Shown here: one piece after another, positions 1 through 38,877 of the stretch | How positions within the stretch are numbered: position 1 is the stretch's first letter | How the letters are laid out: each line of letters begins with the position of its first letter | Source of the DNA: an uncultured Alphaproteobacteria bacterium | GTDB taxonomy: Bacteria > Pseudomonadota > Alphaproteobacteria > Rs-D84 | Assembly: GCA_944389345.1 (NCBI GenBank) | Contig: CALXMA010000007.1 | Span: forward strand, 1-38,877 | DNA length: 38,877 nt | Direction: 5' to 3' | The notes under the pieces: model-generated | Databases searched by the model: none | What the model was told of the DNA's origin: nothing | The model's input: the letters and a program-made list of their open reading frames with translations, nothing else | Translations under genes and position numbers: made by a program

Positions 1-557
1 TCCTATACGGGTGGCAATACTGCCGTACTTACAACTGACTATATCACTGTATTGACGCTTGTCAATACATTTGTAAACATGGGTATCAATACCAGTGTGA
101 TTACAGTTGTAGTGGCGGGTGTGTTGTATGTTGTGTTGGTGGTGCCAGAATTTGTTTGGAGTGTGTTTTTTATATTGTTTTCGTGTTTTTGTATTTTTTT
201 TGAGGGGTTGTTTTTTTGTGCGTTGTTTTCGTGTGTCTTTTGTGTTTTTTTTTGGCTGTTTCTTTGGGTGTTGTTGTTTTTGCGTGTGCTGTTTTCGGTT
301 TTTTTGTGTTTTTTGGGGGTTTTCGGCTGTTTCTTCGGGCATTGTTGTTTTTTTATATTGTTTTCATGTGCTTTCGGGCGTTTTTTTTACTGTTTCTGTG
401 GCGTGTTGTTTTTGTGTGTTTTTTTGGGGTGCTTTTGTGTGTTTCTTTGGGGGTGTTGTTTACTTGTCTTTTCGGGGGGGGCTTTGGCTGTTGTTTTTGC
501 GGGGGTCTTTGCGTGTTGTTTTGGCGTTATTATTTGTGAATTATGTGGCGGGTTTTC
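1..557. other. Non-coding T/G-rich, A-depleted stretch upstream of tolB
   Basis: I see no credible gene here. From about position 181 to 530 the + strand has fewer than about ten A residues. Stop codons all need A, so long frames stay open by composition alone. The apparent protein is only a run of Phe, Leu, Val, Cys and Gly, and the other strand reads as Lys, Thr, Pro and Gln. Diverged internal repeats are visible: a block starting with GGCTGTTTCTT occurs at 254 and 325, and a block with TATATTGTTTTC occurs near 171 and 354. The tolB promoter lies just downstream. The first 50 bases could hold the end of an upstream gene, but I cannot identify one. Confidence 0.6.
48..69. repeat. Perfect 9-bp inverted repeat
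   Basis: TGTATTGAC and its exact reverse complement GTCAATACA are separated by GCTT, forming a strong hairpin. No T-run follows it, so it is not a typical intrinsic terminator. It may be an operator-like palindrome or the last structure of an upstream transcript. Confidence 0.45.
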
Positions 558-586
558 TTGCTTTTTGCAGAATATACATATAGAAT
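558..586 (+). promoter_or_regulatory. Candidate tolB promoter
   Basis: TTGCTT and TAGAAT are separated by 17 bp and are close to the sigma70 consensus. The predicted start near 593 gives a leader of about 23 nt that contains GGAAAGGA before the tolB ATG. This also supports the T/G-rich stretch being outside the coding region. Confidence 0.5.
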
Positions 587-615
587 TATCCGTAAATGAC
601 GGAAAGGATATTCGT

Positions 616-1935
616 ATGTTGAAAAAGTTTTTATTGGCACTGGTGGCGTGTGTGACGTTTGTGTCTGGGGCGTGTGCCGAAATCAAGGTTGATATTATTG
701 CTGGCGCGGCCGAACCTATATCGGTTGCGGTGCAAAAAATCGAAACTGTTGGAAATGTGTCTGGGGACGACGCAAAAATGATACGCGATGTTGTGGATGC
801 GGATCTGAAATCAACGGGGTTGTTTCGTATTGTTGCCCGTGATGCGTTGCCGGAATTTGTCGAAATGGGAAAGTTGCCTGATTTTACGTTGTGGTCCGCG
901 GTAAAGGCCGATGTGTTGGTTCAGGCAAAGTTATCCGCAGAATCAGGTGGGCGGTATAATCTGGAATTCTATGTTTGGGATGTTAATGGCAAAGAACAGA
1001 TAGAGGCGCAAAGTTTGGTCGCGTCTAAGAAATCTGCACGTCGGTTGGCGCACATTATGGCCGATGCGATTTATGAACGGTTGACGGGCGAAGTTGGATA
1101 TTTTGATACACAAATCGTATTTATTGCCGAAACCGGCCCCGTGGACCAGCGGATTAAACGTATGGCTATTATGGATCAAGATGGGCATGGTATGCGGTAT
1201 TTGTCTGACAAAGATACCTTTGTTATGTCGCCACATTTTTCGCCCAATATGCAGACTATTGTGTTTTTGTCGTTCCGTGACGATGACCCAATGGTGTGGA
1301 CGTTGGATTTGGAAACCGGGGAACAGCGTCGTTTGGGACAATTTGGCGGAATGAACTTTGCACCGCGATTTTCACCAGATGGGTCGAAAATTGCGCTGTC
1401 GCTGGTCAAAGATGGTATTACACATATATATGAATATGATATCGAAACCAAGGCGTTAAAGCAGTTGACGTTCGGATATTCGCTGAATACCAGTCCGTCT
1501 TATTCCCCAGACGGTAAAAAATTGGCGTTTAATTCTGATCGCAGTGGTAATCAACAGATTTATGTGTTGGACCTGGAATCGGGGGAGGTGGAACGTATTA
1601 CGTATGGGGCGGGGCGTTATGCCACGCCGGCGTGGTCCCCAGACGGCCAGTTTATCGCGTTTACTAAAATTGCAGATGATACGTTCTATATCGGAATAAT
1701 GTCGCCAAATGGGCGTAATGAAAAAATATTGGCCGGCGGATGGTATATGGAGGCGCCGTCGTGGGCACCCGGGTCGCGTCGTGTTGTGTACTATGAAACA
1801 GAAAAGGCGTTGGATGGTATCGAACGTATGAGTCATATTCGCAGTGTCGATATCACCGGGCAAAATTTGTATGATATTCCGTTGCCTGATGGCATATACG
1901 GGGTAGAACCAACGTGGTCGCCAAAGTTGCCGTGA
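616..1935 (+). CDS. tolB: TolB, periplasmic beta-propeller protein of the Tol-Pal system
   Basis: The protein is 439 aa. The frame is open far upstream, but the start is placed at the ATG preceded by GGAAAGGA and followed by a clear Sec signal peptide (LLALVACVTF, then a likely cut after ACA at residue 21). Residues 22 to about 165 match the TolB N-terminal domain. After that come propeller blades with the repeated family motif: FSPNMQTIVF, FSPDGSKIAL, YSPDGKKLAF, WSPDGQFIAF, WAPGSRRVVY, and a final WSPKLP. In the family, TolB binds Pal and links the TolQRA inner-membrane complex to the outer membrane during division. A nuclease-like gene follows after 4 nt, so the two are probably co-transcribed. 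Pal is not next to it, but 3.5 kb away on the other strand. Confidence 0.93.
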   Translation: MLKKFLLALVACVTFVSGACAEIKVDIIAGAAEPISVAVQKIETVGNVSGDDAKMIRDVVDADLKSTGLFRIVARDALPEFVEMGKLPDFTLWSAVKADVLVQAKLSAESGGRYNLEFYVWDVNGKEQIEAQSLVASKKSARRLAHIMADAIYERLTGEVGYFDTQIVFIAETGPVDQRIKRMAIMDQDGHGMRYLSDKDTFVMSPHFSPNMQTIVFLSFRDDDPMVWTLDLETGEQRRLGQFGGMNFAPRFSPDGSKIALSLVKDGITHIYEYDIETKALKQLTFGYSLNTSPSYSPDGKKLAFNSDRSGNQQIYVLDLESGEVERITYGAGRYATPAWSPDGQFIAFTKIADDTFYIGIMSPNGRNEKILAGGWYMEAPSWAPGSRRVVYYETEKALDGIERMSHIRSVDITGQNLYDIPLPDGIYGVEPTWSPKLP

Positions 1936-1939
1936 TTCT

Positions 1940-2356
1940 GTGAAACTGTTTAATTTAATGTTTTTAGTTGTGTGCGGAATTTGCGCCGGTGATGCCGGCG
2001 CGGTGCCCGCGGTTGTGGATTATATTGTGGACGGCGATACGTTTGCCGGTCGGGTGAATCTGGATGATGATATTCAGATAACCGTGCGTGTCAGATTGAT
2101 GGGGATTGATACACCAGAACTGAGTGGTAATTGCGATAAAGAAATTGATATGGCCGTGCGGGCGCGCGACAGATTGGCGGAATTGTTGCCGATTGGCAGT
2201 GTCGTCGAACTGCGCGACGTCAAAGATGATAAATATCTGGGGCGAATTGATGCGCGCGTTTATAATGCAGATGGGCGTGATGTGGTTCGGGTTTTATTAG
2301 ATGGTGGTTTTGGGCGACCGTATGATGGCGGGCGACGTACATCTTGGTGCGAATAA
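1940..2356 (+). CDS. Secreted thermonuclease-like (SNase family) protein
   Basis: The protein is 138 aa with a GTG start 4 nt after tolB; an ATG at 1958 is an alternative. The N-terminus is hydrophobic and looks like a signal peptide ending near AGDAGA. Staphylococcal nuclease motifs follow in order: YIVDGDTF, RVRLMGIDTPE and KYLGRIDARVY. The residues matching the metal ligands (Asp of DGDT, Asp of IDTPE) and the catalytic Arg, Glu and Arg are all present, so an active nuclease is plausible. Its C-terminal part is shorter than in the classic enzyme. I infer a periplasmic or exported nuclease, co-transcribed with tolB; the substrate is unknown. Confidence 0.8.
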   Translation: MKLFNLMFLVVCGICAGDAGAVPAVVDYIVDGDTFAGRVNLDDDIQITVRVRLMGIDTPELSGNCDKEIDMAVRARDRLAELLPIGSVVELRDVKDDKYLGRIDARVYNADGRDVVRVLLDGGFGRPYDGGRRTSWCE

Positions 2357-2389
2357 TTATTCTGATGATATGCCGATTTTTTCTGTAAA

Positions 2390-2418
2390 AGTAAAAAAAA
2401 ATCCCGCAATTGCGGGAT
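2390..2418 (-). terminator. Intrinsic terminator of the plsC operon
   Basis: A perfect 18-bp palindrome, ATCCCGCAATTGCGGGAT, lies 5 bp beyond the plsC stop. On the minus strand it is followed by a run of T. Confidence 0.8.
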
Positions 2419-2423
2419 GTTGA

Positions 2424-3131
2424 TTATGCACTGTGGCGGTTGATTGCATCGCTGATTTCATCCAATGATGCGTTGCATGGCAACATTGGTTCGAACCATA
2501 CGTTCGCAGTGCCCGGACGAATGCGACCGTGCTTTGGCCAGTACAGACCCGCGTCTGTGCCAACCGGCAATATAGGTAATTTTAACTGGTGCGCCAAAAA
2601 CAGCAGACCACGTTTTAATTTAACTTTCTGGCCGGGTTTTGCACGTGTGCCTTCGGGAAAGATTATCAGCACCATGCCGTCCATAATTTTTTTTGCAACC
2701 GCATTGGTTAATTTCTGCATATTGGTGGCGCCACGTGCACGGTTTACCGGTTGCAGACCCATACGCCAAAATGCCCAACCGTAAATCGGTATCCACAGTA
2801 ATTCACGCTTTATAATAAAAAATGAATTCGGAATGTGGGTCGATAATACCGCAATTTCCAATATTGACATATGCTTGGCCGCGATGATGGATTTCCCGTC
2901 CAGTCTGATATTGCCATTCGGGGCAACGGGGATGCCGTTTTCTTCGTGTGGGGGATAGTGTATCGTATATTTTATCCCACCAACCAGGCGCGCCACACCC
3001 AATACGCCAGATGCACATGTTAATACAAAAAATCTGTTTATACGCTTTGACACCAGGCCAACCAACAATATCGGTGCCCATAAAATAAAATACAGCGCCA
3101 GTAAAACCTTGAAAGCAATTGTTCTTATCAT
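2424..3131 (-). CDS. plsC: PlsC-like 1-acyl-glycerol-3-phosphate acyltransferase
   Basis: The protein is 235 aa. It has an N-terminal membrane helix (about residues 8-28) and the acyltransferase blocks in order. Block I reads KHMSILE, an H-x4-E form where many family members have H-x4-D. A block II-like INR/FFIIKREL region follows, then block III FPEGTR and a block IV-like LPILPVGTDAG. The family adds the second acyl chain to lysophosphatidic acid at the inner membrane to make phosphatidic acid. It is the last gene of a minus-strand operon after ftsE, ftsX and a ydcF-like gene, starting 26 bp after the ydcF-like stop. Its downstream hairpin is a clear terminator. The acyl donor and exact substrate are inferred from the family only. 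Confidence 0.85.
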   Translation of the reverse strand: MIRTIAFKVLLALYFILWAPILLVGLVSKRINRFFVLTCASGVLGVARLVGGIKYTIHYPPHEENGIPVAPNGNIRLDGKSIIAAKHMSILEIAVLSTHIPNSFFIIKRELLWIPIYGWAFWRMGLQPVNRARGATNMQKLTNAVAKKIMDGMVLIIFPEGTRAKPGQKVKLKRGLLFLAHQLKLPILPVGTDAGLYWPKHGRIRPGTANVWFEPMLPCNASLDEISDAINRHSA

Positions 3132-3157
3132 TTTTTATTTTTTCCCTTTGTTATATT

Positions 3158-3667
3158 TTAACCTTCTTTGATGCCGAACAGTGTGGCGATATATTTTATA
3201 TATTCTATACCCCATCGTTCAAGTCTTTTTGTTGCGGGCATATCTGTCAGTGGAACAGGGCAGGTGGCAACCTCTATGTACGGTAATTCGTGTTCTATTA
3301 AATATTTGGCGCGGTTCATATGGTCTTCGGTTGTTATCAAAACAATTCGGTCCAATCCCGCACGTTCCACAATTTTTCGTATTGCCAGTGCGTTTTGATA
3401 TGTCGATTTAGAATCTGATTCAATTGTCACACGGCGTGCCATTTCAAATGAACCATCCGTGCCGGCGCCAATTATGTACAAATCTGCGCCCGGATTTTTG
3501 CGCAATTGACGCATTGCAAACGGTATACGACGCATGTCGCCCGTCAGTACAAATATTGTATCATCGGGCAATATAGTTGCACAATGGCGGGGGGCCATGG
3601 ATTTGAATATCATTCCGCCAATAAGAAAACAACTGATAATCAATAAAGACGGGGTTAATAATTTCAT
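3158..3667 (-). CDS. YdcF-like (DUF218) membrane-anchored protein
   Basis: The protein is 170 aa. I chose the ATG that overlaps the ftsX stop as ATGA; a longer in-frame reading would run back into ftsX and gives nonsense sequence. A hydrophobic anchor (LLTPSLLIISCFLIGGMIF) is followed by the DUF218 fold: FVLTGDMRRIPFAM, LYIIGAG, the conserved block ESDSKSTYQNA, and IVLITTEDHMNRAKYL. Related proteins (YdcF, SanA, ElyC) act in envelope metabolism, but their chemistry is not well settled. Its place between ftsX and plsC suggests an envelope or cell-wall role. Confidence 0.75.
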   Translation of the reverse strand: MKLLTPSLLIISCFLIGGMIFKSMAPRHCATILPDDTIFVLTGDMRRIPFAMRQLRKNPGADLYIIGAGTDGSFEMARRVTIESDSKSTYQNALAIRKIVERAGLDRIVLITTEDHMNRAKYLIEHELPYIEVATCPVPLTDMPATKRLERWGIEYIKYIATLFGIKEG

Positions 3668-4512
3668 ATCTGGCTGTTTTTCAAAATGTCCAATGTTGTG
3701 CGACGGGTTATCCATATCGCAAATACCACAATGGCCACCGGCAACAATATCAGTGCAATCCAACCGCCACCAGATATGTCCAGCATCGCCATCAGACCAA
3801 CACGTGCACTGTGCGCCGCCCACAGTATCATTAACAGTACCGGTGTCGCCACAATAAAGCCGGCACCACCCGCAACAGTGCAAATCTTGGCAATAATGAT
3901 TTGCATTTGATTGGTGATATAGCCGTCGGTCGCACCAATCTGGTTTAATATTTCCAGTTCACGTTTATGCAACATTGCGGTGTTGCGCGCAATGTATGAT
4001 ATACATATTCCGATTGTCCCCAATGCTAAAACCAGTATGAATGATGCAATCGCAATCATTTTCCATCCGGCCGACGTAGATGTCTTTAACGCCTGGGCGT
4101 GGGTCAAGAAACGCGCGTGTGGGGAAATTTGTTCGCCGACATGTTCCAAGTCCGCCGTTGTATTAAACTGTAATTCATACATTTTCGGCAGATAGCGTTC
4201 CAATGCGTTGCCACCGCCAGACATCCATGGCCCCAGTAAATCACGCATTTCTTCGGCAGATATTTCGGTCGTTTTGGCGATTTTGTCGGCGTTTTCGTCC
4301 AGAATCTTTTTAACCCGGTCGTTGTTGTCGGAATCCATAATCTGGACCGTGGCGAACAGGTCCCACTGGGCATTCCAGCGCGTAACACCCGTACCAATCG
4401 CCAGGCATATCCCAAACGCAACCACCGCCAGAAATGTCAGCAATGACATAATTGCCGTCATAAACACAGATTGGTCATGAACCAGTGAAAAAACAATCGG
4501 TCTTTTCTTCAT
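3664..4512 (-). CDS. ftsX: FtsX-like cell-division permease
   Basis: The protein is about 282 aa. There are two possible starts, GTG at 4515 and ATG at 4512, both overlapping the ftsE stop. One transmembrane segment sits near residues 18-40, followed by a periplasmic domain (about 45-150). Three more membrane segments follow, with the conserved cytoplasmic stretch LHKRELEILNQIGATDGYI between segments 2 and 3. In the family, FtsX pairs with the ATPase FtsE at the divisome and controls peptidoglycan hydrolases. The overlap with ftsE implies translational coupling. Low sequence conservation is normal for FtsX; the call rests on topology, the RELEILNQIGA motif and the partner. Confidence 0.85.
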   Translation of the reverse strand: MKKRPIVFSLVHDQSVFMTAIMSLLTFLAVVAFGICLAIGTGVTRWNAQWDLFATVQIMDSDNNDRVKKILDENADKIAKTTEISAEEMRDLLGPWMSGGGNALERYLPKMYELQFNTTADLEHVGEQISPHARFLTHAQALKTSTSAGWKMIAIASFILVLALGTIGICISYIARNTAMLHKRELEILNQIGATDGYITNQMQIIIAKICTVAGGAGFIVATPVLLMILWAAHSARVGLMAMLDISGGGWIALILLPVAIVVFAIWITRRTTLDILKNSQI

Positions 4513-5327
4513 CACGTATTTCCAATATCATCGAATTGTTTGGATAATTCTGCAAAATAATTTTGTGGTTTTGGGCCACGCCATACCTTGGCCTGAGTGG
4601 TGGCGGTGTTTGTATTTGTTGTTGTTTGACGCGGTGTGGTGGCGCGGTTATTCATAAAACTGACCCGATGATTTTCAACGTGTATTACCGGGAATTTGTA
4701 CGTTTCCATTAACTTGGTACTGTGTGTTGCCAATATAATGGTTGTGCCAAATGTTTTGTTCATCTGGATAAACAATTCCATCAGGCGCGACGCGTTTTCG
4801 TCGTCCAGGTTGCCCGTCGGTTCGTCGGCCAGCAAGATTGCCGGCTGGATAATAATTGCGCGGGCGACGGATACACGCTGTTGCTGGCCCCCGGATAATG
4901 TTTTGGGGTTTGCGTCCGCATATTTCGCCAAACCCACCCATTCCAATGTCTTGGACACCAGTTTTTTTATTTTTGATTCAGAAATCCCACGTACGCGTAA
5001 TGGTAATGCGACGTTGTCAAATACCGACATGTGTGATAACAGGGAATATTCTTGGAATACAATCGCCATTTTATGGCGCAGTTTGGCGATTTCATCGCGC
5101 GACATTTCGTTCGTGATGCGCCCGAATAACTTTATTTGACCACGACACGGTCGATGTAATTGATATATCAGTCGCAACAGCGTTGTTTTTCCCGCGCCAG
5201 ACGCCCCAGACAGGAAATAAAACGCCCCAGAACTGATATTAAAAGATACGTCCGAGAGTACTTCGCGTGCGTTATCATCATATCGCGCGCCAACATTTGC
5301 AAAAGAAATGGCGGTATTATCTTCCAT
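4512..5327 (-). CDS. ftsE: FtsE, ATP-binding partner of FtsX
   Basis: The protein is 271 aa. ABC ATPase motifs are complete: Walker [11 protein letters not shown]-loop VFQEYSLL, signature [15 protein letters not shown], Walker [13 protein letters not shown] and H-loop ATHS. The start is set at MEDNTAISF. An ATG 12 nt upstream sits inside the -10 box, and further upstream is the pal terminator. No ribosome-binding site precedes the ATG, and the predicted +1 is the base before it, so the mRNA may be leaderless. After the ATPase core there is a Thr/Asn-rich tail of about 45 aa ([16 protein letters not shown]) that makes it longer than the usual FtsE of about 220 aa. It overlaps ftsX. Confidence 0.9.
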
Positions 5328-5363
5328 GTCAAAAATCATATTAAAAAAACGCGTTATGGTCAA
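5328..5363 (-). promoter_or_regulatory. ftsE operon promoter abutting the start codon
   Basis: On the minus strand TTGACC and TATGAT are separated by 17 bp. The expected +1 is at 5328 or 5327, that is, at the ftsE ATG itself. There is no Shine-Dalgarno sequence. Confidence 0.6.
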
Positions 5364-5369
5364 GTGTGC

Positions 5370-5400
5370 AAGAAATAAAAAATGCGCCAATCGGCGCACT
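5370..5400 (-). terminator. Terminator of pal, possibly bidirectional
   Basis: The stem TGCGCC/GGCGCA with loop AATC lies at 5383-5398. On the minus strand it is followed by TTTTTTATTT. The + strand also has T-rich sequence after it. It separates pal from the ftsE operon. Confidence 0.75.
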
Positions 5401-5419
5401 TTTTATTTTTAACCTGTGA

Positions 5420-5818
5420 TTAGTCAACAACCTTGGTCGTGGCGTTTCTGTTCTTGGCCCAAACTTCTTCGCCAGTGCCCGGGTATTGTGGGCGTTCTTT
5501 GCCATAGGAAATTGTTTTAATACGTTCTGGTTCAATTCCCTCTGAAATCAGGACGTGTGCCGCGTTACCCGCACGCAATGCGCCCAATGCCAGGTTGTAT
5601 TCTGTGGAACCGCGTTCGTCACAATGACCTTCTAAGATAACATTGATATCTGGGTTTTGTTTCATATACAAAGACTGTTCTTCCAGCGAATCGCGCGCGT
5701 CGTCAGAAATTACCGCGGAATCAAATGCAAAGAAAACCTTGTCATCGTTGATATTGCTGGGGCCACCGTTGCATGCCGCCAGACCGAATGCGATTAAACA
5801 CAGTAAAAATTTTTTCAT
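5420..5818 (-). CDS. pal: Pal, peptidoglycan-associated lipoprotein
   Basis: The protein is 132 aa. The lipobox LAAC places the lipid-bearing Cys at residue 16. The OmpA-like domain follows with FDSAVISDDARDSLEEQ, the peptidoglycan-binding block LEGHCDERGSTEYNLALGALRA, and the late motif ISYGKERP. It is shorter than most Pal proteins because the linker after the lipid anchor is only about 10 residues. In the family, Pal sits in the outer membrane, binds peptidoglycan and interacts with TolB. It appears to be a single-gene transcript with its own promoter and terminator, on the opposite strand from tolB and separated from it by the thermonuclease gene and the ftsE operon. Confidence 0.93.
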   Translation of the reverse strand: MKKFLLCLIAFGLAACNGGPSNINDDKVFFAFDSAVISDDARDSLEEQSLYMKQNPDINVILEGHCDERGSTEYNLALGALRAGNAAHVLISEGIEPERIKTISYGKERPQYPGTGEEVWAKNRNATTKVVD

Positions 5819-5850
5819 CTTTTTCCCTTTTTGTAATTTTTACATCTATA

Positions 5851-5880
5851 AATTTAGCAAATTTTCTAAAAAGTTGTCAA
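5851..5880 (-). promoter_or_regulatory. Candidate pal promoter
   Basis: The minus strand reads TTGACA, 18 bp, TAAATT. The -35 is perfect and the -10 weak. It is divergent from the promoter of the outer-membrane protein at 5954. Confidence 0.4.
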
Positions 5881-5896
5881 TATGTGATTTTTATGC

Positions 5897-5926
5897 TTGG
5901 GAAAGAATGTCGGTTTGTGGTATACT
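5897..5926 (+). promoter_or_regulatory. Candidate promoter of the beta-barrel gene
   Basis: TTGGGA, 18 bp, TATACT, with TGG directly before the -10 (extended -10). The predicted start lies about 20 nt before the strong ribosome-binding site GGAGGAAA. Confidence 0.5.
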
Positions 5927-5953
5927 TGTAAAAAAAATGGAGGAAAAGTACTC

Positions 5954-6673
5954 ATGAAAAAATTAGTCTCTTTGGCTGTATTGTTGGGATTGACGGCCCC
6001 CGCGGTCGCGGCGCCCAGTTATTTGACACGCGATGAAAATGGCGGTTATCGTGTAACGTATGATTATACGGACAAGGCTAAAACTGGTTGGTATGTCGGT
6101 GCACGTGCAGATTTGAATTTCTGGACATGGAAAAATAAATATCATGCGTCGGATAATTTTGCGGCAGCCGAAGAATATAACGAAGACGATTATTCGTTTG
6201 AACCTGTCTTTGGTGGCAGTCTGTTTGGCGGATTCCGCTTTGCGTATTATTGGCGCGCGGAATTAGAAGCGGGATATATGGGCTATTTCGAAGACCAAGA
6301 TGCAATGGCGCAGTATGAACTGCAAATCCCATATTTAATGCTGAACGGATACTATGACATGTCAAATGGTGTGTATCTGGGGTTGGGTGTTGGTGTTGCA
6401 ATGCCAATCGAAACGATTGATATGCCGGGATATACCGATGGCAGTAATCGTACCCAATATGGGTTTGCACCAATGGCGGGTGTAATGTTGGGATATTCGT
6501 ATGAATTAGACAATAATTTGGTACTGGATTTACGTTATCGTTTGTCTGGTATGACGGGGTTGCATCATCGTATTGATGATTTGACGTCAGGCGCAGAAAC
6601 ACACTGGTTTGAAAACGAAATTGATTTCGTTTTGGACAATTCAATATCGATTGGTATCAGATATGAATTTTAG
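5954..6673 (+). CDS. Outer-membrane beta-barrel protein
   Basis: The protein is 239 aa. The ATG is chosen because GGAGGAAA lies just upstream and a textbook signal peptide follows (MKKLVSLAVLLGL, cut after AVA or AA near residue 20). The mature part has alternating hydrophobic and polar strands with aromatic belts: WYVGARADLNFWTW, FGGFRFAYYWRAELEAGYMG, YLMLNGYYDMSNGVYLGLGVGVA, MAGVMLGYSYELDNNLVLDLRYRL. It ends in IGIRYEF, the C-terminal Phe expected for BAM-dependent insertion. I infer an eight-stranded or similar porin/adhesin-type barrel, as in alphaproteobacterial surface antigens. The exact role is unknown. Confidence 0.75.
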   Translation: MKKLVSLAVLLGLTAPAVAAPSYLTRDENGGYRVTYDYTDKAKTGWYVGARADLNFWTWKNKYHASDNFAAAEEYNEDDYSFEPVFGGSLFGGFRFAYYWRAELEAGYMGYFEDQDAMAQYELQIPYLMLNGYYDMSNGVYLGLGVGVAMPIETIDMPGYTDGSNRTQYGFAPMAGVMLGYSYELDNNLVLDLRYRLSGMTGLHHRIDDLTSGAETHWFENEIDFVLDNSISIGIRYEF

Positions 6674-6686
6674 TGCATAAAAACTG

Positions 6687-6716
6687 TTGACCCGATTCGC
6701 AGAAATGTGATAGTAT
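6687..6716 (+). promoter_or_regulatory. Candidate promoter of the fibre operon
   Basis: TTGACC, 18 bp, TAGTAT lies just after the barrel gene and about 20 nt ahead of the first fibre gene. The first three fibre genes (gaps of 37 and 41 bp) would share this promoter. Confidence 0.45.
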
Positions 6717-6738
6717 TGACTGTAGGTAGAGAGAATTG

Positions 6739-9165
6739 ATGAAAAACAATTTGAAAATTTCAAGACTGGCGATAGTTTGTGTCTTGTGTACGGCGGTATC
6801 TGGGGCGTATGGTGCTTCTTCGGTTCGTGCATTGGGGGGCAGTGGTACGTACACCAGTGCGGCCAGTGCGACAACTGCGAATGATACATCAAATACGTCT
6901 GTGCGTGGCGGTTCGTTGCGTGTGACGCCGTCTTCTGGTGTTTCTGGGACGGGTACAACAATTAATGCGGGTACGACAACCAGTGGTCGTGTTGCGACAA
7001 CGCCGCGTTTATCAATTGGTCATTATTTGGGTGGCGGTACATCCGTCAGCGGGGGCAGTTCGTTGCGTCCGCAAAACCCGGGTACGTCGGGCGGTTCTTC
7101 GACCGGTGGTTCTTCGTCTGGTGGAATGGATCCAGGGGTTAGCGGGGCAATAATGGATTCTATTGATGATCTGCAACGTGATGTGGAATCGTTGTATGAT
7201 GCGGATACGAATCTGGCGGACCAGATGAAAACCAAACAGGATTTGTTATATCCGGCGGCCGATGGCTATATTATCATAGACGACAATAATGAAATCTTTG
7301 TTGATGTTGATGCGTTGGCGGAAACTATTGAGAGTGTCGCGGGCGAAGATGGACGCGAAGTTGAATTGGGTTCCGATAATGATAATTTGTTGTGGCGCTA
7401 TGTTGGGGATGGTTCTTGGAATATCTTGATTTCCAAGGATGAAATTACCGGACCCCAGGGGCCACAGGGTGAACCGGGCCAGGCGGCCAATATTGATGAA
7501 ATTATGGCCGAAATGAACGAGGTTATTGATGCCGCGGTCGAAGGTCTGGTTACCACGGAAGAACTGGAAACTAAATTGGCGCCGTATGCGACGAATGTTG
7601 CGGTACAGACCGCAATTGAAACGGCAACCGCTGATTTGGCCAGCAAAACGGATTTGTCCGAGTTGGCGACCAAGGAAGAATTGGCGGGGTATGTGTCTGA
7701 TGCGGACCTGACAAATTATCCGACCACCACACAAATGCAAGATTGGGTTGCACGTGGTCTGGAGGGCAAGGCGGACAAGGCGAAAACTTTGCAGGGGTAT
7801 GGGATTACCGATGCGTACACCAAAGACGAAGTTTATAACAAGGGCGAAGTCGATGGTATGGTTGAAGACTTGGTCGCGGGCGACGTAGAAGGTGCATTGG
7901 TTGGTAAAGAAGATAAATCAAACAAGATTCAGGAAATTACCGCGGAATCTACGGCCGATCAATATCCGTCCGCTGTTGCGGTTCGTACGGCATTAGATGC
8001 CAAGGCGGACAGCACGACGGTTGAACAAATTGAACAGAATGTTACCAATATTCAGCAAGATGTTACCGATGTTCAACAGGATATCACAGATGTTCAGCAA
8101 AATATTACAACCGTTCAAGAAAGTGTAGAAAATGTTACAACGAATGTAACAAATATTACTAATCAGGTTACAGAAATAACAAATCCGGAAACGGGTCTGG
8201 CCAGCAAGGTTGACGATGCGGTTGCCACCGCAGGCGAGGCGTCGACCAAGGTTGATGAAATGCAGGCGACCGTTGGCGAATTGGGTACGGCCGTGGGCGG
8301 ATTGGAAATGGTTGTTGGCGACGAAGAATCTGGATTGGTTGCCGACGTTGCGGGTGCGGTTGAAACCGCCAATGATGCATCGGCCAAGGTTGATGGAATG
8401 CAAACGACGGTGGGTGAATTAGAAACGTCTGTTGGGGCGTTGGAAACAACCGTTGGCGATGAAAATTCCGGCTTGGTCAAAGATGTTGCTGATGCGAATG
8501 CGGCGGCGACGGCGGCCCAAGAAGCCGCCGAAGAGGCGGTCGCCGGATTGGAAGGCAAGCAAGATGCATTGGGTTTTGTACCAGAAGATTCTGCAAATCG
8601 TGCGACGGCCATTACGGCAGAAAACCAGGCATCGGAAACAAACTATCCGTCTGTTGGCGCAATCGTTAATTGGACCAATGAAAAGATTAACGAATTGTCT
8701 GACACTGGTTTACCAGTGAATCCAGACAGTATTGGCAGTGGTGCAATCAATAACGATAAATTGGCGCCCGATGCGGTTACCGAAGACAAGATTGCCGATG
8801 GCGCGGTTGGTACCGATCAAATCAAAGATGATGCCGTAACGGCGGACCAGATTGCGCCCGATGCGGTTGGCAATGAACAGATTGCCGATGGTGCGGTAAC
8901 GACTGACAAGTTAGGTCAAGATGTCCAGACGGCATTGGATGGCAAGGTTGATGAATCTGAATTAGGTGCGTTGGCCAAGAAAAATCAGATTGCTGATGCG
9001 GATGTTGCGGATAACGCGGCCATCGCCAAGAGCAAGTTAGCCGAAGATGTCCAGGTGGCGTTGGATAATGCGGCCAATGCGGTCAGCATGACAGGGGCCA
9101 CACCGAACAGTGTTCTGGGGACAGGCGCCAGCGGTGAAAAAGTTTGGTATGCAATCGCAGAATAA
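6739..9165 (+). CDS. Secreted fibre-like protein 1 (coiled coil, decapeptide repeats)
   Basis: The protein is 808 aa with the ATG after a GGTAGAGAGA site. A signal peptide ends near SGAYGA. A Gly/Ser/Thr-rich stretch (to about residue 135) is followed by coiled coil, then a short collagen-like GPQGPQGEPGQ segment near residue 238. Tail-fibre-like elements follow: YGITDAYTKDEVYNKGEV, ITAESTADQYPSAVAVRTAL, and a heptad-rich V-T-N-I-Q-Q-D-V run. Near residues 673-727 there are five consecutive 10-residue repeats of the type DKIADGAVGT. The C-terminus ends with a Trp module (KVWYAIAE). It resembles phage tail fibres and trimeric adhesins but carries a Sec signal. No enzymatic motif is seen. I infer an extracellular, probably trimeric, fibre. 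Confidence 0.75.
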   Translation: MKNNLKISRLAIVCVLCTAVSGAYGASSVRALGGSGTYTSAASATTANDTSNTSVRGGSLRVTPSSGVSGTGTTINAGTTTSGRVATTPRLSIGHYLGGGTSVSGGSSLRPQNPGTSGGSSTGGSSSGGMDPGVSGAIMDSIDDLQRDVESLYDADTNLADQMKTKQDLLYPAADGYIIIDDNNEIFVDVDALAETIESVAGEDGREVELGSDNDNLLWRYVGDGSWNILISKDEITGPQGPQGEPGQAANIDEIMAEMNEVIDAAVEGLVTTEELETKLAPYATNVAVQTAIETATADLASKTDLSELATKEELAGYVSDADLTNYPTTTQMQDWVARGLEGKADKAKTLQGYGITDAYTKDEVYNKGEVDGMVEDLVAGDVEGALVGKEDKSNKIQEITAESTADQYPSAVAVRTALDAKADSTTVEQIEQNVTNIQQDVTDVQQDITDVQQNITTVQESVENVTTNVTNITNQVTEITNPETGLASKVDDAVATAGEASTKVDEMQATVGELGTAVGGLEMVVGDEESGLVADVAGAVETANDASAKVDGMQTTVGELETSVGALETTVGDENSGLVKDVADANAAATAAQEAAEEAVAGLEGKQDALGFVPEDSANRATAITAENQASETNYPSVGAIVNWTNEKINELSDTGLPVNPDSIGSGAINNDKLAPDAVTEDKIADGAVGTDQIKDDAVTADQIAPDAVGNEQIADGAVTTDKLGQDVQTALDGKVDESELGALAKKNQIADADVADNAAIAKSKLAEDVQVALDNAANAVSMTGATPNSVLGTGASGEKVWYAIAE

Positions 9166-9202
9166 GACGCGGTGAACATTCAGAAAGGAAAGGTAGGAAA
9201 GT

Positions 9203-10816
9203 ATGAAGAAAAGTAATATCGTTTTTTCTGGAATTATGGCAACCATTTTGATGGGGGCCGGGGCCGCGAATGCCGCGACTGTGATTGCCAGCCAGGGCTA
9301 TGTCGACAGAAAAGATGCCGAAATTACAACCAATCTGGAACAAAATTACGCCACCAAAGAATCTGTCAGCGCGTTGGATGATGCGATTAATAACCAAGAA
9401 ACTGGTTTGGCGGGTAAAGTAGACAGTTTGGATGATGCAATCAATAATCCTGATACCGGTTTGGCGAATACGGTTGGTGAATTGGAAACGGTTGTGAATG
9501 ACCCGGACAGTGGTTTGGCCAGCAAGGTTGATGATGCGGTTGCCACCGCGGGCGAGGCATCGACCAAGGTTGATGGAATGCAAACGACGGTGGGTGAATT
9601 AGAAACGTCTGTTGGGGCGTTGGAAACAACCGTTGGTGATGCGGAATCCGGATTGGTCAAAGATGTTGCCGATTTGGGTACAGAAGTAGATGGTTTGGGT
9701 GCAGATATCGGTAATACAGAATCTTTGGCGACAACGTCCAAGGAAGTTGTTGGTGCAATTAACGAAATCGATGCCGATTTGACCAATAAAGAAGATAAAT
9801 TAAACAAGATTCAGGAAATTACCGCGGAATCTACGGCCGATCAATATCCGTCGGCGGTTGCGGTTCGTACGGCTTTGGCGGACAAGGCCGATGCGTCCGA
9901 GGTTGCAAATATCACAAATAATATAACAGAGATTGAACAGACATTCCAAGAAATTACCACACCAGGTACTGGATTGGTTGATGTTGTTGGTGATGCCGAA
10001 GGTGGATTGGTCAAAGACGTTGCCGATTTACAGGGAACCGTTGGTAATGCGGAATCTGGATTGGTTGCCGACGTTGCGGGTGCGGTTGAAACCGCCAATG
10101 ATGCATCGGCCAAGGTTGAAGAATTGGGCAACACGGTTGGAGAACTAGACACGGTTGTTGGTGATGAAACATCTGGATTGGTTAAGGATGTTGCCGATTT
10201 GGGAACCGCGGTTGATACCGCCGAAGGTGAAATTGATGCGTTGCAGGGAACTGTTGCAGGCAAGGCAGATCAGTCTGCACTGACATCTGGGTTGGCATTA
10301 AAAGAAGATACCGCGAACAAGACCGCAAAGATTACCGAAGAAAACGAGAGTTCGGCCACTTTATTCCCGACAATTGGTGCAATTACCGAATGGACGGCCC
10401 AAGAAATTTCTGGGTTGTCTGAATTGCCACCGAATCCAGATTTGATGGAAGATGGGATTTTGCCGGGATCAAAATTGGAAAGTGGTGCCATCACGACCGA
10501 CAAGATTGCCGCGGATGCCGTAACGGCGGACAAGATTGCGGCCGGTGCGGTTGGAACAGAACAAATCGCCGATGGTGCGGTAACAGGGGATAAACTTGGT
10601 GAAGAACTGAGTGCAGAAATCGCTGGCAAGGCAGACGCCGAAAATGTCTATGCCAAAGATGAGACGTACACAAAAACAGAAACAGAAGACAAAATCAAGG
10701 AACTGGGGTTGCCCAGACCAACCGCAGATTGCGTTTCTGATTCAAACCTGTGTGTATTGTCTGTGAACGAAACGGGGAATCTGGCGTGGGTTAGTGTAAC
10801 AAGCCCGTTGGAATAA
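9203..10816 (+). CDS. Secreted fibre-like protein 2
   Basis: The protein is 537 aa with the start after AGAAAGGAAAGG. A signal peptide ends at ANA (residue about 24), and the mature protein starts close to the motif IASQGYVD, shared with proteins 3 and 4. The body has repeats of the type D-x(3)-GL-x-x-V that predict long coiled coil, plus the block ITAESTADQYPSAVAVRTAL shared with protein 1. Near residues 427-456 are decapeptide repeats such as DKIAADAVTA. The C-terminus has P-R-P-x3-C-x6-C-V-L and a late Trp, like protein 3. Long DNA stretches are identical to its neighbours, evidence of recent duplication or gene conversion. It is the second gene of the operon. Confidence 0.75.
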   Translation: MKKSNIVFSGIMATILMGAGAANAATVIASQGYVDRKDAEITTNLEQNYATKESVSALDDAINNQETGLAGKVDSLDDAINNPDTGLANTVGELETVVNDPDSGLASKVDDAVATAGEASTKVDGMQTTVGELETSVGALETTVGDAESGLVKDVADLGTEVDGLGADIGNTESLATTSKEVVGAINEIDADLTNKEDKLNKIQEITAESTADQYPSAVAVRTALADKADASEVANITNNITEIEQTFQEITTPGTGLVDVVGDAEGGLVKDVADLQGTVGNAESGLVADVAGAVETANDASAKVEELGNTVGELDTVVGDETSGLVKDVADLGTAVDTAEGEIDALQGTVAGKADQSALTSGLALKEDTANKTAKITEENESSATLFPTIGAITEWTAQEISGLSELPPNPDLMEDGILPGSKLESGAITTDKIAADAVTADKIAAGAVGTEQIADGAVTGDKLGEELSAEIAGKADAENVYAKDETYTKTETEDKIKELGLPRPTADCVSDSNLCVLSVNETGNLAWVSVTSPLE

Positions 10817-10857
10817 AAAACGATTAACGAAAAAAATACAAGGGAAGGAAAGAGAGA

Positions 10858-12030
10858 ATGAAAAAATTAACAGCAGGTATTTTTGCAACATTATTGGCCG
10901 TTGTTTCGGCGGGTGATGCGAACGCAAAAATCGCGTCCCAGGCCTATGTTGACCAAGAAGTTGGCGCGGTAGAAGCAACCGTGACCGAAGTTCAGGAAAA
11001 TGTTACCAACGTTACACAACAGGTTACACAGGTAACAGAACAAGTTGCAGAAATTACCACACCAGGTACTGGATTGGTTGATGTTGTTGGTGATGCCGAA
11101 GGTGGATTGGTCAAAGATGTTGCCGATTTGGGTACAGAAGTAGAAGGTTTGGGTACAGATATCGGTAATACAGAATCTTTGGCAACAACGTCCAAGGAAG
11201 TTGTTGGTGCAATCAATGAAGTCGAAGGTCGTGTTGATACCGCCGAAGGTGAAATTGATGCGTTGCAGTCAACTGTCGCAAGCAAGGCGAACACCTCAGA
11301 TTTGGGCGCGTTGGCGAAAAAGAATACGGTTGGCACAGCGGACATCGATGCCAAGGCCGTCACAACAGAAAAATTGGCCGATGGAATCGTCACATCTTTG
11401 GGCAAGGCAGACACCGCGTTACAGCAGGGGGCTTTGTCGGATTATCAGACCAAGACCCAGGCAGATGCCGCGTATGCTGTTAAGACATTAGAAGGTCAGG
11501 TTGGTGTCGTTTCTGCGGAAAATATGCATACAACGGCCAGCACGGTTGTAACCGCAATTGCCGAAGTTGCAGATGAAGTGGATGACGCACAACAGGCCGC
11601 GACCACTGCACAGGGTGAAGTGGATGCATTAGAAGCCGTGGTGAACAATGAAACAACAGGTTTGGCCGCCGCGCATACCGCAATTGACGCCGTTGAATCC
11701 AGTGTTAGTGGAATCCAGTCTGATTTGGCACAAATGCCGACAAATACAACAATTGGTACATTAGGCAATTTGCAGACGGAGGAAAAGACTAATCTGGTTG
11801 GTGCAATCAATGAGGTGAATACCAATGCAGATAACGCCGCCACCGCCGCCGCCGCCGCAGACAGCAAGGCAGCCGCCGCACAAAGTGCCGCGGATGCCGC
11901 CCAGGCAACCGCGAATGCGGCCATCCCAAAACCGGCGGGCAGTTGTGCAGAACCCGGTGCAACATGCGTGTTGGTGTATAACGGAACATCGTATTCTTGG
12001 GAAGATATTGCACGTGCAACAGAAGAATAA
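10858..12030 (+). CDS. Secreted fibre-like protein 3
   Basis: The protein is 390 aa with the start after GGAAGGAAAGAGAG. A signal peptide ends at ANA, followed by KIASQAYVD at the mature N-terminus. The middle is coiled coil with V-T-Q-V/N-V-T heptads. A cassette nearly identical at DNA level to protein 2 follows, containing TTPGTGLVDVVGDAEGGL. Toward the end there is an Ala-rich stretch (NAATAAAAADSKAAAAQSAA) typical of a continuous helix. The C-terminal module is P-K-P-x3-C-x6-C-V-L-V-Y-N-G-T-x-Y-S-W. It is the last of the three closely spaced fibre genes; a strong hairpin follows. Confidence 0.75.
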   Translation: MKKLTAGIFATLLAVVSAGDANAKIASQAYVDQEVGAVEATVTEVQENVTNVTQQVTQVTEQVAEITTPGTGLVDVVGDAEGGLVKDVADLGTEVEGLGTDIGNTESLATTSKEVVGAINEVEGRVDTAEGEIDALQSTVASKANTSDLGALAKKNTVGTADIDAKAVTTEKLADGIVTSLGKADTALQQGALSDYQTKTQADAAYAVKTLEGQVGVVSAENMHTTASTVVTAIAEVADEVDDAQQAATTAQGEVDALEAVVNNETTGLAAAHTAIDAVESSVSGIQSDLAQMPTNTTIGTLGNLQTEEKTNLVGAINEVNTNADNAATAAAAADSKAAAAQSAADAAQATANAAIPKPAGSCAEPGATCVLVYNGTSYSWEDIARATEE

Positions 12031-12053
12031 TATATGCGTGTGATACAGGAATT

Positions 12054-12089
12054 CGTGTGGTGTGTGGGATAATCCGCGCACACCACACG
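12054..12089 (+). terminator. Strong hairpin between fibre genes 3 and 4
   Basis: CGTGTGGTGTG at 12054-12064 pairs perfectly with CACACCACACG at 12079-12089, with further partial pairing inside. Only a short ATTTT follows. It may be a weak terminator or an RNA-processing and stability element. Confidence 0.5.
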
Positions 12090-12166
12090 GAACAGAATTT
12101 TGGGACAGAACGACGCAAAGAATTAGACTGGTACACAAAGAACATTTTTAGTTTAGGTAGTGCGAT

Positions 12167-13861
12167 ATGATGAGAGCAAAAGGTATTTTAGCGGTTTCTT
12201 TTTTGGCTATGTTGGCCGTTGGGCCGGCAATGGCCGAGATTGCATCCAAGGGCTATGTCGACGAGAAATTAGAGACCAAGGCCGATGCGTCCGCGCTGAG
12301 TGGATATGCAAAAACCACTGAATTGAATGCGGTCAGTGGACGTGTGACAACGGCACAAGATACCGCAGATGCCGCGAAAGAGGCCGCAGAGAATGCCCAG
12401 ACGACCGCAAATACTAAGGTTACCGCAAATGCCGGAATAACCGGGGCAACGCATACCAAAATTACCTATGATTCCAAGGGGTTGGTGACCGCGGGGACGG
12501 ATTTGACCGCGAATGATATCCCAACGATTCCATCGTCCAAGGTTTCGGGATTGGGGTCTTTGGCAACAAAAAGTTCTGTGGGTACAAACGATATCGCAAA
12601 TGGCGCCGTGACATCGGCCAAGTTGGGCGAAGATGTCCAGGCCGCATTAGAACAGGCGGGCAGTGCCGTTCAGCCGGGCAATATGCCGGTTGCCACAGGC
12701 AGTGCCGTTGGTGGTGTTAAGTCGGGTGCTGATATTACCGTTGCCGCAGATGGTGCCGTTACCGTAAACAGTGCGACAAATGCCGATCATGCGACCAGTG
12801 CCGACAGCGCAACAAACGCAACAAATGCGACAAACGCTACAAACGCTGACCATGCGGATACCGCTGATACTGCGACAAATGCGACAAACGCAACGAATGC
12901 TACGAACGCCACAAACGCGACCAAGGCGACCCAGGACGCGGATGGCAATGTTATTACGGATACGTATGCAACCAAAACGGAATTAGGTGCCAAGGCGAAC
13001 ACCGCAGATTTGGCCGAAGTTGCGACAACGGGGTCTTATGATGATTTGGCAAATAAACCAACGATTCCGACCGTTAATAATGCAACGTTGACAATTCAGC
13101 GCAATGGAACCCAGGTTGACACGTTTACCGCAAATGCGTCTGCGAATAAGACAATTAATATAACTGTGCCGACCAAGACCAGTGAATTGTCTAATGACAG
13201 TGGTTTTGCAACAACAACCCAGGTGAATGCACGTGTTGCCACCGCCCAGGGATCTGGTAATGCGAACAAGGCCGTCGTTACTAATGCCAGTGGTAATATC
13301 ACAACGGGTACTATTGCGTCGGGGATGATTGCAGATGGTGCCGTGACGTCGGCGAAAATTGCAGATGGCACGATTACGGCAAATGATATCGCAAACGGTA
13401 CTATTACGTCCGGAAAATTGGCCACGGCGGTTCAGTCTGCGTTGACCAGTGCCGGGACCGCGGTACAGCCGGATGATTTGGCCGAAGTTGCAACAACGGG
13501 GTCTTATAACGATTTGGCCGACAAGCCGACAATTCCGAAACAGATTACCGTGGATTCTGCATTAAGTTCGACCAGTACGAACCCGGTTCAGAACAAGGTT
13601 ATTAATACTGCGTTGGCGGGCAAGTTGTCCACCACGGGAACCGCCGCGCGTGCGACCGCCGATGCGTCGGGTAATAATATCGTCAATACTTATGCGACCA
13701 AGTCCCAGATAACGGCGTTGGACAGTTCGTCCACCGGAACAGGGGCCGTGGTTACGGCGGTATCACAGACCGATGGTAAGGTGTCTGTGACCAAGGGGAA
13801 TGTAAAGATTCCTGTGGGTGGTGAAAATGCCACGTCGTATGCAACGATATGGGTTCAATAG
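12167..13861 (+). CDS. Secreted fibre-like protein 4 (tail-fibre type)
   Basis: The protein is 564 aa; a second ATG at 12170 is equally possible. A signal peptide ends at AMA, followed by EIASKGYVDEK, matching the mature N-termini of proteins 2 and 3. Elements familiar from phage tail fibres follow: ITGATHTKITYDSKGLVTAG, NDIPTIPSSKVSG, a run of Asn-Ala-Thr tripeptides, two copies of LAEVATTGSYxDLAxKPTIP, PTKTSELSNDSGF, and SALSSTSTNPVQNKVIN. Decapeptide repeats such as KIADGTITAN occur in the middle. It ends YATIWVQ, again with a late Trp. It lies 136 bp from gene 3 behind a hairpin, so it may be transcribed separately. No chaperone, tail or capsid genes are nearby. Confidence 0.75.
   Translation: MMRAKGILAVSFLAMLAVGPAMAEIASKGYVDEKLETKADASALSGYAKTTELNAVSGRVTTAQDTADAAKEAAENAQTTANTKVTANAGITGATHTKITYDSKGLVTAGTDLTANDIPTIPSSKVSGLGSLATKSSVGTNDIANGAVTSAKLGEDVQAALEQAGSAVQPGNMPVATGSAVGGVKSGADITVAADGAVTVNSATNADHATSADSATNATNATNATNADHADTADTATNATNATNATNATNATKATQDADGNVITDTYATKTELGAKANTADLAEVATTGSYDDLANKPTIPTVNNATLTIQRNGTQVDTFTANASANKTINITVPTKTSELSNDSGFATTTQVNARVATAQGSGNANKAVVTNASGNITTGTIASGMIADGAVTSAKIADGTITANDIANGTITSGKLATAVQSALTSAGTAVQPDDLAEVATTGSYNDLADKPTIPKQITVDSALSSTSTNPVQNKVINTALAGKLSTTGTAARATADASGNNIVNTYATKSQITALDSSSTGTGAVVTAVSQTDGKVSVTKGNVKIPVGGENATSYATIWVQ
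12771..12935 (+). repeat. 9-bp period Asn-Ala-Thr tandem repeat inside fibre gene 4
   Basis: DNA units like AACGCAACA repeat with small variations and encode (Asn-Ala-Thr)n, broken once by Asp-His-Ala-Asp. The 9-bp period keeps the frame whatever the copy number. Confidence 0.7.
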
Positions 13862-14335
13862 GTTGTAGGTTTTACAATTTATTGGCTTTTCAAGGAGAGA
13901 GAAGCACCGCGTCCCCGCCGTTATGGCGGGGCGATTCTTTTTTGTGAAAAATCTGGTTCGGGATTGCTGTGGTGGATGTCGTGTAATGGTGGAATAAATA
14001 CCCGAATAAGGCCGGTTGATTGCGGTTTGTAATTTGTTTGGGGTCGTTTGTGTTTGGGGGCGCGGTGGCGTGGGTGATAATTTCAAAAAATTTATCTGGG
14101 GCGTAATGTTGTTGTGTGTGGCAGATTTTAGTAGTGGCGAAATGCAGTGATTAAAGGTGCGGGGCAGATTCCCTTTTATCTTGTAGTTTATCACCCGGTT
14201 TCACTTTGATTTTTTCAGAATGTTGTTTATGTAATTTGTAATATATTGTGGGTTGGGTAAGCGTGTCAACGGGGTGGCCCATATTTTTATGGGGTGCCAT
14301 GCATCGTGTGTGTTATTAATGCGGGTGCATCAAGA
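13862..14335. other. Intergenic stretch without a recognised gene
   Basis: It holds the terminator of fibre gene 4 and then about 390 bp of G/T-rich sequence. Open frames on the minus strand overlap the fibre gene end and look like compositional shadows. A 9-bp inverted repeat (GGGTGATAA at 14072, TTATCACCC at 14188) is spaced too widely to be convincing. I see no tRNA, known RNA or promoter I would stand behind. Confidence 0.5.
13913..13942 (+). terminator. Intrinsic terminator of fibre gene 4
   Basis: CCCCGCC and GGCGGGG form a 7-bp stem with loop GTTAT, followed by TTCTTTTTT. Confidence 0.8.
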
Positions 14336-14911
14336 CTAAAACAGTGCGATTAATCCAACCCCCAGGCCCGCCGCGATGATTGCGCCGATTGTTAATGGCC
14401 AGAAATATTTTTTTACTATCGCGTTTGCACGTTCTTGGAAAAAATACAGCAATGTTGCAATTGTTGCAAATCTGCCCGTGCGGAATATCGCGGATACCCC
14501 CAAGAATATCCATATCGGATAACCGATAAAGCCCAGCCACAGTGCCAATAATTTATATGGAATTGGCGTAACCGCCGTCAATACGATTATCAATATACCG
14601 TATTTTGAAAACATCGGCTTTATCGCGTTTTCTATTAAATCTGGGTTGGAAAATGTGTTTATCAGCCACAGGCCCACGGAATCCCACAACCAGGCACCTA
14701 TCATATATGCAATCGCGCCACCAACAATAGACCCCAATGATGCCGCAATTGTAATTGGAACCGCGCGTTTCTTGTTCGCGATAATCGGCGGGGTCATAAA
14801 TACTTCGGGTGGAATAAACAGAAATATCGATTCGCATATTGTCAGAATAAATACAATCCATGAATATGTACGAGATTCAGATTTACTGAGTATATATTCT
14901 GCGAATTTCAT
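14336..14911 (-). CDS. YqaA/DedA-like small membrane protein (VTT domain)
   Basis: The protein is 191 aa with several hydrophobic segments (about residues 20-36, 57-75, 105-130, 165-190). The start is preceded by AGGAAAA on the minus strand. Features of the SNARE-associated/VTT family are visible: the early E-S-x-x-x-x-I-P-P-E stretch, the Gly-rich SLGSIVGGAIAYMIG, and AVTPIPYKLLALWLGF followed by an Arg (FRTGRF). It matches the YqaA subfamily better than canonical DedA by length. Family members are linked to membrane lipid transport and proton-dependent homeostasis, but the substrate here is unknown. It is divergent from rbfA. Confidence 0.7.
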   Translation of the reverse strand: MKFAEYILSKSESRTYSWIVFILTICESIFLFIPPEVFMTPPIIANKKRAVPITIAASLGSIVGGAIAYMIGAWLWDSVGLWLINTFSNPDLIENAIKPMFSKYGILIIVLTAVTPIPYKLLALWLGFIGYPIWIFLGVSAIFRTGRFATIATLLYFFQERANAIVKKYFWPLTIGAIIAAGLGVGLIALF

Positions 14912-14948
14912 GTGCGGTTTTCCTTTCGTTTTGGCAAAAAATTTACTT

Positions 14949-14980
14949 GATTGTAATTTATTATTTTATATTTTACAATC
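14949..14980. repeat. Inverted repeat between yqaA-like gene and rbfA
   Basis: GATTGTAA at 14949 and TTACAATC at 14973 are exact inverse copies, 16 bp apart, and ATTGTAAT recurs at 14984. It lies in the AT-rich divergent promoter region, so an operator is possible but not shown. Confidence 0.3.
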
Positions 14981-15002
14981 ATATTGTAATCGGATTATAA
15001 AC

Positions 15003-15353
15003 ATGAAACGGCAAAATAATTCTAGTCGTCCAGAACGCGTCGCCAGCAAGGTACAAACGTTGGTCGCGGAAATTCTGCGCGATGATTTTGGTGATGATAA
15101 AATCGTGGCGGGGGTATCGCTGGTTGGGGCGGTGGCCCATGGTGGTCTGCAATTCGTGCGGTTGTTTTATTATTCGCGGAACCCAGATGTTGCAACCGTG
15201 CAAAAGCGCTTGGACGAAATTACCAAGACTGTGCGATATGAATTGGCCGCGCGTATGAATCAGAAATATGTCCCAGATATTCGGTTCGAATATGATGATA
15301 CCCTGGACCGTGCCGAACGCATTGATAAGTTGTTGGATAATTTAGGTGAATAG
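15003..15353 (+). CDS. rbfA: Ribosome-binding factor A
   Basis: The protein is 116 aa. It has the RbfA pattern: SRPERVASKVQTLVAEILRDDF at the start (helix 1), VAGVSLVGAVAHGGLQFVRLFYY (in the family a V-x-V-S-x-D strand), then RYELAARMNQKYVPDIRFEYDDTLDRAERIDKLL. In the family this KH-like protein binds the 30S subunit and helps mature the 16S 5' end, important in the cold. The in-frame region upstream of the chosen ATG does not look coding. Its stop overlaps the start of the acetyltransferase gene, so they form a two-gene unit. Confidence 0.85.
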   Translation: MKRQNNSSRPERVASKVQTLVAEILRDDFGDDKIVAGVSLVGAVAHGGLQFVRLFYYSRNPDVATVQKRLDEITKTVRYELAARMNQKYVPDIRFEYDDTLDRAERIDKLLDNLGE

Positions 15354-15822
15354 TGTGGCGCGGGGAATACAGCAAGTTTTTAGTGTAAGTAAATCTTTGG
15401 AAGATAGTCTGTATTGTATCACAGACCAAACAAGACCGTCTGTGGCCATTGGTTTACAGGGTACGTTGCGTGATGATGTTCAACGGCGGGGACATTCTTT
15501 GTTCTTGTATAATGGTAATTGGCGACCGTTGGGTTTTATCAAGGGGTATACATTGCGTCGGCCAATGTTTCAAAAGTGGTCTGGGGATTTGATTCAGGCC
15601 AAGGTCGATTATCTGTTCGTGGACAAGTGGCATCAGCGGTCTGGTATTGGTGGGGCACTGTTGCGGGCGTATGAAAATTATTGTCGGGAACATGGGGTTG
15701 GGGCAATTATTTTACAGCGGGTTCCAACAATTCAGGCCCTGCGTTTTTATTCCAGACATGGGTATGTCAATATTGCCGGTAATTACATGATGGGCAAAAT
15801 ATTAAATTCAAATACACGTTAA
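15346..15822 (+). CDS. GNAT-family N-acetyltransferase
   Basis: The protein is 158 aa from a GTG that overlaps the rbfA stop by 8 nt; another GTG at 15355 is possible. The acetyl-CoA-binding motif A is clear: VDYLFVDKWHQRSGIGGALL, with Q-R-S-G-I-G as the pyrophosphate loop. It is followed by motif B, ALRFYSRHGYVNI, typical for GNAT enzymes. The substrate cannot be told from sequence. Coupling to rbfA suggests expression with translation genes, and the neighbour lepA is also a translation factor, but a ribosomal substrate is only a guess. Confidence 0.75.
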   Translation: MNSVARGIQQVFSVSKSLEDSLYCITDQTRPSVAIGLQGTLRDDVQRRGHSLFLYNGNWRPLGFIKGYTLRRPMFQKWSGDLIQAKVDYLFVDKWHQRSGIGGALLRAYENYCREHGVGAIILQRVPTIQALRFYSRHGYVNIAGNYMMGKILNSNTR

Positions 15823-15829
15823 AAACAGA

Positions 15830-15858
15830 TTGAAAGTTTATATATACTGGTGTATTAT
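15830..15858 (+). promoter_or_regulatory. Candidate lepA promoter
   Basis: TTGAAA, 17 bp, TATTAT. The predicted start near 15865 gives a leader of about 38 nt. Confidence 0.5.
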
Positions 15859-15902
15859 TGCCGCATACTTTTATTAATCTGTTAATTCCGGGGTGTGTTT
15901 GT

Positions 15903-17702
15903 ATGAATCAAAAAAATATCAGAAACTTTGCAATTGTGGCACACATAGACCACGGAAAATCTACGCTGTCGGATAGGTTAATCGAATATACGGGTGGTTT
16001 GCAATCGCGCGAAATGAAAGACCAGGTGTTGGATTCTATGGACATAGAACGCGAACGCGGTATCACGATTAAGGCACAGACCGTACGGTTGACGTATCAC
16101 GCAAATGATGGACAAGTTTACCAATTGAACTTGATGGATACACCCGGACATGTGGATTTCTCGTACGAAGTATCACGCAGTTTGTCTGCATGTGAAGGCG
16201 CACTGATTCTGGTCGATGCAACCCAAGGGGTCCAGGCCCAGACGTTGGCTAATGCGTATTTGGCGTTGGACAATGATTTGGAAATGTTGCCCGTGCTGAA
16301 CAAGATTGATTTGCCGTCCAGTGATGTTGATGGCGCGCGTGCACAAATTGCAGATGTTATCGGACTGGATGCCCAGGATGCGATTTGTGTTTCTGGTAAA
16401 ACGGGGGCCGGTGTACCGGAATTGTTGGAAGAGATTGTAAAGCGGTTGCCAGCGCCACATGGTAATGAAAATGCGCCTGCACGGGCGCTGTTGGTGGATT
16501 CTTGGTATGATTCTTATCTGGGGGTCGTTATTCTGGTTCGTGTTGTAGATGGGCGGTTGTGTCGTGGCCAGAAAATACGCTTTATGGCGACAGGTGCAGA
16601 ATATTCTGTTGAAAAAATAGGATATTTTACCCCGAAAATGGTCGATGTTGATGCGCTGGAAACCGGTGAAATTGGATTTATCATAACTGGGATGAAAACA
16701 ATTCACGATTGCAAAGTAGGGGATACGATTGTTGATGCCAAGGCGGGTGATGGTTGTGATGCATTGCCCGGGTTTAAGCCGTCTGTGCCGGTGGTGTTCG
16801 CGTCGTTTTTCCCGGTGGAATCGGACGATTATCCAAACCTGCGCGACAGTGCGGAAAAATTGGCGTTGAATGATGCGTCGTTTGTGTTTACGGTGGAAAA
16901 ATCATCCGCGCTGGGGTTCGGGTTGCGGTGCGGATTTTTGGGGCTGTTGCACATGGAAATCATCAGCGAACGGTTGCGTCGCGAATTTAATCTGAATTTG
17001 ATTAATACCGTGCCCAGTGTGCTGTACAAGGTATACCTGCGCGATGGCAGTGTGATTGATTTGGAAAATCCCGCAGATATGCCAGATCCAACGCGTATCG
17101 CGTCAATCGAAGAACCGTGGGTGCGCGCGACGATTATGATGCCTGATAAGTATATGGGGGCGATTATGTCGCTGTGTGCGGAACGGCGCGGAATTCAAGA
17201 AAATATTTCATACGTTGGAAATCGGGCGGTGTTGGTGTACGAATTACCGTTGGCGGAAATTGTATTTGATTTTTACGATCGGGTGAAATCTTTGTCGTCG
17301 GGGTATGCGTCATTTGACTATGTGGTACAGGGGTATCGGCCATCTGATTTGGTCAAGGTTTCTATTTTGGTTAATGATGAAAATGTGGAACCTTTGTCGT
17401 TTATGTGCCATCGCAGTGCCGCAGAAAAACGTGGACGCCAGATTGTTGAACGCCTGAAAGATTTAATACCGCGTCATCAATTCAAGATTCCGTTGCAGGC
17501 CGCAATCGGGGGAAAAATTATCGCGCGTGAAACTATTTCTGCATATCGCAAAGATGTTACGGCCAAGTGCTATGGCGGGGATATCACGCGAAAAAGAAAA
17601 TTGTTGGAGAAGCAAAAGGAGGGGAAAAAACGTATGCGCACATTTGGAAATGTAGAAATTCCACAGTCTGCGTTTATAAATGCGTTAAAGGTTGGCGACT
17701 GA
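15903..17702 (+). CDS. lepA: LepA (EF4) translation GTPase
   Basis: The protein is 599 aa, the usual family length. GTPase motifs are complete: G1 [10 protein letters not shown]2 RGITIKAQ, G3 DTPGHVDF, G4 NKID and G5 SGKTGAG. The LepA-specific C-terminal domain is present, with [20 protein letters not shown] and the basic end [20 protein letters not shown], followed by VEIPQSAF. The start is the ATG before NQKNIRNF; a longer in-frame reading adds about 15 unconvincing residues. In the family, LepA binds ribosomes, promotes back-translocation in vitro and affects initiation and assembly. It has its own promoter. Confidence 0.95.
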
Positions 17703-17748
17703 TGTTTGTTGGTCGGATGTTAATTTAGGTAAGTAAGACGGAAGTATT

Positions 17749-18171
17749 ATGTTGAAAAGCGTTATACATTATTTGATGAAAACACCGTGGAAAGCGATTT
17801 CTGCGGATATAGAAGAATATCAATGGTTGAATAAGCAATGTTCTGTGGCGTACAGAAGATTTGAATGCGCAGAATCTGCACTGGTCAAAAGGGTTCATTT
17901 TGTCGATAAGGCTAAGGATTTAGACAAGGTGTTGGGATGTGTTAAACGGACGGTTGTTTACCGGGTCGATCCCACAACCAGCGAAATGGTGCCGTATATG
18001 TATTCTATGGCATGTGATAATTTCGATAAACATTTTGGGTGTCCTGTTAATGACTGTCCGTTCTTTGGACCCAACAAGGATTATGTTGATGCAAAAAATG
18101 AATACGAGAGGTTAAACAGGGAAAGAAAAATCTTTTGGAGAAATCGTATCACAAAAATAAGACAAAGGTAG
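17749..18171 (+). CDS. Uncharacterised protein with C-x8-C-x4-C motif (copy 1)
   Basis: The protein is 140 aa. I do not recognise the family. It is a paralogue of the next gene: both begin with V-I-x-Y-x-x-K-T-P-x-K-x-I-x-x-D-x-E-E-Y and both carry a C-x8-C-x4-C motif (here C-D-N-F-D-K-H-F-G-C-P-V-N-D-C) about 45 residues before the end. Both then have a basic, Tyr- and Arg-rich tail. There is no signal peptide or membrane segment, so it is probably cytoplasmic. An additional Cys near residue 63 could complete a metal site. It starts 46 bp after lepA and is followed by copy 2 after 7 bp, so the pair is co-transcribed. Confidence 0.6.
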   Translation: MLKSVIHYLMKTPWKAISADIEEYQWLNKQCSVAYRRFECAESALVKRVHFVDKAKDLDKVLGCVKRTVVYRVDPTTSEMVPYMYSMACDNFDKHFGCPVNDCPFFGPNKDYVDAKNEYERLNRERKIFWRNRITKIRQR

Positions 18172-18178
18172 TGTTGTT

Positions 18179-18589
18179 ATGAATGTTGGTGTAATCAGGT
18201 ATGTTATTAAAACACCTTTGAAGACGATTAAGAACGATGTCGAAGAATATGTCGTTTTGTCGCGCATATACAGGAATTTACGGCGCATATATCGTCAAAC
18301 GCGTCGACAGGTTATTGTAGATGTAGAAGAACCAGAACAAATAGAACGCAATGTGGTACATGCCAGTATGGGGTGTGATTTGCGCTGTCCGATTTATGGT
18401 TTTGGTGATCCTGTGCCACAGTATTATGAAACGTCGTGCGCATATTTTCACAGAAATCGACCATGTGGAAATGTCGCATGTGCGCGTCGCAGTGTTAATA
18501 ATCAGTACTTTGTCGTGCGTCGGCAATATCTGAATGCGAAAATAATTCGGGATAATTATTGGTCTGATGTTTTCCAGCGTCAAGGCTAA
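18179..18589 (+). CDS. Uncharacterised protein with C-x8-C-x4-C motif (copy 2)
   Basis: The protein is 136 aa and is paralogous to the preceding gene. It shares the N-terminal motif (VIRYVIKTPLKTIKNDVEEY) and the Cys motif C-A-Y-F-H-R-N-R-P-C-G-N-V-A-C. It has two further Cys in M-G-C-D-L-R-C. Between these parts it is rich in Arg and Tyr (RNLRRIYRQTRRQ), suggesting nucleic-acid contact, which is inference only. It sits 7 bp after copy 1 and 27 bp before the recombinase-like gene. The three may form one transcript. Confidence 0.6.
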   Translation: MNVGVIRYVIKTPLKTIKNDVEEYVVLSRIYRNLRRIYRQTRRQVIVDVEEPEQIERNVVHASMGCDLRCPIYGFGDPVPQYYETSCAYFHRNRPCGNVACARRSVNNQYFVVRRQYLNAKIIRDNYWSDVFQRQG

Positions 18590-18616
18590 GACAAAAATAT
18601 ATCAGGGGGTATAAAC

Positions 18617-19621
18617 ATGGCGCATCAGTTCTTTTTTAATCCGTTCATTTTGGATAATCTGCCGGCGCCGGCAACCGGGTTCGATGTTGTCCAGGATTTG
18701 TCCGAACCACGGTTGCGAATGTATATCACCAGTCGGGGAATAAAAACGTTCTTTGTGCGCAAACGTGTGCATGGTCGGGACAAGCGGATAATTATTGGAA
18801 ACTATCCGGCCATTGATATCGAAACCGCACGCGGGGCGGTGCCAGAAATACTGGCACAGGCAATGCAAAAGCCAAAGGTTCATCGTAAAAAAATTACGTT
18901 GGGAAAGTTCTTGGATATTTACATGGCGAATCGGATTCGCAGAAACAGTTATTCGCGCTATAAACTGGAACGCGCAATCGGTCGGCATTTGAAGCCTTTG
19001 ATGGATAAAAATATATCTGACATAACATCAAACGATGTCGCAGATGTTATTAAAAATATATCTGGACGCGCAATCGCCGGGCGTATGCAAGAATTATTGC
19101 AAAGCGTGTTTAAGTATGCCATCGATACGGGATATTTGCGGGAAAATCCCGTGCTGGCCGTGCCCAAGGTACAACAAAATCGTCGTGTGCGTCCACTGAA
19201 CAAATCGGGATTTCATCGGTTGATAGATGCGATTAATCGCGAAGAATCGCCGAACCTGCGGGCCGCGTTTTTAATGTTGGTGTATGGGTTTGCGCCAAAG
19301 TCCCAGGTGTTTTCTATGCAATGGCGCGATTTGGATTTCAATCATTATACATGGTGCGACAGACCGTTATCTGATATGGCGGTTGTGTTATTACAAGATT
19401 TGCCCCAAGATTCACGTTGGGTATTCCCGGGACGGGGGCGGGGGCATCTGACCGATCCGCGGTTGGCGTGGCGACGGGTTGTGCGCGATGCGGGTATACC
19501 AGATTTGACCATGGATGATGTTCATAAATTCTTGATGCGACAGTTGGTGTGGGCGTCTGACCGTGAAGATTTCCGCGAAAATATGAACGTGTTGCTGGAA
19601 AATGTTATGGACAGAACATAA
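18617..19621 (+). CDS. Tyrosine-recombinase-like protein lacking catalytic residues
   Basis: The protein is 334 aa with a GGGGG-containing ribosome-binding site. The layout follows phage-type integrases: an arm-binding-like N-terminus (RMYITSRGIKTFFVRKRV, GNYPAIDIETARGAVPEI), a SAM-like core-binding domain (about 92-185, TLGKFLDIYMANRIRRNSYS) and a catalytic-fold region with LTDPRLAWRRVVRDAGIPDL. The active site is missing. The first Arg position reads F-A-P-K (about 225-228), the H-x-x-R box reads H-K-F-L (303-306), the beta-hairpin with the catalytic Lys is shortened, and no Tyr occurs after residue 244. The gene is otherwise intact, so it may be a domesticated DNA-binding protein. No attachment site is seen beside it. 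Confidence 0.7.
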   Translation: MAHQFFFNPFILDNLPAPATGFDVVQDLSEPRLRMYITSRGIKTFFVRKRVHGRDKRIIIGNYPAIDIETARGAVPEILAQAMQKPKVHRKKITLGKFLDIYMANRIRRNSYSRYKLERAIGRHLKPLMDKNISDITSNDVADVIKNISGRAIAGRMQELLQSVFKYAIDTGYLRENPVLAVPKVQQNRRVRPLNKSGFHRLIDAINREESPNLRAAFLMLVYGFAPKSQVFSMQWRDLDFNHYTWCDRPLSDMAVVLLQDLPQDSRWVFPGRGRGHLTDPRLAWRRVVRDAGIPDLTMDDVHKFLMRQLVWASDREDFRENMNVLLENVMDRT

Positions 19622-19631
19622 AAATATGTCT

Positions 19632-19694
19632 TTGTCAAGCGTTTGTTATAATTTGTTATAATTCCTTGACACTGTTTGCATAAAATGATAGTTT
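19632..19694 (+). promoter_or_regulatory. Candidate acpP promoter region
   Basis: TTGTCA at 19632 precedes two tandem TATAAT boxes at 19647 and 19657, the second at 19-bp spacing. A perfect TTGACA follows at 19666 but has only a weak -10 (TAGTTT at 19689). Several starts are possible. Confidence 0.4.
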
Positions 19695-19749
19695 TAAGTA
19701 ATGACGCCCAAAGATGGGCCACAAAATTAACTGAAACAAAGGACAAAAA

Positions 19750-19983
19750 ATGACAACTTTTGAAAAAGTAAGAAAAATCGTAGCAGAAAAATTGGGTGTG
19801 CAAGAGGCGAAAATCGAAGAAACATCCTCTTTTGTGAATGATTTGGGTGCGGATTCTTTGGACGTTGTTGAATTCGTTATGGAAGTTGAAAAAGAATTCG
19901 ATATTACTATCCCAGATGAAGAAGCCGCAAAACTGACCACGGTTGGTGATGCTGTGAAATATATCGAAGCACACAAAAAATAA
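19750..19983 (+). CDS. acpP: Acyl carrier protein
   Basis: The protein is 77 aa, small and acidic. The phosphopantetheine site is [12 protein letters not shown] with Ser36 as the attachment point. Helix 1 ([14 protein letters not shown]) and the end ([15 protein letters not shown]) are standard. It carries the growing acyl chain in type II fatty acid synthesis. AAAGGA precedes the ATG. It lies upstream of fabF in the common proteobacterial order, but a terminator between them suggests acpP is mostly transcribed alone at a high level. Confidence 0.95.
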
Positions 19984-20012
19984 TATCTGGGGGTATTACC
20001 AGATTTGAAATA

Positions 20013-20052
20013 AATCCGTCATAGTGCCTGTTGGTAGATGGCGGATTTTTTT
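20013..20052 (+). terminator. Intrinsic terminator after acpP
   Basis: AATCCGTC and GGCGGATT form an 8-bp stem with one G-U pair, followed directly by seven T. A smaller ATCTGG/CCAGAT hairpin sits just upstream. Confidence 0.75.
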
Positions 20053-20122
20053 CTGTACGTGCGCACAGAAACGGTTTATTATATCTGTGGTTGATTTGAT
20101 ACTGAACAAAGGATATTTAAGT

Positions 20123-21376
20123 ATGAAAAGAGTTGTTATTACCGGTATGGGAATTGTGTCGCCGGTCGGTACAGGAATCGAATATGCGTGGAAAAATATC
20201 TTGGACGGTGTGTCCGGGGTGCGCAAAATCGATACTTTTGATGCGTCTGATTTGACGTCGCAAATCGCGGGGTTGCCGGTTATCGGAACAGAACCGGGAC
20301 AATACAACCCAGATGCCGTCGTGGATGCACGTGAACAACGTAAAATGGACAAGTCTATTGTTTATGGCATGGTCGCCGCAGATGAAGCAATGCGTGATGC
20401 GGGATTGGCCGAATACGATGGCGATAAAACACGTATGGGTGTATCTATTGGCGCGGGTATCGGTGGTTTGAACACAATATATGATAACTGTGTCGAACTG
20501 TATGCGAATGGACCACGTCATATCAGTCCGTTCTTTATCCCAAAGGTTATTATCAATATGACCGCGGGGCATGTGTCTATTAAATATGGGTTAAAGGGAC
20601 CGAATTTATCCGTGGTGACCGCGTGTGCGTCTGCCGCCCATTCTATTGGCGAAGCAGTGCGTTTGATTCAACATGGGGATGCGGATGTTATGGTGGCCGG
20701 TGGCGCCGAAGGTGCGGTTGGTAAAATTGGCGTCGCGGGGTTCTGTGCAATGAAGGCGCTGTCTACGCGTAATGATGAACCGACCAAGGCATCGCGTCCG
20801 TGGGACAAGGATCGCGACGGATTCGTTATGGCCGAAGGTTCTGGGATATTGGTTCTGGAAGAATATGAACATGCCGTCGCACGTGGTGCAAAAATCTATG
20901 CCGAAGTCGCAGGATACGGGTTGTCGGGTGATGCGTATCATATTACCGCACCGGCCCCAGGTGGCGAAGGTGGTTTGCGCGCAATGCAGGCCGCATTAAA
21001 AGATGCGGGTATCGCACCAGCAGATGTTGACTATATCAATGCACATGGTACGTCAACGGGATTGGGCGATTTGGGTGAATTAAGCGCGGTGAAAAATTTG
21101 TTTGCCGGGACAGATGTTTCTATGTCGTCCACGAAATCTATGACGGGGCATCTGTTGGGTGCCGCCGGCGCCGTAGAGGCGATATTCTGTGTTCTGGCGA
21201 TTCGCGATGGTATCGTACCGCCAACAATTAATTTGGAAAATCCAGAAGACGAAGTTGGTGATTTCGACCTGGTGCCGAATGTTGCAAAACAGCGCAAGGT
21301 TGACGTTGCATTAAGTAATTCGTTTGGATTTGGTGGAACTAATGCATCGTTGGTTATAAAACGTTTTGAAAAATAA
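20123..21376 (+). CDS. fabF: Beta-ketoacyl-ACP synthase II
   Basis: The protein is 417 aa. The start is the ATG after AAAGGATATTTAAGT; the open frame further upstream covers the acpP terminator and is not coding. The condensing-enzyme triad is present: Cys168 in VVTACASAAHSIGEA, His308 in NAHGTSTGLGD, and His343 in KSMTGHLLGAAGAV. The N-terminus MKRVVITGMGIVSPVG and the end NSFGFGGTNASLV are standard. It elongates acyl-ACP with malonyl-ACP in the cytoplasm. The length and the NAHGTSTGLGD block favour FabF over FabB. Confidence 0.94.
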   Translation: MKRVVITGMGIVSPVGTGIEYAWKNILDGVSGVRKIDTFDASDLTSQIAGLPVIGTEPGQYNPDAVVDAREQRKMDKSIVYGMVAADEAMRDAGLAEYDGDKTRMGVSIGAGIGGLNTIYDNCVELYANGPRHISPFFIPKVIINMTAGHVSIKYGLKGPNLSVVTACASAAHSIGEAVRLIQHGDADVMVAGGAEGAVGKIGVAGFCAMKALSTRNDEPTKASRPWDKDRDGFVMAEGSGILVLEEYEHAVARGAKIYAEVAGYGLSGDAYHITAPAPGGEGGLRAMQAALKDAGIAPADVDYINAHGTSTGLGDLGELSAVKNLFAGTDVSMSSTKSMTGHLLGAAGAVEAIFCVLAIRDGIVPPTINLENPEDEVGDFDLVPNVAKQRKVDVALSNSFGFGGTNASLVIKRFEK

Positions 21377-21379
21377 AAG

Positions 21380-21405
21380 AACGTCCCGCATGGGACGTTT
21401 TTGTT
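21380..21405 (+). terminator. Intrinsic terminator of fabF
   Basis: AACGTCCC and GGGACGTT form a perfect 8-bp stem with loop GCAT, followed by a T-rich tail. Confidence 0.85.
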
Positions 21406-21427
21406 TATATGTTTATCTGTGTGTGTC

Positions 21428-21507
21428 CGCTGGTTCGAACCCACCATGGGCACAAAACAAAAACCACCCGTTTGGGTGGTTTTAATTTTGTGGTCGGAGT
21501 GACTGGG
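21428..21507. repeat. 80-bp direct repeat, copy 1
   Basis: It is identical over 80 bp to 21593-21672. It contains a T-arm-like CGCTGGTTCGAACCCA, a bidirectional terminator hairpin (AAAACCACCC/GGGTGGTTTT at 21460-21483), and at its end a 17-bp copy of the 3' end of tRNA-Pro including the encoded CCA (minus sense). Confidence 0.9.
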
Positions 21508-21592
21508 CTACTTCGTCACCTGGGCTCGTGCGCATTGTGGCGCACCGGCATACTGCCGTCTGCCTCTCGCCGGCGGTTCGAACAGCTTGTTT
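21508..21592. other. Spacer between the two 80-bp repeats
   Basis: This 85-bp, GC-rich segment has GTGCGC/GCGCAC and CCGGC/GCCGG inverted repeats and a GGTTCGAAC motif near its end. It shows no similarity to the 5' part of tRNA-Pro, so it is not a simple decayed tRNA copy. Confidence 0.5.
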
Positions 21593-21655
21593 CGCTGGTT
21601 CGAACCCACCATGGGCACAAAACAAAAACCACCCGTTTGGGTGGTTTTAATTTTG

Positions 21656-21672
<17 letters not shown>
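21593..21672. repeat. 80-bp direct repeat, copy 2 (overlaps tRNA-Pro)
   Basis: This copy ends inside the functional tRNA gene. The hairpin at 21625-21648 can serve as the tRNA terminator on the minus strand. Confidence 0.9.
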
Positions 21673-21732
<60 letters not shown>

Positions 21733-21864
21733 ATAACTGTGTTAAACAGGCTGGATTATGCAACCTTTTATATCAAAAATCAATATTTTTTATTTGTTAT
21801 TTTTCTTTTACTTCGTAAATTTATTTGCAATACTTTCCCACGATAGCAAAAAAAAGGTTTTGCG

Positions 21865-23553
21865 ATGTTCGCAATCAGATTCTTGAAGAAAACTAAATTT
21901 GACAGTTATGATGATTATATTCAAAACGGGGCGCCCGTTGTCCCAGAACATTTTAACTTTGCATACGATGTAATTGATGTGTTGGCCAATGAAAACCCAG
22001 ATGGCGTGGCGTTGCTGTGGACGGATGACAGTGGTATTAAAAAGACTTTTACGTTTCGTGATTTGTCCCGCATGTCGTCCCAGGTTGCTAATTTCTTGGT
22101 TGGGCGTGGGTTGCGTCGGGGGGATACTGTTTTATTATTTATGCGTCGGCGGTGGGAATACTGGATTTTAATGATGGCCATGCACAAGGCCGGAATTATC
22201 CCAATCCCGTCAACTAATCAATTAAAGGCCGAAGATATAGAATATCGTATAGAGCAGGCCGAAGCCCGGGCAATCATCGCGTTTGATGATGGGCATATTA
22301 TCGGCGAAATAAAAAGCGCCATCGGGGATAAAAATATTCAACTGATTTCTAATGTGGCGGTGGCGAATGCCATCGATACCGAATCGGATGTCTTTGAACG
22401 TGTGCCAAACGAAAACACGGATACTATGGTTATTTACTTTACCAGTGGTACCACAGATTTGCCGAAAATGGTGGCGCATAATTTTGCGTATCCGTTGGGA
22501 CATATAAACACCGCGGTGTTCTGGCAACGGTTGCGTGATGGTGATGTTCATTTTACGTTGTCCGAATCGGGATGGGCAAAATGTTCTTGGGGAAAAATGT
22601 ACGGGCAATGGTTGGCAGGTGCGACCGTGTTTGTCTATGATTTCGCGGGAATCGCGACCGCACATGATTTGTTGCATGCCATGGCGGACAATCATATAAC
22701 ATCGTTCTGTGCGCCACCGACCGTGTATAAAATGTTGATACATGCAGATTTCAGCAAGTATGATTTGTCTGCGCTGGTCAAGGCGGACGTTGCGGGCGAG
22801 GCGTTAAATCCAGAAGTATTTGAACGTTTCCAGAATGGGACGGGTATTAAATTGCACGAAGGGTTCGGCCAGACGGAAACATGTGTAATGATGTTTACTA
22901 ATCAATGGATAGAACCCAAGCCCGGCAGTATGGGTATGCCGGCCGCCGGTTGGGATGTGCAATTGCTGGACGAAGGTGGACGGCCCGTTCCAAATGGTAC
23001 GGTTGGGGAAATCTGTGTTTCATTAAAGAATGGTCGGCCGGTTGGTTTGTTCCAGGGATATCACAAGAATGAAAAATTAACCGCCAAGGTGTTCCGTGAT
23101 GGTTTTTATCATACGGGCGATGTGGCGTATCGTGATAACGATGGGTATTACTGGTTCGTGGGTCGTAATGATGACTTGATTAAAACATCTGGGTATCGCG
23201 TCAGTCCGTTCGAAGTGGAAAGTGTTTTACTGGAACATCCCGCCGTGCGCGAAGTTGCCGTTACCGGAATTCCGGATGCATCCCGTGGAATGGCGGTCAA
23301 GGCAACGATTGTTTTGAACAAGTATTTCCAGGGTACGGACGTTTTGGTGCGTCAATTACAGGATCATGTGCGCAGTCGTACCGCATCGTACAAGTATCCG
23401 CGTGTAATCGAATTTGTTGACAGTTTACCAATGACGATATCTGGGAAAATTCGTCGTGCGTTGATACGTACGCTGGACAGTGCCAAGGATACAATCATAG
23501 AACCTGTGAAAAACGTGATTGGCCTGGGCAAGGACGAAGATAAAGAAAAGTAA
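21865..23553 (+). CDS. AMP-dependent acyl-CoA synthetase (acetyl/medium-chain type)
   Basis: The protein is 562 aa. Adenylate-forming enzyme motifs appear in order: the P-loop-like YFTSGTTDLPK (191-201, with Asp where Gly is usual), GFGQTE, the Y-H-T-G-D-V-A-Y motif, the hinge region FVGRNDDLIKTSGYRVSPFEVE, and the late Lys in SGKIRRA (about 530). The pattern fits the acetyl/medium-chain group. It activates a carboxylate to acyl-AMP and then acyl-CoA in the cytoplasm; the actual acid is unknown. A charged tail (GLGKDEDKEK) follows. It stands alone between tRNA-Pro and a terminator. Confidence 0.85.
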   Translation: MFAIRFLKKTKFDSYDDYIQNGAPVVPEHFNFAYDVIDVLANENPDGVALLWTDDSGIKKTFTFRDLSRMSSQVANFLVGRGLRRGDTVLLFMRRRWEYWILMMAMHKAGIIPIPSTNQLKAEDIEYRIEQAEARAIIAFDDGHIIGEIKSAIGDKNIQLISNVAVANAIDTESDVFERVPNENTDTMVIYFTSGTTDLPKMVAHNFAYPLGHINTAVFWQRLRDGDVHFTLSESGWAKCSWGKMYGQWLAGATVFVYDFAGIATAHDLLHAMADNHITSFCAPPTVYKMLIHADFSKYDLSALVKADVAGEALNPEVFERFQNGTGIKLHEGFGQTETCVMMFTNQWIEPKPGSMGMPAAGWDVQLLDEGGRPVPNGTVGEICVSLKNGRPVGLFQGYHKNEKLTAKVFRDGFYHTGDVAYRDNDGYYWFVGRNDDLIKTSGYRVSPFEVESVLLEHPAVREVAVTGIPDASRGMAVKATIVLNKYFQGTDVLVRQLQDHVRSRTASYKYPRVIEFVDSLPMTISGKIRRALIRTLDSAKDTIIEPVKNVIGLGKDEDKEK

Positions 23554-23556
23554 AGC

Positions 23557-23582
23557 AAACCGCCGTTTCGGCGGTTTTATTT
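23557..23582 (+). terminator. Intrinsic terminator of the acyl-CoA synthetase gene
   Basis: AAACCGCC, loop GTTTC, GGCGGTTT, then TATTT. This 26-bp sequence is repeated exactly at 24295-24320. Confidence 0.85.
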
Positions 23583-23584
23583 GT

Positions 23585-23613
23585 TTGCCTTTGTGTTTTT
23601 TATTAACTATAAT
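23585..23613 (+). promoter_or_regulatory. Promoter of the structured RNA
   Basis: TTGCCT, 17 bp, TATAAT (perfect -10). The predicted start is near 23620. It lies directly after the preceding terminator. Confidence 0.6.
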
Positions 23614-23619
23614 CTGATG

Positions 23620-23851
23620 TGAATTCACAGGGGTGTGGGTTCAGGGACTTAAGAAATCCCATAGAATATCGGCGCGATTGTTGTCGTGTCGTAATCCTTG
23701 CATCGCATACGTTTGGTATGCGGTGGTATTCCCCGTATTAAGTCGGGGAGCCGTCGGTTATACAACAGGATTTATTCTGAAAACCGATGGGGTCATTATA
23801 TTCTATGATTTTCTTAACTCCCCGACCGCCAGATTCCTTTGGCGGTTTTTG
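23620..23851 (+). ncRNA. Candidate structured leader RNA / attenuator, unknown family
   Basis: There is no plausible protein here, but dense pairing is visible. A long-range stem joins 23644-23669 to 23798-23822: GGGA/TCCC, TTAAGAAA/TTTCTTAA and ATAGAATAT/ATATTCTAT. Inside are hairpins at 23673-23688 (weak), 23701-23725 (10 bp), 23729-23750 (TTCCCCG/CGGGGAG with one G-U), and 23751-23790 (9 bp, with an inner 5-bp stem). An intrinsic terminator follows at 23825-23850. GTCGGGGAG (23742-23750) can instead pair perfectly with CTCCCCGAC (23818-23826). That would break hairpin 3 and the base of both the long stem and the terminator, as in riboswitches. Only about 28 nt separate the terminator from the next gene, so that gene probably depends on read-through. 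It does not fit 6S, tmRNA, SRP or RNase P RNA. A miniature inverted-repeat element is the main alternative. Confidence 0.5.
23825..23850 (+). terminator. Terminator at the end of the structured RNA
   Basis: ACCGCCA and TGGCGGT form a 7-bp stem with an 8-nt loop, followed by TTTTT. Its base overlaps the alternative pairing partner CTCCCCGAC. Confidence 0.75.
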
Positions 23852-23879
23852 TTTAATCAAAAAACAAGGGGAATAAGAA

Positions 23880-24284
23880 ATGAAAAAAATATTTTTGGGG
23901 GCTGTTGGGGTGGCCTTGATTTTTGCCGGGTCGGAACCGGCGTATGCGATAATTGGTCAATGTTCGGTCGAAGACATGCAAAGATGTATGGATATGGATG
24001 CGGTATGTCTTGCAGAAAATTGTGTTTTTGCGTGTTATACGTGGACATTGGATTTTACCACGTGTGGTTGTAAAAGAAAGACTGTACCTGTTGAGGGTTC
24101 CACCGTGTGTGCGGCAAATTGCTATGGCGATGGCATCAATTGTCAATCTTGTCCGTCGGCGTATGGGGTTGCGGGAAATTCGCCACAGGGCAGTACTAGT
24201 GTGTCTGATTGCTATATCCCGGCGGGGACGACGGGGTCTGATTCAACGGGGACATTTATAATAACGTCAGATTGCCATTACTGA
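23880..24284 (+). CDS. Small Cys-rich secreted protein
   Basis: The protein is 134 aa with AAGGGGAAT before the ATG. A signal peptide (MKKIFLGAVGVALIFAG, cut after AYA) gives a mature protein of about 112 aa with 13 Cys, as in C-x-C, C-x3-C and C-x2-C pairs. This suggests a disulfide-rich exported protein. The end, DCYIPAGTTGSDSTGTF followed by a last Cys three residues from the terminus, looks like a repeated extracellular module. I do not recognise a named family. It directly follows the structured RNA and its terminator, with no visible promoter of its own, so expression likely depends on read-through. A terminator follows it. Confidence 0.65.
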   Translation: MKKIFLGAVGVALIFAGSEPAYAIIGQCSVEDMQRCMDMDAVCLAENCVFACYTWTLDFTTCGCKRKTVPVEGSTVCAANCYGDGINCQSCPSAYGVAGNSPQGSTSVSDCYIPAGTTGSDSTGTFIITSDCHY

Positions 24285-24294
24285 TTGTGTCAAA

Positions 24295-24320
24295 AAACCG
24301 CCGTTTCGGCGGTTTTATTT
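24295..24320 (+). terminator. Intrinsic terminator after the Cys-rich gene
   Basis: It is identical over 26 bp to the terminator at 23557-23582. Confidence 0.85.
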
Positions 24321-24325
24321 TATTT

Positions 24326-24353
24326 TTGCAAGTTCGATTTTTATCTGTATAAT
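24326..24353 (+). promoter_or_regulatory. mltG promoter close to the start codon
   Basis: TTGCAA, 16 bp, TATAAT. The predicted +1 is 24359-24362 and the ATG is at 24362, leaving a leader of 0-3 nt with no ribosome-binding site. Confidence 0.6.
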
Positions 24354-24361
24354 TGTTCACT

Positions 24362-25378
24362 ATGAAGAAACGAAAATTTTTACCCGGCAAGACGTGGGTC
24401 AATATTGTTTGTGCTTTGGTGGTGGTTATTGTCATTGCACTGGTTTATATCTTGGGCATCCGATCTGTTGTAGAACAAAGTGTCGTTTTTAATGTAACGC
24501 GTGGGGCGTCTGTGTCTGACGTTGCAGAACAATTACAGGCGCGGGGATTAATCGATTCGGTTCCGCTGTTCAAAATTGCGGTGCGTGGCAACGGCGGGGC
24601 GGTTCAGTCCGGGCAATACGATATCCCGCGCGGGACCAGTGTTTGGCGCATCGCCAGTATGTTTGCGCATGGTAATATTGCGACAACAACCGTTGTTGTA
24701 CCCGAAGGATTAACCGTTCAGCAAATCAAAGAGTTATTGTTGGCGGACGAGTCTTTGACCGGTGGTGTGGAATGCGGTATCGGTACGGATTTACCGGTAT
24801 GCAATTTGCATGACGGTGATTTATTCCCAGACACATATCGTGTGGCGCGGGGAACGTCGCGGTTGGCGTTGCTGGATTTAATGCGCAAAAAAATGGTTGA
24901 AATGGAACAAAATTGGGAACGGGCCGGGCGTGTTGCACCGAAACCGTTAAAGACATGGAACGATATTGTGACGTTGGCGTCCATAGTGCAAAAAGAAACG
25001 TCCAAAGTATCTGAAATGCCAATCGTGGCCAGTGTTTATCTGAACAGGTTGCGCGACAATATGCGCCTGCAAGCGGACCCAACCGTTGTCTATGCGTTGA
25101 CGCACGGATTGGGCGATATGCGTGGCGCGCCGTTATTGCGCAGTCATCTGAAAATAGACAGTCCGTACAATACTTATACAAACCATGGTTTACCACCGGC
25201 GCCGATTGCCAATGTTGGTGTTGATGCAATTCATGCCGTGTTATCGCCGGCCGACACAAATTATCTGTTTTTTGTTGCAGATGGACGTGGCGGACATAAG
25301 TTTGCACGCACATATGCCGAGCATACAAAAAATCATGCTGACTGGCGCGCGATAAAAAAAATTCAAAATGAAAAATAA
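24362..25378 (+). CDS. mltG: MltG, endolytic murein transglycosylase
   Basis: The protein is 338 aa. A TTG upstream at 24353 lies in the -10 box and is rejected as a start. One N-terminal membrane helix (VNIVCALVVVIVIALVYILG) is followed by a LysM-like region (FNVTRGASVSDVAEQLQ) and the YceG/MltG catalytic domain: VPEGLTVQQIKELL, LFPDTYRVARGTS, the Glu motif TLASIVQKETS, VYLNRLRDNMRLQADPTV, and SPYNTYTNHGLPPAPIANVG. In the family the Glu of the K-E-T motif cleaves nascent glycan strands and ends their polymerisation at the inner membrane. The usual N-P-G of the last motif is N-V-G here. Confidence 0.92.
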   Translation: MKKRKFLPGKTWVNIVCALVVVIVIALVYILGIRSVVEQSVVFNVTRGASVSDVAEQLQARGLIDSVPLFKIAVRGNGGAVQSGQYDIPRGTSVWRIASMFAHGNIATTTVVVPEGLTVQQIKELLLADESLTGGVECGIGTDLPVCNLHDGDLFPDTYRVARGTSRLALLDLMRKKMVEMEQNWERAGRVAPKPLKTWNDIVTLASIVQKETSKVSEMPIVASVYLNRLRDNMRLQADPTVVYALTHGLGDMRGAPLLRSHLKIDSPYNTYTNHGLPPAPIANVGVDAIHAVLSPADTNYLFFVADGRGGHKFARTYAEHTKNHADWRAIKKIQNEK

Positions 25379-25443
25379 AATCGCGTAATTCATTAAAAAG
25401 TTTAATAAATTGTGATTTTTGAATTCCAGATTGATAAAATTGT

Positions 25444-25470
25444 AAAACGCCCGAAATTCGGGCGTTTTTT
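25444..25470 (+). terminator. Intrinsic terminator of mltG
   Basis: AAAACGCCCGAA and TTCGGGCGTTTT form a long stem around a single A (in practice a small loop), followed by more T. Confidence 0.85.
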
Positions 25471-25551
25471 GGTATGTTTTTACCGACGTATGTCGATTCG
25501 GCACCCGCCAAGCATAGCATATTTTAGGGATAAATGCAAAAATCTTTTGTC

Positions 25552-25581
25552 TTGTATGGGGTTTGTTTGGTGCGGTACAAT
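25552..25581 (+). promoter_or_regulatory. Candidate promoter of the second beta-barrel gene
   Basis: TTGTAT, 18 bp, TACAAT. It gives a leader of about 50 nt ending in a short AAGGA site. Confidence 0.5.
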
Positions 25582-25636
25582 ATTCCTAGCTAGGTAGATA
25601 AATCTAGTTTTCTTAACTGAACCATAAGGATATATT

Positions 25637-26416
25637 ATGAAGAAATTAATATTGACATCTTTATTAGCAGTTTTCGCAACCACGGGTGCAAACGCGGCAA
25701 TCAACGATAATCCGTTGTATCGTCCAGACCAGGGCCGTTTTTACAGTGTAACGTCATTGGAATCTTCTTCGCGGACAACGAACGCATATACACTGGGTGA
25801 GGCGTTTGGTTATGGTGTTACAGACAGATTGGCAATTGGGTTGGAAACATCTGCGTCAACATCCGATTGGTTCGCTGAAAATTCTTGGGATGCTTTTGGT
25901 ATCGGTTTGAACTATCGTGTATTGGACGGTATTAATTGGAAGGCCGATGTGTTTGGATCTTATGGATTTGGTGGTGTTTGGCCGTATGGCGAAACATTCC
26001 TGGGCGAAGAAAATACAGTGTATGTATGGACTGTTGGGGCCAAGGTTGGCTATGAAACGTCTTCATGGGCCTTTGCTGGACATATCGCGTTTGATTATTT
26101 GAATTCTGAATCATTCAACTGGGGTGACGATGGTGTTCATTCTTTGCGTGTAGGTGCCGATGCGTTCTTTGCAATGAATATGCAATGGTCTTTGGTATTG
26201 GGCGCGGAATATCAGATTGATGATATGGCCGATATGTGGGACGGTGATAACCGTGGTACATGGTTAGGAAAAATTGGTGTAAACTATAATATCGATGATG
26301 CCAAGTTCATTGGTGCATATATCGGTAAAGAAATGAACCATGATGCGGTCAATGGTGGCGAATGGAATATCGAAGATGGCTTTGCGTATGGCGTAAAGTT
26401 CGGTGTGGAATTCTAA
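25637..26416 (+). CDS. Outer-membrane beta-barrel protein (second)
   Basis: The protein is 259 aa. A signal peptide (MKKLILTSLLAVFATTGANA) is followed by aromatic-rich alternating strands: YTLGEAFGYGVTDRLAIGLE, FGIGLNYRVLDGINWKADVFG, YVWTVGAKVGYETSSWAFAG, LGKIGVNYNI and AYGVKFGVEF at the end. The last Phe and the strand pattern fit BAM-inserted barrels. It is not obviously homologous to the barrel at 5954 beyond general features. The strong promoter and terminator suggest a well-expressed single gene. The function is unknown; a porin or small OmpW-like barrel is possible. Confidence 0.75.
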   Translation: MKKLILTSLLAVFATTGANAAINDNPLYRPDQGRFYSVTSLESSSRTTNAYTLGEAFGYGVTDRLAIGLETSASTSDWFAENSWDAFGIGLNYRVLDGINWKADVFGSYGFGGVWPYGETFLGEENTVYVWTVGAKVGYETSSWAFAGHIAFDYLNSESFNWGDDGVHSLRVGADAFFAMNMQWSLVLGAEYQIDDMADMWDGDNRGTWLGKIGVNYNIDDAKFIGAYIGKEMNHDAVNGGEWNIEDGFAYGVKFGVEF

Positions 26417-26429
26417 TATCCAACAGAAT

Positions 26430-26460
26430 AAAAGGGCGGGGCATTTGTCCCGTCCTTTTT
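26430..26460 (+). terminator. Terminator of the second beta-barrel gene
   Basis: AAGGGCGGG and CCCGTCCTT pair with one G-U, followed by TTTT. Confidence 0.8.
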
Positions 26461-26654
26461 TATGTACAGAATATGTGTGCGTGGCTGTTGGGCGGGTTTC
26501 AAAAATAATTATGTATGTCAAATGATGGGTGATAAGTAATCAATTTTTTTGCGGTGTTGTACTAATAAAAATATTGTCATTTTTATGATTTTTATACGTC
26601 GCGGATTTTTGCCAATTTCCAGCGGTTTTTTTGGCGAAAAGTCCCAGAAATTTC
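26461..26654. other. Intergenic region before the str promoter
   Basis: Together with the rpsL leader it makes a gap of about 400 bp. A 67-codon frame starting at 26549 crosses the promoter and leader and has no supporting features. I see nothing else here. Confidence 0.5.
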
Positions 26655-26683
26655 TTGACAATATGCAGGTTCGTGGTTATAGT
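26655..26683 (+). promoter_or_regulatory. Promoter of the str-S10-spc ribosomal operon
   Basis: TTGACA, 17 bp, TATAGT: a perfect -35 and near-perfect -10. The rpsL leader of about 140 nt holds CAGAATTCTG and ACGGT-TTT-ACCGT hairpins. Confidence 0.75.
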
Positions 26684-26830
26684 GTATTCGCTTTCCGTGT
26701 AAACAAGGAAAGAAAAAAACACAGAATTCTGCATATTCTGACAGATTTATAATCACGGTTTTACCGTTGAAATAAGTCTGGTGGGTTGTTTTATGCAGAT
26801 AAAAAAGTACAAAAAACAAAGAGATTTTGA

Positions 26831-27202
26831 ATGCCAACAGTAAACCAACTGATTCGGAAGCCACGTAAGAAGGTTGTCGTAAAGTCTACGGCACCGGATA
26901 TGATGGAAGCGCCGCAGAAACGTGGTGTTTGCACACGTGTGTACACAACCACGCCAAAAAAACCTAATTCCGCGCAACGTAAGGTTGCACGTGTTAAATT
27001 GGCCAATGGTCGCGAAGTTACGGCCTATATCCCAGGCGAAGGTCATAATTTACAGGAACACAGCGTTGTTATGATTCGTGGTGGGCGTGTAAAGGACTTG
27101 CCAGGTGTTAAATACCATATTATCCGTGGTGTTTTGGATACCAAGGGCGTAGAAAGCAGAAAGCAGGGACGTTCCCTGTACGGCGCCAAGGCTGGTAAAT
27201 AA
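26831..27202 (+). CDS. rpsL: 30S ribosomal protein S12
   Basis: The protein is 123 aa, with [36 protein letters not shown] and [17 protein letters not shown] all present. The Lys residues known for streptomycin resistance mutations (in TPKKPNS and RVKDLPG) are the sensitive wild-type form. The Asp in KDLPG is the usual methylthio site. It takes part in decoding at the A site. It is the first gene of the block, with a long leader and the strong promoter above. Confidence 0.97.
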
Positions 27203-27274
27203 TAATGCACGCAGTTTTACTGTGTGAGTAATTTGGGCGTTGCCCAGATGAAGAAATAAAAAGGAATGTAAAAT
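27203..27274 (+). other. Two hairpins between rpsL and rpsG
   Basis: CACGCAG/CTGTGTG (27208-27226) and ATTTGGGC/GCCCAGAT (27231-27249, loop GTT) fill the gap. No T-run follows. Confidence 0.6.
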
Positions 27275-27748
27275 ATGTCAAGACGTAAAAGCGCAACAAA
27301 ACGTGAAATTTTGCCAGATTCTAAGTATAACAATCTGGTCGTTGCCAAGTGCATAAATGTTGTTATGTGGGACGGCAAGAAAGAAGTTGCCGAAAATATT
27401 GTTTATGGTGCATTGGATAAACTGAAAAAAATTGCCAAGGACGGTGATGAATTGACCGCTTTCTTGGAGGCCGTGGATGCGCTGAAACCGTCCGTAGAAG
27501 TTAAGGGACGTCGTGTTGGTGGTGCAACGTACCAGGTGCCGGTCGAAGTTAGACCCGCGCGTCAGCAAACGTTGGCATTGCGTTGGTTGATTATGTTTGC
27601 ACGCAAACGTGGCGAACGTTCTATGGAAGACAGATTGTTTGGCGAACTGCGTGATGCGTTGAACGGCCAGGGTGGCGCGTTCAAGAAAAAAGTTGATACG
27701 CATAAAATGGCAGAAGCCAATAAGGCGTTTGCTCATTTCCGTTGGTAA
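27275..27748 (+). CDS. rpsG: 30S ribosomal protein S7
   Basis: The protein is 157 aa. Typical blocks are [20 protein letters not shown], the RNA-binding [21 protein letters not shown] and [18 protein letters not shown]. It nucleates assembly of the 30S head on 16S rRNA and, in enterobacteria, represses the str operon; no comparable site is proven here. AAAAAGGA precedes the ATG. Confidence 0.96.
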
Positions 27749-27802
27749 TCGTGGAAAAAATAAATTATACAGACAACTTGCAACAATAAGGGAAAGAATA
27801 AT

Positions 27803-29884
27803 ATGTCAGTTGGAAAAACAGCACCTTTGGATATGTACCGCAATATCGGTATTATGGCGCATATTGACGCCGGTAAAACCACTACATCGGAACGTATTCT
27901 TTTCTATACTGGTAAAACGTATAAAATCGGTGAAGTGCACGATGGTGGCGCCACTATGGACTGGATGGAACAGGAACAAGAACGTGGTATTACCATTACA
28001 TCTGCCGCGACAACATGTTTCTGGCGCGATCATCGTATTAACTTAATCGATACACCGGGGCACGTGGACTTTACCATGGAAGTGGAACGTTCTTTGCGTG
28101 TTTTGGACGGTGCCGTCGCCGTGTTTGAATCTGTGTCTGGGGTGCAACCACAGACCGAAACAGTGTGGCGCCAGGCCGATCGTTATAATGTGCCACGTAT
28201 TTGCTTTGTGAATAAAATGGATCGTATCGGTGGAAACTTTTTCCGCTGTGTCGATATGATTCGTGAACGTTTGGGGGCCAATCCGTTGGTCGTGAATTTC
28301 CCAATCGGTGCAGAATCTGATTTCCGCGGTGTTGTTGATGTTATCGAAATGCGCGGAATTGTTTGGGAAGATGATTTGGGCAAAGATCCGCACATCATCG
28401 AAATTCCAGATGACTTGAAAGAAAAAGCAGAAGAACTGCACAACAAGTTGGTCGAAGAAGTTGTGACGTTGGATGATGATATTATGGAAGCCTATATGGA
28501 AGGTAATGTTCCAGATGTCGCAACTATTAAAAAATTAATCCGCAAGGGTACAATTGCCCAGAACTTTAATCCGGTTCTGTGCGGTACTGCGTTCAAGAAC
28601 AAGGGTGTTCAGCCGTTGTTGGACGCGATTGTTGACTATCTGCCCAGCCCGTTGGACATTCCGGCGATTAAGGGTACGGCCATGGACGGTAAAACTGTTA
28701 TCGAACGTCATGCCGATCCAAAAGAACCGTTCAGTGCGCTGGCGTTCAAGGTCGCAAATGACCCGTTCGTTGGAAACCTGATGTTTATTCGTATTTATTC
28801 TGGTAAACTGACATCTGGGTCTTATATCTATAATTCTAACCGTGACAAGCGTGAACGTGTTGGACGTATGTTGTTGATGCATTCTAATCAACGTGAAGAA
28901 ATCAAAGAAGCGTCCGCAGGTGATATTATCACACTGGTTGGTATGAAAGAAACCATTACTGGTGATACGCTGTGTGATGAATCCAATCCAATTATCTTGG
29001 AAAACATCCATGTTCCAGATCCGGTTATGAGTATCGCGGTGGAACCCAAAACCAAGGCGGATATTGAAAAAATGTCCCTGGGGTTACAGGCATTGGCCAA
29101 GGAAGATCCGTCGTTCCGTGTTTCGGTCGACGAAGAATCTGGTCAGACGATTTTGGCCGGTGTTGGTGAATTGCACTTGGAAATCTTGGTGGACCGTTTG
29201 TCCCGCGAATTCAAAGTTGATGTGAATGTCGGTGAACCGCGTATCGCGTATCGTGAAACATTCAGCAAGGCCGTAACCGAAGAATATACTCATAAAAAAC
29301 AGTCTGGTGGTTCCGGTCAGTACGCCCAGGTTAAAATCACGTTTGAACCGCGTGAACCAGGTGCGGGATATGAATTCGAAAACAAGATTGTCGGTGGGGC
29401 TATTCCAAAAGAATACATCCCCGGTGTAGAAAAGGGTTTGAAGATAGCACAACAGACGGGTGTTCTGATTGGCTATCCAACAGTGGATTTCAAGGCGACA
29501 TTGATAGACGGTAAGTATCACGAAGTCGATTCGAATGTATTGTGCTTTGAAATAGCGGCGCGTGCCTGCTTCCGCGAAGCGATGAAGAAGGCGTCGCCAA
29601 AGTTGTTGGAACCGATTATGAAACTTTCGGTCAATACGCCGGAAGAATATGTCGGGGACATCATTGGGGACTTGAACAGTCGTCGTGGACAAATCAACGG
29701 AATTGAAACCCAGTTCGGGAATCAGTTGATTTCAGCATTCGTTCCATTGGCAAACCTGTTCGGATATGTCAAGACTTTGCGTTCTTTGTCACAGGGTCGC
29801 GCAAATCCGTATATGGAATTGTCGCACTATGCCGAAGTTCCGCAGAATGTCGCAGATGAGATTATCAAAAAGCTGACAAAATAA
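27803..29884 (+). CDS. fusA: Elongation factor G
   Basis: The protein is 693 aa. GTPase motifs are [25 protein letters not shown] and NKMD. The five-domain layout is intact, with the domain IV tip region [11 protein letters not shown] and [19 protein letters not shown], and the end [20 protein letters not shown]. It drives translocation of tRNA and mRNA and, with RRF, ribosome recycling. It follows rpsG after 54 bp, the standard str order. It is the regular EF-G, not a tetracycline-resistance paralogue. Confidence 0.97.
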
Positions 29885-29907
29885 AAAAATAAAAAAAGAT
29901 TGTGATT

Positions 29908-29972
29908 TTTGATTTCTGGTTTATGATTTGGTAGAAATCCAATGAATCGGAAATCAGATTTCAGAAATCAAA
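29908..29972 (+). other. Long hairpin between fusA and tuf
   Basis: TTTGATTTCTG pairs perfectly with CAGAAATCAAA (11 bp). The loop has further GATTT/AAATC repeats. No T-run follows, so an RNA-processing or tuf-leader role is more likely than termination. Confidence 0.6.
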
Positions 29973-30000
29973 TTAACAAGCCAAGCCTAAGGAGAAAACT

Positions 30001-31188
30001 ATGGCAAAAGAAAAATATGTAAGAACCAAGCCACACGTTAATATTGGTACCATTGGTCACGTTGACCACGGTAAAACAACATTGACGGCCGCAATCGTTC
30101 ATTACTATGGCGTTGGTGCAGACCAGGCCAAGGGTGTCGATCAAATCGATAACGCCCCAGAAGAACGTGCACGTGGTATTACAATTAACACGGCACACGT
30201 TGAATACGAAACAGCCAACCGCCATTACGCGCACGTTGACTGCCCGGGACACGCGGACTATGTTAAAAACATGATTACCGGTGCCGCGCAGATGGACGGT
30301 GCTATCTTGGTTGTGGCCGCGACAGACGGTCCGATGCCACAGACACGTGAACACATCTTGTTGGCACGTCAGGTGGGTATTCCAAAAATCGTTGTTTATC
30401 TGAACAAGTGCGATTTGGTTAACGATCCTGAATTGTTGGAATTGGTCGAAATGGAAGTTCGTGAATTGTTGTCTGCGAACGATTTTGACGGCGACAAGGC
30501 ACCTATTATCCGTGGTTCCGCTGTTTCCGCATTGGAAGGCAAGAACGATGGTTTGGGCAAAGAATCTATTGACGCGTTGTTGGCGGCGTGTGATGAATAT
30601 ATCCCATTGCCAGAACGTCCAGTTGATAAGCCGTTCTTGATGCCAATCGAAGACGTGTTCTCTATCACAGGCCGTGGTACAGTGGTTACGGGTCGTATCG
30701 AATCCGGTACTGTCAAGGTTGGTGATGAATGTGAAATCGTTGGTTTGCGTCCAACACAGAAAACAACTGTTACCGGTGTTGAAATGTTCCGCAAATTGCT
30801 GGATCAGGGTGAAGCCGGTGATAACGTAGGTTTGCTGTTGCGCGGTACCAAGAAAGAAGATGTAGAACGTGGTCAGATTATCTGCAAACCGGGTTCTATT
30901 ACACCGCACACAGAATTTGAAGCCGAAGTTTATATCTTGAACAAAGATGAAGGCGGCCGTCACACACCGTTCTTTACAAACTATCGTCCTCAGTTCTATT
31001 TCAGCACAACAGACGTAACAGGTACAATTACACTGCCGGCAGATAAAGAAATGGTGTTGCCGGGTGATAACGTTCGTATCAGCGTGCAACTGATTGCACC
31101 TATTGCTATGGACGAAGGCCGTCGCTTTGCTATCCGTGAAGGCGGACGCACAGTTGGCGCAGGCGTTGTATCGAAAATTATTAAATAA
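30001..31188 (+). CDS. tuf: Elongation factor Tu
   Basis: The protein is 395 aa. GTPase motifs are [29 protein letters not shown] and NKCD. The end [13 protein letters not shown] is standard. It delivers aminoacyl-tRNA to the ribosome. It has a strong AAGGAG site. Whether a second tuf copy exists cannot be seen from this window. Confidence 0.98.
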
Positions 31189-31202
31189 TAACTAACTGTC
31201 GT

Positions 31203-31245
31203 GGGTCGGTGTATCTGGACAATGGTTTCCAGAGATTACCGGCCC
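31203..31245 (+). other. Two-part hairpin between tuf and rpsJ
   Basis: An outer stem GGGTCGGT/ACCGGCCC (one G-U) and an inner stem TCTGGA/TCCAGA are separated by a small internal loop; the apical loop is CAATGGTT. This is the strongest of the inter-cistron structures and sits where S10-operon leaders occur in other bacteria. Confidence 0.6.
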
Positions 31246-31270
31246 CGATAACGATAAGGATAACGAGCAA

Positions 31271-31582
31271 ATGGTACCAGCATCTAAAATTCGCATCAAA
31301 TTGACAGCGTTTGACCACAGGGTTTTAATGGAATCTGTGGAAGAGATCGTCAAAACTGCTAAGCGCACTGGCGCAGATGTAGTTGGACCCGTTCGCTTGC
31401 CGACATTGATTAAGAAATTTACTGTGAACCGTTCGCCACACGTTAATAAAAAATCGCGTGAACAGTTCGAAATTCGCAATCACAAGGCGGTCGTGGATAT
31501 CGTAAACCCAACACCGCAAACAGTAGATGCTTTGATGAAGTTGGATTTGGCGTCCGGTGTAGATGTTAAAATTAAATTGTAA
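31271..31582 (+). CDS. rpsJ: 30S ribosomal protein S10
   Basis: The protein is 103 aa, with [37 protein letters not shown] and [15 protein letters not shown]. It is part of the 30S head and also acts as NusE in antitermination. GATAAGGATAACGAG upstream gives the ribosome-binding site. It starts the S10 section of the block. Confidence 0.96.
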
Positions 31583-31661
31583 TGGTAATGTGTTTGTGTT
31601 GGGTGGCCCGATACGTGGTGTGTACAGCCAACCAACCTACTAACTGATAAAGGCAAATAAA

Positions 31662-32405
31662 ATGAAACGTAGCGGTTTAATAACAACAAAAATAGGTATG
31701 ACACGCCTGTATGACGACGGTGGCGTGGCACATCCAGTGACAGTTTTGTCCGTCGGTGATTGCACGGTTATTGGCAATCGTACAATGGATAAAAACGGTT
31801 ATGTCGCAAATATTTTGGGTATGCGTGAAGCCAAGGCTAAACACGTGGCAAAACCCCAGGCCGTCGCCGCAGAAAAGGCAGGTGTCAAACCATATCGCAA
31901 GGTCGTGGAATTCCGGGTGTCTGATGACTGTGTTATTCCGGCCGGTACGCAATTGGTGGCGTCTCATTTTATTGCTGGGCAATTCGTTGATGTCCAAGCA
32001 ACCAGCAAGGGTAAAGGTTTCCAAGGCGCAATGAAACGTCATAACTTTGGCGGTAAAGAAGCGTCCCACGGTGTTCTGAAAGCGCATCGTTCCATCGGTG
32101 GTACGGGTATGCGTGAATGGCCAGGTCGTGTTTTGAAAGGTAAGAAAATGGCCGGTCAGATGGGTAATGAAACCGTGACTGTTCAGAATTTGAAAGTTTT
32201 TGGCATAGATGAAGCCGAAAATTTAATCTTTGTCGAAGGCGCCGTCCCAGGTGCAAATGGAACCTTTGTTTTGGTTACGGACGCAGTGAAGAAAGAACAG
32301 AAAGATTTGCCGGTCCCAACACAGATGAAATCTGGGGCAACCGAAACAGCAGATTCTGGTGATCAGCCAGTGGCAGACGCAGAAACACAAACTGTGGCGG
32401 AATAA
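31662..32405 (+). CDS. rplC: 50S ribosomal protein L3
   Basis: The protein is 247 aa, with MKRSGLITTKIGMTRLYDD, FQGAMKRHNFGGKEASHG and the family signature GMREWPGRVLKGKKMAGQMG. It nucleates 50S assembly; its loop reaches the peptidyl-transferase centre. After the core there is an acidic, Thr/Glu-rich tail of about 35 aa (from KKEQKDLPVP on) that E. coli L3 lacks. A mismatched TTGGGTGGC/GCCAACCAA hairpin lies between rpsJ and this gene. Confidence 0.95.
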   Translation: MKRSGLITTKIGMTRLYDDGGVAHPVTVLSVGDCTVIGNRTMDKNGYVANILGMREAKAKHVAKPQAVAAEKAGVKPYRKVVEFRVSDDCVIPAGTQLVASHFIAGQFVDVQATSKGKGFQGAMKRHNFGGKEASHGVLKAHRSIGGTGMREWPGRVLKGKKMAGQMGNETVTVQNLKVFGIDEAENLIFVEGAVPGANGTFVLVTDAVKKEQKDLPVPTQMKSGATETADSGDQPVADAETQTVAE

Positions 32406-32442
32406 TCTAAGGCGGTGCAACTGATACAGCAAGGTGGAAAAA

Positions 32443-33063
32443 ATGCAAGTAGATGTTATTAATTTTGATGGTAAATCGGTTGGCAAAGTTGATTTGGCTG
32501 ACCAGATTTTCGGGTTAGATGCTCGCGCAGATATTCTGCATCGCGTTGTGACGTGGCAACGTGCAAAATCGCGCGCAGGTACTCATGCGGTGAAAACCGT
32601 TTCTGATGTCGCGGGCAGTGGCAAAAAAGCCTTTAAGCAGAAAAAAACAGGTAACGCACGCCAGGGTGAAAAATACAATGTTCACATGCGTGGTGGTGGC
32701 GTCGTTCATGGACCGGTTGTTCGCGACCATTCCATTGACTTGCCAAAGAAAATTCGCAGTTTGGGCCTGAAAATGGCACTGTCGTCCAAGGTCAAAGATG
32801 GCAATTTGATTGTTATTGATTCTGAAAAATTGGCATCTGTGAAAACGGGCGCGGTTGCAAAGCAGTTGAAAAAACTGAATTTGGATTCTGCGTTGTTTGT
32901 TGGGGCAACTGATTTGGATGAAAATTTCCGTAAATCTGTTGCGAATATTCCTAATATCGATGCGTTGCCGACAATCGGTTTGAACGTGTTGGATATTTTG
33001 AATCACGACAAACTGGTTTTGACGGCTGATGCGGTCAAGGCTGTAGAGGCAAGATTGGCATAA
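32443..33063 (+). CDS. rplD: 50S ribosomal protein L4
   Basis: The protein is 206 aa from the ATG; the upstream in-frame GTG is part of the AAGGTGG ribosome-binding region. Motifs are the loop with KKAFKQKKTGNARQGEKYNVHMRGG (basic extended loop lining the exit tunnel) and VVRDHSIDLPKKIR. In enterobacteria L4 also autoregulates the S10 operon; no such site is demonstrated here. Confidence 0.95.
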   Translation: MQVDVINFDGKSVGKVDLADQIFGLDARADILHRVVTWQRAKSRAGTHAVKTVSDVAGSGKKAFKQKKTGNARQGEKYNVHMRGGGVVHGPVVRDHSIDLPKKIRSLGLKMALSSKVKDGNLIVIDSEKLASVKTGAVAKQLKKLNLDSALFVGATDLDENFRKSVANIPNIDALPTIGLNVLDILNHDKLVLTADAVKAVEARLA

Positions 33064-33099
33064 TGACGTCGGTCATGCAAGACGAAAAGGTATAAGAAA

Positions 33100-33435
33100 A
33101 TGGCAGAAAAAAAAGCTAATACAGAGAAAAAAGTCGTGCGCACCGCGGGTATGTATGATATACTGCGTCGCCCGATAATCTCGGAAAAATCGGCGAAGTT
33201 GTCCGAAAGCAACGGTGTCGCGTTCGAAGTTGCAACAAATGCAACCAAGGCCGATGTCGCGCGTGCTATCCAGGCGATTTACGATGTTAAGCCGGTCAAG
33301 GTTAATATCGTTGTCGTAAAGGGAAAAGAAAAAACTTTCCGTGGGCGTGGTTCCGGTGTACAACGCACTGTGAAAAAGGCGTATGTATCTTTGCCGGCAG
33401 ACGCAAAATTGGATTTAGCCGCAAACGCACAATAA
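33100..33435 (+). CDS. rplW: 50S ribosomal protein L23
   Basis: The protein is 111 aa. An N-terminal Lys-rich extension precedes the core MYDILRRPIISEKSAKL, then VAFEVATNATKADVARAI and VNIVVVKGKEKTFRGRG. It sits at the exit tunnel, where trigger factor and SRP dock. Confidence 0.94.
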   Translation: MAEKKANTEKKVVRTAGMYDILRRPIISEKSAKLSESNGVAFEVATNATKADVARAIQAIYDVKPVKVNIVVVKGKEKTFRGRGSGVQRTVKKAYVSLPADAKLDLAANAQ

Positions 33436-33508
33436 GAAAAATGGCGCCAGGGCAGAGAACCCAGATATATGGATGTTAGTGTTCTGGCATAAACAAAGGT
33501 AAGAAAAA

Positions 33509-34342
33509 ATGGCATTAAAGCATTATAAGCCAACAACACCAGGTAATCGTGGTTTGACCCAGGTCGACCGCAGTGAACTGCATCGTGGTGCCCCAGAAAA
33601 GGCATTGACTGTTGGTTTGAAGTCCAAAGGTGGACGTAATAATTTTGGTCATGTCACCGTTATGCATCAGGGTGGCGGGCACAAACGTAAATATCGTTTA
33701 ATTGACTTTGCACGCAAGAAAAAAGGCGTGCCAGCGACAGTTGTTCGCTTGGAATACGATCCAAACCGTACCGCGTTTATCGCGTTGGTAGAATACACAG
33801 ATGGTGCACGTTCTTATATCTTGGCACCACGTGATTTGAAAGTTGGCGATGTTGTTATTTCCGGTGATCGTGAAGATATTAAACCGGGTAATGCGATGCC
33901 TTTGAAAAATATGCCAATCGGTACAATTGTGCATAACGTTGAATTGAAACCGGGCGCAGGTGGCCAGTTGGCGCGCAGTGCAGGTTGCTATGCACAGTTG
34001 ATGGGTAAAGACGGTGTCTATGCCCAGATTAAAATGAACAGTGGTGAGTTGCGCAAAGTTCATTCCGAATGTATGGCGACAGTTGGCAGTGTTTCTAATC
34101 CTGACCAACGCAATGTTAACCTGGGCAAGGCCGGTCGTGCACGCTGGTTGGGTATCCGCCCATCAGTTCGTGGTATGGCCCAGAACCCGGTTGATCACCC
34201 GATGGGTGGTGGTAATGGTCATTCCAAGGGCCACGAACCAGTATCACGTACAGGTATTCCAGCCAAGGGATATCGTACCCGTAGCAATAAACGTACTGCT
34301 AAGATGATTATCCGTAGCAGACATTTGGCAAAGAAAAAATAA
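33509..34342 (+). CDS. rplB: 50S ribosomal protein L2
   Basis: The protein is 277 aa, with [27 protein letters not shown], and the signature region [22 protein letters not shown] near residue 230 with the conserved His. It is needed for subunit association and peptidyl transfer. A hairpin built from GCCAG and CTGGC lies in the 73-bp gap before it. Confidence 0.97.
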
Positions 34343-34363
34343 TTTAGAAAAACGGAGTAATTG

Positions 34364-34648
34364 ATGTCTCGTTCAGTATGGAAAGGGCCCTATGTTCACC
34401 CTTCGATCTTGAAAAAGGTTGCGGTGGCAAATGAAAAAAATGACCACAAACCTATCAAGACTTGGTCCCGTGGCAGTACAATTGTACCGCCGATGGTTGG
34501 TTTGACGTTCGAAGTGCACAATGGTAATAAATTTATCCCGGTGTCTATTGTCGAAGATATGATTGGGCATAAACTGGGTGAATTTGCGCCGACGCGTACG
34601 TTCAAAGGGCATGCGGCCAATAAAAAGGCGGCCGCCGCAAAGAAATAA
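34364..34648 (+). CDS. rpsS: 30S ribosomal protein S19
   Basis: The protein is 94 aa from ATG 34364, 3 nt inside an in-frame TTG; AACGGAG lies upstream. [15 protein letters not shown] and [15 protein letters not shown] are typical. It lies in the 30S head with S13. Confidence 0.95.
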
Positions 34649-34691
34649 ACCCACGGTATCAAACTGTGATAGAAATAAATAGGAAGCAGTT

Positions 34692-35102
34692 ATGACAACA
34701 ACAAGATATGGTATAAAAGATAATCAAGTACGTGCGTTCAATAAACTGATCCGCATCAGCCATCAAAAGTTGAACTTGGTGTGCGATTTGGTGCGTGGTT
34801 TGCCGGTTGATCGTGCAATAGATGTCTTGAAGTTTTCGAAAAAGCGTGTGTCTGGCGAAGTGTTAAAGACTTTGTTGTCTGCCATCGCAAATGCAGAACA
34901 TAATAAAAATCTGCCGGTGGAAAGCCTGTACGTCAAAGAGATTTGGTGTGGCAAGGCGTTGACGATGAAGCGCGTTATGCCGGGGCCACGTGGCAGTGCA
35001 CGTCCGATTTTGAAACCGTTTTCAAATCTGACAATTGTGCTGGAATCTGGTGTTGCACCATCCAAGAAAACTAAAAAAGCAAAGGCAGAAAAGGCTAAAT
35101 AA
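34692..35102 (+). CDS. rplV: 50S ribosomal protein L22
   Basis: The protein is 136 aa. VRAFNKLIRISHQKLNLVCDLVRGLPVD and the tunnel beta-hairpin region VMPGPRGSARPILKPFSNLTIVLE are present. It has a Lys-rich tail (KKTKKAKAEKAK) beyond the E. coli length. L22 lines the exit tunnel. Confidence 0.94.
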   Translation: MTTTRYGIKDNQVRAFNKLIRISHQKLNLVCDLVRGLPVDRAIDVLKFSKKRVSGEVLKTLLSAIANAEHNKNLPVESLYVKEIWCGKALTMKRVMPGPRGSARPILKPFSNLTIVLESGVAPSKKTKKAKAEKAK

Positions 35103-35106
35103 TAAA

Positions 35107-35173
35107 TATGGCAAATGGTATGGGGGTGCCCTGAATAAAGATTCTTGCCAAATCTTCAAGAACATTTGCCATA
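35107..35173 (+). other. Closed-stem structure between rplV and rpsC
   Basis: TATGGCAAATG and CATTTGCCATA pair over 11 bp and enclose an inner AAGATT/AATCTT hairpin. It ends 21 nt before the rpsC ATG and could be a cis-regulatory leader for S3. Confidence 0.55.
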
Positions 35174-35194
35174 AAAACACTAAGGAAAAATAAA

Positions 35195-35896
35195 ATGGGA
35201 CAGAAAGTATCACCTATCTCGTTGCGCGAATTTATTAACAAGTTTACGGATTCGCGCTGGATTGCGGGTAAAAAAGACTATGCAAATTTGCTGGCCGAAG
35301 ATATTAAAATCCGCAACTTTATCGAACGTAAATTGAAAAAAGCGGGCTTGGCCAAGGTCGTTATCGAACGCTTTGCCAAAAAGGTTGTGGTTACAATCCA
35401 CACATCGCGTCCGGGTATGATTATCGGTAAAAATGGTGCCGATATCGAAGCGTTGCGCAATGATATTAAAAAGTTGGTCAAAAATGACCAGGTCGTTGTT
35501 AATATCTATGAAGTGCGTCGTCCGGATTTGAATGCCCAATTGGTTGCGCAGAATATTGCACAACAAATCGAAGGTCGTGTTTCCTTCAAACGCGCAATGA
35601 AAAAAGCGGTTCAAAACGCTGTCAAGGCCGGCGCCCAGGGTATCAAAGTTATGTGTTCTGGTCGTCTGAACGGCGCAGAAATCGCCCGCAGTGAACAAAT
35701 CCGCGAAGGTCGTATCCCACTGCACACGTTGCGCGCCGATATTGACTATGCGTCAATTCAGGCAAAAACCACGTACGGCGTTATCGGCGTAAAGGTTTGG
35801 ATTTACACCGGTGATGTGGTTAATAAAGAAAAACTGGCGTCGGAAATGGCACGGCCAACTGAATACGCCGGTACTAGCGAAAGAAAAGGTAAATAA
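35195..35896 (+). CDS. rpsC: 30S ribosomal protein S3
   Basis: The protein is 233 aa, with [15 protein letters not shown], the KH domain with [19 protein letters not shown] (GxxG as IGKNG), and [14 protein letters not shown] in the C-terminal domain. It forms part of the mRNA entry channel. CTAAGGAAAAA precedes the ATG. Confidence 0.97.
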
Positions 35897-35963
35897 TTTT
35901 TGACGTCATCTATATGGTGCCGATAAATCAAAAATTAAACACAGAAATTAAAAGGTTGTTATT

Positions 35964-36377
35964 ATGTTAATGCCAAATAAAACTAAATTTCGCAAACAGC
36001 ACAAGGGCCGTATCCATGGTGTCGCCAAAGGTGGCAGTGAATTGGCATTCGGTTCGTTCGGTCTGAAAGCGATGAGTCCAGAACGCGTCACAGCGCGCCA
36101 GATTGAGGCCGCACGTCGCGCAATAACACGCCACATGCGCCGTATGGGTAAATTGTGGATTCGTGTTTTCCCAGATGTTCCAGTAACTAAAAAGCCCGCC
36201 GAAGTCCGTATGGGTAAAGGTAAAGGGGCGGTTGAATACTGGATTTGCCGTGTAAAACCGGGCCGTATCTTGTTCGAATTAGACGGTGTAAAGCCAGAAG
36301 TTGCATACGAAGCCTTTGCACTGGCCGCGGCCAAATTGCCGGTTAAAACAAAAGTTGTTGAACGTAAGGTCAACTAA
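35964..36377 (+). CDS. rplP: 50S ribosomal protein L16
   Basis: The protein is 137 aa, with [42 protein letters not shown] and [23 protein letters not shown]. It sits near the A-site tRNA elbow. A 9-bp AATTTTTGA/TCAAAAATT inverted repeat lies between rpsC and this gene. Confidence 0.96.
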
Positions 36378-36427
36378 GGTAATAATTGCGTACCATATTT
36401 AATGGAACAGGGCAAAAAGGTAAAAAA

Positions 36428-36622
36428 ATGGCAGAAAAGAAAGTCGAAAAAGAATCTTTGACAACCGAAGCGTTGCAGAGCAAACTGGAAAATCTGAAAC
36501 AGGAACAGATGAACCAGCGGTTCCAGCATGCCGGTGGTCAGATGACCAAGACGCATGTTATGCGTCAGACCCGTCGCGAAATTGCGCGTGTGAAAACACA
36601 GTTGCGGGCGGCGAAAAAATAA
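36428..36622 (+). CDS. rpmC: 50S ribosomal protein L29
   Basis: The protein is 64 aa from the ATG of MAEKKVEKES, preceded by AAAAGG. The core LTTEALQSKLENLKQEQMNQRFQHAGGQ followed by TRREIARVKTQL is the L29 two-helix pattern. The longer in-frame reading upstream covers the TTGC-CCAT...ATGG-GCAA hairpin and is not coding. Confidence 0.9.
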   Translation: MAEKKVEKESLTTEALQSKLENLKQEQMNQRFQHAGGQMTKTHVMRQTRREIARVKTQLRAAKK

Positions 36623-36640
36623 AAAAATTGCCGATTTTTG

Positions 36641-36668
36641 TTGAGATTTCTAAATTTTTAGTTATCAT
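36641..36668 (+). promoter_or_regulatory. Possible internal promoter before rpsQ
   Basis: TTGAGA, 16 bp, TATCAT lies in the unusually long 122-bp gap, inside a CCGATTT/AAATCGG inverted repeat. Confidence 0.35.
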
Positions 36669-36744
36669 ATTGCGAAATCGGGTAAAAAATAGGTGTGTTC
36701 ATACAAGTTTTTTGTGTGAATTATAAATGTAAGGGACAAGAGTT

Positions 36745-37014
36745 ATGCCAAGACGTATACTGCAAGGAACAGTGAAAAGTACAGCAAGCGACAAAACCGT
36801 CGTTGTAGAAGTGGAACGTCGTTTCCGTCATCCGCTGTATGGCAAGTTCGTTAAGCAGAATAAAAAGTACAAGGCACATGATGAAAACAACCAGTACAAG
36901 GTTGGTGATATCGTTGCCATAGAAGAGCATCGTCCGATTTCCAAGACTAAATCTTGGGTCGTAAAGGGACGCGTTGGTGTTTCCAAAGACGAATCTGTGG
37001 ATGTTGCTGAATAA
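36745..37014 (+). CDS. rpsQ: 30S ribosomal protein S17
   Basis: The protein is 89 aa, with [34 protein letters not shown] and [18 protein letters not shown]. It is a primary 16S rRNA binder. AGGGACAAGAG gives the ribosome-binding site. Confidence 0.95.
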
Positions 37015-37117
37015 ATCACAACAGGTTCTTTGAGGTTTGCATCATTATGCAGACAGTCGGGACCTATAACAAAGCGGTGGGGGATTGCCCCGCACGCAGG
37101 TAAAAAGGTGAAGTGTT

Positions 37118-37492
37118 ATGATTCAAAATGAAACCGTTATGACAGTCGCAGATAATTCTGGTGCGCGCAAGGCTATGTGCATCAAGGTTCTGGGCGGATC
37201 TCATCGCCGTTATGCGACCGTTGGTGATAAAATTGTTGTCGCCATCAAAGAGGCGATTCCACGTGGTAAGGTACAAAAGGGTACCGTGCAACGCGCGATT
37301 ATCGTTCGTACTAAATTCCCGGTTAAACGTCCAGATGGATCTATTATCCGCTTTGACGATAATGCCGTGGTATTGATTAACAAAAACAGTTTCGAACCAA
37401 TTGGTACACGTATCTTTGGGCCTATTGCGCGTGAAGTGCGTCGCAAGTATGACGTTCAGAAAATTGTTTCTTTGGCACCCGAAGTTATATAA
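37118..37492 (+). CDS. rplN: 50S ribosomal protein L14
   Basis: The protein is 124 aa, with [33 protein letters not shown] and [16 protein letters not shown]14 sits at the subunit interface. A 103-bp gap before it holds TGCAT/ATGCA and GTGGGG/CCCCGC hairpins. Confidence 0.97.
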
Positions 37493-37525
37493 TACTGGGC
37501 ATGCAACAGACAAAAGGCGAGTAAA

Positions 37526-37828
37526 ATGAAAATCAGAAAAGGCGATGAAGTCGTAGTTATTTCGGGAAAGTACAAGGGTGTCAAAGGCAAAGTGCTGGAA
37601 GCGCGCCCGTCTGAATCCCGTGTCGTTGTCGAAGGTGTTAACCGCCATAAATGGCATGTTAAACCAACACAAGAACAGCCAGGACATATTGTTGACCGCG
37701 AAGCACCAATACACGTTTCTAATGTCGCATTGGTCGATCCGAAAACTAAAAAGCCGACACGCGTTGGTTTCAAAGTCGAAGGTGATAAGAAAGTTCGCAT
37801 TGCAAAAAAGTCTGGTGTCGAATTGTAA
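37526..37828 (+). CDS. rplX: 50S ribosomal protein L24
   Basis: The protein is 100 aa. The KOW motif is visible in [22 protein letters not shown], followed by [15 protein letters not shown] and the family end [25 protein letters not shown]. It is an assembly initiator of the 50S subunit. Confidence 0.95.
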
Positions 37829-37874
37829 AAACTGGTTCCCGCTGTTACGGGGACAAAACGTTAAGGAATAAAAA
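37829..37874 (+). other. Hairpin between rplX and rplE
   Basis: GTTCCCG (37835-37841) pairs with CGGGGAC (37848-37854), 7 bp with one G-U pair. The rplE ribosome-binding site AAGGAA follows. Confidence 0.55.
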
Positions 37875-38420
37875 ATGCAAAGCAGATTGCGTGAAATTTA
37901 TGAAAAACAAATTGTTCCTGAATTGGTCAAAGAATTCGGGTACACAAATCAATTGGCTGTGCCAAAACTGTCCAAAATTGTTTTGAATATGGGCGTTGGC
38001 GAAGCCGTTGCCGATAAAAAGAAATTGGATTCTGCGGTGGCTGATTTGACCGCTATTGCCGCACAGAAATCCGTTATTACACGGGCAAAGAAATCTATTG
38101 CGACATACCGTTTGCGTGAAGGTCAGCCCATCGGGACCAAGGTTACATTGCGCGGTAAAAGAATGTATGATTTCTTGGATAAATTAATTACGGTCGCGTT
38201 GCCACGTGTCAAGGATTTTCGTGGTCTGTCAAAATCTAAGTTTGATGGTCGTGGAAATTATGCGTTCGGTATCAAGGAACATTTGATTTTCCCAGAAATT
38301 TCCGTTGATAAAATTGATGCGATTCGCGGAATGGATATCGTCATCGCCACAACGGCAAAAACTGATGATGAAGCACGTGCATTGCTGACTAAAATCGGCC
38401 TGCCGTTGGTATTGAAATAA
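37875..38420 (+). CDS. rplE: 50S ribosomal protein L5
   Basis: The protein is 181 aa, with [61 protein letters not shown] and [16 protein letters not shown]. It binds 5S rRNA and the P-site tRNA. Confidence 0.97.
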
Positions 38421-38436
38421 TAAAAGGTAGAAAAAT

Positions 38437-38739
38437 ATGGCAAAATTAGCGTTGATAAATAAACAAAAAAGACGTGAAAAATTGGTCGCCCAATATGCCA
38501 AAAAGCGCGAAGCAATCAAGGCGAAAATGTCTGTGAATGCCACGCCAGATGAACGTATGGAGGCGATGAAAAAACTGGCCAAGTTGCCACGTAATGCAAA
38601 CCCAACACGTCTGCATAATCGTTGTTCTGTCACAGGACGTGCACGTGGTTATTTCCGCTTGTTCGGTCTGTGCCGTCAACAGGTACGTACAATGGCGTCC
38701 GAAGGTAAATTGCCGGGCGTGCGTAAGTCCAGTTGGTAA
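38437..38739 (+). CDS. rpsN: 30S ribosomal protein S14 (C-minus type)
   Basis: The protein is 100 aa, with MAKLALINKQKRREKLVAQYAKKR and PRNANPTRLHNRCSVTGRARGYFR. The zinc ribbon of the short form is absent, as is usual in proteobacteria. It starts 16 nt after rplE, the only really short gap in this part. Confidence 0.95.
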   Translation: MAKLALINKQKRREKLVAQYAKKREAIKAKMSVNATPDERMEAMKKLAKLPRNANPTRLHNRCSVTGRARGYFRLFGLCRQQVRTMASEGKLPGVRKSSW

Positions 38740-38748
38740 TTTTTAATC

Positions 38749-38792
38749 CCCAGTTGTGGACAATGCAACTGGGATAGGTTCGGGGAAACCCG
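38749..38792 (+). other. Two hairpins between rpsN and rpsH
   Basis: CCCAGTTG/CAACTGGG (38749-38773) is followed by CGGG-GAAA-CCCG (38781-38792), a stem capped by a GNRA tetraloop. The AAGGAG site of rpsH comes 8 nt later. Confidence 0.6.
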
Positions 38793-38813
38793 TTTCTTAG
38801 AAGGAGTAAATAG

Positions 38814-38877
38814 ATGTCATTATCACACCCAATCGGAGATATGCTGACCCGTATTCGTAATGGTCAGAATGCCGGTA
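38814..38877 (+). CDS. rpsH: 30S ribosomal protein S8, 5' part
   Basis: Only the first 21 codons are in the window. MSLSHPIGDMLTRIRNGQNAG matches the S8 N-terminus, and AAGGAG lies 8 nt upstream. The gene is cut by the window edge. The order rpsN-rpsH is the standard spc order. Confidence 0.9.
   Translation, partial: MSLSHPIGDMLTRIRNGQNAG

Follow-up and report, generated by a model that had tools for sequence, protein, structure and literature searches.

Exported phage-fibre-like proteins with conserved ends and fast-changing middles in a chromosomal gene cluster of the Candidatus Enterousia group

Four adjacent genes of an uncultured alphaproteobacterium (F1 to F4) probably encode host-owned, modular adhesive fibres, likely trimeric, on a chromosomal operon; we put the probability of this reading at about 0.6. 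They occupy positions 6739-13861 of the window (the whole 38,877 bp stretch of DNA that was analysed, GCA_944389345.1 CALXMA010000007.1:1-38877), and translation of the window left all four open and uninterrupted on the + strand, just where the original prediction had placed them.

The window genome (894 kb, 98.8% complete) belongs to the Candidatus Enterousia group of the order Rs-D84, judging by its rbfA relatives, whose annotations read Candidatus Enterousia or uncultured gut Alphaproteobacteria. Enterousia have reduced genomes (0.9 Mb), no flagella and very limited transport, standard sugar, amino-acid and peptide transporters being absent from these genomes of less than 1 Mb, and their life style has been proposed to be that of an obligate symbiont or parasite (PMC12306168). 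Since the barrel protein encoded upstream of F1 recovered no named relatives when used as a probe, we took rbfA as the anchor, and sampled 80 named loci.

Gene cluster and protein anatomy

The four genes are separated by gaps of 37, 41, and 136 nt. By inspection, all four N-termini carry basic, hydrophobic Sec signals of the A-X-A type, with cleavage placed between AYG and AS in F1, ANA and AT in F2, ANA and KI in F3, and AMA and EI in F4, in line with the Sec export predicted for them. In F1 (6739-9165, + strand, 808 aa) the signal is followed by an SSVRxLGGxGTY start, a collagen-like stretch (7450-7479), a coiled coil (8038-8118), tail-fibre repeats (8734-8916), and a C-terminal cap, VLG..G..VWYxI (9106-9156). 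F2 (9203-10816, + strand, 537 aa) has an IASQGYVD start directly after the signal (9281-9307), a fibritin-like coiled coil as its middle, and a PxP..C....CVL....W cap (10706-10801). F3 (10858-12030, + strand, 390 aa) starts with IASQAYVD after the signal (10927-10953), continues in segmented helices, and ends in a predicted beta-hairpin cap (11920-12015). F4 (12167-13861, + strand, 564 aa) has IASKGYVD after the signal (12236-12262), an (ATN)n run (12878-12934), a module shared with phages (13010-13207), and a C-terminal IPVG....A.IWV[EQ] (13805-13858). The collagen-like elements that had been predicted thus come down to the ten residues GPQGPQGEPG of F1 (aa 238-247); and the motifs quoted in the prediction (at aa 99-110; NPVQNKVIN, aa 472-480; SELSNDSGF, aa 339-347) do exist, every one of them in F4.

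In a profile scan, all four proteins matched tail-fibre families, in agreement with the prediction: phrog_892 (tail fiber) in F1 (E 3.7e-18), F2 (7.7e-11), and F4 (4.3e-7), and phrog_25848 (tail fiber) in F3 (E 1.1e-8). The tail-fibre-type content of the four proteins is far above chance. The fibritin profile phrog_1056 was matched by F2 (E 5.9e-9) and also by F1; F2 further matched the Pfam family Fibritin_C (E 8.9e-9, 35.8 bits; cut-off 21) and resembles wac of Acinetobacter phages (29-36% identity). PDB sequence searches with F4, F2, and the F3 cap returned nothing useful, and those with F1 gave weak matches to 9eg4_H, "orf16" (E 0.0012, in the repeat region), and to reovirus sigma-1 (E 0.038, in the coiled coil region).

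Exported, coiled-coil, modular proteins of this kind could also be autotransporters, either trimeric adhesins of type Vc or classical ones, and classical autotransporter domains are present elsewhere in the window genome. We consider this highly improbable: Pfam gave no YadA anchor in F1-F4 or anywhere in the window genome, as well as no autotransporter domain in any of the four, and their conserved caps, specific to each fibre type and 20-45 aa long, are too short for a barrel. That they are not standard trimeric autotransporters, as first proposed, therefore stands.

Transcription signals and the neighbouring barrel gene

Directly upstream of F1 lies an outer-membrane beta-barrel gene of the OMP_b-brl type (5954-6673, + strand, 239 aa), whose protein scores 30.7 bits against Pfam PF13505 (cut-off 28.7); the barrel gene noticed in the original prediction is thus confirmed. 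Its product is 48-59% identical among relatives (60% between the window and relative G022), and a fibre gene lies 3′ of it in 31 out of 31 loci that have the barrel gene and lepA on one contig, so that the proposed survey of related genomes did bring out the link between cluster and barrel.

A scan located a promoter-like site before F1 (6687-6716, + strand; TTGACC-18-TAGTAT, whose spacer holds a conserved CGATTCG), and by our count 19 of 24 loci carry the footprint TTGAC[CG]CGATTCG, or a near-identical one, at a distance of about 50 nt from the F1 start. A strong terminator-like hairpin (8-pair stem with 7 G-C pairs, followed by a T-rich tail) lies 3′ of F4 (13913-13941, + strand). With these two signals at its borders, the cluster F1-F4 probably forms a single transcription unit. 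A regulon for the F1 promoter motif was considered and rejected: in the genome, the further exact copy is inside a coding gene, and near copies are not promoter-like.

Conserved ends and fast-changing middles

The motif IAS[KQ]xYVD directly follows the signal in F2-F4 (F1 has SSVRxLGGxGTY instead). Among complete genes, its relaxed form was found in 30 of 33 genes of the F2 type, 34 of 35 of the F3 type, and 29 of 42 of the F4 type; the F1 type is represented by 26 loci, the window included. When back-translated, the start motif has three copies in the window genome, all of them inside the F1-F4 cluster. Invariant and near-invariant columns of the F3 alignment (A3) are found only at aa 1-32 and 356-386, invariant columns of the F4 alignment are confined to aa 548-561, and conservation falls off beyond about aa 40. 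Against G022, the fibres show 28-53% identity in partial alignments only, whereas lepA, ftsE, and pal are 90%, 81%, and 82% identical; the fibre genes change far faster than the neighbouring genes. Proteins of the F4 type range from about 100 to more than 700 aa, the shortest (100 aa, at 8433-8735 of locus L026) consisting of scarcely more than the two ends.

These lengths bear on the main rival explanation, a periplasmic scaffold in which the coiled-coil proteins would bridge the barrel, Pal, and peptidoglycan as a spacer of the envelope. The Sec signals come without a known outer-membrane exit, the neighbours include the envelope genes pal, tolB, ftsEX, and the barrel gene, and the coiled coils are long, all of which would suit such a scaffold. 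But lengths differing several-fold would be odd for a spacer of fixed width, and the middles diversify quickly and have modules in common with phage receptor-binding fibres, so we regard the scaffold as unlikely, though the most serious of the alternatives. As for the extracellular, possibly trimeric fibre or surface layer of the original prediction, the fast-changing middles and the modules of phage tail type favour separate adhesive fibres over a uniform layer.

By hhalign, F2 and F3 have homologous C-terminal caps (E 3.7e-12), and F1 shows a weak relation to F2. In the AlphaFold model of F3, helices are followed by a terminal hairpin (370-374/379-383), the best-predicted part (pLDDT about 80) of a model of low overall confidence (mean pLDDT 65, pTM 0.32); the model of F4, also of low confidence (pLDDT 59), has a small predicted beta region near the C-terminus, at about aa 520-560. 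Foldseek searches with these two models yielded no significant match. Fibritin with its foldon is likewise arranged as helices plus terminal hairpin. When a foldon model derived from 16 phage units was used, two relatives were matched at the C-terminus of F1 (E 0.0023 and 0.048), and several weaker matches among real proteins also lie 15-26 residues from a C-terminus; the window proteins had no significant match to foldon, by this model or by hhalign. For that reason we offer descent of the caps from foldon as a suggestion.

Chromosomal slot and phage-shared modules

Among the relatives, 48 loci had a full upstream flank, of which 45 were informative (L063, L096, and L099 were left out, owing to rearrangement and contig end). 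By our count on the gene maps, 40 of these 45 relatives have the fibre cluster between ftsEX/pal and rbfA/lepA, usually in the order barrel, F1, F2, F3, F4; the number of fibre genes at the locus reaches five or more in some, and one (L062) has a single 1468-aa frame with an F1-type start and an F2-type end. The cluster is missing from the slot in five (L085, L088, L101, L109, and L111). Two of these, the outgroup loci L109 and L111, show an empty site, in which a gene of VTT size and then rbfA come directly after ftsE. When the whole order was surveyed with the F3 alignment, 93 of 142 genomes, from 11 of 20 genera, gave matches, all except one in the window's own family.

Phages do share parts of the middles of these proteins. 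F4 matched 78 loci on viral contigs (and nothing among phage and plasmid records), and all of the matches listed fall within aa 42-549, none covering the signal and start motif at one end or the final 15 residues at the other. The best module (74% identity over 74 aa) is part of a 1626-aa protein of a rumen viral contig (locus L113), and has further copies; in another viral locus (L112), the gene after the F4-matching one falls into tail-fiber families. The shared internal modules include LATVATTGSYxDLxNKPTIP...TSELxNDSGF and GAVTxDKIADGAV repeats. As the viral matches stop short of the F4 ends, the fibres have their middle modules in common with phage tail-type proteins, and the ends are the bacterium's own.

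The tail-fibre and fibritin profile matches and the modules in common with rumen viral contigs would also be expected of a phage tail module left as a relic or domesticated, or of a tailocin-like particle, with its fibres retained by the host. Yet the window genes scanned (tolB, plsC, ftsE, pal, VTT, rbfA, lepA, fabF, translation factors, and ribosomal proteins) include no capsid, baseplate, lysis, or chaperone genes, as had been noted originally, and no other virion genes. Moreover, F1-F4 carry Sec signals, the cluster keeps one slot, flanked solely by core genes, across dozens of species, and, among the matches listed, the F4 start and end motifs were never matched in viral contigs. This origin is therefore very unlikely. 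The constant slot and order, the flanking core genes, the signals, the promoter, and the two cluster-free outgroup loci strongly support ownership by the host, as predicted, and not a phage module.

Segment exchange and dispersed F3-type genes

In the window, the gene pairs F1/F2 and F2/F3 share DNA segments of 81-140 nt with 87-99% identity. Recent sharing of segments within the cluster is strong there, but no more than 6 of 30 loci show it (none in the lepA control), so we do not put it forward as a general process. A diversity-generating retroelement was ruled out as the motor in the window genome, because reverse transcriptase (PF00078) is missing there.

In two relatives (G014 and G126), genes of the F3 type are scattered as single genes among housekeeping genes, at roughly thirty and roughly a dozen places, respectively, by our own grouping; their starts and C-terminal caps are near-identical, and their middles are mosaic. 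Several contigs of these two genomes break off inside the common 5′ part of F3-type genes.

Proposed mechanism

In the adhesive-fibre reading, each chain would be a Sec substrate processed by signal peptidase I, leaving a mature N-terminus at the conserved motif (IAS[KQ]xYVD in F2-F4, SSVRxLGG in F1), which would probably serve as base or anchor. Three chains would then zip up via the segmented coiled coil, with the short C-terminal beta cap setting the register, as in T4 fibritin. The fibre would stand on the outer surface close to the co-conserved barrel protein, to which its base may dock. Candidates for the exit are the barrel itself, BAM, and the single secretin, which scores above the family cut-off in 55 of 59 genomes of the genus; in a few relatives, a fibre gene adjoins the secretin gene. 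The variable middle may bind ligands on partner microbes or on the animal host, which would suit the partner-dependent life proposed for the lineage (PMC12306168), and new specificities could arise as internal modules are swapped among the genes of the operon and with phage tail-fibre genes, in either direction, while the ends stay constant. Several observations weigh against adhesive fibres: no export machine of a known kind is tied to them, their C-terminal ends are conserved whereas the plan of phage fibres and MATs (see below) has a variable tip, the models are of low confidence (pLDDT 65 for F3 and 59 for F4), and the likeness to foldon is significant only in F1 of relatives, not in the window proteins.

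We tentatively extend this to a family-wide modular recognition system of reduced-genome gut bacteria that probably depend on partners, in which a chassis with fixed ends would take its middles from paralogues and from the tail fibres of phages in the same gut and so give each species its own partner-binding repertoire; this wider view is somewhat less probable than its opposite. Seen in this light, the F3 type would have grown into dispersed variant repertoires in the two relatives above.

For bacteria with less than 1 Mb of DNA, the fibre operon would be a candidate contact organ, a way of finding and holding a partner. If this is true, cells use phage tail-fibre modules as surface proteins of their own beyond the predatory bacteria, and a chassis with fixed ends and a free middle could account for the diversification of such proteins.

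Comparison with known systems

A limited literature search found no papers on the F1-F4 proteins. In principle they resemble the YadA-family trimeric autotransporters, which are likewise exported, coiled-coil, modular adhesive fibres, but they differ in having no C-terminal barrel. With T4-type fibritin (wac, the neck whisker) they share a segmented coiled coil of the VGD..xGLVKDVxDL type, seen in the F2 and F1 matches, and a short terminal cap, predicted to be a beta-hairpin; unlike fibritin, they carry a signal for export from the cell, are no part of a virion, and, in the window, have no significant homology to foldon. Phage tail fibres (phrog_892 and relatives) have internal modules in common with them, but not the Sec signal or the host start and end motifs, and tail genes are not nearby.

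The nearest described system appears to be the mosaic adhesive trimer (MAT) fibres of Bdellovibrio bacteriovorus (PMC10769870), which F1-F4 resemble in principle, probably not as members of the family. Membership would be suggested by a shared logic, that is, an exported fibre with one constant end, a variable part, and phage-like modules (PMC10769870); and like MATs, F1-F4 are chromosomal and exported, with several paralogues per genome, a body like a phage tail fibre, modular exchange, and a constant end near the cell. In MATs, however, the signal leads straight into a beta-rich domain some 130 aa long (PMC10769870). Judged by that description alone, F1-F4 are set apart, since they have a short motif and then helix: at the place of this domain the F3 model (of low confidence) is helical, and conservation is lost past about aa 40. 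Nor did F4 or F2 have a meaningful match to a solved chain, and true membership is hence quite improbable. In MATs it is the C-terminal tip that varies (PMC10769870), whereas in F1-F4 conservation holds at the two ends and variation falls in the middle, and, unlike those of the MATs, the fibre genes described here form one probable operon in a fixed chromosomal slot.

Small paralogues and a recombinase-like gene downstream of lepA

Small paralogous genes of ~140 aa (window 17749-18589) are flanked by lepA and a recombinase-like gene; they evolve fast (22-29% identity), and their copy number differs from species to species. The tyrosine-recombinase-like gene itself (Phage_int_M; window 18617-19621) is a core gene of the group. 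It does not indicate a prophage: in nearly all relatives it keeps its position between lepA and fabF, at 65-77% identity.

Dispersed and possibly rearranged fibre genes in relatives

The F3-type fibre gene has multiplied in two related genomes into many lone genes sited among housekeeping genes (loci L208-L218 in G014 and L222-L227 in G126). The 5′ and C-terminal parts of these dispersed genes are near-identical, while their middles are mosaic, and several contigs break off inside the common 5′ part. In another relative, a single frame of 1468 aa (L062:3465-7871), with an F1-like start and an F2-like end, looks as if the first two fibre genes had been fused. In L060 (4421-9162; WSMU01000003.1), the last part of the fibre cluster is repeated in tandem together with the VTT gene, with identical ends (a real duplication or an assembly error), and rbfA is apparently fused to a fibre end.

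A possible exit route, and classical autotransporters

A solitary, lipoprotein-type secretin (PF00263) is encoded on contig C9 of the window's own genome (L237:688-2346; relatives in L238-L266), with a 302-aa gene as its partner, and is a possible outer-membrane exit. Profile search placed it above the cut-off in 55 of the 59 genus genomes. The slot 3′ of the secretin varies among the relatives (L238-L266); in a few (L238, L246, and L248), a fibre gene with the start IASVQYVQ or similar lies behind it. Three PF03797 autotransporter beta-domains score above the cut-off on contigs C2 and C3 of the window's own genome (L232-L234), away from the fibre cluster; thus, the organism also has classical autotransporters.

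Follow-up and report, generated by a model that had tools for sequence, protein, structure and literature searches.

The window analyzed here, the whole stretch of 38,877 nt from an uncultured alphaproteobacterium of the order Rs-D84, contains a sigma-70-like promoter, a structured leader and an intrinsic terminator directly 5' of a gene encoding a Cys-rich protein with a signal peptide (Table 1). These features had all been reported in the initial annotation and they hold up: the promoter can be read directly from the sequence, the terminator lies at the proposed site, and the gene starts soon after it, which leaves scant room for a second promoter. The leader-gene unit is flanked by an exact 26-bp direct repeat (AAACCGCCGTTTCGGCGGTTTTATTT; 23557-23582 and 24295-24320), each copy of which is a terminator. 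Elsewhere in the window, four successive long ORFs (6736-13861) with signal peptides and repeated coiled segments (VGELETVVGDEESGLVADVAGAVETANDAS...) resemble tandem-duplicated surface proteins of a trimeric-autotransporter-like type.

Table 1. Features of the leader-gene unit in the window.
Feature	Positions	Strand	Basis or remark
Sigma-70-like promoter, TTGCCT-17-TATAAT	23585-23613	+	Read from sequence; TTGCCT 23585-23590, TATAAT 23608-23613
5' hairpin P0 (UGAAUUCACA-GGGG-UGUGGGUUCA)	23620-23643	+	Fold; seen in copies of the same order
Core hairpin hp2, GGGA-CUUAAGAAA-UCCC	23644-23660	+	Covarying stem
PK1 5' strand UUAAGAAA (hp2 loop; partner 23810-23817)	23649-23656	+	
PK2 5' strand AUAGAAUAU (partner is the P8 loop, 23798-23806)	23661-23669	+	
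Variable region, two local hairpins	23670-23726	+	Fold; poor conservation
Hairpin 3, UUCCCCG...CGGGGAG, competitor of the core helix	23729-23750	+	Fold; comparison with copies
P_B 5' strand GUCGGGGAG	23742-23750	+	Covariation
P7 arm, conserved internal loop UAUACAACA/GAAA	23751-23790	+	Covariation; loop motif
P8 hairpin GGUCAU/AUGAUU, bearing the PK2 loop	23791-23810	+	97.5% of cells paired
PK2 3' strand AUAUUCUAU (P8 loop)	23798-23806	+	
PK1 3' strand UUUCUUAA	23810-23817	+	
P_B 3' strand CUCCCCGAC; last nucleotides double as terminator 5' arm	23818-23826	+	Covariation
Intrinsic terminator ACCGCCA...UGGCGGU-UUUUU	23825-23851	+	Sequence; stem 23825-23846, then U run
Downstream gene, 134-aa Cys-rich protein with signal peptide	23880-24284	+	ORF
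Post-gene terminator	24295-24320	+	Exact 26-bp copy of 23557-23582

The minimum free energy of the leader RNA is -103.2 kcal/mol, compared with -64.5 +/- 4.6 kcal/mol for dinucleotide shuffles (z = -8.3), and none of the 200 shuffles was equally stable. This fold pairs positions 23644-23669 with 23798-23822, which had been interpreted as a long stem in three segments. The pairing does exist at these positions, but it is composed of two pseudoknots formed with local hairpins (PK1 and PK2) and of a competing interaction between the GGGA of hairpin hp2 and the UCCC of the P_B strand. This GGGA has two partners: the local UCCC (23657-23660) or the UCCC of core helix P_B.

A BLAST search with the element returned 14 matches (about 11-12 separate copies) in its own 0.89-Mb genome and matches in 39 of the 59 genomes searched. 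We built a covariance model, R1, on the 3' domain only, using 34 sequences from this order and the structure P_B, P7 and P8. R1 detected 15 copies in this genome, dispersed singly, and what had been described as the leader of a single gene is one of about 15 such copies. Of 201 genomes belonging to the order, 174 had matches to R1, as many as 21 being counted in a single genome; in a sample of 385 genomes of the class, 28 had matches. Those relatives with the element that bear names are MAGs from gut and termite sources, Candidatus Enterousia among them, and members of the GTDB order Rs-D84 are described as likely symbionts or parasites with reduced genomes (PMC12306168). Loci were chosen by model score, and all the results presented here derive from comparative sequence analysis.

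In nearly all loci, the copies present a fixed orientation and are located just 5' of the start codon. In 40 of 66 copies, a TATAAT-like -10 box (at least 5/6 positions) lies at an almost constant spacing from the first core hairpin (-35 to -37). The leader-gene unit is missing between the same two genes in one relative (G032) and looks decayed in another (G027). Flanking repeats were searched at 49 copies and none was general: the longest shared flanking words were similar to those of controls, except for the two identical terminators of the window copy, and this bracketing by a 26-bp repeat had no second case among the 49 units tested. A plasmid collection searched with the window unit yielded no match, and a viral scan with a window-type pattern yielded one match, unlike the element. 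In one genome (G171; L284/L285), two leaders on opposite strands are placed back to back with about 1 kb between them, and the same layout was observed in G111 and G163.

The covariation in homologues by which the initial annotation proposed to judge the structure was found, and it is strong. In the alignment of the 3' domain, 90.6% of cells are paired and 13 pairs changed on both sides; the cells changed on both sides number 69 versus 20 in shuffles (0/500 shuffles reached this value), and pairing falls to 31-51% when the partner strands are slid. On this comparative evidence, P_B (GUCGGGGAG/CUCCCCGAC) is the conserved closing helix and no rare alternative. All eight outer pairs of P7 (8/8) show changes on both sides, and the internal loop UAUACAACA/GAAA forms a conserved unpaired motif inside this variable stem, although the motif varies between groups.

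Nearly every copy also presents a hairpin of the form GGGn-loop-nCCC upstream of the core. The stem of this hairpin, hp2, covaries among copies (GGGA/UCCC, GGGU/ACCC, GGAC/GUCC, GAGG/CCUC and GGUG/CACC). Across the family, PK1 pairs the hp2 loop with the strand immediately 5' of the P_B 3' strand, and PK2 pairs the segment 3' of hp2 with the P8 loop. The sequence of PK2 is fully variable among copies and yet its complementarity is retained: with hp2 selected independently of PK2, a PK2 helix reaching 7 bp or more was seen at 89% of the loci of this order, at 85% of those from other Alphaproteobacteria and, for sRNA-Xcc1 (Rfam family RF02221, see below), at 75%, relative to 8-10% when partners were swapped between genomes. 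Figures of 100% pairing from another count are inflated by selection and were excluded as pairing evidence. Since automatic parsing of P8 is noisy, our conclusions are drawn from the anchored tests of PK2, terminator and hairpin 3 and from the ribosome-binding-site tests. These results indicate that the conserved core is a three-way junction, in which P_B closes P7 and P8 and which is tied to the 5' end by PK1 and PK2. Two divergent copies from one genome (L051 and L052; about 30 bits) present another P_B (GGUCAGGAGG/CCUCCUGACC) and another P7, and still precede secreted Cys-rich proteins.

When the whole of Rfam was searched at gathering thresholds, only a tRNA was matched in the window. With relaxed thresholds, positions 23742-23834 matched sRNA-Xcc1 (RF02221) at 35.2 bits (E = 1e-4), short of the gathering score of 53, and further copies scored 30-40 bits. 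The alignment of RF02221 to the window uses the GUCGGGGAG/CUCCCCGAC helix, and the window element shares the structure of the family: a closing helix, an arm with an AUACAA loop and a second hairpin. The weak matches to CRISPR-DR14, tracrRNA, mir-308 and SgrS that also appeared at relaxed thresholds are at chance level. In the reverse search, R1 recovered 26 sRNA-Xcc1 loci at E < 0.01 and at the correct position. Furthermore, hp2, PK1 and PK2 are also present upstream at sRNA-Xcc1 loci and are absent from the 87-nt Rfam model. Because the matches run both ways and the same three elements lie upstream, comparison indicates that the window element is homologous to sRNA-Xcc1 despite missing the RF02221 cut-off, as a distant and larger relative. 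The leader is not undescribed in the strict sense, as had been claimed; the known family that it matches is a remote one. Since both pseudoknots recur upstream of it, the sRNA-Xcc1 of Rfam appears to be merely the 3' third of a cis leader.

We searched 299 proteobacterial genomes with RF02221 and found matches in 48 of them, with up to nine copies each; the core pattern of sRNA-Xcc1 was found in at least 120 viral contigs. This RNA has been treated as a trans-acting sRNA of ~88 nt (PMC2996969, PMC12189769); Northern analysis with end mapping (PMC2996969) and, in Xylella, RNA-seq (PMC12189769) detected it as a discrete RNA. The discrete ~88-nt RNA (PMC2996969) is compatible with either processing or a role in trans. 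In Xanthomonas, sRNA-Xcc1 is located upstream of symE in integron cassettes (PMC12444791), and an integron gene cassette is also the setting given in its original description. Our literature search found no account of this RNA as a cis switch. We considered that it might be a tRNA-like RNA processed by RNase P and rejected this candidate: RCC(A) lies directly 3' of the closing helix in 3 of 60 sRNA-Xcc1 loci and is not conserved. At sRNA-Xcc1 loci (L206-L246), the stretch between the 5' domain and P_B holds an extra conserved hairpin with a U run behind it (CCGCACCCG..UGCGGUUUUUUGUGCC), which resembles an internal terminator.

The family appears to be coupled to two different expression platforms. 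P_B is immediately succeeded by a terminator in 58 of the 66 copies of this order, in 17 of the 26 from other Alphaproteobacteria and in 0 of 60 sRNA-Xcc1 loci (random positions: 0.4-3.5%). In most copies, the 5' arm of the terminator and the P_B 3' strand have 3-4 nt in common. Hairpin 3, which contains the complement of the P_B 5' strand, is found in 95% of the copies of this order versus 21% of shuffles and in 88% versus 14% for other Alphaproteobacteria; it is weak at sRNA-Xcc1 loci (38% versus 24%). The exclusive pairings that had been proposed for GUCGGGGAG recur throughout the family, together with the overlap, but the partner CUCCCCGAC belongs to a conserved helix rather than to an alternative one. 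At sRNA-Xcc1 loci, the 30 nt preceding the start codon contain a repeat of the PK2 strand, 7 nt or longer, in 30% of cases versus 1% with swapped partners. Based on this repeat, the P8 loop can pair with the PK2 5' strand or, in about a third of sRNA-Xcc1 loci, with the ribosome-binding site. For instance, the leader before the antirepressor gene ant of coliphage Rac-SA53 presents UUACAAG upstream, CUUGUAG in the loop and UACAAG 8 nt before the start. No excess of ribosome-binding-site pairing by the loop was detected in the terminator groups (2% versus 1.9% swapped). In a more divergent copy (L030), a hairpin (CAUCCUUUUG...CAAAAGGAUG) seemingly takes the place of the terminator and would mask the ribosome-binding site.

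The genes located behind the leader are mostly accessory, with no pathway in common. The ~15 leader-preceded genes of this genome encode mostly secreted or surface proteins. Across the order, the downstream genes encode Cys-rich proteins and polymorphic autotransporters (Chlam_PMP, beta helix, YadA anchor), some of them long, and a simple, rough rule for calling signal peptides identified signal-peptide-like starts in 56 of 65 downstream proteins and, applied in the same way to neighbours, in 28 of 88. The corresponding genes encode glycosyltransferases, outer-membrane proteins, DNA methyltransferases and a PD-(D/E)XK protein in other Alphaproteobacteria, and Rha, BRO, KilA-N and P22 antirepressors, SymE and a restriction subunit at sRNA-Xcc1 loci. 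One autotransporter-like family with an unusual conserved start (MSNTKHLADLLKVCSILPALAVMPAMA) recurs downstream of the leader in numerous genomes of this genus (L059, L062, L070-L077, L079, L081).

We consider it probable that the element belongs to a cis-acting leader family that includes the truncated sRNA-Xcc1, with a pseudoknotted core acting as an attenuator here and on translation at sRNA-Xcc1 and phage loci. The existence of the family, its core helices, both pseudoknots, the terminator overlap, the ribosome-binding-site mimicry and the position before accessory genes are those parts of this explanation that sequence comparison shows. The window element itself is most likely a conformational attenuator that would act like the C4 antisense RNA of phages, but through termination. 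When the core folds, P_B would retain the 3-4 nt that it shares with the terminator arm (AC(C)), leaving a weaker terminator, and read-through would turn the gene on. Were hairpin 3 the first to sequester the P_B 5' strand (GUCGGGG), P_B would not form, the full terminator would fold and the gene would be off, with a short RNA of ~230 nt as the sole product. As the initial annotation proposed, read-through likely controls the downstream gene; we infer the direction of the switch, the co-transcriptional competition and read-through as the gene's sole means of expression. At sRNA-Xcc1 and phage loci, the same core would act on translation: PK2 would hold the P8 loop, an anti-ribosome-binding-site, and its opening would free the loop to pair with the ribosome-binding site. 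Both platforms would then follow one logic.

The energies computed for the window copy are consistent with such a switch. The nested fold is at -103.2 kcal/mol and the P_B state at -89.1 kcal/mol before adding PK1 and PK2, which suggests that the two states may be close enough for switching, the energies of the pseudoknots being uncertain estimates. The 9-bp terminator stem is at -12.8 kcal/mol versus -7.8 kcal/mol for the 7-bp stem with AC kept by P_B. This 7-bp stem would persist with P_B formed, which speaks against our explanation in that the effect of the overlap on terminator strength may be modest. Likewise, only about one sRNA-Xcc1 locus in three shows significant mimicry, the competitor hairpin is weak at these loci, and the literature describes sRNA-Xcc1 as acting in trans (PMC2996969, PMC12189769).

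Alternatively, the element could be mainly a trans-acting small RNA, whose terminator ends the RNA, whose P8 and other loops regulate other mRNAs and whose proximity to a gene is incidental. It possesses its own promoter and terminator, and the published detections of sRNA-Xcc1 as a discrete ~88-nt RNA (PMC2996969; PMC12189769 for Xylella) would agree with this role. We nevertheless regard it as improbable: the orientation is fixed just before the start codon at nearly all loci, the PK2/P8 sequence varies from one paralogue to the next and fits the partner strand within its own copy, and many sRNA-Xcc1 loci match the ribosome-binding site of their own gene, which points to self-regulation. It is also doubtful that the leader is a ligand-sensing riboswitch, in which the P7 internal loop (UAUACAACA/GAAA) would bind a small molecule and stabilize the pseudoknotted core. 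The downstream genes lack a common pathway, the P7 motif differs between groups and no ligand is known, even though a conserved unpaired motif within a variable stem and a single core serving two platforms are both in line with this possibility.

We give very little credence to processive antitermination of the HK022 put/EAR type, by which the folded RNA would make RNA polymerase ignore the terminator; the placement of a structured RNA directly before a terminator and surface-protein genes, some of them long, would fit, but this leaves unexplained the sRNA-Xcc1 loci, with their ribosome-binding-site mimicry and no following terminator. Finally, RNA and gene could move together as a dispersed mobile unit (MITE or cassette), the fold serving mobility, as might be suggested by the ~15 dispersed copies, the corresponding site at which G032 lacks the unit and G027 has one that looks decayed, the 26-bp repeat flanking the window copy and the integron cassettes that carry sRNA-Xcc1 (PMC12444791). 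Dispersed copies with target duplications had been named in the initial annotation as the mark of a MITE. The copies are indeed dispersed, but we found no general target duplication or flanking repeat at 49 copies, and they share a single orientation and a constant placement with respect to the promoter and the start codon, which makes a MITE unlikely. The genes behind the conserved RNA are, moreover, non-homologous, and pairing is kept with G-U pairs on the RNA strand; mobility is in our view a very remote explanation.

Returning to the cis-acting leader family, we lean, by a narrow balance, towards an overlooked class of double-pseudoknot switches on phage and accessory genes across Proteobacteria, missed because its catalogue entry covers just the 3' third, under the label of a trans-acting sRNA. 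A single core would serve a terminator or a ribosome-binding-site platform, and with ~20 copies per genome in some reduced gut Alphaproteobacteria it would control a variable secretome. An Rfam family known as a trans-acting virulence sRNA would be reassigned as the 3' part of a probable cis switch with a testable mechanism. In bacteria of this kind, whose genomes are close to or below 1 Mb and which are thought to live as symbionts or parasites, many genes for surface and secreted proteins would be under one RNA design, which would offer a handle on how such bacteria interact with their partners. The coliphage versions make bench tests feasible in E. coli.

Among known systems, sRNA-Xcc1 shares with the window element the 3' domain P_B/P7/P8, a similar internal loop, its multiple copies and its location before accessory genes. 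It differs by having no terminator and by mimicking, at many loci, the PK2 strand at the ribosome-binding site, whereas the window element has a terminator and a secreted-protein gene. The C4 antisense RNA of phages P1 and P7 is encoded in a leader, and its loops are complementary to the ribosome-binding region of the next gene on the same transcript. Leaders of the sRNA-Xcc1 type likewise precede phage antirepressor genes, but C4 (RF01695) has another architecture, its model, run at gathering, matched neither the window nor any of 20 sRNA-Xcc1 loci, and the window copy uses a terminator instead of a ribosome-binding site. The HK022 put/EAR elements are also structured RNAs before the terminators of accessory or surface genes; they gave no match here, and the sRNA-Xcc1 part of the leader family has no terminator. 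One core with different expression platforms is typical of riboswitches. The leader family resembles riboswitches and transcription attenuators in its conserved core, its mutually exclusive helices and its alternative expression platforms, and it differs from them in having no known ligand and target genes that share no pathway.
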